Below, piece after piece: positions 1 to 39,569 of a stretch of DNA of 39,569 nt. Below the pieces are notes generated by a model that did not search any database, was not told the DNA's origin, and was given only the letters and a program-made list of their open reading frames with translations. How positions within the stretch are numbered: position 1 is the first letter of the stretch; each line of letters begins with the position of its first letter. The position numbers and the translations under genes are program-made. The stretch covers positions 1 through 39,569 of the forward strand of contig JAGCXM010000023.1 in NCBI GenBank assembly GCA_017961325.1, written 5' to 3'. The DNA is from a bacterium (GTDB lineage: Bacteria > UBP6 > UBA1177).

Positions 1-27
1 AAAGACAAATATAAGGTAGGAAAAAGT

Positions 28-480
28 ATGAAAAAACTGATTTTTTTGCTGATTCTGGCACAATTCTCAATAGTGTGGGCTGAAGCTGTTCCTTCCGACA
101 ATTTGAAAATTGCGAAAAAGGAGCAGGTAATGGAGAAAAATGCGATAGGAAACGGGTTTATAGTGCGTATTGCCGAAATAGAAGTCCATCCTCAGTATCT
201 GCAGGAATATCTGGCTTATGCGGAAGAGGTTGACCGCCTTTCAATAGAGCGTGAACCTGGAGTTATATGCCTTTTCCCGATGCAGCATGCCGATAATCCG
301 AATAAAATAAGCATACTGGAAATTTACGCTTCCGAAGAGCTCTACAAACAGCATCTGAACACCGCGCATTTTCAGAAATACAAAAAGGGGACGCTGCACA
401 TGGTCAAAAGCCTGAAACTGCCCGAAATGCGCCCGCTCGATAAAAAAACGATGAACCAGATATTCAAAAAACTCAAGTGA
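28..480 (+). CDS. Secreted ABM-domain (quinol-monooxygenase-like) protein
   Basis: 150 aa. Residues 1-20 form a type I signal peptide (MKKLIFLLILAQFSIVWAEA), so the protein should be exported. Residues about 44-140 look like an antibiotic-biosynthesis-monooxygenase (ABM, YgiN-like) ferredoxin-fold domain: a strand FIVRIAEIEVHP, then EREPGVICLFPM, an ISILEIYAS strand and the helix HLNTAHFQKYK. Family members are small dimers acting on quinols or aromatic compounds, usually cytoplasmic; export is unusual. An internal AAGGAG (118-123) lies 6 nt before an in-frame ATG (130, Met35), just ahead of the domain, so a leaderless form is possible. A flavodoxin lipoprotein follows after 35 nt. The substrate is unknown. 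Confidence 0.75.
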   Translation: MKKLIFLLILAQFSIVWAEAVPSDNLKIAKKEQVMEKNAIGNGFIVRIAEIEVHPQYLQEYLAYAEEVDRLSIEREPGVICLFPMQHADNPNKISILEIYASEELYKQHLNTAHFQKYKKGTLHMVKSLKLPEMRPLDKKTMNQIFKKLK

Positions 481-515
481 TTTTGGTGAAATAGTTGGAA
501 AAACAGGAGGAAAAA

Positions 516-1220
516 ATGAAAAAATTTTGGTTCGTTTTAAGTATTTTGGTGCTTGTTTTCTTTGTTTCATGCGGCGATTCGGATGATGAAGAAACGCGGC
601 AGCCGGCTGACGGAAATTCGGAAACTGAGGAAAATACGGAACCTGAGGAAAAGGATGATGCAGAGAACCAGCAGGACGGAGAGGAACAGGAAACTGAAGA
701 GGAGACAACTGACGACAGTCAGGAACCTCAGGAAACAGGAAAGATCCTCGTTGCCTACTTCTCTTACACAGGCAACACAAAGCTGCTGGCCCAGTACGCA
801 GCAGAGCTGCTCGGAGCTGATCTTGCAGAAATAGTTCCGGCACAGCCTTACACCGCTGATGATACAAACTACAACTCTCCCGACTGCCGCGCAAGAACGG
901 AATACAACGACCCTGCTTCACGCCCTGCGATAAGCGGAACTATCGGAAATATGGCTCAGTATGACACCGTTCTGATCGCGCATCCCATCTGGTACGGAGA
1001 CGCGCCGCGGATCATGGACACATTCATGGAAAGCTACGATTTTTCGGGAAAAACTCTCACGACATTCTGCACCTCTGCGCAGAGTCCGCTTGGTCCAAGT
1101 GCGGAAAACCTCAAAAAATTCGCACCTTCCGCAACATGGCTTGAAAGCAGGCGTTTCGAGATCGGTTCCAGCAAAGAACAGGTCAGCGAGTGGCTTTCTT
1201 CGATCGGTCTTGCGAAATAA
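516..1220 (+). CDS. Flavodoxin-domain lipoprotein
   Basis: 234 aa from the ATG at 516, chosen because AGGAGG (505-510) sits 5 nt upstream; the open frame also has an upstream TTG at 495. The signal peptide ends in lipobox FVSC|GDS. An Asp/Glu-rich linker of about 50 residues follows, then a flavodoxin_4-type domain starting KILVAYFSYTGNT (FMN phosphate loop). Later motifs VLIAHPIWYGDAPRIMDTF and FMESYDFSGK are typical of this family. It probably binds FMN and carries electrons, or reduces a substrate, at the outer face of a membrane. It lies 35 nt downstream of the ABM protein, likely the same operon. Unlike its paralogues it has no internal start codon at the domain boundary; the linker end reads AGGAAAG-ATC. 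Confidence 0.85.
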   Translation: MKKFWFVLSILVLVFFVSCGDSDDEETRQPADGNSETEENTEPEEKDDAENQQDGEEQETEEETTDDSQEPQETGKILVAYFSYTGNTKLLAQYAAELLGADLAEIVPAQPYTADDTNYNSPDCRARTEYNDPASRPAISGTIGNMAQYDTVLIAHPIWYGDAPRIMDTFMESYDFSGKTLTTFCTSAQSPLGPSAENLKKFAPSATWLESRRFEIGSSKEQVSEWLSSIGLAK

Positions 1221-1280
1221 TCTGCTATCGCATTTGAAGTTATCTTCCCGTTGAACAACGGAGTCGTTGCAAAGCTTAAT

Positions 1281-1472
1281 TCTTCTCTAAAAACCTTGCC
1301 ATTTTTCGCCCTTTCTTTATTATACTTTGCGTTGATTTTATGTACCTTTCATTTCGAGGATTTCATGAAAAAAATTATTATTTTCGGACTTTTTTGTTTG
1401 TTTCTTATGATTCTTGGCTGCGGAGACAGCGGCAATTCTGGGAAAACAGCCGATAACGGCAATGATTTAGGC
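1281..1472. repeat. Leader repeat, copy 1 (paired with 10461-10652)
   Basis: A gap-free match to 10461-10652 at a constant offset of 9180 bp, with about 14 mismatches by eye. It covers the 5' untranslated region, a TATACT-like -10 near 1320-1325, the RBS, the start codon and the whole signal peptide plus the first roughly 35 codons of the DUF1566 lipoprotein. Similarity ends abruptly beyond it. Confidence 0.9.
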
Positions 1473-2627
1473 AACGAAAATACAGATACGATGTCAGGTG
1501 AAAACAACGACGCAGATACAAATGATTCTGTGGATTCTATTCCTGATGATAGTGATTCTGAACCAGACAACAGTAATTCTGAGCCTGATGATGGCAATCA
1601 ATATCCATGTAATCCCAACCCGTGTAAAGATATTGATAATTCCACTGGTAACTGCAAAACAAACAGCCTAACTTCAAACTACTATGTTTGTGAATGTAAA
1701 AACGGGTATGTTTTTGATGGGGCTTCTTGCATAAAGAACTCTTCAGACTTGCCTCTTTGCAGTCCTGAAAGCAAGACACCGTGTATTGATGCCGAAACAG
1801 CACTGATCTGGTCTGGAAAAACAGCAGAAAAAATGGAATGGGCCGATGCGGTGGATTATTGTAATAATCTGAGTGAAGGCGGTTATAACGATTATCGTCT
1901 TCCAAGTACAAAAGTATTGCAGACTCTTTTATTGAATTGTGATTTCGTTGAAAATGAATGGCATTGCCATGGTGGCGCAAAAACTGATGGTTCTTACAGT
2001 AAATTTGGTGAAATTGCCTTTCTGTGGTCAACATATATATCCCAAGATTATGAAAAACATTATGGAATAGATTTTCTCGATGGATCACTAAAAAATAAAG
2101 ATAGTGCCTATGCCCGTTGCGTAAGAAAAGATTTTCCGGACTCTCGTGAGGCAAAATGTAGCGGACTTCCGGAGAATACGACTTGGATCTCAGATACTGT
2201 TATGCAAACTTGGGATTGGGACGATATGTGGACTCCGACAACAGAGGGAAAATCTATTGATGATAATGAAAATAAAAACGGATGCTTTTTTGAGTGTACT
2301 GATAAAAACTTTATTTTTTCTAACGGAACTTGTGTTCAAAGAAACATAAAAACAGAGTGTAAATCAAATGTTGATTGTGAGAGAGCTTCTTACTGCGACA
2401 TCGAAAACCCTGTTCAGGATGCCGAACTCGGAATAATATATTACTGCCGAAAGAGACAAGTATGTTCCAACCAGGCCGATTGTCCGATCAGCTGGAAGTG
2501 CAAAGTCAGCGAGGGTTTCTGCATAACAAACAAAGAAGCAGATGGAATTTTGTGCAAATCGAGTGATGACTGTACAGATCCGGCATATCCGATATGCAAT
2601 CTGGCTTCGGGTGAATGTGTTTCTTAG
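1365..2627 (+). CDS. Cys-rich DUF1566 (Lcl-type) surface lipoprotein
   Basis: 420 aa from the ATG at 1365, supported by CGAGGA upstream and by conservation of this start in the paralogue at 10545. The signal peptide ends in lipobox MILGC. A low-complexity Asp/Ser/Asn-rich stalk (about residues 22-80) follows, then an EGF-like Cys segment (YPCNPNPCKD to FDGASCI). Next comes a DUF1566-like domain with WADAVDYCNNL, DYRLPSTKVLQTLL and ARCVRKD, then a second Cys-rich tail ending GECVS. It should be an outer-membrane-anchored, disulfide-rich surface protein. Families of this kind are often large in one genome; their function is unknown. It forms the left border of the first AT-rich module. Confidence 0.8.
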   Translation: MKKIIIFGLFCLFLMILGCGDSGNSGKTADNGNDLGNENTDTMSGENNDADTNDSVDSIPDDSDSEPDNSNSEPDDGNQYPCNPNPCKDIDNSTGNCKTNSLTSNYYVCECKNGYVFDGASCIKNSSDLPLCSPESKTPCIDAETALIWSGKTAEKMEWADAVDYCNNLSEGGYNDYRLPSTKVLQTLLLNCDFVENEWHCHGGAKTDGSYSKFGEIAFLWSTYISQDYEKHYGIDFLDGSLKNKDSAYARCVRKDFPDSREAKCSGLPENTTWISDTVMQTWDWDDMWTPTTEGKSIDDNENKNGCFFECTDKNFIFSNGTCVQRNIKTECKSNVDCERASYCDIENPVQDAELGIIYYCRKRQVCSNQADCPISWKCKVSEGFCITNKEADGILCKSSDDCTDPAYPICNLASGECVS

Positions 2628-2768
2628 ACTTATTTGTCTATTTGAGAAATCTTTATTGGTCTTGAAAGCAATCCGTAAAATAACTGCTTGTTGAAAATAA
2701 AAAATAAATTTTGAAGCGGAGAATTTTTAGATTTTAACCAGTGATGGTTTTAAAAGCTGCTAAGCTAT

Positions 2769-2777
2769 TGGTATAAT
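2769..2777 (+). promoter_or_regulatory. Possible extended -10 promoter element
   Basis: TGGTATAAT matches the TGnTATAAT extended -10 consensus about 180 nt before the ATPase gene. No good -35 is visible. It is a candidate promoter for the module by sequence alone. Confidence 0.3.
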
Positions 2778-2843
2778 TTCGCTTTTAGTTTTTTGTAACT
2801 AAATTTTTGCCATACGAGTAAGTGGCGTATATCGTTAATAAAT

Positions 2844-2863
2844 AATATTGTGCTAACAATATT
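2844..2863. repeat. 8-bp perfect inverted repeat
   Basis: AATATTGT - GCTA - ACAATATT, followed by CGTTTTTG. It could be a weak terminator for the upstream lipoprotein gene or an operator. Confidence 0.4.
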
Positions 2864-2881
2864 CGTTTTTGTCTGCTATTA

Positions 2882-2912
2882 ATTTTTTATGCAAAAAAAT
2901 TGCATAAAAAAT
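2882..2912. promoter_or_regulatory. 13-bp perfect inverted repeat upstream of the ATPase gene
   Basis: ATTTTTTATGCAA - 5-nt loop AAAAA - TTGCATAAAAAAT, ending 45 nt before the ATG at 2958. TATAAG (2912-2917) overlaps its right end, so protein binding here could block a promoter. No dedicated regulator is encoded next to it; a role in self-regulation by the module is inference. Confidence 0.4.
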
Positions 2913-2957
2913 ATAAGATGGTAAGATCGATAGTCTTTTTGTTTAAGGAGAGGTAAT

Positions 2958-4229
2958 ATGATTGTAGAAATTAGGGCAGAAAACGCTTTTATATTTAATG
3001 AAAAAGTAGTCTTTTCTTTGGAAGCGGATATGAGAACGAAGAAATTCGTTTCTAATGTATGTTCATTTGGAAACTTTAATATAGTAAAAGTCGCCGGCAT
3101 CTATGGTCCAAACAATGTCGGAAAGACTAATTTGATTAAATGTATCAGAGCTATTATCGAGGTACTACTGAATAAAGGATTTAAAATAAATAGAAATCTT
3201 TTTTCTAAAAGCAATATTGTTTCTTTGGGTATTTCTTTCATTTTTGAAAACAGATTCTTCTCCTATGATTTTAAGTATGATGTCAAAAAAGAAGAGTGTG
3301 TTTATGAAATGTTTGCAGAGGTAACAAAAGATTCTTCAGGAAACAAAATTAAGGATAGGTGGCTAGAAAGAGATGTCGCGAATGCTAAGCCACTCTATGC
3401 AAAAGATGAGAAAATGCGCAATATACTCGGCATGGTGGCTCGCAACAACATACTTATTCATTTGGTAAATACTGAACATTTTGAATATATTAAGGAAATG
3501 AAGCGTGTTTTAACTAGTTTTGCCGAAAAGGTTGATGTTGTTGATATGAACAATATTCCGATACAGAAAACTATAGATGTGTTAAAAAGTAAAAACTCTA
3601 TCTGTGATAAAATGGTGAATTTTATAAAAAACGCTGATTTGTACATGGATGATTTCTATTTTGCAGATGCTAAACAGTTAAAAATAGTTCCATTTCATGA
3701 TAATTCCAAACCTCAGGAAAATGTTCTGGATGATTTGCCGGAAGAACTTGTCGAGAAAATGCGCCTTACAAGTGTGTATAAAGGCAAGCCTTTTCCTGCT
3801 CTTTTGTTTGATTCGACTGGAACGAAAAAAATAGCTTCTTTGGCAAGTTATATAATAGATGCATTGGAAAAGGGTCGTATTCTTATTGTTGATGAACTTG
3901 ACAGTAGTATACATTTCAAATTGGCCAGAGCTGTTGTTGCTATGTTTAACAATGAACTTAATGACAAAGCTCAGCTTATTTTTACTGTTCACGATGTCAC
4001 TTTGATGGACTGCCAAAAGTTGTTCAGAAAAGAACAAATATGGTTTGTACATAAAGATTCAACTGGAGTCTATCTTTATTCTCTTGCTGAATTTTCTGCT
4101 AAAGACGGAATTCGTAATACGAGTGACTTGGTGGCAAAATACAAAAAAGGAGTTTTGGGGGCATTGCCTGAGCCTGAATTGATAAATTCTCTGTTGGAAA
4201 TTCATTCAAAAGAGGTGCCAAATGAGTAA
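2958..4229 (+). CDS. AAA/ABC-type ATPase of a two-gene defence-like module
   Basis: 423 aa, with GGAG upstream of the ATG. The N-terminus (IRAENAFIFNEKVVFSL) and Walker A GPNNVGKT (residues 50-57) are typical of OLD/RecF-like AAA_15/AAA_21 ATPases. An STGTK signature-like stretch precedes Walker B ILIVDELD (D312-E313), and TVHD (H345) fits the H-loop. The last 8 nt overlap the TOPRIM-like gene, so the two are translationally coupled. Known pairs of this design (AbiLi/AbiLii, RloA/RloB, PARIS AriA/AriB) use the ATPase as sensor or scaffold and the TOPRIM protein as nuclease. Base composition is clearly AT-richer than the flanks, consistent with transfer. Exact family assignment needs a profile search. 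Confidence 0.8.
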   Translation: MIVEIRAENAFIFNEKVVFSLEADMRTKKFVSNVCSFGNFNIVKVAGIYGPNNVGKTNLIKCIRAIIEVLLNKGFKINRNLFSKSNIVSLGISFIFENRFFSYDFKYDVKKEECVYEMFAEVTKDSSGNKIKDRWLERDVANAKPLYAKDEKMRNILGMVARNNILIHLVNTEHFEYIKEMKRVLTSFAEKVDVVDMNNIPIQKTIDVLKSKNSICDKMVNFIKNADLYMDDFYFADAKQLKIVPFHDNSKPQENVLDDLPEELVEKMRLTSVYKGKPFPALLFDSTGTKKIASLASYIIDALEKGRILIVDELDSSIHFKLARAVVAMFNNELNDKAQLIFTVHDVTLMDCQKLFRKEQIWFVHKDSTGVYLYSLAEFSAKDGIRNTSDLVAKYKKGVLGALPEPELINSLLEIHSKEVPNE

Positions 4230-4860
4230 ACCCAAGCTTTTATCTGCAGAAAATAGAGTGTGTATTATTTGCGAAGGGCTTGAAGAGTATGATTATCTTA
4301 AAAAAATAAAAGAGCTTAATCGTTGGAATAAAAAGTACAGTGTAGATTTGAGAAATGCCAGAGGAATTGGAAGAATTTTTGCAATATATCAGGATAGATT
4401 TCAAAACGGAAGTTATGATGCGATTTTAATTTTTTGCGATACTGACAAGAAACCATTTAAACCCTATCTTGAAATGAAAGAGAAAATAGATGAATTCCAT
4501 GGTGTGGCAAAAGGTAAAATCAGTAATCAAATCACTATTTTCGGCAATCCATGTACTATGCAGATAATTATAATGCATTGGGCTAATATTAACCTTAGAT
4601 CAAATTCAAAAACTGTCAATGCTCCAATTATAGCACAATATACCGGTATAAAAGGATATAAGGCGCGTGATAAACAGCGTGAAGCTATGATGAGCCAGAT
4701 AAATCGTGGAAATTATTCAGACATGATTTCGCGAGTATCAAATTTATCGCATGATTATAGGCAGTTAAACAGTAGCAATTTCGATGAGTTTATGAAATAT
4801 TTGGAAGGCAAGAATACTGATTGGATTGAAAAGATCAATACTGCTATCTCCGAAAAATAA
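4222..4860 (+). CDS. TOPRIM/RloB-like partner protein
   Basis: 212 aa. The N-terminus RVCIICEGLEEYDYL (E18) and the later strand DAILIFCDTDKK (D73, D75) give the Glu plus DxD set of a TOPRIM-like metal site, as in RloB/AbiLii and OLD-family nucleases. The C-terminal half (HWANINLRS, KARDKQREAMMSQI) is helical. It starts inside the ATPase gene (ATGAGTAA overlap). Length fits RloB (about 200-230 aa) better than PARIS AriB. The likely role is a metal-dependent nuclease effector held in check by the ATPase; this follows from the family and is not shown by the sequence. Confidence 0.7.
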   Translation: MSKPKLLSAENRVCIICEGLEEYDYLKKIKELNRWNKKYSVDLRNARGIGRIFAIYQDRFQNGSYDAILIFCDTDKKPFKPYLEMKEKIDEFHGVAKGKISNQITIFGNPCTMQIIIMHWANINLRSNSKTVNAPIIAQYTGIKGYKARDKQREAMMSQINRGNYSDMISRVSNLSHDYRQLNSSNFDEFMKYLEGKNTDWIEKINTAISEK

Positions 4861-5007
4861 CCTTACTCCTTTTTTAACTCACAAGAAATAGTGGATCTGC
4901 AGCAACAGAAAACCAAGATAAAAAATATTCTGCAAATCCTTAAACGAACAGGAAAAATAAAGCCTGACGGAAAAGAATGGATAATGTCTAAATGCGATGA
5001 AAATTAG
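4861..5007 (+). pseudogene. Remnant of a winged-helix C-terminus (AlbA_2-type gene?)
   Basis: An open frame without a start runs straight on from the stop of the TOPRIM-like gene and ends at TAG 5005-5007. It reads ...VDLQQQKTKIKNILQILK, then RTGKIKPDGKEWIMSK. This resembles the winged-helix tail of the intact AlbA_2 gene at 14791-16275 (RTIKNHVAILKQNG...HWEIVEK). It looks like the 3' stub of a gene whose body was lost when the AT-rich pair arrived. Identity rests on a short alignment by eye. Confidence 0.45.
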
Positions 5008-5047
5008 ACATTTTTAGACGAAATTTTAGACATTTTTAGACGAAATT
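5004..5047. repeat. Tandem 22-bp repeat, two units
   Basis: Two identical units beginning TTAGACATTTTTAGACG (5004-5025 and 5026-5047). A diverged third copy lies at 5112-5133. TGTCTAA at 4985-4991 pairs with TTAGACA at 5004-5010, so the first unit can also form a hairpin at the end of the remnant gene. Function unknown. Confidence 0.75.
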
Positions 5048-5203
5048 GATGAAAAATCAAAATAAAATCAGTAAGTTAAATTTTTGCAAAAATCTGAAAA
5101 ACTTTGTCGATTTAGACATTTTTTAAACGAAAAACACGGAATTTGGGATTTCAGACTATTCCTCTCTCTGCTATTTCATTCGAACGTTTGATTGCAGTCT
5201 CAA

Positions 5204-5265
5204 TATGCCTCTGTCAAAATAAAAATTGACACGATGTCATTTTTATTTATTCTGACACGGTTCCG
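5204..5265 (+). promoter_or_regulatory. Orphan operator-promoter block
   Basis: A degenerate palindrome half (5204-5216), a full operator TGACACGATGTCA (5227-5239) containing the -35 TTGACA (5226-5231), 16 bp, a -10 TATTCT (5248-5253), then a decayed operator TGACACGGTTCCG (5253-5265). The layout is the same as at 16299-16338. Downstream, GATAAGTTCATTCC and an ATG-CCG-TAA stub replace the gene that should be there. Confidence 0.65.
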
Positions 5266-5386
5266 GGATAAGTTCATTCCTTGAAATTTTTATGCCGTAA
5301 CAAGATTGTGGCTGTTTGCATTTTATTGACATATGTTGTCGTCAGGGAACAGATCGTTCCTGCGGACGGAAGCGGCCGCGGCGCAA

Positions 5387-5399
5387 TGACGCTGTGTCA
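5387..5399. promoter_or_regulatory. Operator-like palindrome
   Basis: TGACGCTGTGTCA, one or two changes from the island operator, just past the stop of the minus-strand flavodoxin gene. No promoter elements were seen around it. Confidence 0.4.
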
Positions 5400-5404
5400 G
5401 TTTT

Positions 5405-6016
5405 TTAGAATTTTTCCGCCCACTTTGCGAGTTCGGCTTTGTCGATTTTTCCGTTAAAGAGTTTTCCTTCGATGATAACTGCTTTCGGTGCGCTCGGCTG
5501 AAGTTCCTTCACGGTGTTTCCGAAGCCGCTGCCTCCGCTCGTCGCAAAAACGACAACTTTCTTCCCGCTGAAATCATAGCTTTCAAGGAAAGTGTTGATG
5601 ATGTGCGGCGCAACATACCACCAGATCGGAAAACCGACGAAGATCACGTCGTAATCTGCGATTTTTGCGTTTTTGTCTGCAAGTTTCGGACGGCTTTTCT
5701 TATCGGCCATCTCAACGCTGGAGCGCGACGATTTGTCTCTCCAGTCGAGATCGTTGCTTGTGTATGCGGTTTCTGGCTTGATCTCGTAAATGTCTGCTTT
5801 TGCAGCTTCGGCAAGCTCCTTCGCGACTCTTGCGGTCGTTCCGCTCGCACTGAAATAGGCGACTAATTTCTTCGGCATCTTTTTTCCTCCTTCATTCTGT
5901 TGAACTGTACTCTTTTTTGCACTTTCCGCAGCCGGTTTTTTCGTTTCGGACTTTCCCTGAGCGAAGAGAACAGCCGCAAGCAGCGAGACGACTAAGATAA
6001 CGATAACTTTCTTCAT
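5405..6016 (-). CDS. Exported flavodoxin
   Basis: 203 aa from the ATG at 6016, chosen because GGAGGATCG precedes it; the frame extends 17 codons further with no RBS. Residues 1-20 are a signal peptide (SLLAAVLFAQ), then a Lys/Ala/Ser-rich linker, then a flavodoxin_4 domain from about residue 47: KKLVAYFSASGTTARVAKEL, VIFVGFPIWWYVAPHIINTFLES, VVVFATSGGSGFGNT. A strong internal GGAGG (5890-5886) sits 7 nt before an in-frame ATG at 5878 (Met47), exactly at the domain start, so a cytoplasmic form or a grafted signal peptide is suggested. Two operators lie upstream (6082-6118). It lies downstream of an Rrf2 regulator on the same strand. Confidence 0.88.
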   Translation of the reverse strand: MKKVIVILVVSLLAAVLFAQGKSETKKPAAESAKKSTVQQNEGGKKMPKKLVAYFSASGTTARVAKELAEAAKADIYEIKPETAYTSNDLDWRDKSSRSSVEMADKKSRPKLADKNAKIADYDVIFVGFPIWWYVAPHIINTFLESYDFSGKKVVVFATSGGSGFGNTVKELQPSAPKAVIIEGKLFNGKIDKAELAKWAEKF

Positions 6017-6081
6017 TCGATCCTCCATACAAGGTTTTGTCACATCCGGCGTCTGCCGGAACGGCATAATTTATATAAAAC

Positions 6082-6118
6082 TGACACGATGTCAAAATAA
6101 ATAATTGACACGATGTCA
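6082..6118 (-). promoter_or_regulatory. Paired operators and promoter of the minus-strand flavodoxin gene
   Basis: Two identical TGACACGATGTCA sites (6082-6094 and 6106-6118), 24 bp apart. Read on the minus strand, TTGACA lies in the gene-proximal site and TAAATT or TATAAA follows 14-16 bp later, giving a promoter that bound repressor would occlude. Confidence 0.7.
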
Positions 6119-6125
6119 GTATAAA

Positions 6126-6548
6126 TCACTTAACCTGTTCAACCAGATCTGCAATGGTTGTTTTGGAAAGTTCTGTTTCAAGCGCATTCTGGGCATTGTG
6201 CAGAACGGGGTCAAGGACTGTGTGGATGTTTTTTCCTATCGGGCATTCTGGATTGGGGGAGGGATGAAAGTTAAAAACTTCCTGTCCGCACTCGGTATCA
6301 TTTATTGCATGATAAACGTCAAGCAGGCTGATTTTGTCGGGGTTTTTCGCCAGATGTGATCCGCCGACACCGGCTGTTGTCTCGATCAGCCCTGCGTGTT
6401 GGAGCTGAAGCAGGATTTTTCTGATTATGACTGCATTGACTCCGGTGCTTCCGGCAATGAAATCGGATGTTACGCGATAATCTTTCTCAAAATACATGAT
6501 GCACAGAAGTGTGTGTACCGCCGCAGTGAAACGGACTGAGATTTTCAT
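6126..6548 (-). CDS. Rrf2-family transcriptional regulator
   Basis: 140 aa from the ATG at 6548 (AAGGGG upstream). The winged helix is at residues about 1-60: MKISVRFTAAVHTLLCIMYFE, DFIAGSTGVNAVIIRKILLQLQHAGLIET. The wing TAGVGGSHLAKNPDKISLLDVYHAI is classic Rrf2. Only two Cys (ECGQ, ECPIG) occur where IscR/NsrR carry three Fe-S ligands. The NPECPIGKNIHTVLDPVL stretch is typical of the YwnA-like branch, which does not clearly bind a cluster. It may control the neighbouring flavodoxin or SirTM genes, but its own target sequence is not evident. Confidence 0.88.
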   Translation of the reverse strand: MKISVRFTAAVHTLLCIMYFEKDYRVTSDFIAGSTGVNAVIIRKILLQLQHAGLIETTAGVGGSHLAKNPDKISLLDVYHAINDTECGQEVFNFHPSPNPECPIGKNIHTVLDPVLHNAQNALETELSKTTIADLVEQVK

Positions 6549-6606
6549 TGTTCCCCTTTTTAAGCGAATTAGCAAAAGGCAGAACATTAAAGTATTCTGC
6601 CGAACT

Positions 6607-7464
6607 CTATGCTTTTACCAGAGAAATACGTTTTTGTATATAAAAAACTTCACCGATGTCACCGTTGATACATATTGATCTGTTTGAAATTTCCGGCGGA
6701 ACGACCGCTTCCCCGAAGTTTACGCAGACATAGAAAGCGTTTTTGTTGAGCGTGGTCATGCGCCAGAACGGATATTTGATGATCATAGGAGTGTTTCCGC
6801 CGACTCCGAGTTCGAGGAAGAGGACTTTCCCGTCTTTCGTGGCATTTCTTGAAACAAGAAAATTTTTGTATCTTTCTGACGCCGCGTACCAGCCTTCATC
6901 CTGCACGAAAGTGTTGTCGGAACGAAGATTCATGCTCATCGGCTTTCCGCATTTAGGGCAGTGAGGAACAAGTTCGGACGGGATTTTCATATCGCGCTGC
7001 TCTTCAAACATAAGCCTGATTTCCGCTTCGTTGTCGTAAGTCTCCTGATGACACGGCTCGCTGCACTGGAACAAACCATAGTCTCCCTGCATGTAATAAA
7101 GGCGCGATTTGTCGAATCCAGCTTTCTGAAAACAATGGTCGACATTCGTAGTTATGACAAAATAATCCTTATCTTTCACAAGAGAAAGCAGATTTTCGTA
7201 CACAGGTTTCGGGGCATCCATGTAGCGGTTTATCATAATGTAGCGGCTCCAGTATGCCCAGAACTCCTCATAACTCGGAAACGGGTAAAAACCGCCTGAA
7301 TACATATCGGTAAAGCCGTATTTCTTAACAAAATCGGGGAAGTATTTTTCAAGCCTTTCCCCTGAATAGGTCAATCCTGCCGAAGTCGAAAGTCCGGCAC
7401 CTGCTCCGATGATGATAGTGTCGTTTTCTGCAAGTACCGATTTCAGTTTTTCAATCTCTTCCAT
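6607..7464 (-). CDS. SirTM-type (class M) sirtuin, probable protein ADP-ribosyltransferase
   Basis: 285 aa. The Rossmann start TIIIGAGAGLSTSAGLTYSGE and TTNVDHCFQKAG (N107, D109) are sirtuin motifs. The canonical catalytic His is Gln (YMQGDYG, Q126), as reported for SirTM enzymes that mono-ADP-ribosylate rather than deacetylate. Zinc Cys pairs are C134/C138 and C169/C172. The gene overlaps the macrodomain gene by 14 nt, matching the known macrodomain-SirTM operon. The usual target GcvH-L and the ligase LplA2 are not encoded in this window, so substrate is open. The last residues (IQKRISLVKA) repeat the tail of the reductase at 8250-8879, an odd C-terminal addition. Confidence 0.88.
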   Translation of the reverse strand: MEEIEKLKSVLAENDTIIIGAGAGLSTSAGLTYSGERLEKYFPDFVKKYGFTDMYSGGFYPFPSYEEFWAYWSRYIMINRYMDAPKPVYENLLSLVKDKDYFVITTNVDHCFQKAGFDKSRLYYMQGDYGLFQCSEPCHQETYDNEAEIRLMFEEQRDMKIPSELVPHCPKCGKPMSMNLRSDNTFVQDEGWYAASERYKNFLVSRNATKDGKVLFLELGVGGNTPMIIKYPFWRMTTLNKNAFYVCVNFGEAVVPPEISNRSICINGDIGEVFYIQKRISLVKA

Positions 7465-8233
7465 AGAGAATTCTCCTGTAAATTACCTCATCTTTTTCAG
7501 AAAAGACGTTGAATACGATTTTCATTCCGTCTCCGCTCTGTTCTTTCCATTTGCGCACGGTGTCAACGGCAATTTCCGCCGCTCTATCGGCAGGAAAGCG
7601 GAATACGCCGGTTGAGATACAGCAGAATGCGATAGAAACACAGCCGTTTGCTTTCGCAATATCAAGGCAGCTTTTGTAGCAAGAAGCGAGCAGATCGCGG
7701 TCAGTTGCGGTAAGTTCTCCTCTGACGATAGGGCCCACGGTATGGATCACGTATTTGCTCGGGAGATTGAATGCAGGCGTGATTTTTGCCTGACCTGCAG
7801 GCTCTTCGTGTCCCTGTTTTTGCATGATATCCGCACACACAGCACGAAGCTGGATCCCTGCAAATGTATGTATGCAGTTATCGATGCACAAATGGCACGG
7901 CTGCCAGCAACCGGTCATTCCGCTGTTAGCCGCATTCACGATGGCGTCCACTTTGAGAGTCGTTATATCGCCGCGCCACAAATAAAGTTCGTTGTCGGCA
8001 GAGTGCAGATCCGCAATATCCGTGATTCCGTGCGAGCGGTTTTCTTCCTGAAGATATTCATCTTGTATTTTCAAAAATTCATCGCTTGCGGGAAGCGGCG
8101 GCCTGACATTCACTAAAGAGCGTAAAAGATCTTTCTGCTCATCATCAGTCTGCGGAATTTCAATCTCTTCATACTGCGGATTTTCTTTAAGAAGATATTT
8201 TATCAGAAATTCTCTTCGTTCTCTTTGTGTCAT
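7451..8233 (-). CDS. SirTM-linked macrodomain protein (ADP-ribosyl hydrolase, Zn type)
   Basis: 260 aa from the ATG at 8233 (GGAGG upstream overlaps an in-frame TTG at 8245 that I reject as start). A helical N-terminal region of about 80 residues is followed by a macrodomain: LYLWRGDITTLKVDAIVNAANSGM, GPIVRGELTATDRDLLASCYKSCL, IAFCCISTGVFRFP. The Cys/His-rich loop GCWQPCHLCIDNCIH (about residues 108-122) marks the zinc-dependent subgroup paired with SirTM sirtuins, which removes ADP-ribose added by the partner. It sits between the reductase (16 nt away) and the sirtuin (14-nt overlap), so the three form one operon. Confidence 0.9.
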   Translation of the reverse strand: MTQRERREFLIKYLLKENPQYEEIEIPQTDDEQKDLLRSLVNVRPPLPASDEFLKIQDEYLQEENRSHGITDIADLHSADNELYLWRGDITTLKVDAIVNAANSGMTGCWQPCHLCIDNCIHTFAGIQLRAVCADIMQKQGHEEPAGQAKITPAFNLPSKYVIHTVGPIVRGELTATDRDLLASCYKSCLDIAKANGCVSIAFCCISTGVFRFPADRAAEIAVDTVRKWKEQSGDGMKIVFNVFSEKDEVIYRRILYGRD

Positions 8234-8249
8234 GCCGCCCTCCAAAAAA

Positions 8250-8879
8250 CTATTCCCTTACAAGAGAAATTCTCTTCTGTATATTATTTCCTTTTGTGAT
8301 TTCTTCAATAAGTGCAGCAGCGTAGTCGGCATAGCTGATGATGCTTTCGCCTTTCGAGTTGAGAGTGAGTTCTTCTCCGCCCCAGATCCATTTTCCGGTT
8401 TTAGGTGCGTCAGCCTGGAAATCTCCGGCAGGGCTGATGTATGTCCATTTGACATCGTTTCTCTTTCTCAAATCTGCCAGAGCAGCCGCCATTGCACATG
8501 CAAGCGGTTTGAAGATGTCTGGAAAATCCGGAGTTTCGGAAACGGTCATGGTGTGTTCCTTGTTTACATAAAGGCTTCCTGCGCCGCCTACAACGACAAG
8601 GCGTGTTTCGGTTCCGGAAAGCAGATCGCAAAGGTGAGAAAGCGATTTTCCGTGGTTCGGAAGCTCGGCTTCTACCCATGCGCCGAAAGCGTCAACGACA
8701 GCATCGAAACCGGCGAGATCATTTTTTGTGAGCGCGAAAATGTCCTTCTGAACAAAATTTTTTGCCGCGCTTTTGTTCTCCTCGCGGGCGAATCCCGTAA
8801 CATCCATACCTGCCGCAAGTGCTTCCGCGACAACAAGTTTTCCGACTTTTCCGTTCGAGCAAATAACTGCAACTTTCAT
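8250..8879 (-). CDS. NAD(P)-binding reductase, YwnB/NmrA-like
   Basis: 209 aa from the ATG at 8879 (GGAGGAAATT upstream; an ATG four codons earlier overlaps the RBS). Rossmann motif MKVAVICSNGKVGKLVVAEAL, then DIFALTKNDLAGFDAVVDAFGAW, TRLVVVGGAGSLYV and WTYISPAGDFQ follow the pattern of atypical short-chain (SDR_a5) NAD(P)H-dependent reductases such as YwnB. It ends IQKRISLVRE, a normal family tail. It is the first gene of the SirTM operon. The operator array at 9116-9178, which drives the divergent alcohol dehydrogenase, lies about 240 bp upstream and could also affect it. Confidence 0.8.
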   Translation of the reverse strand: MKVAVICSNGKVGKLVVAEALAAGMDVTGFAREENKSAAKNFVQKDIFALTKNDLAGFDAVVDAFGAWVEAELPNHGKSLSHLCDLLSGTETRLVVVGGAGSLYVNKEHTMTVSETPDFPDIFKPLACAMAAALADLRKRNDVKWTYISPAGDFQADAPKTGKWIWGGEELTLNSKGESIISYADYAAALIEEITKGNNIQKRISLVRE

Positions 8880-8972
8880 AATTTCCTCCATTCAAAAATT
8901 AAAAAAAACTTCGGCAAAGAATCGTTGTTCTTTGTCGATTACAACTGTGCAAATATAAACGCTTTTGATGTA

Positions 8973-9134
8973 ATGTCAATAGAACATCACTGTTTTTTTT
9001 TTGATGTTTTTTCAAATATTGCTGAAATTGTTAAAGAAAAACTATCCGGAAGATCTTTCACATTTGTTCAAGATGACGATTTGCTGGCGTGCTGTCCGTG
9101 TTCCTGTAAAAAACCTGACACGATGTCAAAATAA
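8973..9134 (+). pseudogene. Small DUF1284-like remnant
   Basis: 53 codons on the + strand in the divergent 333-bp gap between the reductase and the alcohol dehydrogenase. MSIEHHCFFF, SNIAEIVKEKLSG, DDDLLACCPCSC recalls the HH...D-C-CP-C pattern of DUF1284 proteins but is about half their usual length. It has no RBS, and its stop lies just past the first operator. Most likely a decayed fragment; the rest of the gap (8880-8972) shows nothing I can name. Confidence 0.3.
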
Positions 9135-9178
9135 AAAATTGACACAGTGTCATTTTTATTTATTCTGACGCTGTGACG
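9116..9178 (+). promoter_or_regulatory. Triple operator and promoter of the alcohol dehydrogenase gene
   Basis: O1 TGACACGATGTCA (9116-9128), O2 TGACACAGTGTCA (9140-9152) and O3 TGACGCTGTGACG (9166-9178). The -35 TTGACA (9139-9144) lies in O2; the -10 TATTCT (9161-9166) touches O3; the spacer is 16 bp. ATAATGTTCG (9181-9190) follows, a box shared with several other units. Confidence 0.8.
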
Positions 9179-9212
9179 TGATAATGTTCGTTTTAACTAA
9201 AAGGAGGCTTTT

Positions 9213-10379
9213 ATGAACGGAAACTTTGTTTATTCAAACCCTACAAGGCTTTATTTCGGTGACAAATCTCTTGATTTCCTGAAAGACGAGCTTGCCAAAT
9301 ACGGCAGAAAAATCATGCTGAGTTACGGCGGCGGTTCTATCAAAAAGAACGGGATTTACGATGCTGTCATGGAAATTCTCAAAAGCTCAGGCAAGGAGGT
9401 TTTCGAGGACCCCGGTGTTATGCCGAATCCGACGGTCGAAAAGCTGCTCGAAGGGTGCAGGATCGCACGCGAAAACGATGTCGATTTCATTCTTGCGGTA
9501 GGCGGCGGCTCTGTTGTCGACTATGCAAAAGGCGTTGCTGTGTCGGCATGGTATGACGGCGACCCGTGGGAAAAATACTATCTTAAAATGGAAAATCCGG
9601 CAAACAGGATCCTTCCTCTGGGATGCGTTCTTACGATGGTCGGAACAGGGAGCGAAATGAACGGCGGATCGGTCATCACGAACCACGAGCAGAAACTCAA
9701 AATCGGCCATGTTTTCGGCGAGGAACTCTACCCGAAATTCGCGATTTTAAACCCGAAATACACTTTCTCGATCCCGAAAAAGCAGATGATCGCCGGATTT
9801 TTCGATATAATGTCGCACATAATGGAGCAGTATTTCTCTGGCGACGACGACAACACTTCCGACTATATCGCAGAAGGTCTCATGCGCTCGCTCATCCACT
9901 CATCACGCATCGCTGTCAAAAATCCTGAGGATTACGAGGCGAGAAGCAATATCATGTGGATCGCGACATGGGCACTCAACACCCTCATCGGAAAAGGAAA
10001 ACCGCAGGACTGGATGGTTCACATGATCGGTCAGTCGATCGGAGCGTTCACCGATGCGACCCACGGAATGACTCTTTCGGGCGTATCGCTTCCTTACTAC
10101 CGCGTTTCCATGAAAGATGCGCCGTGGAAATTCGCCCGTTTCGCGAAAAATGTCTGGGATGTTGACTGCACAGGTAAAAGCGAGGAGAAAATCGCGGAAG
10201 AAGGACTTCAGGCGATGGAAAACTGGATGAAGGAACTCGGTCTCTGCCTTCATATTGCGGAACTCGGCGTTACGGAAGAGATGTTTGAAGGAATCGCTAA
10301 AGGGACTTTCCTCATCAATTCAGGCTATCACAAGTTCACGAAAGATGAAATCGTTCAGATTTTGAAAGAGAGTATGTAA
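9213..10379 (+). CDS. Iron-containing alcohol dehydrogenase (YqhD/BDH-like)
   Basis: 388 aa, AAGGAGG upstream. Group III ADH: the nucleotide-binding GGGSVVDYAKG (residues 97-107) and metal ligands D198, H202, H270 and H284 (GFFDIMSHIMEQ, WMVHMIGQ, DATHGMTLS) are all present, so it should be active. YqhD/BDH-type enzymes reduce aldehydes (butanal, acrolein, methylglyoxal-type) with NAD(P)H and often serve aldehyde detoxification. It is cytoplasmic, with no signal peptide. It is a single-gene unit under a full triple operator. Substrate and cofactor preference cannot be read from the sequence. Confidence 0.93.
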   Translation: MNGNFVYSNPTRLYFGDKSLDFLKDELAKYGRKIMLSYGGGSIKKNGIYDAVMEILKSSGKEVFEDPGVMPNPTVEKLLEGCRIARENDVDFILAVGGGSVVDYAKGVAVSAWYDGDPWEKYYLKMENPANRILPLGCVLTMVGTGSEMNGGSVITNHEQKLKIGHVFGEELYPKFAILNPKYTFSIPKKQMIAGFFDIMSHIMEQYFSGDDDNTSDYIAEGLMRSLIHSSRIAVKNPEDYEARSNIMWIATWALNTLIGKGKPQDWMVHMIGQSIGAFTDATHGMTLSGVSLPYYRVSMKDAPWKFARFAKNVWDVDCTGKSEEKIAEEGLQAMENWMKELGLCLHIAELGVTEEMFEGIAKGTFLINSGYHKFTKDEIVQILKESM

Positions 10380-10396
10380 TAAATCGGAATGATAAG

Positions 10397-10409
10397 TGAC
10401 ACAAAGTCA
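10397..10409. promoter_or_regulatory. Hybrid operator-like site
   Basis: TGACACAAAGTCA joins the left half of the island operator (TGACAC) to the right half of the TetR-promoter palindrome (AAGTCA). ATAATGTTCG follows at 10412-10421, as at other promoters, but no matching -35/-10 pair is visible. Confidence 0.4.
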
Positions 10410-10460
10410 GAATAATGTTCGCAACTGATTTTACCATTAAACCAAGAAAGTCTTTGTAAT

Positions 10461-10652
10461 TTTTCTCCAAAAACCTTGCCATTTTCTGCCCTTTCTTTAT
10501 TATACTTTGCGTTGATTTTATGCACCTTTTATTTCGAGGATTTCATGAAAAAAATTATTATTTTCGGACTTTTTTGTGTGTCACTTATGATTCTTGGCTG
10601 CGGAGACAGCGGCAATTCTGGAAAAACTACCGATAACGGCAACGATTCAGGT
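10461..10652. repeat. Leader repeat, copy 2 (paired with 1281-1472)
   Basis: Same gap-free leader as copy 1: promoter-like sequence, RBS, signal peptide and the start of the mature lipoprotein. After about 10650 the two genes diverge completely in their stalks. Confidence 0.9.
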
Positions 10653-11609
10653 CGTGAAATGGGCTCGCTTTACGGTGAATGCTATCCAAACGAAACCTGC
10701 GACAAAGGACTTGAATGTGATGTTGAGAACAATATCTGCATTAAAGAATCTGAAAACTCGGAAAATTCTGACGACACAGACACTACATCGGAAAACAAGG
10801 AAGACAAAACCGATACAGATTCGGAAATTTCAGACAATGAGAGTGATTCGACAACAGATTCGATGTCGGATGATAAAACTGAAGATTCAACAAACAACGA
10901 TGATGACGCAAACAATGACGACGACAACGGCTGTACTACCGGCGCATACAAATGTAAAGACTCAAACTCTTATTTCTGTAAAGGTGATTTGTGGACTTTT
11001 GAAAAATATTGTGAGTACGGCTGTGACTCAGCAACAGGAAAATGTAAGACTACGGAGTGTAGTGGAAACGAATATACCTGCTATTACGAGTATACCTCCA
11101 GACATTGTGAAAACGGGCATTGGAAAACCGAATCCTGTGAAGGCGGTTGTGATCAGACAACAGGTAAATGCCGGGATTTCTGCTACAATATAACAGGAAA
11201 AACATGGTCACGAAAAGCAGAAACCAAGAAAAACTGGGAAGAGGCGCTCGATTACTGTGATAAACTTACGGCATGCGGACACTCCGACTGGCATCTTCCG
11301 ACAATCAGTGAACTTCGAACTCTTGTTCAGAATTGTCCTGCAATCGAAACTGGTGGAAAATGCGGTGTCACGGATGACTGCCTGTCTTACCCAGAATGCT
11401 GGACGGAGAACTGCAGCATGTGCTCGTCAGATTCTAACGACTACAGCAAAATAGATGACTTTAGCATCTGTCTCTGGTCGTCCTCTGTCGTTCATGATAA
11501 TTACACAGAAGCCGCTTGGAATATTTACTTCTTTTCTACGTTTGTGGATTTAAGCAGTGCAAGCAGCAACCTGGCCAATGATGTGCGCTGTGTAAGAAAT
11601 GCGAATTAA
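10545..11609 (+). CDS. Cys-rich DUF1566 surface lipoprotein, paralogue 2
   Basis: 354 aa from the ATG at 10545, same start context as the gene at 1365. The lipobox is MILGC. An early Cys segment (GECYPNETCDKGLECDVENNICI) precedes a long Asp/Ser/Thr/Asn stalk (residues about 65-125). Two similar Cys repeats follow, each ending in GCD-x-x-TGKC. The C-terminal DUF1566-like domain (TWSRKAETKKNWEEALDYC, SDWHLPTISELRTLVQNC, DVRCVRNAN) is probably an extracellular ligand-binding fold. It borders the second AT-rich module, as its paralogue borders the first. Function unknown. Confidence 0.8.
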   Translation: MKKIIIFGLFCVSLMILGCGDSGNSGKTTDNGNDSGREMGSLYGECYPNETCDKGLECDVENNICIKESENSENSDDTDTTSENKEDKTDTDSEISDNESDSTTDSMSDDKTEDSTNNDDDANNDDDNGCTTGAYKCKDSNSYFCKGDLWTFEKYCEYGCDSATGKCKTTECSGNEYTCYYEYTSRHCENGHWKTESCEGGCDQTTGKCRDFCYNITGKTWSRKAETKKNWEEALDYCDKLTACGHSDWHLPTISELRTLVQNCPAIETGGKCGVTDDCLSYPECWTENCSMCSSDSNDYSKIDDFSICLWSSSVVHDNYTEAAWNIYFFSTFVDLSSASSNLANDVRCVRNAN

Positions 11610-11663
11610 AATTATAATTAGACAAAACAATGAGGAATATTGAGGACGCGTTAGAATACAAGA

Positions 11664-13268
11664 ATGATTGAGCATGAAAACATATATCGTAATGCAAAGA
11701 AGTTCCGCGCCAACAAAGATTTCCAACAGCTTTTAACCCAGGGAAATATTGCTTTCTACTCAGGTTGTGAAGTTACTCAGATTTTTTTGTTCGATCAGTT
11801 AAATAGAAAAGCTATTAATTACTTTTCATTATTTACATTTGATGAAATTGAAACTGTTGAAGACAAGCCTCGTTTTTTATTGCCTAAATTAAAGAGAATT
11901 GACTCTCTTTACTCGCTTGGAGTCCAACAGCAAAGAATATCTCTTGATACGGCTAAACAAGTATTTGCAGAAATTCAAGAAGGAAGATTGAATTATGATG
12001 AAAATTGTGATGTTTCAAAGAATTTAGTTTTGTTGCCAAAAACTTATGTCCCGGCTCTTTCTATAAATTTTCCAGTGTTTCTGAATTCAATTTTAAAACC
12101 AAATTACTGGGGAGACAATTACATAATAGAATTTTTTGATGAATCAAAAGAACTTTTTGTTTCAGACGAAAATGCACGAAGTAAATTTGATCACATAAAT
12201 ACAATAGTCAAATCAATTCCAGCAATAAAAATAGATTTGTCAACGGCACACGACAGGATCGGTAATATTATTTTTCAATTTCCGATTACAATTTTAAAAA
12301 CGAAAATATCTTCAGAAAAGGATTCAGTAAATTTGAGAATCCAAGCGCGATACCATCCTAAAGTTTCGAAGGCTAAAAATTTACATATCGAAATGTTTAC
12401 GACCTATGACAATATTATTTCAGGTTTTAATGCAATAGATACAGACTCTAAAGAAATCAATAATGTCTTGGAAGTAGGCGACGATAATAATCTGAACATT
12501 ATATTATCAGAAAAAGAAACAGGGTTAATACTTCGCAATTCAAAAATCATTTTTTGTAAAAGTGCAAGTTTTTGCGGTCATATTGGAACCGGAATGGAGC
12601 CTAGAACTATCCGTTTTAAAGATGGTAAAGAGGAAAAAATAGAATTATCATATTTACATAGGTTTGTTGATACGCGTGAAAATAATTACTACAATATTAT
12701 ATCAAGGCGCAATCAAAATAATGAAATTCTGTTAAAAAGTGGAGATTATAAACTTTTGAAATCCGACCAGAGAGAGGATGCTTTAGAATATATTAGAAAG
12801 AAAATTCGAAGTCATAGCAATGTGGCAGAAATCTGTTTATGGGATCCCTATCTAACAGCCAAAGATATTATTGAGACATTGTATTTTGAAGACACTGGTA
12901 TGCCATTCCGATGTATAACCAGTTATCAGAAGTCAAAAAAAATAACGGAAACAAAAAATGATTTTGATAGTTTTCGCAAAGAACAAAAGTTGTATTTTAT
13001 GAATAACTCCAATAATCTTGGAGTAAAGATGAAATTTTTAGCTCAACATGACAATTATGGTTGGAAATTTCATGACAGGTTCTTAATTTTTGTTCCTCAA
13101 GCTTCTACGGATTTACCTATAGTTTATTCATTGGGAACATCAGTTAATATCATTGGTAAAAATCACCACATTATTCAAAAAGTAACAAATCCTAAAGAAA
13201 TATTGGAAAATTTCGAAGAATTGTGGAAATCGCTGGACAATGAGAATTGTATTGTAGCCGAGTTTTAG
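11664..13268 (+). CDS. PLD-like protein of an uncharacterised two-gene module
   Basis: 534 aa, strongly AT-rich; the start has no clear RBS. Residues about 1-370 form a large N-terminal region I do not recognise (IAFYSGCEVTQIFLFDQLNRKAINYFSL; RPPLE-type motifs absent). The C-terminal part looks like a phospholipase-D-fold domain: ICLWDPYLTAKDIIETLY (about residue 395), then FHDRFLIF (H470, D471, R472) and SLGTSVNIIGKNHH (G491-T492-S493). HDR replaces the canonical HxK and GTSvN replaces GSxN, a variant seen in PLD-like proteins near defence genes. It is followed 9 nt later by a helical partner. It may cleave or sense nucleic acid; this is inference. I cannot name a family with confidence (a VPA1262-like family is one possibility to test). 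Confidence 0.6.
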   Translation: MIEHENIYRNAKKFRANKDFQQLLTQGNIAFYSGCEVTQIFLFDQLNRKAINYFSLFTFDEIETVEDKPRFLLPKLKRIDSLYSLGVQQQRISLDTAKQVFAEIQEGRLNYDENCDVSKNLVLLPKTYVPALSINFPVFLNSILKPNYWGDNYIIEFFDESKELFVSDENARSKFDHINTIVKSIPAIKIDLSTAHDRIGNIIFQFPITILKTKISSEKDSVNLRIQARYHPKVSKAKNLHIEMFTTYDNIISGFNAIDTDSKEINNVLEVGDDNNLNIILSEKETGLILRNSKIIFCKSASFCGHIGTGMEPRTIRFKDGKEEKIELSYLHRFVDTRENNYYNIISRRNQNNEILLKSGDYKLLKSDQREDALEYIRKKIRSHSNVAEICLWDPYLTAKDIIETLYFEDTGMPFRCITSYQKSKKITETKNDFDSFRKEQKLYFMNNSNNLGVKMKFLAQHDNYGWKFHDRFLIFVPQASTDLPIVYSLGTSVNIIGKNHHIIQKVTNPKEILENFEELWKSLDNENCIVAEF

Positions 13269-13277
13269 GAGTGTTTT

Positions 13278-14807
13278 ATGAATAAATTCTTGGCTGAAGA
13301 CTTGAAGAATGTTGATTTTATTTCGAGTTTGTATGATGCATTTGCCTCTATAATAAATATAAATAAGAAATGCGACGAACGATTATTACATGATTTTTGT
13401 AAAGAAATTTCAGAGATGATATTTAATTATTCATCCGTATCCTGCAGACAAAATACAAATTTAAATGATAAGCAACTTACAAAAACAAAAGAATGTCTCT
13501 TGATTGCTGTAAGATTGTTTGATGAGGCTTGTGAAGAAAATAATTTAAAAAAACTTCTGATATCACTGCGTATTTTTGATTTTTTTGACCAGAATTGTGG
13601 GCTGATTGAAATATCAAAAATTCCTGAAGATTTAAAAAATAAAATTGTTGGCATTTTAAAAACAACAGATTTTGAAATAAATTTTCCAAAGCATACTTCT
13701 TATAGTGAAAAGGAAATGCTAGAGATTCTCAATAATACAAAAATAAGCACTGATTATTCAGAAGTAATTGGCATTATAGATGGTATTATGGATGTGTTCA
13801 TTCTTCAAAATGTTTTTTGGGATATCAAAAGCACATGGGGAATTTTAATAAATTTTGCCAGTTGCCTTGATAAGAAAATAATATTAGATGTTTTAAACAG
13901 TACAGATAGCTGTAAGAAAATAGAATTGTTTTTTTCATCTTTAGAGAAAGAATTTTTTTGTGATATGTCTTTTGCTTCCGAGTTGAAGAATAATTATCTT
14001 GTCTTGCGGGTTTTTAAATACTGGTTGCTTTCCCTTGAGGATAAATATTGGAAATTTAATAAGTTAGAAGAAATTCCTGATTATACAGATTACTTAACAA
14101 GCATGTTTTTAAACTCAAATTTACATCTTGAAAATTACATCGAAATTTTACGAATATCGCATCTGAAAAGCTATAATTATCTGTTGGGAAGACTGGTTGC
14201 CTTGCACGAGAATTTTTTACACATTTACTTGAATCACATTTCTTTTGGAAAAGAAGAAACTCAAGCATTTTCTTTAGGCTTTTTAGAAAAAACAGACTGC
14301 TCAGCGGATAATGTTGTAACTAATACTATAGAACAAATAAAATCAAAGTTTTTGGCACATGAAATACATTCATACTCCAACATAAATTTTTATACCGGTT
14401 TTTTAGATTTGTTTTGTTATTATTTTCGCATAAAAAATCCAGATAGAAATGCTTATTTAAAAACTTTAGCAGACTATTCAGAAAAAATACTGTCTGAACA
14501 GAACTCTTGGAATCATGAGGCTGTAAAATCGGTGTGGGTAGATTTTTATTATTTTTGTTTGTCCAACATTGTAGGAAAATATGTTTTTTCTGAAAATGAA
14601 TTGAGAACAGTAATCCCTGCATTGTTTGATGAACGTAATGAAGTGATTTACGATATAAAATCGTTAAATGTGATGAGAACACTTTTGATGACACCAAACA
14701 AACAGATAAAAATAATAATTAAGCCGAATGTTTTACTGCAATATTTAATTGAAGTCGAGGAAGAAGAAATGATAACTAAGGAGCAACCCAATGACCAACA
14801 TAACTGA
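13278..14807 (+). CDS. Large helical protein, partner of the PLD-like protein
   Basis: 509 aa, very AT-rich, ATG preceded by TAGGAGTG. No motif is recognised. The sequence is rich in Leu, Ile, Lys, Asn and Phe and reads as successive amphipathic helices (KECLLIAVRLFDEACEEN, LKKLLISLRIFDFFDQ, HLENYIEILRISHLKSYNYL), suggesting an all-alpha repeat scaffold. There is no signal peptide or membrane segment. It is coupled to the upstream PLD-like gene (9-nt gap) and its last 17 nt overlap the AlbA_2 gene in another frame. A sensor or scaffold role is inferred from gene order only. Confidence 0.6.
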   Translation: MNKFLAEDLKNVDFISSLYDAFASIININKKCDERLLHDFCKEISEMIFNYSSVSCRQNTNLNDKQLTKTKECLLIAVRLFDEACEENNLKKLLISLRIFDFFDQNCGLIEISKIPEDLKNKIVGILKTTDFEINFPKHTSYSEKEMLEILNNTKISTDYSEVIGIIDGIMDVFILQNVFWDIKSTWGILINFASCLDKKIILDVLNSTDSCKKIELFFSSLEKEFFCDMSFASELKNNYLVLRVFKYWLLSLEDKYWKFNKLEEIPDYTDYLTSMFLNSNLHLENYIEILRISHLKSYNYLLGRLVALHENFLHIYLNHISFGKEETQAFSLGFLEKTDCSADNVVTNTIEQIKSKFLAHEIHSYSNINFYTGFLDLFCYYFRIKNPDRNAYLKTLADYSEKILSEQNSWNHEAVKSVWVDFYYFCLSNIVGKYVFSENELRTVIPALFDERNEVIYDIKSLNVMRTLLMTPNKQIKIIIKPNVLLQYLIEVEEEEMITKEQPNDQHN

Positions 14808-16275
14808 CACTGTAACGAACCTGATTTCGCTTCCGCACGAATACGAATGGCTCGATTTCAAGGAAAACTGGTTTTCAAAGGACGAAATCGGCGAATATAT
14901 TTCCGCGATTTCCAACGGCGCGGCTTTGAGCGGGCGGGAATACGGCTATATTGTTTGGGGAGTGAGCGACAAATCGCATGAAATCACCGGAACAACGGTT
15001 AATTTCGACAAGGATATCGAGCACGAACCTTACAAACATTACCTTGCACGCAACTTAAAGCCGAGTCTTGCGTTCGAAGTCGAAGAGGCTGAAATTTCCG
15101 GCAAAAGAGTCGTTTTGCTGACTGTTCCTGCCGCGAAATCCGTTCCGACAAAGTTCATGAATCAGACATTTATCCGGATTGGTTCAAGCAAAGAGAAACT
15201 TTCAAAATTTCCAGAATGGGAAATCCGTCTGCTGAACGTGCTTTCAAACGGAATTCCTACTATCGTGAACACTGCCGCACCTGATTATGCGCAGGATCTG
15301 ACTTTCGAGAAACTCTTTTTGTATTACGGTGCAAAAGGGATCAGACTCAGACGTGACACCTTTAAGAAAACGCTCAAACTGCTGACAGCAGACGGCCGCT
15401 ACAACATAATGGCACTCCTGCTTGCCGATTCAAACGATATTCCGATCCGCGTTTCCGTTTTCAGCGGAAAAACCAAGGCTGACACTCTTTTTTCCGTGAA
15501 AGAATACGGAAATTCCTGCATTTTATATTCCATGGATAAAATACTGGAATACGGCGACGCGATAAACATCATTCAGGCTGACGAGCGAGGGCGGATCTCG
15601 GAACGCAAAGATGTCCCTCTTTTTGATTACGAGGCTTTTCACGAAGCACTTTTGAATGCTTTCATCCACAACAAATGGCTTGCCATGAATGCCCCGATGA
15701 TAAGCGTGTTCACCGACAGAATAGAAATCGTCTCCCACGGCGGGCTTGCGACAGAACAGGATCTCGAAGGTTTTTATAATGGAGTCAGCATTCCAGTTAA
15801 TGAAGCACTTGCCTCTATTTTTCTCCAGCTCAGGCTTAGCGAGCGTTCAGGGCGCGGTGTTCCGACAATCGTCAAGGCATACGGACGCGATTCAATCACT
15901 GTCAAAAAGAATTTTATCGTAGTCACAATTCCCTTCAACAAAATAGATGCCGCACCTTTTGAATTGAATGCCGGTGAGGAAGGAAATGTACAGAAAAACG
16001 AAAAAAGTGACCAGAAATTGCACCATAATTGCACTGTAACTGCACCCGAAACTGAAAATTTGCACTGTAATTGCACTGTAAATGTTCCGGAAATTGCACT
16101 CAAAACATTTATGGCCTTAAAAGAAAATCCACACGCAACAGCAAAAGATTTAGCGAAAATGTTGGGTTTGTCTTTGCGTACCATAAAAAATCATGTAGCT
16201 ATTTTAAAGCAAAACGGCTGTATTGTCCGTATAGGCAGTGATAAATCAGGTCACTGGGAAATTGTAGAAAAATAA
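14791..16275 (+). CDS. AlbA_2/Schlafen-type putative DNA-binding protein with winged helix
   Basis: 494 aa with AAGGAG ahead of the ATG. The N-terminal AlbA_2 domain contains EYEWLDFKENWFSKDEIGEYISAISNGAAL and EYGYIVWGVSD; QTFIRIGSSKEKL is its usual end. A middle segment (FHEALLNAFIHNKW, ISVFTDRIEIVSHGGL, ERSGRGVPTIVKAYG) matches the HATPase_c_4-type region of RecG-like regulators. A winged helix closes the protein (NPHATAKDLAKMLGLSLRTIKNHVAILKQNG). Between them lies a near-duplicate stretch with two CTV/NCTV blocks. Base composition returns to that of the host island here, so it may predate the AT-rich pair inserted before it. Role as regulator or third component is open. Confidence 0.8.
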   Translation: MTNITDTVTNLISLPHEYEWLDFKENWFSKDEIGEYISAISNGAALSGREYGYIVWGVSDKSHEITGTTVNFDKDIEHEPYKHYLARNLKPSLAFEVEEAEISGKRVVLLTVPAAKSVPTKFMNQTFIRIGSSKEKLSKFPEWEIRLLNVLSNGIPTIVNTAAPDYAQDLTFEKLFLYYGAKGIRLRRDTFKKTLKLLTADGRYNIMALLLADSNDIPIRVSVFSGKTKADTLFSVKEYGNSCILYSMDKILEYGDAINIIQADERGRISERKDVPLFDYEAFHEALLNAFIHNKWLAMNAPMISVFTDRIEIVSHGGLATEQDLEGFYNGVSIPVNEALASIFLQLRLSERSGRGVPTIVKAYGRDSITVKKNFIVVTIPFNKIDAAPFELNAGEEGNVQKNEKSDQKLHHNCTVTAPETENLHCNCTVNVPEIALKTFMALKENPHATAKDLAKMLGLSLRTIKNHVAILKQNGCIVRIGSDKSGHWEIVEK

Positions 16276-16298
16276 CTGTCAATCCGACCAGACAGAAA

Positions 16299-16338
16299 TT
16301 GACACGGTGTCATTTTTATTTATTCTGACACGGTGTCG
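16299..16338 (+). promoter_or_regulatory. Operator-promoter of the cyclophilin-like lipoprotein gene
   Basis: O2 TGACACGGTGTCA (16300-16312) contains the -35 TTGACA (16299-16304). The -10 TATTCT (16321-16326) abuts O3 TGACACGGTGTCG (16326-16338). The spacer is 16 bp. ATGAGGTTCG (16341-16350) follows. This is the cleanest promoter of the set. Confidence 0.82.
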
Positions 16339-16366
16339 AAATGAGGTTCGTTTTTTCGGAGGTTTT

Positions 16367-16861
16367 ATGAAAAAGATTGTAACTTTTGTTTTGGTGTTGT
16401 TCATGCTTTTCGTGACATCGTGCGGAGTTGAAGCCGCTGATTCCGAGAAGTCGTCTGAATACCAGAATGGTCAGAATTCCCAATCTGAAACGGAGGCTGC
16501 TATGAAAATTTCAATCACAATAAACGGAAATGATAAACTCTCCGCGACACTTTCGGACAACTCATCCTCCAAAGCTTTTTATGAATTACTGAAAAAAGGC
16601 GAAATCACTGTTAAAATGCATGATTACGGCAACTTCGAGAAGGTCGGCGACTTACCGCAGTCTCTGCCGCGCAATGATACACAGATTACGACTAAACCTG
16701 GTGACATAATTCTTTATCAAGGTAATCAGATTACGATTTACTACGATACAAACAGCTGGAATTTCACGCTGCTCGGCAGAGTTGACGGCAAAACACAGGC
16801 AGAACTCAAAGCGATTCTTGGTGAAGGCGATGTGACGGCGGTATTTGCTGTGTTGGAATAA
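16367..16861 (+). CDS. Cyclophilin-like-fold lipoprotein
   Basis: 164 aa from the ATG at 16367 (CGGAGG upstream). The lipobox is FVTSC (Cys19). A short Ser/Gln/Glu linker is followed by a cyclophilin-like (PF18050-type) domain: MKISITINGNDKLSATLSDN, AFYELLKKGEITVKMHDYGNFEKVGDLP, KPGDIILYQGNQITIYYDTNSWNFTLLG. The family has a cyclophilin-like barrel without known isomerase activity and frequently sits beside flavodoxin and reductase genes. Internal GGAGG (16492-16496), 5 nt, then in-frame ATG (16502, Met46) is placed exactly at the domain's first residue. It is the first gene of a unit that continues into the metallo-beta-lactamase-fold gene 22 nt later. Confidence 0.85.
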   Translation: MKKIVTFVLVLFMLFVTSCGVEAADSEKSSEYQNGQNSQSETEAAMKISITINGNDKLSATLSDNSSSKAFYELLKKGEITVKMHDYGNFEKVGDLPQSLPRNDTQITTKPGDIILYQGNQITIYYDTNSWNFTLLGRVDGKTQAELKAILGEGDVTAVFAVLE

Positions 16862-16883
16862 TGTTCGTTTTTAAATTGTGACT

Positions 16884-17966
16884 ATGAAAACTCAGAGAAA
16901 GCTGATAATGATTGTTTCAATAGTTCTCTCGGTTCTGATTGTTCTTGGATGCACCGGCGTGTTGTTTCTGAATCAGGCGAGTTTCGGGCGTATTCCGCAG
17001 GGAAAACGCCTTGAGTGCATCATGCAGTCGCCGAATTACAATGGCAGTGAGTTCGTAAACGAAGAAAAGACGGTCACCATGACGGGAGACCGCGGTTTTT
17101 TGAAGGTTTGGTGCGATTTCCTTTTCGGAGACAAGTCGAAAACTGTTCCCCGTGAGCCGATGAATGTTATCAGAACGGATCTGAAGTCGCTTCCCGATGA
17201 TCGCGACTGGATCGTCTGGTTCGGCCATTCCTCCTATCTGATGAATCTCTCCGGAAAGAAGATTCTCGTTGATCCTATATTTTATCAGGCTTCCCCCGTC
17301 AGTTTCGTGAACAAAATGTTCAAAGGTACCGATGTTTACAAGCCTTCCGATATGCTGGATATCGATTTTCTGGTGATCACGCACGACCACTGGGATCATC
17401 TTGACTATCAGGCTGTGACTGAGCTTGAGCCCAGCGTAAAAAAGGTCGTTACGGGGCTTGGCGTGGGTGAACATCTGGAATATTGGGGCTACGCTGAAGA
17501 AAAACTCACGGAGCTCGACTGGTGGGAAGCTGTCGATTTGGGCGGCGGATTCAAGGTTACGGCGACTCCGGCACGCCATTTTTCAGGGCGCGATCTGCAC
17601 CGCAACAAGACCTTGTGGGCATCCTTTGTCTTTGTTTCGCCGAAGCGGACGGTTTGGATCGGCGGAGATTCAGGCTACGGCAGGCACTTTTCTGAGATCG
17701 GTGAAAAATTCAAAAATATCGACCTTGCGATCCTCGAAAACGGTCAGTACAACAGCGACTGGTCGCAGATCCACACCATGCCTGAATTTCTGGCAAAAGA
17801 AATGAGCGAGCTCGGTGCAGCCCGCTACATGACAGTTCACCACTCCCGTTTCTGTCTCAGCAACCACGCCTACACCGAGCCGCTTGAAAATGCCAGACGA
17901 GCTGCTGCGGAATCAGGAAAACCTGTTCTTATGCCGCAGATGGGCGAAGTAGTTTATTTGGAATAA
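16884..17966 (+). CDS. Membrane-anchored metallo-beta-lactamase-fold hydrolase (NAPE-PLD-like)
   Basis: 360 aa from the ATG at 16884; a GTG at 16878 is possible and neither has a good RBS, so coupling to the upstream gene is likely. The N-terminal hydrophobic segment (IMIVSIVLSVLIVLGCTGVLF) is a membrane anchor or lipobox. The hydrolase domain has WFGHSSYLMNLSGKKILVDP, VITHDHWDHLD (HxHxDH), TPARHFSGRD, WIGGDSGYG and YMTVHHSRF, the pattern of UlaG/NAPE-PLD-like zinc phosphodiesterases. An ATAATGTTCG box (16858-16867) overlaps the end of the previous gene with no operator beside it. The substrate is unknown; acting outside the cytoplasm is inferred. Confidence 0.85.
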   Translation: MKTQRKLIMIVSIVLSVLIVLGCTGVLFLNQASFGRIPQGKRLECIMQSPNYNGSEFVNEEKTVTMTGDRGFLKVWCDFLFGDKSKTVPREPMNVIRTDLKSLPDDRDWIVWFGHSSYLMNLSGKKILVDPIFYQASPVSFVNKMFKGTDVYKPSDMLDIDFLVITHDHWDHLDYQAVTELEPSVKKVVTGLGVGEHLEYWGYAEEKLTELDWWEAVDLGGGFKVTATPARHFSGRDLHRNKTLWASFVFVSPKRTVWIGGDSGYGRHFSEIGEKFKNIDLAILENGQYNSDWSQIHTMPEFLAKEMSELGAARYMTVHHSRFCLSNHAYTEPLENARRAAAESGKPVLMPQMGEVVYLE

Positions 17967-17970
17967 AACC

Positions 17971-18006
17971 TGACACGATGTCAAAATAAAAATTGACACG
18001 GTGTCA
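17971..18006. promoter_or_regulatory. Paired island operators upstream of the TetR gene
   Basis: TGACACGATGTCA (17971-17983) and TGACACGGTGTCA (17994-18006), 23 bp apart. TTGACA (17993-17998) is present but no good -10 follows at 16-17 bp, so these may act with the nearer TetR promoter. Confidence 0.65.
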
Positions 18007-18063
18007 ACGTATCAGCTTTAAAATTTATGTAAAATCAGTATGTTATCAACTTTTTTAAAAATA

Positions 18064-18105
18064 TTGACTTAAAGTCATTGACTTTGAGTCTGAATTTGTT
18101 ATTGT
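18064..18105 (+). promoter_or_regulatory. Probable autoregulated promoter of the TetR gene
   Basis: A perfect palindrome TGACTTAAAGTCA (18065-18077) is followed by an imperfect TGACTTTGAGTCT (18079-18091). TTGACT (18078-18083), 16 bp, TATTGT (18100-18105) forms a promoter inside the second palindrome. The frame TGAC...GTCA is shared with the island operator, but inner bases differ. Confidence 0.6.
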
Positions 18106-18125
18106 CTTTGGCGGAGGTGACTGCT

Positions 18126-18728
18126 ATGACTAAAAGACAGGAACAGGCTTTGAAAACAAAGGAAAAAATTTTGAAGGAAGCGGCGAAGATGGTAGCGGAA
18201 AACGGCGTGGACAATCTTAATGTCGATGTTCTGACGGAACGTTGCGGAGTCGCAAAGGGAACTTTCTACACTTACTTCAAGCACAAAGAAGATGTGATTT
18301 TTGAAATCTGCCGGGATCTGTTTGCGCAGATAGAAGAGCGTATGCAGCAGATGACTAACAAAAGCATTGTTGAAAGGCTCGCCTATTATTTCGACGAGTT
18401 CATGAAGGAGGTCGAAAGATACGATGTCAACATTACAAGAGCATGGATCAGGGGTGTTATTGATCCTAACAATGCACCGGCAAACTTTGACAGTAAAAAA
18501 TGGCAGTATGATGTCGAAATGCTTGAAAACATTTTGAAAAACGCAGTAAAAAACAAGGAACTGAAGAAGAATACTCCGGTGGAACTGCTGACACACATCA
18601 TTATTTCGCAGCTTTACGGCATGATGACGGTGTGGTGCATGTCCGACTGCGAGTTTGAACCGAAGGAATGGACAAAAAAGTTCTGCGATGTCCAGCTGAA
18701 AGCTATTCTTGAAAAATATTTGGTTTAA
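18126..18728 (+). CDS. TetR-family repressor, candidate master regulator of the island
   Basis: 200 aa from the ATG at 18126 (GGAGGTGA, 5 nt spacing). N-terminal helix-turn-helix: KTKEKILKEAAKMVAENG, LTERCGVAKGTFYTYFKHKEDVIFEIC. The C-terminal ligand-binding half is all-helical (MLENILKNAVKNKELKKNTPVELLTHIIISQLYGMM) and resembles TetR proteins that sense small hydrophobic or electrophilic compounds. It is the first gene of a unit with an aldo/keto reductase, a flavodoxin and a second aldo/keto reductase. Its central position, its own palindromic promoter and the adjacent island operators make it the best candidate to bind TGACAC-N-GTGTCA, though the TetR at 27743 is an alternative. Confidence 0.92.
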   Translation: MTKRQEQALKTKEKILKEAAKMVAENGVDNLNVDVLTERCGVAKGTFYTYFKHKEDVIFEICRDLFAQIEERMQQMTNKSIVERLAYYFDEFMKEVERYDVNITRAWIRGVIDPNNAPANFDSKKWQYDVEMLENILKNAVKNKELKKNTPVELLTHIIISQLYGMMTVWCMSDCEFEPKEWTKKFCDVQLKAILEKYLV

Positions 18729-18740
18729 AAGGAGAAAATC

Positions 18741-19583
18741 ATGCAGAAAGTAAAACTCAACAACGGTATCGAGTGCCCTGTTATCGGCATTGGAACTTTC
18801 ATGATCTCGCCTGCTGATGCGGAAGTGAGCGTTCGCGAAGCACTCAAAATGGGTTATGAACTGGTCGATACAGCTGCGGCGTATCAGAACGAAAGAGCCT
18901 GCGGGCGCGGTATCAAAACAAGCGGTATTCCTAGGGAAAAAGTATTCGTCTCCACAAAACTCTGGCCAAGCGAATACGAAAACGAAAATGCGGTCGATGA
19001 AACGCTTGAACGTCTCGGTCTTGACTATGTCGATCTTCTTTTCATCCATCAGCCGGCTGGAAACTGGCTTTCCGGCTACAGACTTCTTGAAAAGGCATAC
19101 AAAGAAGGCAAGGCGAAGTCGATCGGTATCAGCAATTTCGAGGGAAAATACCTCGATGAGCTTCAGAAAGAGTGGGAGATCGTCCCGCAGTTCATTCAGG
19201 CTGAGGCGCATCCTTACTTCCCGCAGGGAGAACTTAGAAAAACTCTCGACAAGTACGGCATCAAGCTGATGAGCTGGTATCCGCTCGGACACGGCGACAG
19301 ATCGCTCATCGAAGAGCCTCTTTTCAAGCGTCTTGCTGAAAAATACGGCAAAAGCAGCGCGCAGGTGATCCTCCGCTGGCACACGCAGATGGGCTTTGTC
19401 GTGATCCCGGGCAGCAAAAACGTCGCCCACATAAAGGACAATCTCGACATCATGGATTTCAATCTTACTGATGCAGAGATGGCAGAGATCGCTACTCTCA
19501 ACAAAGGTGTTAGATATTACACCAGAACGGATGAAGCTCTCACAGGATTCGCACTGTGGCACCCCGAATATGAAAAAGCATGA
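18741..19583 (+). CDS. Aldo/keto reductase (AKR)
   Basis: 280 aa, AAAGGAG upstream, 12 nt after the TetR gene. Full AKR barrel with tetrad D43, Y48, K73, H103 (ELVDTAAAYQNE, STKLW, LLFIHQP) and the NADPH-binding end (ILRWHTQMGFVVIPGSKN). It is close to the 2,5-diketo-gluconate/methylglyoxal reductase type. Cytoplasmic, likely NADPH-dependent reduction of aldehydes or ketones. Co-transcribed with its probable regulator, which suits an inducible detoxification unit. No oddities. Confidence 0.93.
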   Translation: MQKVKLNNGIECPVIGIGTFMISPADAEVSVREALKMGYELVDTAAAYQNERACGRGIKTSGIPREKVFVSTKLWPSEYENENAVDETLERLGLDYVDLLFIHQPAGNWLSGYRLLEKAYKEGKAKSIGISNFEGKYLDELQKEWEIVPQFIQAEAHPYFPQGELRKTLDKYGIKLMSWYPLGHGDRSLIEEPLFKRLAEKYGKSSAQVILRWHTQMGFVVIPGSKNVAHIKDNLDIMDFNLTDAEMAEIATLNKGVRYYTRTDEALTGFALWHPEYEKA

Positions 19584-19604
19584 TTTAAAATAGAGGAGAT
19601 TAAG

Positions 19605-20240
19605 ATGGGAAGGATCATTTTTACGATTTTTGCAGTTGTTGTATTAGGCATCTGCCTTACTTTATCGGCTAAAAACACAAATACGGAGAAAAAGACAATG
19701 GAAAACACTAACAAAAACCGCAAAGTTCTCGTCGCTTACTTTTCGAGAACCGGCGAGCAGTATTCGGTCGGCAACATCAGTGAGGGAAACACCGCGATAA
19801 TCGCGAAAATGATAGCTGCGAAAACGGGCGGCGACCTTTTTGAGATCAAGGTGGCAAAGGATAACTACCCGAAAGGATATTCCGCGCTGACGGATTATGC
19901 GAAAGAGGAAAAACAGAAGAAAGCGAGACCTGAGATCGTCGGAAAAGTGGCGAAATTCGCGGACTACGACACTGTTTTCATCGGCTATCCGAACTGGTGG
20001 AGCGACATGCCGATGCCGGTATATACGTTTCTGGAAAGCTACGACTTCACGAACAAAAACGTCGTTCCATTCTGCACCCACGAGGGAAGCGGGATCGGCG
20101 GAACCGAAAACAACGTCAAAAACGCGGCGAAAGGCTCCAAAGCACTGAAAGGTTTCGCGATTTACGGCCACACCGCGCAGAACGAAAGGGCTGAAGCCGA
20201 GAAAAAAGTTTCGCATTGGCTGAAAGAGATAGGGTTTTAA
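19605..20240 (+). CDS. Membrane-anchored or exported flavodoxin
   Basis: 211 aa, GAGGAG before the ATG. Residues 4-21 are hydrophobic (signal peptide or uncleaved anchor), then a short polar linker, then the flavodoxin_4 domain: KVLVAYFSRTGEQYSVG, TVFIGYPNWWSDMPMPVYTFLESYDF, VPFCTHEGSGIGGTENN. GGAG (19685-19688), 9 nt, then in-frame ATG (19698, Met32) sits just before the domain, so a second, cytoplasmic start is possible. It lies between two aldo/keto reductase genes in the TetR operon, suggesting it works in the same reductive response. Confidence 0.9.
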   Translation: MGRIIFTIFAVVVLGICLTLSAKNTNTEKKTMENTNKNRKVLVAYFSRTGEQYSVGNISEGNTAIIAKMIAAKTGGDLFEIKVAKDNYPKGYSALTDYAKEEKQKKARPEIVGKVAKFADYDTVFIGYPNWWSDMPMPVYTFLESYDFTNKNVVPFCTHEGSGIGGTENNVKNAAKGSKALKGFAIYGHTAQNERAEAEKKVSHWLKEIGF

Positions 20241-20279
20241 TTGACCAAGCTTGGAAAACAACGATTTAAGGAGGATTTC

Positions 20280-21293
20280 ATGCAATACACGGAATTGGGA
20301 AACACGGGGATCAAAGTGTCGCGCATCTGCGTCGGCGGAATGAGTTTCGGAGAAGCGTCTGAGAGGTTCCATCAGTGGACTCTGAATCAGGATGACACAC
20401 AGAAAATGATCGAACATGCCTACAGTCTCGGCGTGAATTTTATCGACACTGCAAACTGCTACAGCTTCGGTACGAGCGAAGAATACATCGGAAAATCGCT
20501 CAAGAATCTCGGGATCGGGCGCGATAAGGTAGTGCTTGCGTCAAAAGTCTACTTCAATGAGGGCAAGCTCTCAAAAGCGGCGATCCTGCGCGAAATCGAT
20601 GGAACATTATCGCGGCTCGGTACGGACTATCTAGATCTTTATCAGATCCACCGCTTCGATTATTCAACTCCGGTAGAAGAGACTATGGAGACGCTTGACA
20701 GTCTTGTCAAAGCCGGGAAAGTAAGGGCTATCGGCGCGAGTGCTATGTACGGCTATCAGTTCCATAATATGCAGATCGCGGCGGAGAAAAACGGCTGGAC
20801 GAAATTCTCAACTATGCAGAATCACTACAATCTTCTTTACCGCGAGGATGAACGTGAACTGATTCCCGTTTGCAGACAGTACGGGGTTTCGCTTATTCCG
20901 TACAGCCCTCTTGCCGGCGGACATCTTGCGCATAAAGGCTGGGAGTCGGGAAGCAGACGTTCTCAAACAGATAAAGTTATCCGCGACAAATACGATTCCG
21001 AAATGGAAAATAACCTTGAAATCATCGCAAAAGTGGCTGATATGGCTGAAAAATACGGAGTTTCTATGACTGAGATCGCGCTCGCATGGCATTTCACGAA
21101 GGGAGTGGCAGCTCCGATCGTCGGTGCAACAAGCATGGCGCATTTTGATGATGCAGTCAGGGCAGTTGATCTGAAACTCTCGGAAGATGATGCAAAGACA
21201 CTCGAAAGTGCCTACAAACCGCACAAAATAACGGGTGCACTCAGTGAAGAAAGCGGCGACAAGAATTTCGACAGAATAACAGCAAAAAAATAG
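20280..21293 (+). CDS. Aldo/keto reductase, YajO/Tas-like
   Basis: 337 aa from the ATG at 20280 (AAGGAGG upstream; a TTG at 20241 is rejected). Tetrad D56, Y61, K89, H124 in NFIDTANCYSFGTSEE, ASKVYF and YQIHRFD. The longer loops and the C-terminal ALAWHFTKGVAAPIVGATSM motif are typical of the YajO/Tas group rather than the shorter enzyme upstream. Cytoplasmic NAD(P)H-dependent carbonyl reductase of unknown substrate. Last gene of the TetR-led operon; a single operator separates it from the next unit. Confidence 0.93.
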   Translation: MQYTELGNTGIKVSRICVGGMSFGEASERFHQWTLNQDDTQKMIEHAYSLGVNFIDTANCYSFGTSEEYIGKSLKNLGIGRDKVVLASKVYFNEGKLSKAAILREIDGTLSRLGTDYLDLYQIHRFDYSTPVEETMETLDSLVKAGKVRAIGASAMYGYQFHNMQIAAEKNGWTKFSTMQNHYNLLYREDERELIPVCRQYGVSLIPYSPLAGGHLAHKGWESGSRRSQTDKVIRDKYDSEMENNLEIIAKVADMAEKYGVSMTEIALAWHFTKGVAAPIVGATSMAHFDDAVRAVDLKLSEDDAKTLESAYKPHKITGALSEESGDKNFDRITAKK

Positions 21294-21301
21294 TATAAAC
21301 C

Positions 21302-21314
21302 TGGCACGGTGTCA
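21302..21314. promoter_or_regulatory. Single operator before the CMD-cupin-flavodoxin unit
   Basis: TGGCACGGTGTCA, followed directly by the box ATGATGTTCA (21317-21326). No -35/-10 pair with the standard spacing is visible, so the unit may partly depend on read-through. Confidence 0.55.
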
Positions 21315-21346
21315 AAATGATGTTCATTTTTTTTATTGGAGGATTT

Positions 21347-22111
21347 ATGAGAAAATTTTTAGGAGTGATAATTATGAATGCGATTTTGACAACGACTGTT
21401 TCCGCATGGTCTTATCTGGACGAGTTGAAAAAAACAGACCCCGAATTTGCTCAGTTTTTCGCCGCTTTTTCGCAGAATGAAGTCGTAAATGAAAATGGTG
21501 TCAGGCTTGACGAAAAAACGAGGCATATCGCAATCTTAGCCGCTATGCTCGGACGCGGCGCAGTCGATTTTTATCCGGAAATGCTTGCTGAATCGCTTGA
21601 CAGCGGTGTAACTCCGGTCGAGGCAAGGGAAATTCTCTATCAGGCTGTAGCTTACTGCGGAATCGGCAGGATCTATCCTTTCTTCAAGGCGACAAACTAT
21701 GTCTTCAAAAAGAAAAAAATCAGAATTCCTCTTGCCGGTCAGTCAACTACAACACCTGAAACACGTCTTCAGAAAGGAGCGGAGAAGCAGATCGAGATTT
21801 TTGGAGAGGGAATGCGCGATTTCTATAAAAAAGGCTATATGAACCGCTGGCTTGCAGACAACTGTTTCGGTGATTATTACACGAGGACAGGGCTTACGGT
21901 GCAGCAGCGAGAACTGGTGACATTCTGCTACATAGCGGCTGACGGCACGAACGAAGCGCAGCTCAGGGCACATATAAACGGCAACAACCTTGTCGGTAAC
22001 AACAAAGAGTTCCTTATTTCGGTCGCGTCTCAGATCATGCCGTATATCGGCTATCCGAGGACGCTTAATATCATTGCAGCTGTAAACGAAACTTTAGGAG
22101 ATAAAAAATGA
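21347..22111 (+). CDS. Exported carboxymuconolactone-decarboxylase-like protein
   Basis: 254 aa from the ATG at 21347 (GGAGG upstream). Residues 1-20 form a signal peptide (VSA|WS). Two CMD-like halves follow: DEKTRHIAILAAMLGRGAVDFYPEML...AREILYQAVAYCGIGRIYP and LTVQQRELVTFCYIAADGTNEAQLRAHINGNNLVGN. The AhpD CxxC redox pair is absent, so peroxidase activity is unlikely. AGGAG (21361-21365), 8 nt, then in-frame ATG (21374, Met10) lies inside the signal peptide. The stop overlaps the cupin start by 4 nt (ATGA). CMD-cupin neighbours recur in redox clusters; here both carry export signals. Confidence 0.82.
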   Translation: MRKFLGVIIMNAILTTTVSAWSYLDELKKTDPEFAQFFAAFSQNEVVNENGVRLDEKTRHIAILAAMLGRGAVDFYPEMLAESLDSGVTPVEAREILYQAVAYCGIGRIYPFFKATNYVFKKKKIRIPLAGQSTTTPETRLQKGAEKQIEIFGEGMRDFYKKGYMNRWLADNCFGDYYTRTGLTVQQRELVTFCYIAADGTNEAQLRAHINGNNLVGNNKEFLISVASQIMPYIGYPRTLNIIAAVNETLGDKK

Positions 22112-22653
22112 GAAATTTTTCAGAAAAAACAATTGCATTCCTTCTTGCCGCAGCATTTATCTGCATGACGGCGTGCGCATCAACCCAAAAAACAGGAGAA
22201 AACACGATGAAAGAGAAAACGAACACAAAAGTTCAGGCTGAAAACATCAGCGATTATGCTGAAAAATCTATGTTCGCAGTCGGCGAACCGAACACTGCTT
22301 ACGCAAAATATTTTATCGGAAACAGCTGGCTCGCGCCTCTCAACAGCGAAGATGCTTCGATAGCAAATGTCACTTTCGAACCGGGCTGCCGCAACAACTG
22401 GCACATTCATCACTGTTCGTCGCAGATACTTGTCGGAGTCGGCGGAAAAGGGTGGATCCAGTTCGAAGGCAAAGAGCCGCAAGCAATCAACGAAGGTGAC
22501 GTCATCCGCATTCCGCCTGAGGTCAAGCACTGGCACGGTGCGGCAGCAGACAGCTGGTTTTCGCACCTTTCGATAACGGTAAACACCTGCGAAGGAGCCG
22601 GTTCTGAGTGGCTTGAGCCGGTAAGTGACGAAGAATACAGCAAAATCAAATAA
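22108..22653 (+). CDS. Cupin-domain lipoprotein
   Basis: 181 aa. The lipobox is CMTAC (Cys22). The cupin domain starts near residue 55: ANVTFEPGCRNNWHIHHCSSQILVGVGG and GDVIRIPPEVKHWHGAA give the two metal-binding motifs with His in the expected places. Such small cupins are often isomerases or dioxygenase-like, or have no known activity. AGGAG (22194-22198), 8 nt, then in-frame ATG (22207, Met34) follows the lipoprotein linker. Translationally coupled to the CMD-like gene (ATGA overlap) and followed after 25 nt by a flavodoxin gene. Confidence 0.85.
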   Translation: MRNFSEKTIAFLLAAAFICMTACASTQKTGENTMKEKTNTKVQAENISDYAEKSMFAVGEPNTAYAKYFIGNSWLAPLNSEDASIANVTFEPGCRNNWHIHHCSSQILVGVGGKGWIQFEGKEPQAINEGDVIRIPPEVKHWHGAAADSWFSHLSITVNTCEGAGSEWLEPVSDEEYSKIK

Positions 22654-22678
22654 GGAAATCGGAACAAAGGAGAAACTT

Positions 22679-23416
22679 ATGTTCTCAAAATTGCGGAATG
22701 AAATTTCTGCGCACAAAGTGCGTTATTCGGTGATTTCAGCGGTTCTGGTGCTTGCGGTCGTGCTTTTTGCACTTTTCGGAGTTTCCTACATCAGAAGGCA
22801 CTTCCGGACGGTGAATATCGACCGTGAACAGGCGGCTCGTACTGAAAGGATAGACATGAAAGGAAAGAAAGGGATCATCGTTTACTTCACAAGAGTCGGT
22901 AATACCGCTTTTGCAGATGATGTCGATGCCGTTTCAAGCGCCTCTTTAATGAATGACGGCGGAAAACTTGCGGGGAACAGTGAACTTTTGTCTAAAATGA
23001 TTGCAAATGCCACGGGTTATCCGGTATACGCGATAAAGACAAAAAACAAATACCCTTCAAGCTACGTCGACACCGTTATCGAAGCCACCAAAGAGTTTCA
23101 GGGAGAAAAGCCTGTTGAACTTGAAGGTGCTGTACCGGATCTTTCCGGTTATGACACGGTCATTCTGGTTTATCCGCTCTGGCACTGGACGCTTCCCGTT
23201 CCGGTGCAGAAATTCCTGACTGAAAATAAACTTGAAGGCAAGACCCTCTATTCTCTGGTAACGCACGGCGGCAGCGGTTTCGGAAACGCGATCAAGGATA
23301 CCCCGAAATGGACCTCGGCAAAGGTAAGTCCTCTGACGCTTTCGGTATATGACGATGAGGTCACGGTCTCACTTCCTAAAGTTCTTGAATGGGTGAAAAA
23401 AATCGCTGACAATTGA
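22679..23416 (+). CDS. Membrane-anchored flavodoxin
   Basis: 245 aa from the ATG at 22679 (AAGGAG upstream). One transmembrane helix (VISAVLVLAVVLFALFGVSYI, about residues 18-38) precedes a basic linker and a flavodoxin_4 domain: KKGIIVYFTRVGNTAFADDVDAVSSAS, DTVILVYPLWHWTLPVPVQKFL, YSLVTHGGSGFGNAIKD. AAGGA (22846-22850), 5 nt, then in-frame ATG (22856, Met60) stands at the domain start. The insert after the FMN loop is longer than in the other copies. Last gene of the CMD-cupin-flavodoxin unit. Orientation of the domain (outside or inside) is not certain from sequence. Confidence 0.88.
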   Translation: MFSKLRNEISAHKVRYSVISAVLVLAVVLFALFGVSYIRRHFRTVNIDREQAARTERIDMKGKKGIIVYFTRVGNTAFADDVDAVSSASLMNDGGKLAGNSELLSKMIANATGYPVYAIKTKNKYPSSYVDTVIEATKEFQGEKPVELEGAVPDLSGYDTVILVYPLWHWTLPVPVQKFLTENKLEGKTLYSLVTHGGSGFGNAIKDTPKWTSAKVSPLTLSVYDDEVTVSLPKVLEWVKKIADN

Positions 23417-23449
23417 ACCAAGAGAGCCGGCAGAAGGAGAGATTCGCAG

Positions 23450-23560
23450 GAATCCTTGCGCTTTTACGGCGAAATCGCGGTGCTTGTCGCACAGAAGCGC
23501 GGCATCAAAAACAAGATCGCACTTCTCAAGCTTGAAGGATGTCGCGGTTTCCTGCATTAA
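23450..23560 (+). pseudogene. Coding-like remnant without a start
   Basis: A + strand frame ends in TAA at 23558-23560 and reads ESLRFYGEIAVLVAQKRGIK then NKIALLKLEGCRGFLH. Codon choice (GCG, ATC, AAG, CTT, GGC) resembles the island genes, but there is no start codon or RBS. Possibly the end of a gene lost beside the Fic promoter; I cannot identify the family. Confidence 0.25.
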
Positions 23561-23562
23561 AT

Positions 23563-23609
23563 TGACACGGTGTCAGTTTTCTTGTAATTACGATCCTGAC
23601 ACGATGCCG
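23563..23609. promoter_or_regulatory. Operators upstream of the Fic gene
   Basis: TGACACGGTGTCA (23563-23575) containing TTGACA (23562-23567), and TGACACGATGCCG (23597-23609). The spacing of 34 bp is unlike the other pairs. TAATTA at 23585-23590 lies 17 bp after TTGACA. Confidence 0.55.
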
Positions 23610-23625
23610 GCAAACTCTTGCAATA

Positions 23626-23677
23626 TTCCGATAATTGCGTTAGTATCGTTCCGATAATTGTTTATTGTTCCGATAAT
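23626..23677. repeat. Three TTCCGATAAT repeats before the Fic gene
   Basis: TTCCGATAAT occurs at 23626-23635, 23649-23658 and 23668-23677 (spacing 23 and 19 bp). The middle copy is part of an inverted repeat TATCG-TTC-CGATA. The array ends 12 nt before the start codon, so it is a likely operator, plausibly for the Fic protein's own helix-turn-helix. Confidence 0.65.
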
Positions 23678-23689
23678 CGAGGTCGAAAG

Positions 23690-24604
23690 ATGAAAACTGA
23701 CGGAACTTTTTTAACAGTGGCTCAGACTGCGGAAAGATGGAATATATCAGAAAGACGCATCAGGGTTTTGTGTGCCGAAGGAAAAATTCCTGATGCGGTG
23801 CAGCAGGGTCGCGGCTGGAAGATACCGCTTGACGCACAAAAGCCTTCAGACGGCAGGATAAAACGGACTGAAAACCTGATTTCCGTCATTGACGAAAAGA
23901 AACGGCTTTTGGAGACGCTGCGCCCGTTTACGCAGGGAGAACTTGAACGCCTGAACGAAGAATTCGTCACGGAATACACCTACAATTCCAATGCAATCGA
24001 GGGGAACACTCTCACTCTTCGAGAAACGGATATGGTTCTGCGCGGTTTCACAATCGACAAAAAGCCGCTTTCGCATCACCTTGAGGCAATCGGTCACAAG
24101 GAAGCGTTTGATTATGTCGTTTCGCTTGTACAGCAGAACGAGCCGCTTACAGAAAGAATCATAAAGGAAATCCACTACTTAGTTTTAGCTGACAAAAAAG
24201 AAGACCGCGATGTTTACCGCCGTATTCCCGTAAGCATAATGGGGGCGGCGCACGAGCCTGTTCAGCCGTATCTTATCCAGCCTGAGATGGAAAAACTGCT
24301 TTCCGATTATTCAAACGATGAAAACCATATCGTTTCCCGTCTCGCACGCTTTCACATTGAATTCGAGGCGATCCATCCGTTCATTGACGGAAACGGGAGA
24401 ACCGGAAGGCTTCTTGTTAATCTTGAACTGATGAAGGCTGGATTTCCGCCGATAGACATAAAATTTGCCGACAGGGTTTCCTACTACAATGCGTTCAGCG
24501 AATACCATGTCAGGCACAATCTTGGTGCGATGGAACGGCTTTTTGCGAGGGCACTGAACGAACGGCTGGATTTTTATATTTCTCTGAGGAAAGAAAATAA
24601 CTGA
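23690..24604 (+). CDS. Fic-domain protein with N-terminal helix-turn-helix
   Basis: 304 aa from the ATG at 23690. Residues 1-50 look like an excisionase/MerR-type HTH (FLTVAQTAERWNISERRIRVLCAEGKIPDAV). Residues 95-300 are a Fic domain with a full active-site motif HPFIDGNGRTGR (229-240) and an N-terminal inhibitory motif SNAIEGN (100-106), the class II arrangement in which Glu104 blocks ATP. It should AMPylate a protein target when released. Three short repeats immediately upstream suggest self-binding. It is a single-gene unit that also carries island operators, so it may be induced with the redox genes. The target is unknown. Confidence 0.9.
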   Translation: MKTDGTFLTVAQTAERWNISERRIRVLCAEGKIPDAVQQGRGWKIPLDAQKPSDGRIKRTENLISVIDEKKRLLETLRPFTQGELERLNEEFVTEYTYNSNAIEGNTLTLRETDMVLRGFTIDKKPLSHHLEAIGHKEAFDYVVSLVQQNEPLTERIIKEIHYLVLADKKEDRDVYRRIPVSIMGAAHEPVQPYLIQPEMEKLLSDYSNDENHIVSRLARFHIEFEAIHPFIDGNGRTGRLLVNLELMKAGFPPIDIKFADRVSYYNAFSEYHVRHNLGAMERLFARALNERLDFYISLRKENN

Positions 24605-24636
24605 CACGGTGTCAAAATAGGTGTAACTCTGTGTCG
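24602..24636. promoter_or_regulatory. Operators upstream of the MBL-rubredoxin gene
   Basis: TGACACGGTGTCA (24602-24614), overlapping the Fic stop region, and a degenerate TAACTCTGTGTCG (24624-24636) 22 bp later. AAGGATGTTCG (24637-24647) follows. The usual -35 is eroded (GTAACT). Confidence 0.55.
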
Positions 24637-24683
24637 AAGGATGTTCGAATGTTTGATTTTACGGTAAATATAAGGAGGAAAAG

Positions 24684-25652
24684 ATGAAGACAATTACTAT
24701 CAAAGCAGTGAAACTTTATGGAAACGGTTTCATGACTCAGCCGTTTGCTTTCGGCGGCGAAGACGGAATGGAAAAGTTCGATGCGGCGCAGCGTTACCGC
24801 TCGAGTCTGCAAAATTTTGTGATCGATAACGGCGACGAAGTCATTCTGGTTGACACTGGAATGCCTGACGGGATTCCCGACGCGGTTCCTGATGCAAAGA
24901 CCATGATCTATATGGGAACAAGGATTGCGGATTATCTCGATGCGCTCGCTTCCGCAGGATACAAGCCTGAGCAGGTCTCCAAGATCCTCGTGACCCACAA
25001 GCATGCAGACCACACCGGTATGCTTAAGAGTTTCCCGAATGCAAAGATCTACGTCAATGAGGAAGAGACGGATGCTAAAGAATTTCAGGGAATTGCAAAC
25101 ATCGTTCCTGTAAAGTTCACTGACGGGAACTACTACAATTTCCCCGAAAGCCGGAAAATCGCTGACGGGGTTTACTACATCAAGGCGAAAGGTCACACGA
25201 AAGGCAACAGCATCGTGATAGTCGAAAGCGGAGAGTTGTTCTATATGCTTCACGGTGATATCACCTACACCGACGAAGCCCTTTATGCAAACAAGCTTTC
25301 CGTCGTTTTCGAGGATGCCGAGGCTGCAAGGGAGACTCTCGACAGAGTACGCGAATTTATAGGGAATCATCCGACAGTCTACCTTTCGACGCATACTCCG
25401 CTCGGATATGAAAATCTTGAGGATCTGAAGGTCGTGGATCTCGCAAATCCGCCGGCAACTGTTCCTGTAGGCGAACTGACCTACAAAACATCAACAGGAA
25501 AGTATATCTGCGGCATCTGCGGATATCTCTATGACCCGGAAAAAGGAGACCCCGAGCACGGAATCCCGGCCGGAACGGCGTTTGAGGACCTTTCTGATGA
25601 CTGGAAATGCCCGAGATGCAGACAGGGCAAAGAGAATTTCAATAAAGCGTAA
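24684..25652 (+). CDS. Metallo-beta-lactamase-fold hydrolase fused to rubredoxin
   Basis: 322 aa, AAGGAGG upstream. Residues 1-260 are an MBL-fold domain: [22 protein letters not shown] (H105, H107, D109, H110), [23 protein letters not shown]. Residues about 270-318 are a complete rubredoxin ([23 protein letters not shown]276, C279, C309, C312). The metal motif is the hydrolase HxHxDH, not the HxExD of flavodiiron oxygen/NO reductases, and there is no flavodoxin domain. The fusion is therefore not a normal flavo-rubredoxin. Electron delivery to the MBL metal site, perhaps for O2 or peroxide reduction, is conjecture. Cytoplasmic. Confidence 0.9.
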
Positions 25653-25661
25653 CCGCTAAAC

Positions 25662-25723
25662 TGACACGGTGTCAAAATAAAAATTGACACGGTGTCGTTT
25701 TTGTCTATTCTGACACGGTTTTG
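25662..25723 (+). promoter_or_regulatory. Triple operator and promoter of the CDF unit
   Basis: O1 TGACACGGTGTCA (25662-25674), O2 TGACACGGTGTCG (25685-25697) and O3 TGACACGGTTTTG (25711-25723). The -35 TTGACA (25684-25689) lies in O2 and the -10 TATTCT (25706-25711) abuts O3, with a 16-bp spacer. Same geometry as at 9116 and 16299. The ATGTTCG box is missing here. Confidence 0.8.
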
Positions 25724-25743
25724 TGAGTGTTTTAGGAGGAAAC

Positions 25744-26892
25744 ATGGTAAAAATGCCAAATTCTACGGCTGAAGAGGTTTCGGTTGAACGCGGTAAAATC
25801 ATAGTCAGAACGAGTGTCATAGGGATAATCGCCAACGTTTTTCTTGCCGCTTTCAAGGCGGTGATAGGCCTTATGTCGAATTCCATCGCGATCGTTCTGG
25901 ATGCTGTGAACAACATTTCTGATGCGGGAAGTTCCCTGATCACGATCATCGGAACGAAGCTCGCCGGGCGTGCGCCTGACAAAAAACATCCTTTCGGTTA
26001 CGGCCGCATCGAATATCTGAGTGCAATGGTGATATCCCTCATCGTGCTTTATGCCGGAGTTACGTCGCTTATCGAATCGGTAAAACAGATAATTCATCCG
26101 GAAACTCCTGAATATACCAATATTTCGCTTGTCATCGTCGCTGTCGCCGTCGTCATCAAGATCGTTCTCGGCAGATACGTCAAAAGCGTCGGATTGAAGG
26201 TGAAATCAGATTCTTTAGTGAATTCTGGCGAAGATGCCGTGCTTGATTCGGTTATTTCGGCTTCAACTCTTGTCGCAGCCGCGGTTTTTCTGATTTTCGG
26301 CATTTCGACTGAGGCATGGCTCGGAGCCGCGATATCGCTCGTTATAATCAAGTCTGGTCTTGAAATGCTCGGCGGAACGGTCTCCCAGCTGCTGGGCGAG
26401 AGGAACGATGCCGAACTGGCGAAAAGCATAAAACAGACTGTTGCAGAGTTCCCCGGCGTGCAGGGAGTTTATGACCTGGTTCTCAACAACTACGGACCCG
26501 ACACGTGGAACGGTTCTCTGCACATCGAAGTTCCCGATACATATTCGGCCGACAGCCTTGACAGGATGCTGAGAAAGATCCAGGAAACCGTCTACTACAA
26601 GCATCAGGTCATCCTGACTGCGATCGGCGTATATTCCGTAAATACGAAGGATGACGAGGTAATCGAAGCGAAGAAAAGAGTCCACGATATCGTGTTTTCG
26701 CACGACCATGTTCTCCAGATGCACGGTTTTTATCTGACGAAAGAGGAAAAATCGATCAGATTCGATATTGTCGTCAGTTTTGACGCAAAAGACCGCAGGG
26801 AAGTCTATGACGCGATACTTGCCGATGTCGGCAGAGAATTCCCCGGATACAAGCTGAATGTAGTCATGGATACCGATTTTACTGAGGAATAA
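25744..26892 (+). CDS. Cation diffusion facilitator (CDF) family transporter
   Basis: 382 aa from the ATG at 25744 (AGGAGG 4 nt upstream). Six membrane segments, with the metal motif LDAVNNISDAGS in TM2 and GEDAVLDSV in TM5, KKHPFGYGRIEYLSAM after TM2, and a C-terminal cytoplasmic domain extending past residue 200. The TM5 site reads DxxxD rather than HxxxD, which hints at manganese or iron rather than zinc preference; that is inference. The C-terminal region is longer than in a minimal CDF (two halves after residue 205). Efflux of divalent metal under redox-linked control would fit the island. First gene of a unit with an MBL lipoprotein and a TetR gene. Confidence 0.92.
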   Translation: MVKMPNSTAEEVSVERGKIIVRTSVIGIIANVFLAAFKAVIGLMSNSIAIVLDAVNNISDAGSSLITIIGTKLAGRAPDKKHPFGYGRIEYLSAMVISLIVLYAGVTSLIESVKQIIHPETPEYTNISLVIVAVAVVIKIVLGRYVKSVGLKVKSDSLVNSGEDAVLDSVISASTLVAAAVFLIFGISTEAWLGAAISLVIIKSGLEMLGGTVSQLLGERNDAELAKSIKQTVAEFPGVQGVYDLVLNNYGPDTWNGSLHIEVPDTYSADSLDRMLRKIQETVYYKHQVILTAIGVYSVNTKDDEVIEAKKRVHDIVFSHDHVLQMHGFYLTKEEKSIRFDIVVSFDAKDRREVYDAILADVGREFPGYKLNVVMDTDFTEE

Positions 26893-26923
26893 AGGCGTTT
26901 TTTTGATATTAAAGGGGGATAAA

Positions 26924-27733
26924 ATGGGAAAGGTCAGGACGATTTTCTTGGTTTTGCTTTTCTCTTTGGCAGCATGCACGGGAACATCGGGGCAGGCCGA
27001 GAAAAACAGCGGAAAAGCAGAGCAGGGTCAGGCTCAGGCATCCGGATCAGCAGAGCAGGAAACCGAAACAGAAAAGGAGGGTACGGTGAAAAACTCAAAA
27101 GCTAAACTTCTTTACATGGGTCATGCAAGTCTGCGCATCACTACGGCTGAAGGCAAGGTGATCTATATCGATCCTTTTGCCGGAGAGGGCTATGAACCGG
27201 CAGCGGATCTGATCCTTGTCACTCACGCACACCACGATCACAACGCGCTCGACAAAATCAAAAACCGCAGTGAAGGACACAGGATCATCACCTGGAAAGA
27301 GGCTCTGGCTGACGGAAAACACCAGACTTTCGATCTCGGATATGTCAGGATCGAGGCAGTAGAGGCGGGATACAACAAAAATCACGACGTAAAAGAGTGC
27401 GTCGGCTACATTCTTACCCTTTCCGACGGCGTGACCGTCTATGTTTCGGGAGACACGAGCAAGACTAATCAGATGCCGGCTCTTGCGGAAAAGAAGCTGG
27501 ATTACGCCTTCTACTGCTGCGACGGCGTCTACAACATGGATCTGCCCGAAGCTGCCGAGTGCGCCAAGCTTGTCGGCGCAAAGCATGATATTCCCTATCA
27601 TGTGATCGCTGCAAGCGGCGGGAAATATTTTGACCGCGTAAGAGCGGAACAGTTTGATTCGCCGAATCGCCTTGTAATCGGCGAAGGCGAGGAGATAGAG
27701 CTGGTTTCCGGCAGCGGAAATCAGAAAAATTAG
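26924..27733 (+). CDS. Metallo-beta-lactamase-fold lipoprotein (UlaG-like)
   Basis: 269 aa from the ATG at 26924 (AAAGGGGG upstream). The lipobox is SLAAC (Cys18). A Gln/Glu/Ala/Ser linker of about 35 residues is followed by an MBL domain: KLLYMGHASLRITTAEGKVIYIDPF, LILVTHAHHDHNAL (HxHxDH), VYVSGDTSKT, YHVIAAS. AAGGAGG (27074-27080), 5 nt, then in-frame GTG (27086, codon 55) marks the domain start, so an internal start is plausible. UlaG-like enzymes hydrolyse phosphodiesters or lactones; the exported substrate is unknown. Co-directional with the CDF gene (31 nt) and the TetR gene (9 nt). Confidence 0.86.
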   Translation: MGKVRTIFLVLLFSLAACTGTSGQAEKNSGKAEQGQAQASGSAEQETETEKEGTVKNSKAKLLYMGHASLRITTAEGKVIYIDPFAGEGYEPAADLILVTHAHHDHNALDKIKNRSEGHRIITWKEALADGKHQTFDLGYVRIEAVEAGYNKNHDVKECVGYILTLSDGVTVYVSGDTSKTNQMPALAEKKLDYAFYCCDGVYNMDLPEAAECAKLVGAKHDIPYHVIAASGGKYFDRVRAEQFDSPNRLVIGEGEEIELVSGSGNQKN

Positions 27734-27742
27734 GAGGAAACT

Positions 27743-28363
27743 ATGCCGAAATGCTCGATTGAAACAATGAATTCGAGAAAGGAAGAACTTGTAGATGCCT
27801 GTGAAAAACTCTACCAGACAAAGACTTTCGGCGAGATAACCTTGAAGGAAATAGGCGATGCCGCAGAGTTTACGCGCACCGCGATATACAGCTATTTTCA
27901 GACTAAAGAGGAGATCTTTCTTGCTCTTTTGCAGCGTGAATACAGCAAATGGATCGCTGAACTTGTGGAGATCGAGAAGTCGAAAGTCAAATTTACGGCT
28001 CCCAAACTTGCCGTAATGTTGGCACGTTCGCTTCAAAACAGGGTGCAGCTGCTGAAACTGCTCAGCATGAACCTCTATGCGATCGAGGAAAACAGCCGCG
28101 ATGCAAATCTGATCGAGTTCAAAAAAGTCTATAAAGCCTCTGTCGATGCTGTTGACAGGTGTTTCAGAAAGCTGAGGCCGAAAGCCGCGCCGGCTGAAAG
28201 CTACAATTTCACTTATCAGTTTTTTCCTTTTATTTACGGCATCTATCCTTATGTTTTTCCATCTGACAAACAGATCCGCGCGATGAAAACCGCCGGAATG
28301 AAGCTTAAAAAAAGGACGGTTTATCAGCTCGCGTATCCGGCGATTCTGAAAATGCTCCGGTAA
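27743..28363 (+). CDS. TetR-family regulator, second copy
   Basis: 206 aa, AGGAGG upstream. HTH at residues about 10-55: SRKEELVDACEKLYQTKTFGEITLKEIGDAAEFTRTAIYSYFQTKEEIFLALL. The C-terminal half (SLQNRVQLLKLLSMNLYAIEENSRD) is typical of a TetR subgroup often coupled to electrophile or metal responses. It ends the CDF-MBL-TetR unit and lies at the right border of the island. Either this protein or the TetR at 18126 could bind the shared operator; no distinct palindrome lies near this gene. Confidence 0.9.
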   Translation: MPKCSIETMNSRKEELVDACEKLYQTKTFGEITLKEIGDAAEFTRTAIYSYFQTKEEIFLALLQREYSKWIAELVEIEKSKVKFTAPKLAVMLARSLQNRVQLLKLLSMNLYAIEENSRDANLIEFKKVYKASVDAVDRCFRKLRPKAAPAESYNFTYQFFPFIYGIYPYVFPSDKQIRAMKTAGMKLKKRTVYQLAYPAILKMLR

Positions 28364-28453
28364 ATCTTTCTCGCATTTAACAGAAATTTAAATATGATTA
28401 TGCGTTTTTTGTTAGCGGTCTTAATGCTCTTGAATTGTCCGGAGTTTGTTGGC

Positions 28454-30382
28454 TTGAATCGTAAGTTGTTGAAATATTTAGTTTTTATTCCTGCAATTTT
28501 TTTGCTTGCCTGTGAACATACTGAATACATAGATTCAATGGAATACATCAGGGAAACCGAGCCGAACGAGGCTACTTTCCAGGCTTTGGAAATAGTCGAA
28601 GGAAGCGCTTACGCCGGAGAAATTGCTAAACCGAAAGGGAAAACCTCCGACACCGACCTTTATAAAATCTGGCTTCCTTCCGGAACTTTGATAACTTTGG
28701 AATTTGAAAGCCGTGAAGAAAAGTTCGAACCGTATGTAGGTCACACAGACAATCTCGGAAACTACTCCTACGCGATTTTCGAGCCTTTAGGAAAGCACAG
28801 ATCGACTTTCGTGACAACGGCTGACGGCTGGCAGTATTTTGAAATCGGTGACAAAAGAAATACGGGTGACGGAAAGAAATTCGGCGGTTTCAAATACTAT
28901 TTCAGAGTCGTTTCAAAACATATATGCGATGCTGATGATTATGAAAAAATAGAATTAAATTCGGATGTTGCAAGAACTTTCTCACAAAACGGCGTGCATG
29001 TCGACATTCTTGACATAAAACTTGAAAAAAATGACTTGTATCAGTTCGATATTGAGTCAAAAAACATGCTGAGCGACAAATTCTCATTCATTATGAACTG
29101 CGGAAGCCGCGAAATCGCTGCCGGAAACGATGACGAAGATTATTACGGCAACAAACTCGATCCGCTGATCTATACGCGGCTTGAAAAAAATCTGCGGTAT
29201 CTTTTTGTTACTGGCGGAATCGTCCTTGATCTGAGCGAGAAGCAGGTCGAAAAATTCACGGTTTCGATGAAGCGGCAGCCGAAATCGAAGGAACTTGAGC
29301 CGAACGACACCTACAACTATGCAAACGTCACCGATTCGCCGATCGTTTCTGGCTATCTTGACAAGGAAAAGAAGAATATCGTCGGGGAAACCGGTGACGA
29401 CGAGGACTGGTTCAGGTTCGATGTTGAGAAAGGGGATATTCTGAGCATAAGAATCGAGCCCGAAAATCCTCAGCCTTTTATTGCCGAAATGTGGGCTTCT
29501 TCATACGGTGTCACCGGAAGCGGACTTATCGCGTTGCGGGCGAGCATGCTGAGCGGCAACGAAGACCACGTAATGAATATGTTTTCCCCTTTCAACGGGC
29601 AGATTTATCTCGATCTAATCGGCAGCGACATTCCGTACAAACTTGAAATAAAACGTGATAACACTTTGAAATCATTGAACTCTGGAGAAGGTGATCTTGA
29701 AATTGAACTCCCGGACTGCGGCTGGAAATTTTACAAATGGAATTTCTCGGAAGATAGTGATTTCGCCGAAATCACTCTTTCCGTTCCCGGAAATTTTGCA
29801 GGACTTTATATTTTCGATAAAGACTATATGCCGTATGCGAATCCGGAATTTCTTGAAAGCACTAAGTTTTTTATTAGAAAATACGAAAAAACCGAATCGC
29901 TTGTCTTGGGGCTTTATATCGGCGAATGCGAGCAGAATTCGGGACAGAAATTGAATCTTTCAGTAACTGAAACCGTTAATCCGCCCGAAAAATGGAATCA
30001 TGGAACGGACAAAAATCCGGTGAAAATTTCTGCAGGAAAGGGTTATCAGGGATATTTCGACACTGACAGCGATTTTTACGAGAACTTTTTTGAATTTACG
30101 GCGGATCGTGACGGAACGGCGTATATTTTGACTTTTCCTGACCGCGCATCTACCGCTTTCGACATAGATACGGTCGTAACTCTGCTGCAAAATGGTGAAA
30201 TTGCCGACTCTTCCGACGATATGATGCAGACGATTCACTTCAACAAATACAGTTTTGTTTCGCACGAAGTCAGAAAAGGGGAGACCTACACCGTTAAAGT
30301 TACGCCGTTTATGAGTGAAAGCTCGAATATTTCTGCAATGAACATCAAAGGTTCTTATATTCTTGACTTATATTTAAAGTGA
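28454..30382 (+). CDS. Large PPC-like repeat lipoprotein
   Basis: 642 aa if translation starts at TTG 28454, preferred because GGAG lies 9 nt upstream and the result is a clean signal peptide (NRKLLKYLVFIPAIFLLAC). The frame is open from an ATG at 28394 that lacks an RBS. The mature part contains ETEPNEATFQA (near residue 38) and ELEPNDTYNYANV (near residue 280). Each is followed by a beta-rich segment with D-D-x-D/F-x-F-x-V (DEDWFRFDVEKGD), as in bacterial pre-peptidase C-terminal (PPC)-like domains; a third such unit lies near the C-terminus (DSDFYENFFEFTADRDG). No catalytic domain is seen. A surface or periplasmic adhesion or binding role is possible. Confidence 0.7.
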   Translation: MNRKLLKYLVFIPAIFLLACEHTEYIDSMEYIRETEPNEATFQALEIVEGSAYAGEIAKPKGKTSDTDLYKIWLPSGTLITLEFESREEKFEPYVGHTDNLGNYSYAIFEPLGKHRSTFVTTADGWQYFEIGDKRNTGDGKKFGGFKYYFRVVSKHICDADDYEKIELNSDVARTFSQNGVHVDILDIKLEKNDLYQFDIESKNMLSDKFSFIMNCGSREIAAGNDDEDYYGNKLDPLIYTRLEKNLRYLFVTGGIVLDLSEKQVEKFTVSMKRQPKSKELEPNDTYNYANVTDSPIVSGYLDKEKKNIVGETGDDEDWFRFDVEKGDILSIRIEPENPQPFIAEMWASSYGVTGSGLIALRASMLSGNEDHVMNMFSPFNGQIYLDLIGSDIPYKLEIKRDNTLKSLNSGEGDLEIELPDCGWKFYKWNFSEDSDFAEITLSVPGNFAGLYIFDKDYMPYANPEFLESTKFFIRKYEKTESLVLGLYIGECEQNSGQKLNLSVTETVNPPEKWNHGTDKNPVKISAGKGYQGYFDTDSDFYENFFEFTADRDGTAYILTFPDRASTAFDIDTVVTLLQNGEIADSSDDMMQTIHFNKYSFVSHEVRKGETYTVKVTPFMSESSNISAMNIKGSYILDLYLK

Positions 30383-30428
30383 TAATATGTTCGCGCAACA
30401 TTGTTTTTTTACTTTCTCAGGAGGAATT

Positions 30429-31427
30429 ATGAAAAAATTAGTGCTTTTCTTGTTGGCAGTTTTGATGGTTGCCGGCTGCGGTTCAAAGTCGAAATCTCTT
30501 CAGGATCAGGTTGATTCGTTCATTCAGAGCTATCTTTACGCTGTCCGCGACGCTTCAGACGGAAAACAGGGAACTTTGCAGGACATTTACGACAACTGGC
30601 TTTCAACAGAAATGAAAAAAGTCGTAACTTTCGAAGATTTCAAGGATTTTGCTACAACGACCTACAAAGGTAAAATCGGTAATGAAATCAGAACATCGAG
30701 AGCGAATATCGTTATTGATGCAGAGACGAAAGCTTTCATTGAAGCAACCGGTCAAACGGCTAATATGGGTCGTATGGCAGGCGTTATGAATGCCGATGCA
30801 TCACTTATCTTTACGGTCAGAATCGTCAAGGAAGGCGAGGCTTTCAAAGTCGAACTTCAGACTCTTATGGCTGAGATTACGGAGCGCAACAACGAGCAGA
30901 CAAGACTTGCCAATCTGCTTAAAAACTATAAAGGACTTATCAAGATCGACGATATTACGGGCAAAAAATTCCCCGACCGCCCCGGTTTCGCAGAACTTAC
31001 CGGAACGATCCTCAACGGCAGCAGCGACCTTGACATGATCAGAGTCGGCATCAGAGTCCGTTTTAAAGACAAAAACGGCGACGTAATCTATGCCGAGAAC
31101 TTCCTTCCCGTAACCGATATGAGATACGAAGGACTCAGAACTTCGCTTCTTCCGAATTCGGTAAAGGTTTTCAAATCGGTCGTAAAGGATATTCCAGAAG
31201 AGTGGGATCCCGATCAGCCGCTTTCATTTAACTTCTACCTTATCGACGGTGTTCACATCACTCCGGAAGAGCTTGTTGCGGAAAATAAGGAGAGAGACAG
31301 ACTTAAAAAACTCATCGAAGACACAAAAAAGGCTGACGAAGAGGCAAGAAAACAGCTTAAAGAGATCTGGGAAAGAGAAAAAGCTCTCAAAGAAAAGATC
31401 AAAGAACTCCAGAATCAGGGCGAATAA
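30429..31427 (+). CDS. Lipoprotein with C-terminal coiled coil
   Basis: 332 aa from the ATG at 30429 (CAGGAGG upstream). Lipobox LMVAGC (Cys17). Residues 25-160 are mixed alpha/beta, resembling a DUF4878/SnoaL-like accessory fold (QDQVDSFIQSYLYAVRDA...FTVRIVKEGEAFKVEL). Residues about 185-270 look like an FxLYD-type beta domain (AELTGTILNGSSDLDMIRVGIRVRFKDKNGDVIYAE). The last 50 residues are a charged coiled coil (ENKERDRLKKLIEDTKKADEEA). No enzymatic motif. The RBS of the next gene lies 21 nt past the stop. Function unknown. Confidence 0.75.
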   Translation: MKKLVLFLLAVLMVAGCGSKSKSLQDQVDSFIQSYLYAVRDASDGKQGTLQDIYDNWLSTEMKKVVTFEDFKDFATTTYKGKIGNEIRTSRANIVIDAETKAFIEATGQTANMGRMAGVMNADASLIFTVRIVKEGEAFKVELQTLMAEITERNNEQTRLANLLKNYKGLIKIDDITGKKFPDRPGFAELTGTILNGSSDLDMIRVGIRVRFKDKNGDVIYAENFLPVTDMRYEGLRTSLLPNSVKVFKSVVKDIPEEWDPDQPLSFNFYLIDGVHITPEELVAENKERDRLKKLIEDTKKADEEARKQLKEIWEREKALKEKIKELQNQGE

Positions 31428-31459
31428 CGGGCAAAAAGCAGAAAAACGGAGATTTTTGC

Positions 31460-31816
31460 GTGAAAATGAATTTTTTTCTTGACTTTAAAAAAATTTTCGG
31501 CTACAAAGCCGCCGTTTTGATTGTTCTTTCATTTTTGAGTTTGGGACTTTTTGCGAGAGATCTGAATCTGGCTTATCTTCCGCCGCAGGCTGCGAAGACC
31601 GGCGACAACAAGTATCAGCTTGTAAAAGATTTCGATAGTTCGGTTAAGCAGATGAAAGCTTTGGTTGTCGGTGACGACATGATCAAGGACGAGTTGCTTA
31701 CCGACGAAGAGAATTATCGGGTTCATGTCTTCTACAACCTTAAAAAGTCGGCTCCGTGGCATAAGATTTACGTCATTGAATGGGACGACAAGGTTTTCGC
31801 AAGAGTCTTTAAATAG
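31460..31816 (+). CDS. Small secreted protein of unknown function
   Basis: 118 aa from GTG 31460, or 116 from ATG 31466. A signal peptide (YKAAVLIVLSFLSLGLFA) is followed by about 85 mature residues (LNLAYLPPQAAKTGDNKYQLVKDF) with no family I recognise. GGAG (31448-31451) lies in the loop of a 7-bp inverted repeat GCAAAAA (31431-31437)/TTTTTGC (31453-31459), which could limit ribosome access. It lies directly upstream of two tRNA genes. Confidence 0.65.
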   Translation: MKMNFFLDFKKIFGYKAAVLIVLSFLSLGLFARDLNLAYLPPQAAKTGDNKYQLVKDFDSSVKQMKALVVGDDMIKDELLTDEENYRVHVFYNLKKSAPWHKIYVIEWDDKVFARVFK

Positions 31817-31824
31817 CATGAGGT

Positions 31825-31898
31825 TCCCGGATCGTCCAATGGCAGGACTACGGATTCTGGCTCCGTCAATCAAGGTTCGAATCCTTGTTCGGGATCCA
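31825..31898 (+). tRNA. tRNA-Gln(CTG)
   Basis: Acceptor TCCCGGA (31825-31831) pairs with TTCGGGA (31888-31894) with one G-T pair. The D stem is GTCC/GGAC; the anticodon stem is ACGGA/TCCGT with loop TTCTGGC (anticodon CTG); the T stem is CAAGG/CCTTG with loop TTCGAAT. Discriminator T, CCA encoded. Confidence 0.95.
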
Positions 31899-31913
31899 TT
31901 TTATTCATGCAAT

Positions 31914-31988
31914 GACCCCTTCGTCTAGCGGTTAGGACGGCGGCCTCTCACGCCGCTAACAGCGGTTCGAATCCGCTAGGGGTCGCCA
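31914..31988 (+). tRNA. tRNA-Glu(CTC)
   Basis: Acceptor GACCCCT (31914-31920) pairs with AGGGGTC (31978-31984). The anticodon stem is GCGGC/GCCGC with loop CTCTCAC (anticodon CTC), the T loop is TTCGAAT, the discriminator is G and CCA is encoded. It lies 15 nt after tRNA-Gln, probably one transcript. Confidence 0.95.
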
Positions 31989-32149
31989 GAAACTTCGAGA
32001 GGCTTCTTTTTTTATTTCCTTACATTTTGATAATTCGCTTTTTAAGGCTTTGCTTTTGTGTTTTTTGCCTTCAAGCCTCGGATTTAAGCAGAGTTTTTCT
32101 TTACTATACCTATAAGATCTATATAATTCCGCGCTTTTGGGAGGTGATA

Positions 32150-33820
32150 ATGGCTTATCAGGTTGTTGCTAGAAAATGGCGTCCTCAGCGTTTTGACGAA
32201 GTTGTCGGGCAGGATCACGTCACTTCGACTTTGAAATATGCGATTCTGAACAAGCGGACCGCTCCGGTTTATCTGTTTACAGGTATCCGTGGAACGGGAA
32301 AGACGACTTTGGCGCGAATTGTGGTCAAAGCGCTCAACTGTACCGATCTCGGAGCTGACGGCGAGCCATGCAACAAGTGCGAATGCTGCCGCGAGATTTC
32401 GGAGGGAAGAAGCCCCGATGTCGTTGAAATCGACGGCGCATCCAACAATTCGGTCGAAGATGTCCGCGACATCAAGGAAAACATCTCCTATTCTCCGGTA
32501 AAGTCAAAATTCAAGGTTTACATCATCGATGAAGTCCATATGCTGAGCAAATCGGCGTTCAACGCGCTTCTGAAAACTCTTGAAGAGCCGCCGGCTCATA
32601 CGGTTTTCATTCTTGCGACGACCGATCCGCAGAAGATTCCGACGACCGTTCTCAGCCGTTGCCAGCGTTACGATCTGAAGCGTCTTTCTCTTGACGACGT
32701 GGCTCATCAGCTTGCCAAAATTCTCGATTCCGAGCAGAAGGAATACGACATGGAGGCTCTTTATGCCATCGCGCGGGAAGGCGAGGGGAGTATGCGTGAC
32801 AGCCAGACGATTCTGGAACAGCTCATAACTTTCGGCGGCGGAAAAGTCACAGAAACTGAAATTTCAATGATTTTAGGAACTTCAGATAAGCATCAACTTA
32901 GAGGAATCATTGAATCAGTTGTAAAGCACGATTCTGAAAAGGCTCTTTCTTTCGTCCGCGACATATACAAAAGCGGTAAGTCGGTTGAAAAGGCGGCGCG
33001 TGACATGCTTGCACTTCTTCACAATATCCTGCTTTTCAGCGAACTAGGCAACAGCAGTTTCATCGAGGCTCCGGCGGAGGAGACAGAGTGGATAAAATCT
33101 TGCGCCGGACTTGCTTCAACCCCTGACTGGATAAGGTTTTTCCGTTTCTGGAACGGCGAATACGGCGGAATCAAGAACTCCGATTTTTCGCTTATGCTTT
33201 TTGAAGTTGCGGTAATTACGGCATGCTCGTTTCCGAAAATGAGCGATTTTAAAAATTTCGCAAAAAATATTGCGTCCGCTGCTGCACTGATTCCGCAAGA
33301 CGGCGAAGCTGCTGAAAAAAAAACGGCTGAATTTTTAGAAAAGGCTCAGAACCGGCAGTCTGTTCCGCAACGAAACGTTGAAATTCCGCCGAAACCCGGA
33401 ATAAATGATGCAAAATGCATGGAAAATGCTCCGGAAGTTGCCGGAAATTGTGAGAACAGGGATTTTTGGCGAGATTTTGTCGAAGGTTTTAAAAATAAGG
33501 ACTCTTTTCTGTATGCAAGACTGCTGAGTCTGCCTTATCGTGAGGACGAATCGTCGGTTTCAGTTACGATAAACACTTCGACCCATTCCGACGGAAAGGA
33601 ACTGGCAGAAAGGCTGAAAACTCTTTTTTCTTCGTTTTCTTCTGGCAGGAAGCTCTTTTCGGCCTCATTCGACCAAGGCGAAAGCACTTCGATTTACAGT
33701 GAGGACGAACTCCGCCGGATGAAGGAACTTGAAGCCCGCAAGCAGAAAATGGCGGAAAGCGATGCGGTGCAGGCCGCGCTTGAAATAGGTTTTGAAATTA
33801 AAGGTGTTGTCGCAAAATGA
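32150..33820 (+). CDS. dnaX: DNA polymerase III subunit gamma/tau
   Basis: 556 aa from the ATG at 32150 (GGAGGTGAT upstream). Clamp-loader AAA+ motifs: VVGQDHVTSTLKYAI, Walker A GIRGTGKTT (45-53), Zn Cys at 64, 74, 77 and 80, Walker B IIDEVHMLS (125-133), sensor ATTDPQKIPTTVLSRCQRY. Domain III runs to about residue 380; the tau tail is variable. A run of nine A (33315-33323) in codons 389-392 would, on a -1 shift or one-base slippage, end translation at TGA 33328 and give a gamma product of about 393 aa; a +1 shift also stops at once. The stop overlaps the next gene by 4 nt. Confidence 0.96.
   Translation: MAYQVVARKWRPQRFDEVVGQDHVTSTLKYAILNKRTAPVYLFTGIRGTGKTTLARIVVKALNCTDLGADGEPCNKCECCREISEGRSPDVVEIDGASNNSVEDVRDIKENISYSPVKSKFKVYIIDEVHMLSKSAFNALLKTLEEPPAHTVFILATTDPQKIPTTVLSRCQRYDLKRLSLDDVAHQLAKILDSEQKEYDMEALYAIAREGEGSMRDSQTILEQLITFGGGKVTETEISMILGTSDKHQLRGIIESVVKHDSEKALSFVRDIYKSGKSVEKAARDMLALLHNILLFSELGNSSFIEAPAEETEWIKSCAGLASTPDWIRFFRFWNGEYGGIKNSDFSLMLFEVAVITACSFPKMSDFKNFAKNIASAAALIPQDGEAAEKKTAEFLEKAQNRQSVPQRNVEIPPKPGINDAKCMENAPEVAGNCENRDFWRDFVEGFKNKDSFLYARLLSLPYREDESSVSVTINTSTHSDGKELAERLKTLFSSFSSGRKLFSASFDQGESTSIYSEDELRRMKELEARKQKMAESDAVQAALEIGFEIKGVVAK
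33315..33330 (+). other. Slippery A9 run with adjacent -1 stop in dnaX
   Basis: Nine consecutive A (33315-33323) inside dnaX; the -1 frame then reads AAC-GGC-TGA (stop 33328-33330), and the +1 frame reaches TAG a few codons later. This matches the transcript-slippage arrangement known for Thermus dnaX and the -1 frameshift logic of E. coli dnaX. Confidence 0.65.
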
Positions 33821-35949
33821 AAAATAAAAAGATTCTTGCTTCTGTTCCGGCACTTCTCTTTCTGTTTCTCTTTTTCTTCTGGGGAACGCGCGGCAAATTC
33901 TGGACTGTTTTCACGGCGTTTTATCCGAGATTCCACATAATTTTTCTGGCGTCTGCGGGAGCGTTTTTCCTGATTGAACTCTTTGCTTGCAATAAATCTT
34001 TGAAATTATTCGATTTCTTTGTAGATAAACGTTACTTCATATTTCCTTTTTTAGGCTTTCTTTTTCCTGCTCTTATCGCTGTTTTTGTTTTTGATTCGAT
34101 TCCCCACGTCATTGATGCGGCGCATTTTTTGTGGACGGCGCGCGTTTTTATCGAGACGGGGCACTTTCATCTTCCGACGAGCGAGCTTTACGAATACTAT
34201 CAGAACACGTTCAATGTCGATATAAGCGGCAGGTATCTTTCACTTTTCCTGCCGGGTTTTTCTATTTTTCTCGTTCCGTTCGAGCTTCTCGGAATTTCAT
34301 ACCTGTTTACACCGCTCTGTAACGGTATATCTGTGTTTTTATTGGGAAAGATAGCCGATAAGCAGTTCGATGCAAAGACTTCGCTCTTTGCTATGTTCTT
34401 TGCTCTTTTCAGCTCTTTTTATCTTTTCATGGGTGCATCGTACATGACGCATCCTTTCAATCTGATGCTTACTCTGCTAACGATTTATCTCGTTATGGTT
34501 TCTGAAAACAGGAACTCTTTTCTGATTCTGGCCGGGCTTGCCGGGGCGTGGACGCTTTTCATCCGTCCGCAGAACGCGTTTTTCGTCTACGGCGGAGTGC
34601 TTCTGCTGATGCTTTCCAAAAAAATGAAGTTCAAAAGTGCCGTTGTTTTCACTCTGCCCTTCATTTTTGTCGGTTTTCTGCTGATGCTCTACAACTTTTT
34701 TTATACCGGAAATCCCTTTGTTTTTCCGCAGGATGTCTATTTTTTCATTCGTGAACCGTATAAATTCTGCCACAGAATGGGTTTCGGCAAAGGGTGTCCC
34801 AATACCGAAGGCGACTTTCTGCCGGAAGAGGGACTTACACCGAAGTATGCCTTCTGGGTTTCGTTTGCAAGGCTTACGCTGCTTAATTTCAATCTTGTAG
34901 GTCATCCGCTGATTTTTGTTTTTCTGATTGCTTCTTTCTTTTATTCTTTCAGGAAAAGTTTGGAAATGTCAATGTTTTTCTTAATATTTTTCGTTGGTTA
35001 TTTCTTTTTCTACCTTTCAGGCAACCTGTTCGGACCGCGCTATTTTTCAGAAGTTGCATCACTTCTTCTGATTCCGTGCGGATTTGCATTCTTTTCTATG
35101 GTAGGTTCCGCAAAAAAATGGCTGAAACCGTTTGTGATCGCACTTCCTGCGGCTATTTTCATTTTTCTTGTGACAACGATAATGCCGCTTTTCCTGAACA
35201 GTTTTTCAGACGCTTTCTGGTCAACCGACAGAGAGGTCGAGCATGCAATCGAACGGGAAGGCATTGAAAACAGTGTGGTTTTCGTTCCTTCAATTTACGG
35301 CAGCGTTTTTCTTAATCTGATGAAAAAACCGCCTTATGACAATCGCGGAAATCTGATTCTGCTTGATTTGGGGGAGGAAAATTTCTACGCGGCGGCATAT
35401 TTTATGGACAAACATCCTTTCGAAGGCGCTTATCTGATAGATTACTATCCGAAACTTGCCGAAAAAACATCTGTAACACCGCTTTTTGAGGCGACCCGCG
35501 ACAAAATGATTTTTGAATTTGAAAACAAACGTCTTCCTAAAACGGGACAACCCGATTACGGCGTAAATTTTTCAATGAGCGAGGAAGAGGATAAAAAATT
35601 CTATCCGGTCAAGGAACTTTCGGTTTTTGTCTCGAACGAAGCTGTTTTCGCGATGCGTTTTGATGAACTGAACGAGAAGAGCTACTACGATTTCACCCAT
35701 CCGATACTTGATGCCGGTGAATATGAATTCAACCTTTTTTATGTTGCCGACACCTGCGGGACTGATGCCGAACTTTTCATTGACGGCGAAAGAGTCGGAA
35801 CTTTTTCTGCGGAATCAAAGTTCCAGGAAAGGAAGGTCTTTTCTGGAACTCATTATTTTAATTCAGGTAATCATGTTTTTAAAGTTGTTCCCAAAAGCGG
35901 AAATTCGTGCCTTATGCTTGATTCCGTCGAAGCTGAAATCATTGACTGA
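33817..35949 (+). CDS. Polytopic GT-C-like membrane protein with C-terminal beta domain
   Basis: 710 aa, starting in the ATGA overlap with dnaX. About 10-12 membrane helices fill residues 5-465. An early luminal loop IPHVIDAAHFLWTARVFIETGHF carries acidic residues where GT-C glycosyltransferases (ArnT/PMT-like) bind polyprenyl-phosphate sugar. A second loop holds FCHRMGFGKGCPNTEGDF. The last 250 residues are soluble; about residues 620-708 look like a small carbohydrate-binding beta-sandwich (HPILDAGEYEFNLFYVADTCGTDAELFIDG). A role in surface glycan or lipid glycosylation is inferred. Membrane topology is clear; activity is not. Confidence 0.65.
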   Translation: MKNKKILASVPALLFLFLFFFWGTRGKFWTVFTAFYPRFHIIFLASAGAFFLIELFACNKSLKLFDFFVDKRYFIFPFLGFLFPALIAVFVFDSIPHVIDAAHFLWTARVFIETGHFHLPTSELYEYYQNTFNVDISGRYLSLFLPGFSIFLVPFELLGISYLFTPLCNGISVFLLGKIADKQFDAKTSLFAMFFALFSSFYLFMGASYMTHPFNLMLTLLTIYLVMVSENRNSFLILAGLAGAWTLFIRPQNAFFVYGGVLLLMLSKKMKFKSAVVFTLPFIFVGFLLMLYNFFYTGNPFVFPQDVYFFIREPYKFCHRMGFGKGCPNTEGDFLPEEGLTPKYAFWVSFARLTLLNFNLVGHPLIFVFLIASFFYSFRKSLEMSMFFLIFFVGYFFFYLSGNLFGPRYFSEVASLLLIPCGFAFFSMVGSAKKWLKPFVIALPAAIFIFLVTTIMPLFLNSFSDAFWSTDREVEHAIEREGIENSVVFVPSIYGSVFLNLMKKPPYDNRGNLILLDLGEENFYAAAYFMDKHPFEGAYLIDYYPKLAEKTSVTPLFEATRDKMIFEFENKRLPKTGQPDYGVNFSMSEEEDKKFYPVKELSVFVSNEAVFAMRFDELNEKSYYDFTHPILDAGEYEFNLFYVADTCGTDAELFIDGERVGTFSAESKFQERKVFSGTHYFNSGNHVFKVVPKSGNSCLMLDSVEAEIID

Positions 35950-35978
35950 CAAAGAAATTATATATTGCGGGTATTAAT

Positions 35979-38081
35979 ATGATAAAACTTGAGGAAATAA
36001 ACATCATAGGCGAGGTTTCACGCGCTCTGAGTATCGCCGTGGTGCGTGTCAAGGCGGTGCTTGATCTCACTGAATCCGGTTGCACGATACCGTTTATTGC
36101 AAGGTACCGCAAAGAGATGACCGGCAGTCTTGATGAAGTTCAGGTGGCCGGTATCATAGATCTTTCAGAGAAAATATCAAACCTTGCAAAAAGGAAGGCG
36201 GCGATCCTCAAATCTCTTGAAGAGACCGGAAACTATACTGACGAACTTGGAAAATCGGTCGTAAATGCGGCTGATATGACCGTTCTCGAAGACATTTACG
36301 CACCCTACAAACCGGGAAGAAAGACCAAAGCCGACAAAGCAGTCGAAGCGGGTCTTGCCCCCTTTGCGGAATACATCATGCTGAACAACCCGCCTATGGC
36401 GGAAATCATTGAAAAAGCTGAAGATTTTGTCTGCGAAGCGTTTGCAGATTCCGAAAGCGTTCTTAACGGAGCGAAAGAGATTATAGCACAGAAAATCGCC
36501 GATGATCAGAGTGTCAGAACACTTGTCAGAAACAGCATTGAAAACGGCTGCATAGTTTCAAAAGTCAAACGCGGCAAGCAGGAAAGCGGCGCCACATACA
36601 GCGACTACTTTGATTTCAAGGAAAGTGTGAGGAAGATAACGCCTCACCGCGTCATGGCGCTCAACCGCGCGGAAAAAGAGGGTTTTTTGAATATTTCAGC
36701 TGAAACCGATCTGCCGGAAAAAGATCTTATCGACCGAACCGAAAGTCTGTTTTTTGCAAAAAAATCAGATTTTTTCAAAGAGTGCGCCTCATATTCGCTG
36801 AAAAATTTAGTTTCAGGATCGCTTGAGACCGAGACATTCAATAAACTAAAGGACATAGCGGTCGAAGTGTCACTTAACACCTTCCACAAAAATCTGGAAC
36901 AGATCCTTCTCATGCCGCCGTTCGGCGAAAAGGCGGTCATAGCTGTCGATCCCGGCATAAGAACGGGCTGCAAGGCTGCCCTGCTTGACGAGCACGGAAA
37001 CTTTGTAGAATCAATGCTGCTCAATCTTCATCTTGACAAAAACGAGGCTAAAAAGCTCGAAAAATGGATCGAAAGATACGATGTCAAGGGAATTGCGGTC
37101 GGCAGCGGAACTTTCGGACGAGAGGCGCATGAAATTTTGAAGAACTTCTTCGGCAGAAATGTCGTAGTAGCCTCTGTCAGCGAAGACGGAGCATCAATTT
37201 ACAGCGCGAGCGCGGTTGCCAGAGAGGAGTTTCCCGACCTCGACATAACCGTCCGCGGCGCAATTTCAATCGGAAGAAGGTTTCAGGATCCGCTTTCGGA
37301 ACTCGTCAAAATTCCGCCTGAAAGCCTCGGCGTCGGGCAGTATCAGCACGATATTCCGGCAAAAAAACTCTCCGAAAGGCTCAAAAGAACTGTTGAATGG
37401 GCGGTAAACCGCGTCGGAGCAAACCTCAACACCGCAAGCCCGTATCTGCTCGCCTACATTTCCGGTCTCGACAGTAAAAAATCGGCTGAAATCGCAGCTT
37501 TCAAGCGTAGCGGAAGGCGTTTCAAAAACATCGAAGAGCTCAAAAATATCAAAGGGATAGGCGTAAAATCGTTCGAGCAGTGCGCCGGATTTTTAAGGAT
37601 TTTCGGAGGCGACGAGATTCTTGATTCGACAGGCGTTCATCCCGAAAACTACGCTCTTGTAAAGGATACCGCAAAAAAATGCGGGATTTTGCTTGAAGAT
37701 TTGGTGAAAAATCCTGAAATCATTGATAAAAACCAGAAACTCAAAGAACTTCTGCCGCCGTCAGTAATAGAAGAACTTCAAAAGAAAGGGCTTGACCCGC
37801 GGGAAAAATTCGAACAGGCTGAATTTTCCGAAGAAGTCCGCACGATCTCAGACCTCAAGGAAGGAATGATTTTGCACGGCATCGTCAGCAACCTCACCGA
37901 TTTCGGCGCATTCGTCGATATCGGCATCAAGGAAAAAGGACTTCTCCACATCTCAGAGATCGCCGACAAATTCATCAGGCATCCTTCCGAATGCCTGAAA
38001 CTAGGGCAGAAAGTCTCAGTCAGGATCAAAAATATCGACCTCGACAGAAAAAGAATCTCGCTTTCGATGAAAGGTCTGTAG
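35979..38081 (+). CDS. tex: Tex-family S1 RNA-binding protein
   Basis: 700 aa. Tex layout: N-terminal helical region (CTIPFIARYRKEMTGSLDEVQV, APYKPGRKTKADKAVEAGLAPFA); YqgF/RNase H-like core (VIAVDPGIRTGCKAALLDEHG, VGSGTFGREAHEIL, SVSEDGASIYSAS); helix-hairpin-helix (VGANLNTASPYLLAYISGLD, LKNIKGIGVKSFEQCAGFLRI); and C-terminal S1 domain (EGMILHGIVSNLTDFGAFVDIGIKEKGLLHIS). Tex is a conserved nucleic-acid-binding transcription accessory factor. Length is slightly below the usual 720-780 aa but no domain is missing. It starts 29 nt after the membrane protein gene, with only a weak RBS. Confidence 0.95.
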   Translation: MIKLEEINIIGEVSRALSIAVVRVKAVLDLTESGCTIPFIARYRKEMTGSLDEVQVAGIIDLSEKISNLAKRKAAILKSLEETGNYTDELGKSVVNAADMTVLEDIYAPYKPGRKTKADKAVEAGLAPFAEYIMLNNPPMAEIIEKAEDFVCEAFADSESVLNGAKEIIAQKIADDQSVRTLVRNSIENGCIVSKVKRGKQESGATYSDYFDFKESVRKITPHRVMALNRAEKEGFLNISAETDLPEKDLIDRTESLFFAKKSDFFKECASYSLKNLVSGSLETETFNKLKDIAVEVSLNTFHKNLEQILLMPPFGEKAVIAVDPGIRTGCKAALLDEHGNFVESMLLNLHLDKNEAKKLEKWIERYDVKGIAVGSGTFGREAHEILKNFFGRNVVVASVSEDGASIYSASAVAREEFPDLDITVRGAISIGRRFQDPLSELVKIPPESLGVGQYQHDIPAKKLSERLKRTVEWAVNRVGANLNTASPYLLAYISGLDSKKSAEIAAFKRSGRRFKNIEELKNIKGIGVKSFEQCAGFLRIFGGDEILDSTGVHPENYALVKDTAKKCGILLEDLVKNPEIIDKNQKLKELLPPSVIEELQKKGLDPREKFEQAEFSEEVRTISDLKEGMILHGIVSNLTDFGAFVDIGIKEKGLLHISEIADKFIRHPSECLKLGQKVSVRIKNIDLDRKRISLSMKGL

Positions 38082-38114
38082 AAACATCGTATAAGAAGAT
38101 TATCTTACACAGCG

Positions 38115-38134
38115 GACTGAGAACATGTCATGTT
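38115..38134. repeat. 7-bp inverted repeat between converging genes
   Basis: CATGTCA - TGTTTC - TGACATG, in the 137-bp gap between tex and the minus-strand YD-repeat gene. It could form a hairpin, but neither side has a T run, so a terminator call is weak. Confidence 0.3.
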
Positions 38135-38218
38135 TCTGACATGGAATTGATTTATAAAAACAGCCCCGGTCAGCCGTCGGATCTGTGAAAATTCAAATAT
38201 CGTTTAGGAGCAAAATTC

Positions 38219-39569
38219 CTATTCTTCCTTAAATGTTTCGTAGAAATATTTCCGGGATTCCTTTTTATTTTCCTTGTAGTGCTTTTCAGATGAAACCGGA
38301 TCGTTGTTTTCATCGTATTCAAAATCGATGCTGTATTCTTCCCATGCCGAGCCTTCAGGTTCAAGATATTTTTCCGAAACGACATTGCCGTTTTGATCGT
38401 ATTCATAACCCGTCGTTCCGATTTTATACCATATTTTATCCGTGCTCTGAGTGTTTCCGTGATAGTCGTAAATGAATCTGCCGTCTTCGACAAGCCTGTC
38501 CATAGAATCATAATCCATATATTCAACAAACATCGCTCCGGCATCAGGAGTTTCCTCATCCCATTCTTCAGCGAATCTCCTTTCAACCAGATTTTCTCTT
38601 TCGTCATAAAAATAGAGTTCAATACTTCGTTGTCCGACGAACTCTTTTCCTTCCGCATCTTCAAGAGCCCAATAGAGCCTTGATTCTTCAAGTTTCCCGC
38701 TACCAGCATACTTGAAACGGGTGATTTCCCCCTTTATTATACCGTTTTTATATATTTTGTTCCGAACAGTTATTCTTCCAAATTCGTCAAATTCATAGGA
38801 ATAATCCGCCATAGTGCATGAATCTTCAGAACAATAATTTTCTGTTTTTACATGGTCTGTTTCGTCATAATAAGTTTTCTCGACTCTTTTTTCTGCTTCT
38901 CCGAGAACATTAAGTTCCTGCTGGACAATTTCGCGCCCTTTTTCATCGTAAATGCTTTCAATGGTAACTTTAGTCTGACCGTCATCACTTTCAACGTTCT
39001 CTCTTTTTCTTTTCAAGGAACCGTCGGAATAATATTCCCACTCGTCGTCCAACCACAAGAATATCCCGATCAACGGATTCATTGTTACTCTCACCGGTTT
39101 CAGATTTTCGTCGTAAAAATAATCTCTTTCGTATCTGCTCATCTTCCATCCGGCACCTATTGCATCGTAGAAATTATATATGTTGTGCCAGCTCGTCACC
39201 GGAATATCCTCTGAAACGTAATAGTCGTATTTTACCAACTTTTTTGCCAGCAGTGTCCTGCTTAGAAAAGATGAAGAACCATACTTATAGACGGAAATCA
39301 AACGTTTTTTTTCATCGAACTCTTTGTAGGCAAAAAAGCGTTCTTTTCTGATTACTTTTCCTTCATCGTCATAGAAATATTCCTCCGCTTCCGGCCAGTA
39401 GAGATCTTCAAGAAACTCGTCTGCACCGGCAACATAGCCCGGGAGATTGTAATGAGTTTCCCGTTGAATTTTTCCGTTTTCATCGTAGCGGTAGTGAATG
39501 CATCCCGCTTCTTTGTCTGTAGATTTTCCGTGGCACATTTTTTCGACAGAACCGTCATCATTGAATTTG
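38219..39569 (-). CDS. YD-repeat-like protein, N-terminus outside the window
   Basis: At least 450 codons; the reading frame stays open to the right edge (KFNDDGSVEK before the first internal Met), so the start lies beyond the window. It consists of repeated YxYDexGki/nxxxE units: RYDENGKIQRETHY, YFYDDEGKVIRKERF, EFDEFGRITVRN, FYDERENLVERR, YEYDQNGNVVSEKY. These resemble the YD/RHS repeats and the MORN-like text-pattern proteins of gut anaerobes. No toxin tip is present: the C-terminus ends in the same repeats (ESRKYFYETFKEE). Very acidic. Probably a surface-exposed lipoprotein, but the signal region is not in view. Confidence 0.75.
   Translation of the reverse strand, partial: KFNDDGSVEKMCHGKSTDKEAGCIHYRYDENGKIQRETHYNLPGYVAGADEFLEDLYWPEAEEYFYDDEGKVIRKERFFAYKEFDEKKRLISVYKYGSSSFLSRTLLAKKLVKYDYYVSEDIPVTSWHNIYNFYDAIGAGWKMSRYERDYFYDENLKPVRVTMNPLIGIFLWLDDEWEYYSDGSLKRKRENVESDDGQTKVTIESIYDEKGREIVQQELNVLGEAEKRVEKTYYDETDHVKTENYCSEDSCTMADYSYEFDEFGRITVRNKIYKNGIIKGEITRFKYAGSGKLEESRLYWALEDAEGKEFVGQRSIELYFYDERENLVERRFAEEWDEETPDAGAMFVEYMDYDSMDRLVEDGRFIYDYHGNTQSTDKIWYKIGTTGYEYDQNGNVVSEKYLEPEGSAWEEYSIDFEYDENNDPVSSEKHYKENKKESRKYFYETFKEE

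Follow-up and report, generated by a model that had tools for sequence, protein, structure and literature searches.

A near-obligate gene pair encoding an altered PLD-fold protein and a helical partner as a candidate mobile defence module

Introduction

Two adjacent, AT-rich genes of a bacterium of the UBP6 lineage (UBA1177) raise the question of whether they form a defence system of a kind that has not been described. They lie in a stretch of 39,569 nucleotides (assembly GCA_017961325.1, contig JAGCXM010000023.1), referred to here as the window, and a reading made without database searches (the sequence-only reading) had proposed that the first, gene A, encodes a nucleic-acid-cleaving effector and the second, gene B, a sensor scaffold. 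Both PLD effectors and two-gene defence systems made of an effector and its partner are kinds already known.

We hypothesise that A and B constitute an undescribed mobile two-gene defence module, in which A is a PLD-fold effector and B its solenoid partner, and we favour this reading with guarded confidence. It rests on the predicted folds, a conserved motif, the near-obligate pairing and co-divergence of the two genes, their distribution, which is patchy and mobile, and a degree of proximity to defence genes. The main rival explanations are a module of the toxin-antitoxin type and a PLD domain that is catalytically inactive and serves binding only.

The locus and its immediate surroundings

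Genes A and B are encoded on the same strand with a spacing of 9 nt (Table 1). Their coordinates and lengths were confirmed, as was their low GC content (30.9% in A and 28.5% in B, with 42.9% in the window as a whole). Upstream of A lie a gene for an iron-containing alcohol dehydrogenase and one for a lipoprotein with an Lcl_C domain. The suggestion that the pair occupies an exchange slot is supported by a relative (genome G014) that has an empty site, where the equivalents of window positions 10389 and 16361 are separated by only ~20 nt; since the alcohol dehydrogenase gene there directly abuts the lipoprotein gene that lies after the slot, window ~10390-16360 is absent from that genome.

Table 1. 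Coordinates of the features discussed, in the window unless a locus is named.
Feature	Position	Strand	Basis or remark
Gene A, 534 aa	11664..13268	+	ORF; NF040700 (VPA1262 family) match and AlphaFold model
Gene B, 509 aa	13278..14807	+	ORF; helical AlphaFold model; homologues in 85/92 A loci
β-rich N-terminal part of A, ~residues 34-326	11763..12641	+	Strand-dominated secondary structure in model
PLD-like domain of A, ~residues 342-534	12687..13265	+	Foldseek; weak profile matches to ORF6N/RhuM-type proteins
LWDPYL motif of A, residues 392-397	12837..12854	+	W393, D394 and P395 invariant in 74 sequences
H470-D471-R472 (HDR), altered HKD motif of A	13071..13079	+	Invariant in 74/74
GTSVN...G...HH of A, residues 491-502	13134..13169	+	G491, S493, N495, G498 and H501 in 73/74
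AlbA_2/Schlafen-type gene	14791-16275		Overlaps B by 17 nt
AbiL-type pair, AT-rich like A-B	2958-4860		AAA_21 ATPase, AbiLi E 6e-67; 212-aa partner, weak AbiLii E 2e-8
Three-gene variant loci	L176:7723-12034; L185:6187-10480		A motifs HDRFIAID/HDRFLVVD

A palindrome, GACACGRTGTC, was also observed in pairs ~23-26 nt apart at window positions 6083-6117, 16301-16337, 17972-18005 and 25663-25696. Taken singly, the word gives 23 strand matches across the window where 0.38 would be expected, and of the genome's five exact pairs four fall in the window. Such pairs may serve a local regulon as operators, or an exchange region as recombination sites.

Two neighbouring features had been linked to the pair. 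An ATPase/TOPRIM pair said to lie opposite A-B does exist, as AbiLi with a weak AbiLii, but it is on the same strand with several unrelated genes between and is a separate locus. The sequence-only reading also had A-B running into an AlbA_2 gene, and here the 17-nt overlap is real; together with an overlap of 4 nt between the AlbA_2 gene and B in a related MAG, it would suit a three-gene system that includes the AlbA_2/Schlafen-type gene. However, AlbA_2 accompanies A-B in this genus only, with one match (L011) among 95 loci, and homologues that are 87-88% identical occur without A-B in four genomes (G001, G007, G010 and G013). AlbA_2 was accordingly rejected as a third component and is not part of the module, a three-gene system being highly improbable.

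Family and fold of gene A

Gene A belongs to NCBIfam NF040700 ("VPA1262 family"), which it matches with an E value of 1.7e-50 and 172.2 bits over residues 115-522, the curated cut-off being 80 bits, and it is the sole member above that cut-off in its genome (172.3 bits in the whole-genome search). The N-terminal ~370 residues, earlier described as unrecognised, are in fact reached by this match. NF040700 is a named family to which no function is assigned, so that A does have a known family, but not a known non-defence one that would contradict the proposed role. No convincing match for A was obtained in Pfam, PADLOC or PDB sequences; Pfam yielded no usable result for A or for its homologues, neither A nor B had a relative among PDB sequences, and in no case was a full-length match to a viral structure library convincing.

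An AlphaFold model of A, built on an alignment of 74 sequences (pLDDT 91), runs from a helix through a β-rich part, which ends at about residue 326, to an α/β C-terminal domain from about residue 342. The β-rich part is presumed to be a recognition or assembly domain; over its whole length A matches β-sandwich enzymes of the PDB only poorly (rmsd 12-25). For the C-terminal domain, Foldseek returned NucT (6ehi), Zucchini (4gem), FAM83 (4urj) and TDP1 (8cw2), each with probability 1.00, and the PLD-like C-terminus proposed from sequence is therefore also what a fold search on the predicted structure gives. The PLD half in addition has weak matches to many proteins of ~300 residues in related genomes. 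The three that were inspected are of ORF6N/RhuM type in appearance and carry HDRFIILD or HDRFLxID followed by GASxKDxG, as in HDRFLIID...GASLKDLG.

An altered active-site region

The altered motif of the sequence-only reading was found as described, with HDRFLIF at residues 470-476 and GTSVN at 491-495, and F469 and F473 are likewise invariant among the 74 A sequences. Relative to the canonical HxK(x)4D, the lysine has become arginine and the aspartate position is mostly proline (mostly HDRFLIFP), with SxN kept. Most of the 74 sequences were fetched by patterns containing FHDRF, so the invariance of HDR is partly built in; in a pattern-free check, six of seven plasmid homologues found by tblastn were aligned and all six have the FHDRF motif. 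HDR is also present in six fused VPA1262 proteins and in members of NF040700 that have a different operon. Three loci from other branches of the family (L176, L185 and L186) retain the aspartate, as HDRFxxID or more generally HDRFxxxD, which makes its loss a trait of the A-B branch.

With the lysine of HKD now arginine and the aspartate gone, catalysis by A may be weak, changed or absent. One rival explanation follows this line to its end and takes the PLD domain to be non-catalytic, with A-B binding nucleic acid and, for example, blocking replication or packaging of phage or plasmid DNA. It draws on these two substitutions in the A-B branch and on the retention of HDRFxxID in other NF040700 branches; yet H470, D471, R472, S493 and N495 are near-invariant across great divergence, as would rather be expected of a working site, and we regard a binding-only role as unlikely.

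Single-motif PLD nucleases act as dimers, use a histidine nucleophile and are metal-independent. A resembles two of them, NucT of H. pylori and Zucchini/PLD6, in its C-terminal fold and in having a single His motif per chain plus SxN. It differs from them in having HDR without D rather than HxK(x4)D, and in adding a β-rich domain of ~340 residues and a dedicated solenoid partner.

Gene B and its pairing with A

Gene B matches no family of Pfam, NCBIfam or PADLOC. Its AlphaFold model (67 sequences, pLDDT 87) is helical along the full length, in keeping with the earlier remark that only helices were visible. Its fold matches are weak and of karyopherin/HEAT type, none reaching E<=0.001, and the model is most economically described as a probable α-solenoid.

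Homologues of the two genes do occur together. In an iterative profile search a B homologue was found downstream of A in 85 of 92 A loci, and in 81 of these 85 the two ORFs overlap or are no more than 20 nt apart, overlap being the usual case. Four of the seven A loci that lack B are contig ends. The others are a locus with A and no B (L028), one with a 604-aa ORF that has no detectable similarity to B (L060), and a Methanobrevibacter locus with an FRG-domain gene in place of B (L037). The last locus also has a diverged A-like gene of 404 aa (34.6 bits) and, after it, a gene of 393 aa, directly upstream of the second A gene, which is the one with the FRG-domain neighbour (L037:3570-5925).

The distance matrices of A and B, compared over 63 loci, are strongly correlated (Mantel r 0.91, against a maximum of 0.11 in 2000 permutations). 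That A distances predict B distances in this way points to co-inheritance, and A and B probably form a complex.

Two individual copies may be recorded here. In Oceanimonas sp. CHS3-5 an in-frame TAG splits A into two ORFs while B is open (L068:5950-7596), and this A copy is possibly decaying. Identical A proteins were found in MAGs of different Bacillota families (L029, Peptococcaceae UBA5318; L053, Syntrophomonas UBA5288), reflecting either recent transfer or a binning error.

Other architectures of the family

In some members of NF040700 an A-like half is followed by ~550 more residues in a fused protein of ~1100 aa (L184 and L188-L192). A profile-profile comparison of A with the N-terminal half of the fused VPA1262 proteins gave an E value of 4e-8 over 467 columns. 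Homology between B and the C-terminal half was considered and rejected (hhalign probability 0.3); since B is not similar to that half, the fusion supports a link between A and B by position only. A three-gene variant in Vibrio and Pseudomonas consists of A, a protein of ~214 aa with its own HDR motif and a protein of ~650 aa (Table 1), and two further loci (L186 and L187) have A plus a gene of 645 or 700 aa. In all these architectures the A-type region is joined to, or precedes, another large protein.

Distribution and mobility

A was found in Spirochaetota, Fibrobacterota, Bacillota, Bacteroidota, Pseudomonadota, Campylobacterota, Acidobacteriota, Chloroflexota and others, and in the archaeon Methanobrevibacter; one archaeal locus (L069) has both A and B. 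Within a lineage it is rare, being present in 6 of 197 Vibrio species genomes and 5 of 200 Pseudomonas genomes (the query genome counted in each), in 2 of 369 genomes of the class of the Vibrio query (again with the query genome included) and in 2 of 15 genomes of the genus of the window.

Some A-B loci are carried on plasmids. Another has a tyrosine integrase next to it, within an element that encodes a P4-like primase (L092), and a further one adjoins P2-like tail genes (L093); P2-like phages and P4-like satellites are known to carry hotspots of antiviral systems (PMC9122126). When E. coli genomes were searched for the A-B pair of the P4-like element none was found, the integrase alone giving matches. 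VPA1262 itself sits on the V. parahaemolyticus island VPaI-6, which is present in 24 of 41 isolates, the other 17 having an empty site (PMC1464126).

This distribution also bears on a different rival, in which A-B performs mobile-element housekeeping such as DNA processing, repair or transfer and has no defence role. Carriage on plasmids, a satellite, a prophage and genomic islands, with integrases close by, is what such a role would lead one to expect. Against it, the pair is rare per lineage and occurs in unrelated elements and in chromosomes, including that of an archaeon, and no adjacent replication or transfer partner is consistent across loci; housekeeping of this kind is quite unlikely.

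Defence genes in the neighbourhood

The surroundings of A-B were compared with other regions of the same genomes. Proteins of the two closest ORFs to either side of 33 loci, 130 in all, were searched with PADLOC models at E <= 1e-45, with 129 proteins from elsewhere in those genomes as a control. Matches were found for ~11-13 of the 130 neighbours vs 3 of the 129 controls (one-sided Fisher p 0.01-0.03), and the neighbours of A-B are thus enriched in defence genes above the controls, the enrichment being modest because each PADLOC family name is counted as one protein. The matched neighbours are a CBASS cyclase, a phospholipase effector, an E2, ThsB of Thoeris, LmuA of Lamassu, PifA, AbiEi, MTase_II, PDC-M71A, PDC-M62B, PDC-S05 and two reverse transcriptases, which may be group II introns. 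Among annotated neighbours on plasmids are restriction endonucleases, reverse transcriptases and a CBASS cyclase accompanied by an S-4TM effector, and several other neighbourhoods hold metabolic or mobile-element genes without defence genes. Proximity to defence genes and carriage on mobile elements agree with a defence role.

A toxin-antitoxin-like addiction module would show some of the same features. In such a module B would neutralise A, a toxic nuclease, the pair stabilising plasmids and islands with any effect on phage secondary, and the obligate, overlapping and co-diverging arrangement, its presence on plasmids and islands, and the other toxin-antitoxin genes that are often adjacent all suit it. 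Both proteins are, however, large, B is unlike the DNA-binding antitoxins, and an A-like half also occurs within single proteins of ~1100 aa, which is odd for a toxin with a removable antitoxin. We consider an addiction module unlikely.

Relation to known systems

The closest named relative is the VPA1262 family. A shares with it the match of 172 bits over residues 115-522 and the HDR motif; it differs in that the family protein is a fused single gene of ~1100 aa with ...HDRxILI...LSNSxQ..., whereas the window has two genes and HDRFLIFP...GTSVN...HH, and in that A stops after the PLD domain, the fused C-terminal region being missing. The PADLOC candidate PDC-S05 matches 18 of the 74 A proteins weakly, in the PLD part where this was examined, and it matches the PLD half of the L186 relative with E 1e-11; A of the window has no PDC-S05 match. 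PDC-S05 and the ORF6N/RhuM-type HDR-PLD proteins differ from A in being single proteins of ~300 aa with another N-terminal domain and no B partner. DISARM (DrmC), Dpd and Druantia III share with A-B a mobile defence setting in which a protein with the PLD fold is the presumed effector (PMC12458937, PMC9142583). They are, however, tied to a YprA-family helicase; the one partner seen conserved with A across the loci is B, on flanks covered only in part for helicases.

PADLOC-DB 2.0.0 (2023 version) has no model that matches A or B of the window, and across their homologues it gave only the weak PDC-S05 matches to A and sporadic others. In the literature found, in which subscription journals are thinly covered, VPA1262 occurs only in two V. 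parahaemolyticus papers and NF040700 nowhere, and the searched parts of the DefensePredictor, YprA and BREX surveys do not mention the family. The view that no described system has exactly this pair thus agrees with the PADLOC models and with this literature, a later description elsewhere being possible. It is the pair, its architectures and its defence context that are undescribed in these sources; the name of the A family was already known.

Proposed mechanism and implications

We propose that A would be the effector, its β-rich domain bearing a PLD-fold domain with one altered motif (HDR plus SxN), and that two A subunits would pair to form one active site around H470, R472 and N495, as in NucT and Zucchini; the candidate nucleophile, acting on a nucleic-acid phosphodiester, would be H470. 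B would be an α-solenoid scaffold, co-translated with A, that binds A and holds it inactive or positions it, and may carry part of the recognition of the invader. Infection would then release or activate A, which would attack nucleic acid. The complex of A with B, the dimerisation of A, its nuclease activity, its target and protection against phage are what we infer for this module.

A broader proposal, for which we would give a little less than an even chance, is that NF040700 represents a widespread and undescribed antiviral class of bacteria and archaea. It would comprise several architectures (A with B; the fused form; A with a second HDR-PLD gene and a ~650-aa gene) around a core formed by a β-rich/HDR-PLD effector and a large partner, with a PLD site lacking the classical lysine and aspartate.

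What is now defined is the co-occurrence of the two genes, their boundaries, the motif residues, and cultured hosts in Vibrio, Rhizobium, Clostridium and Flavobacterium. If the proposal is correct, a family that was named by a pipeline and is uncharacterised would be the core of a defence system found across about ten phyla and in archaea, and a PLD site used in defence would work without the classical lysine and aspartate.
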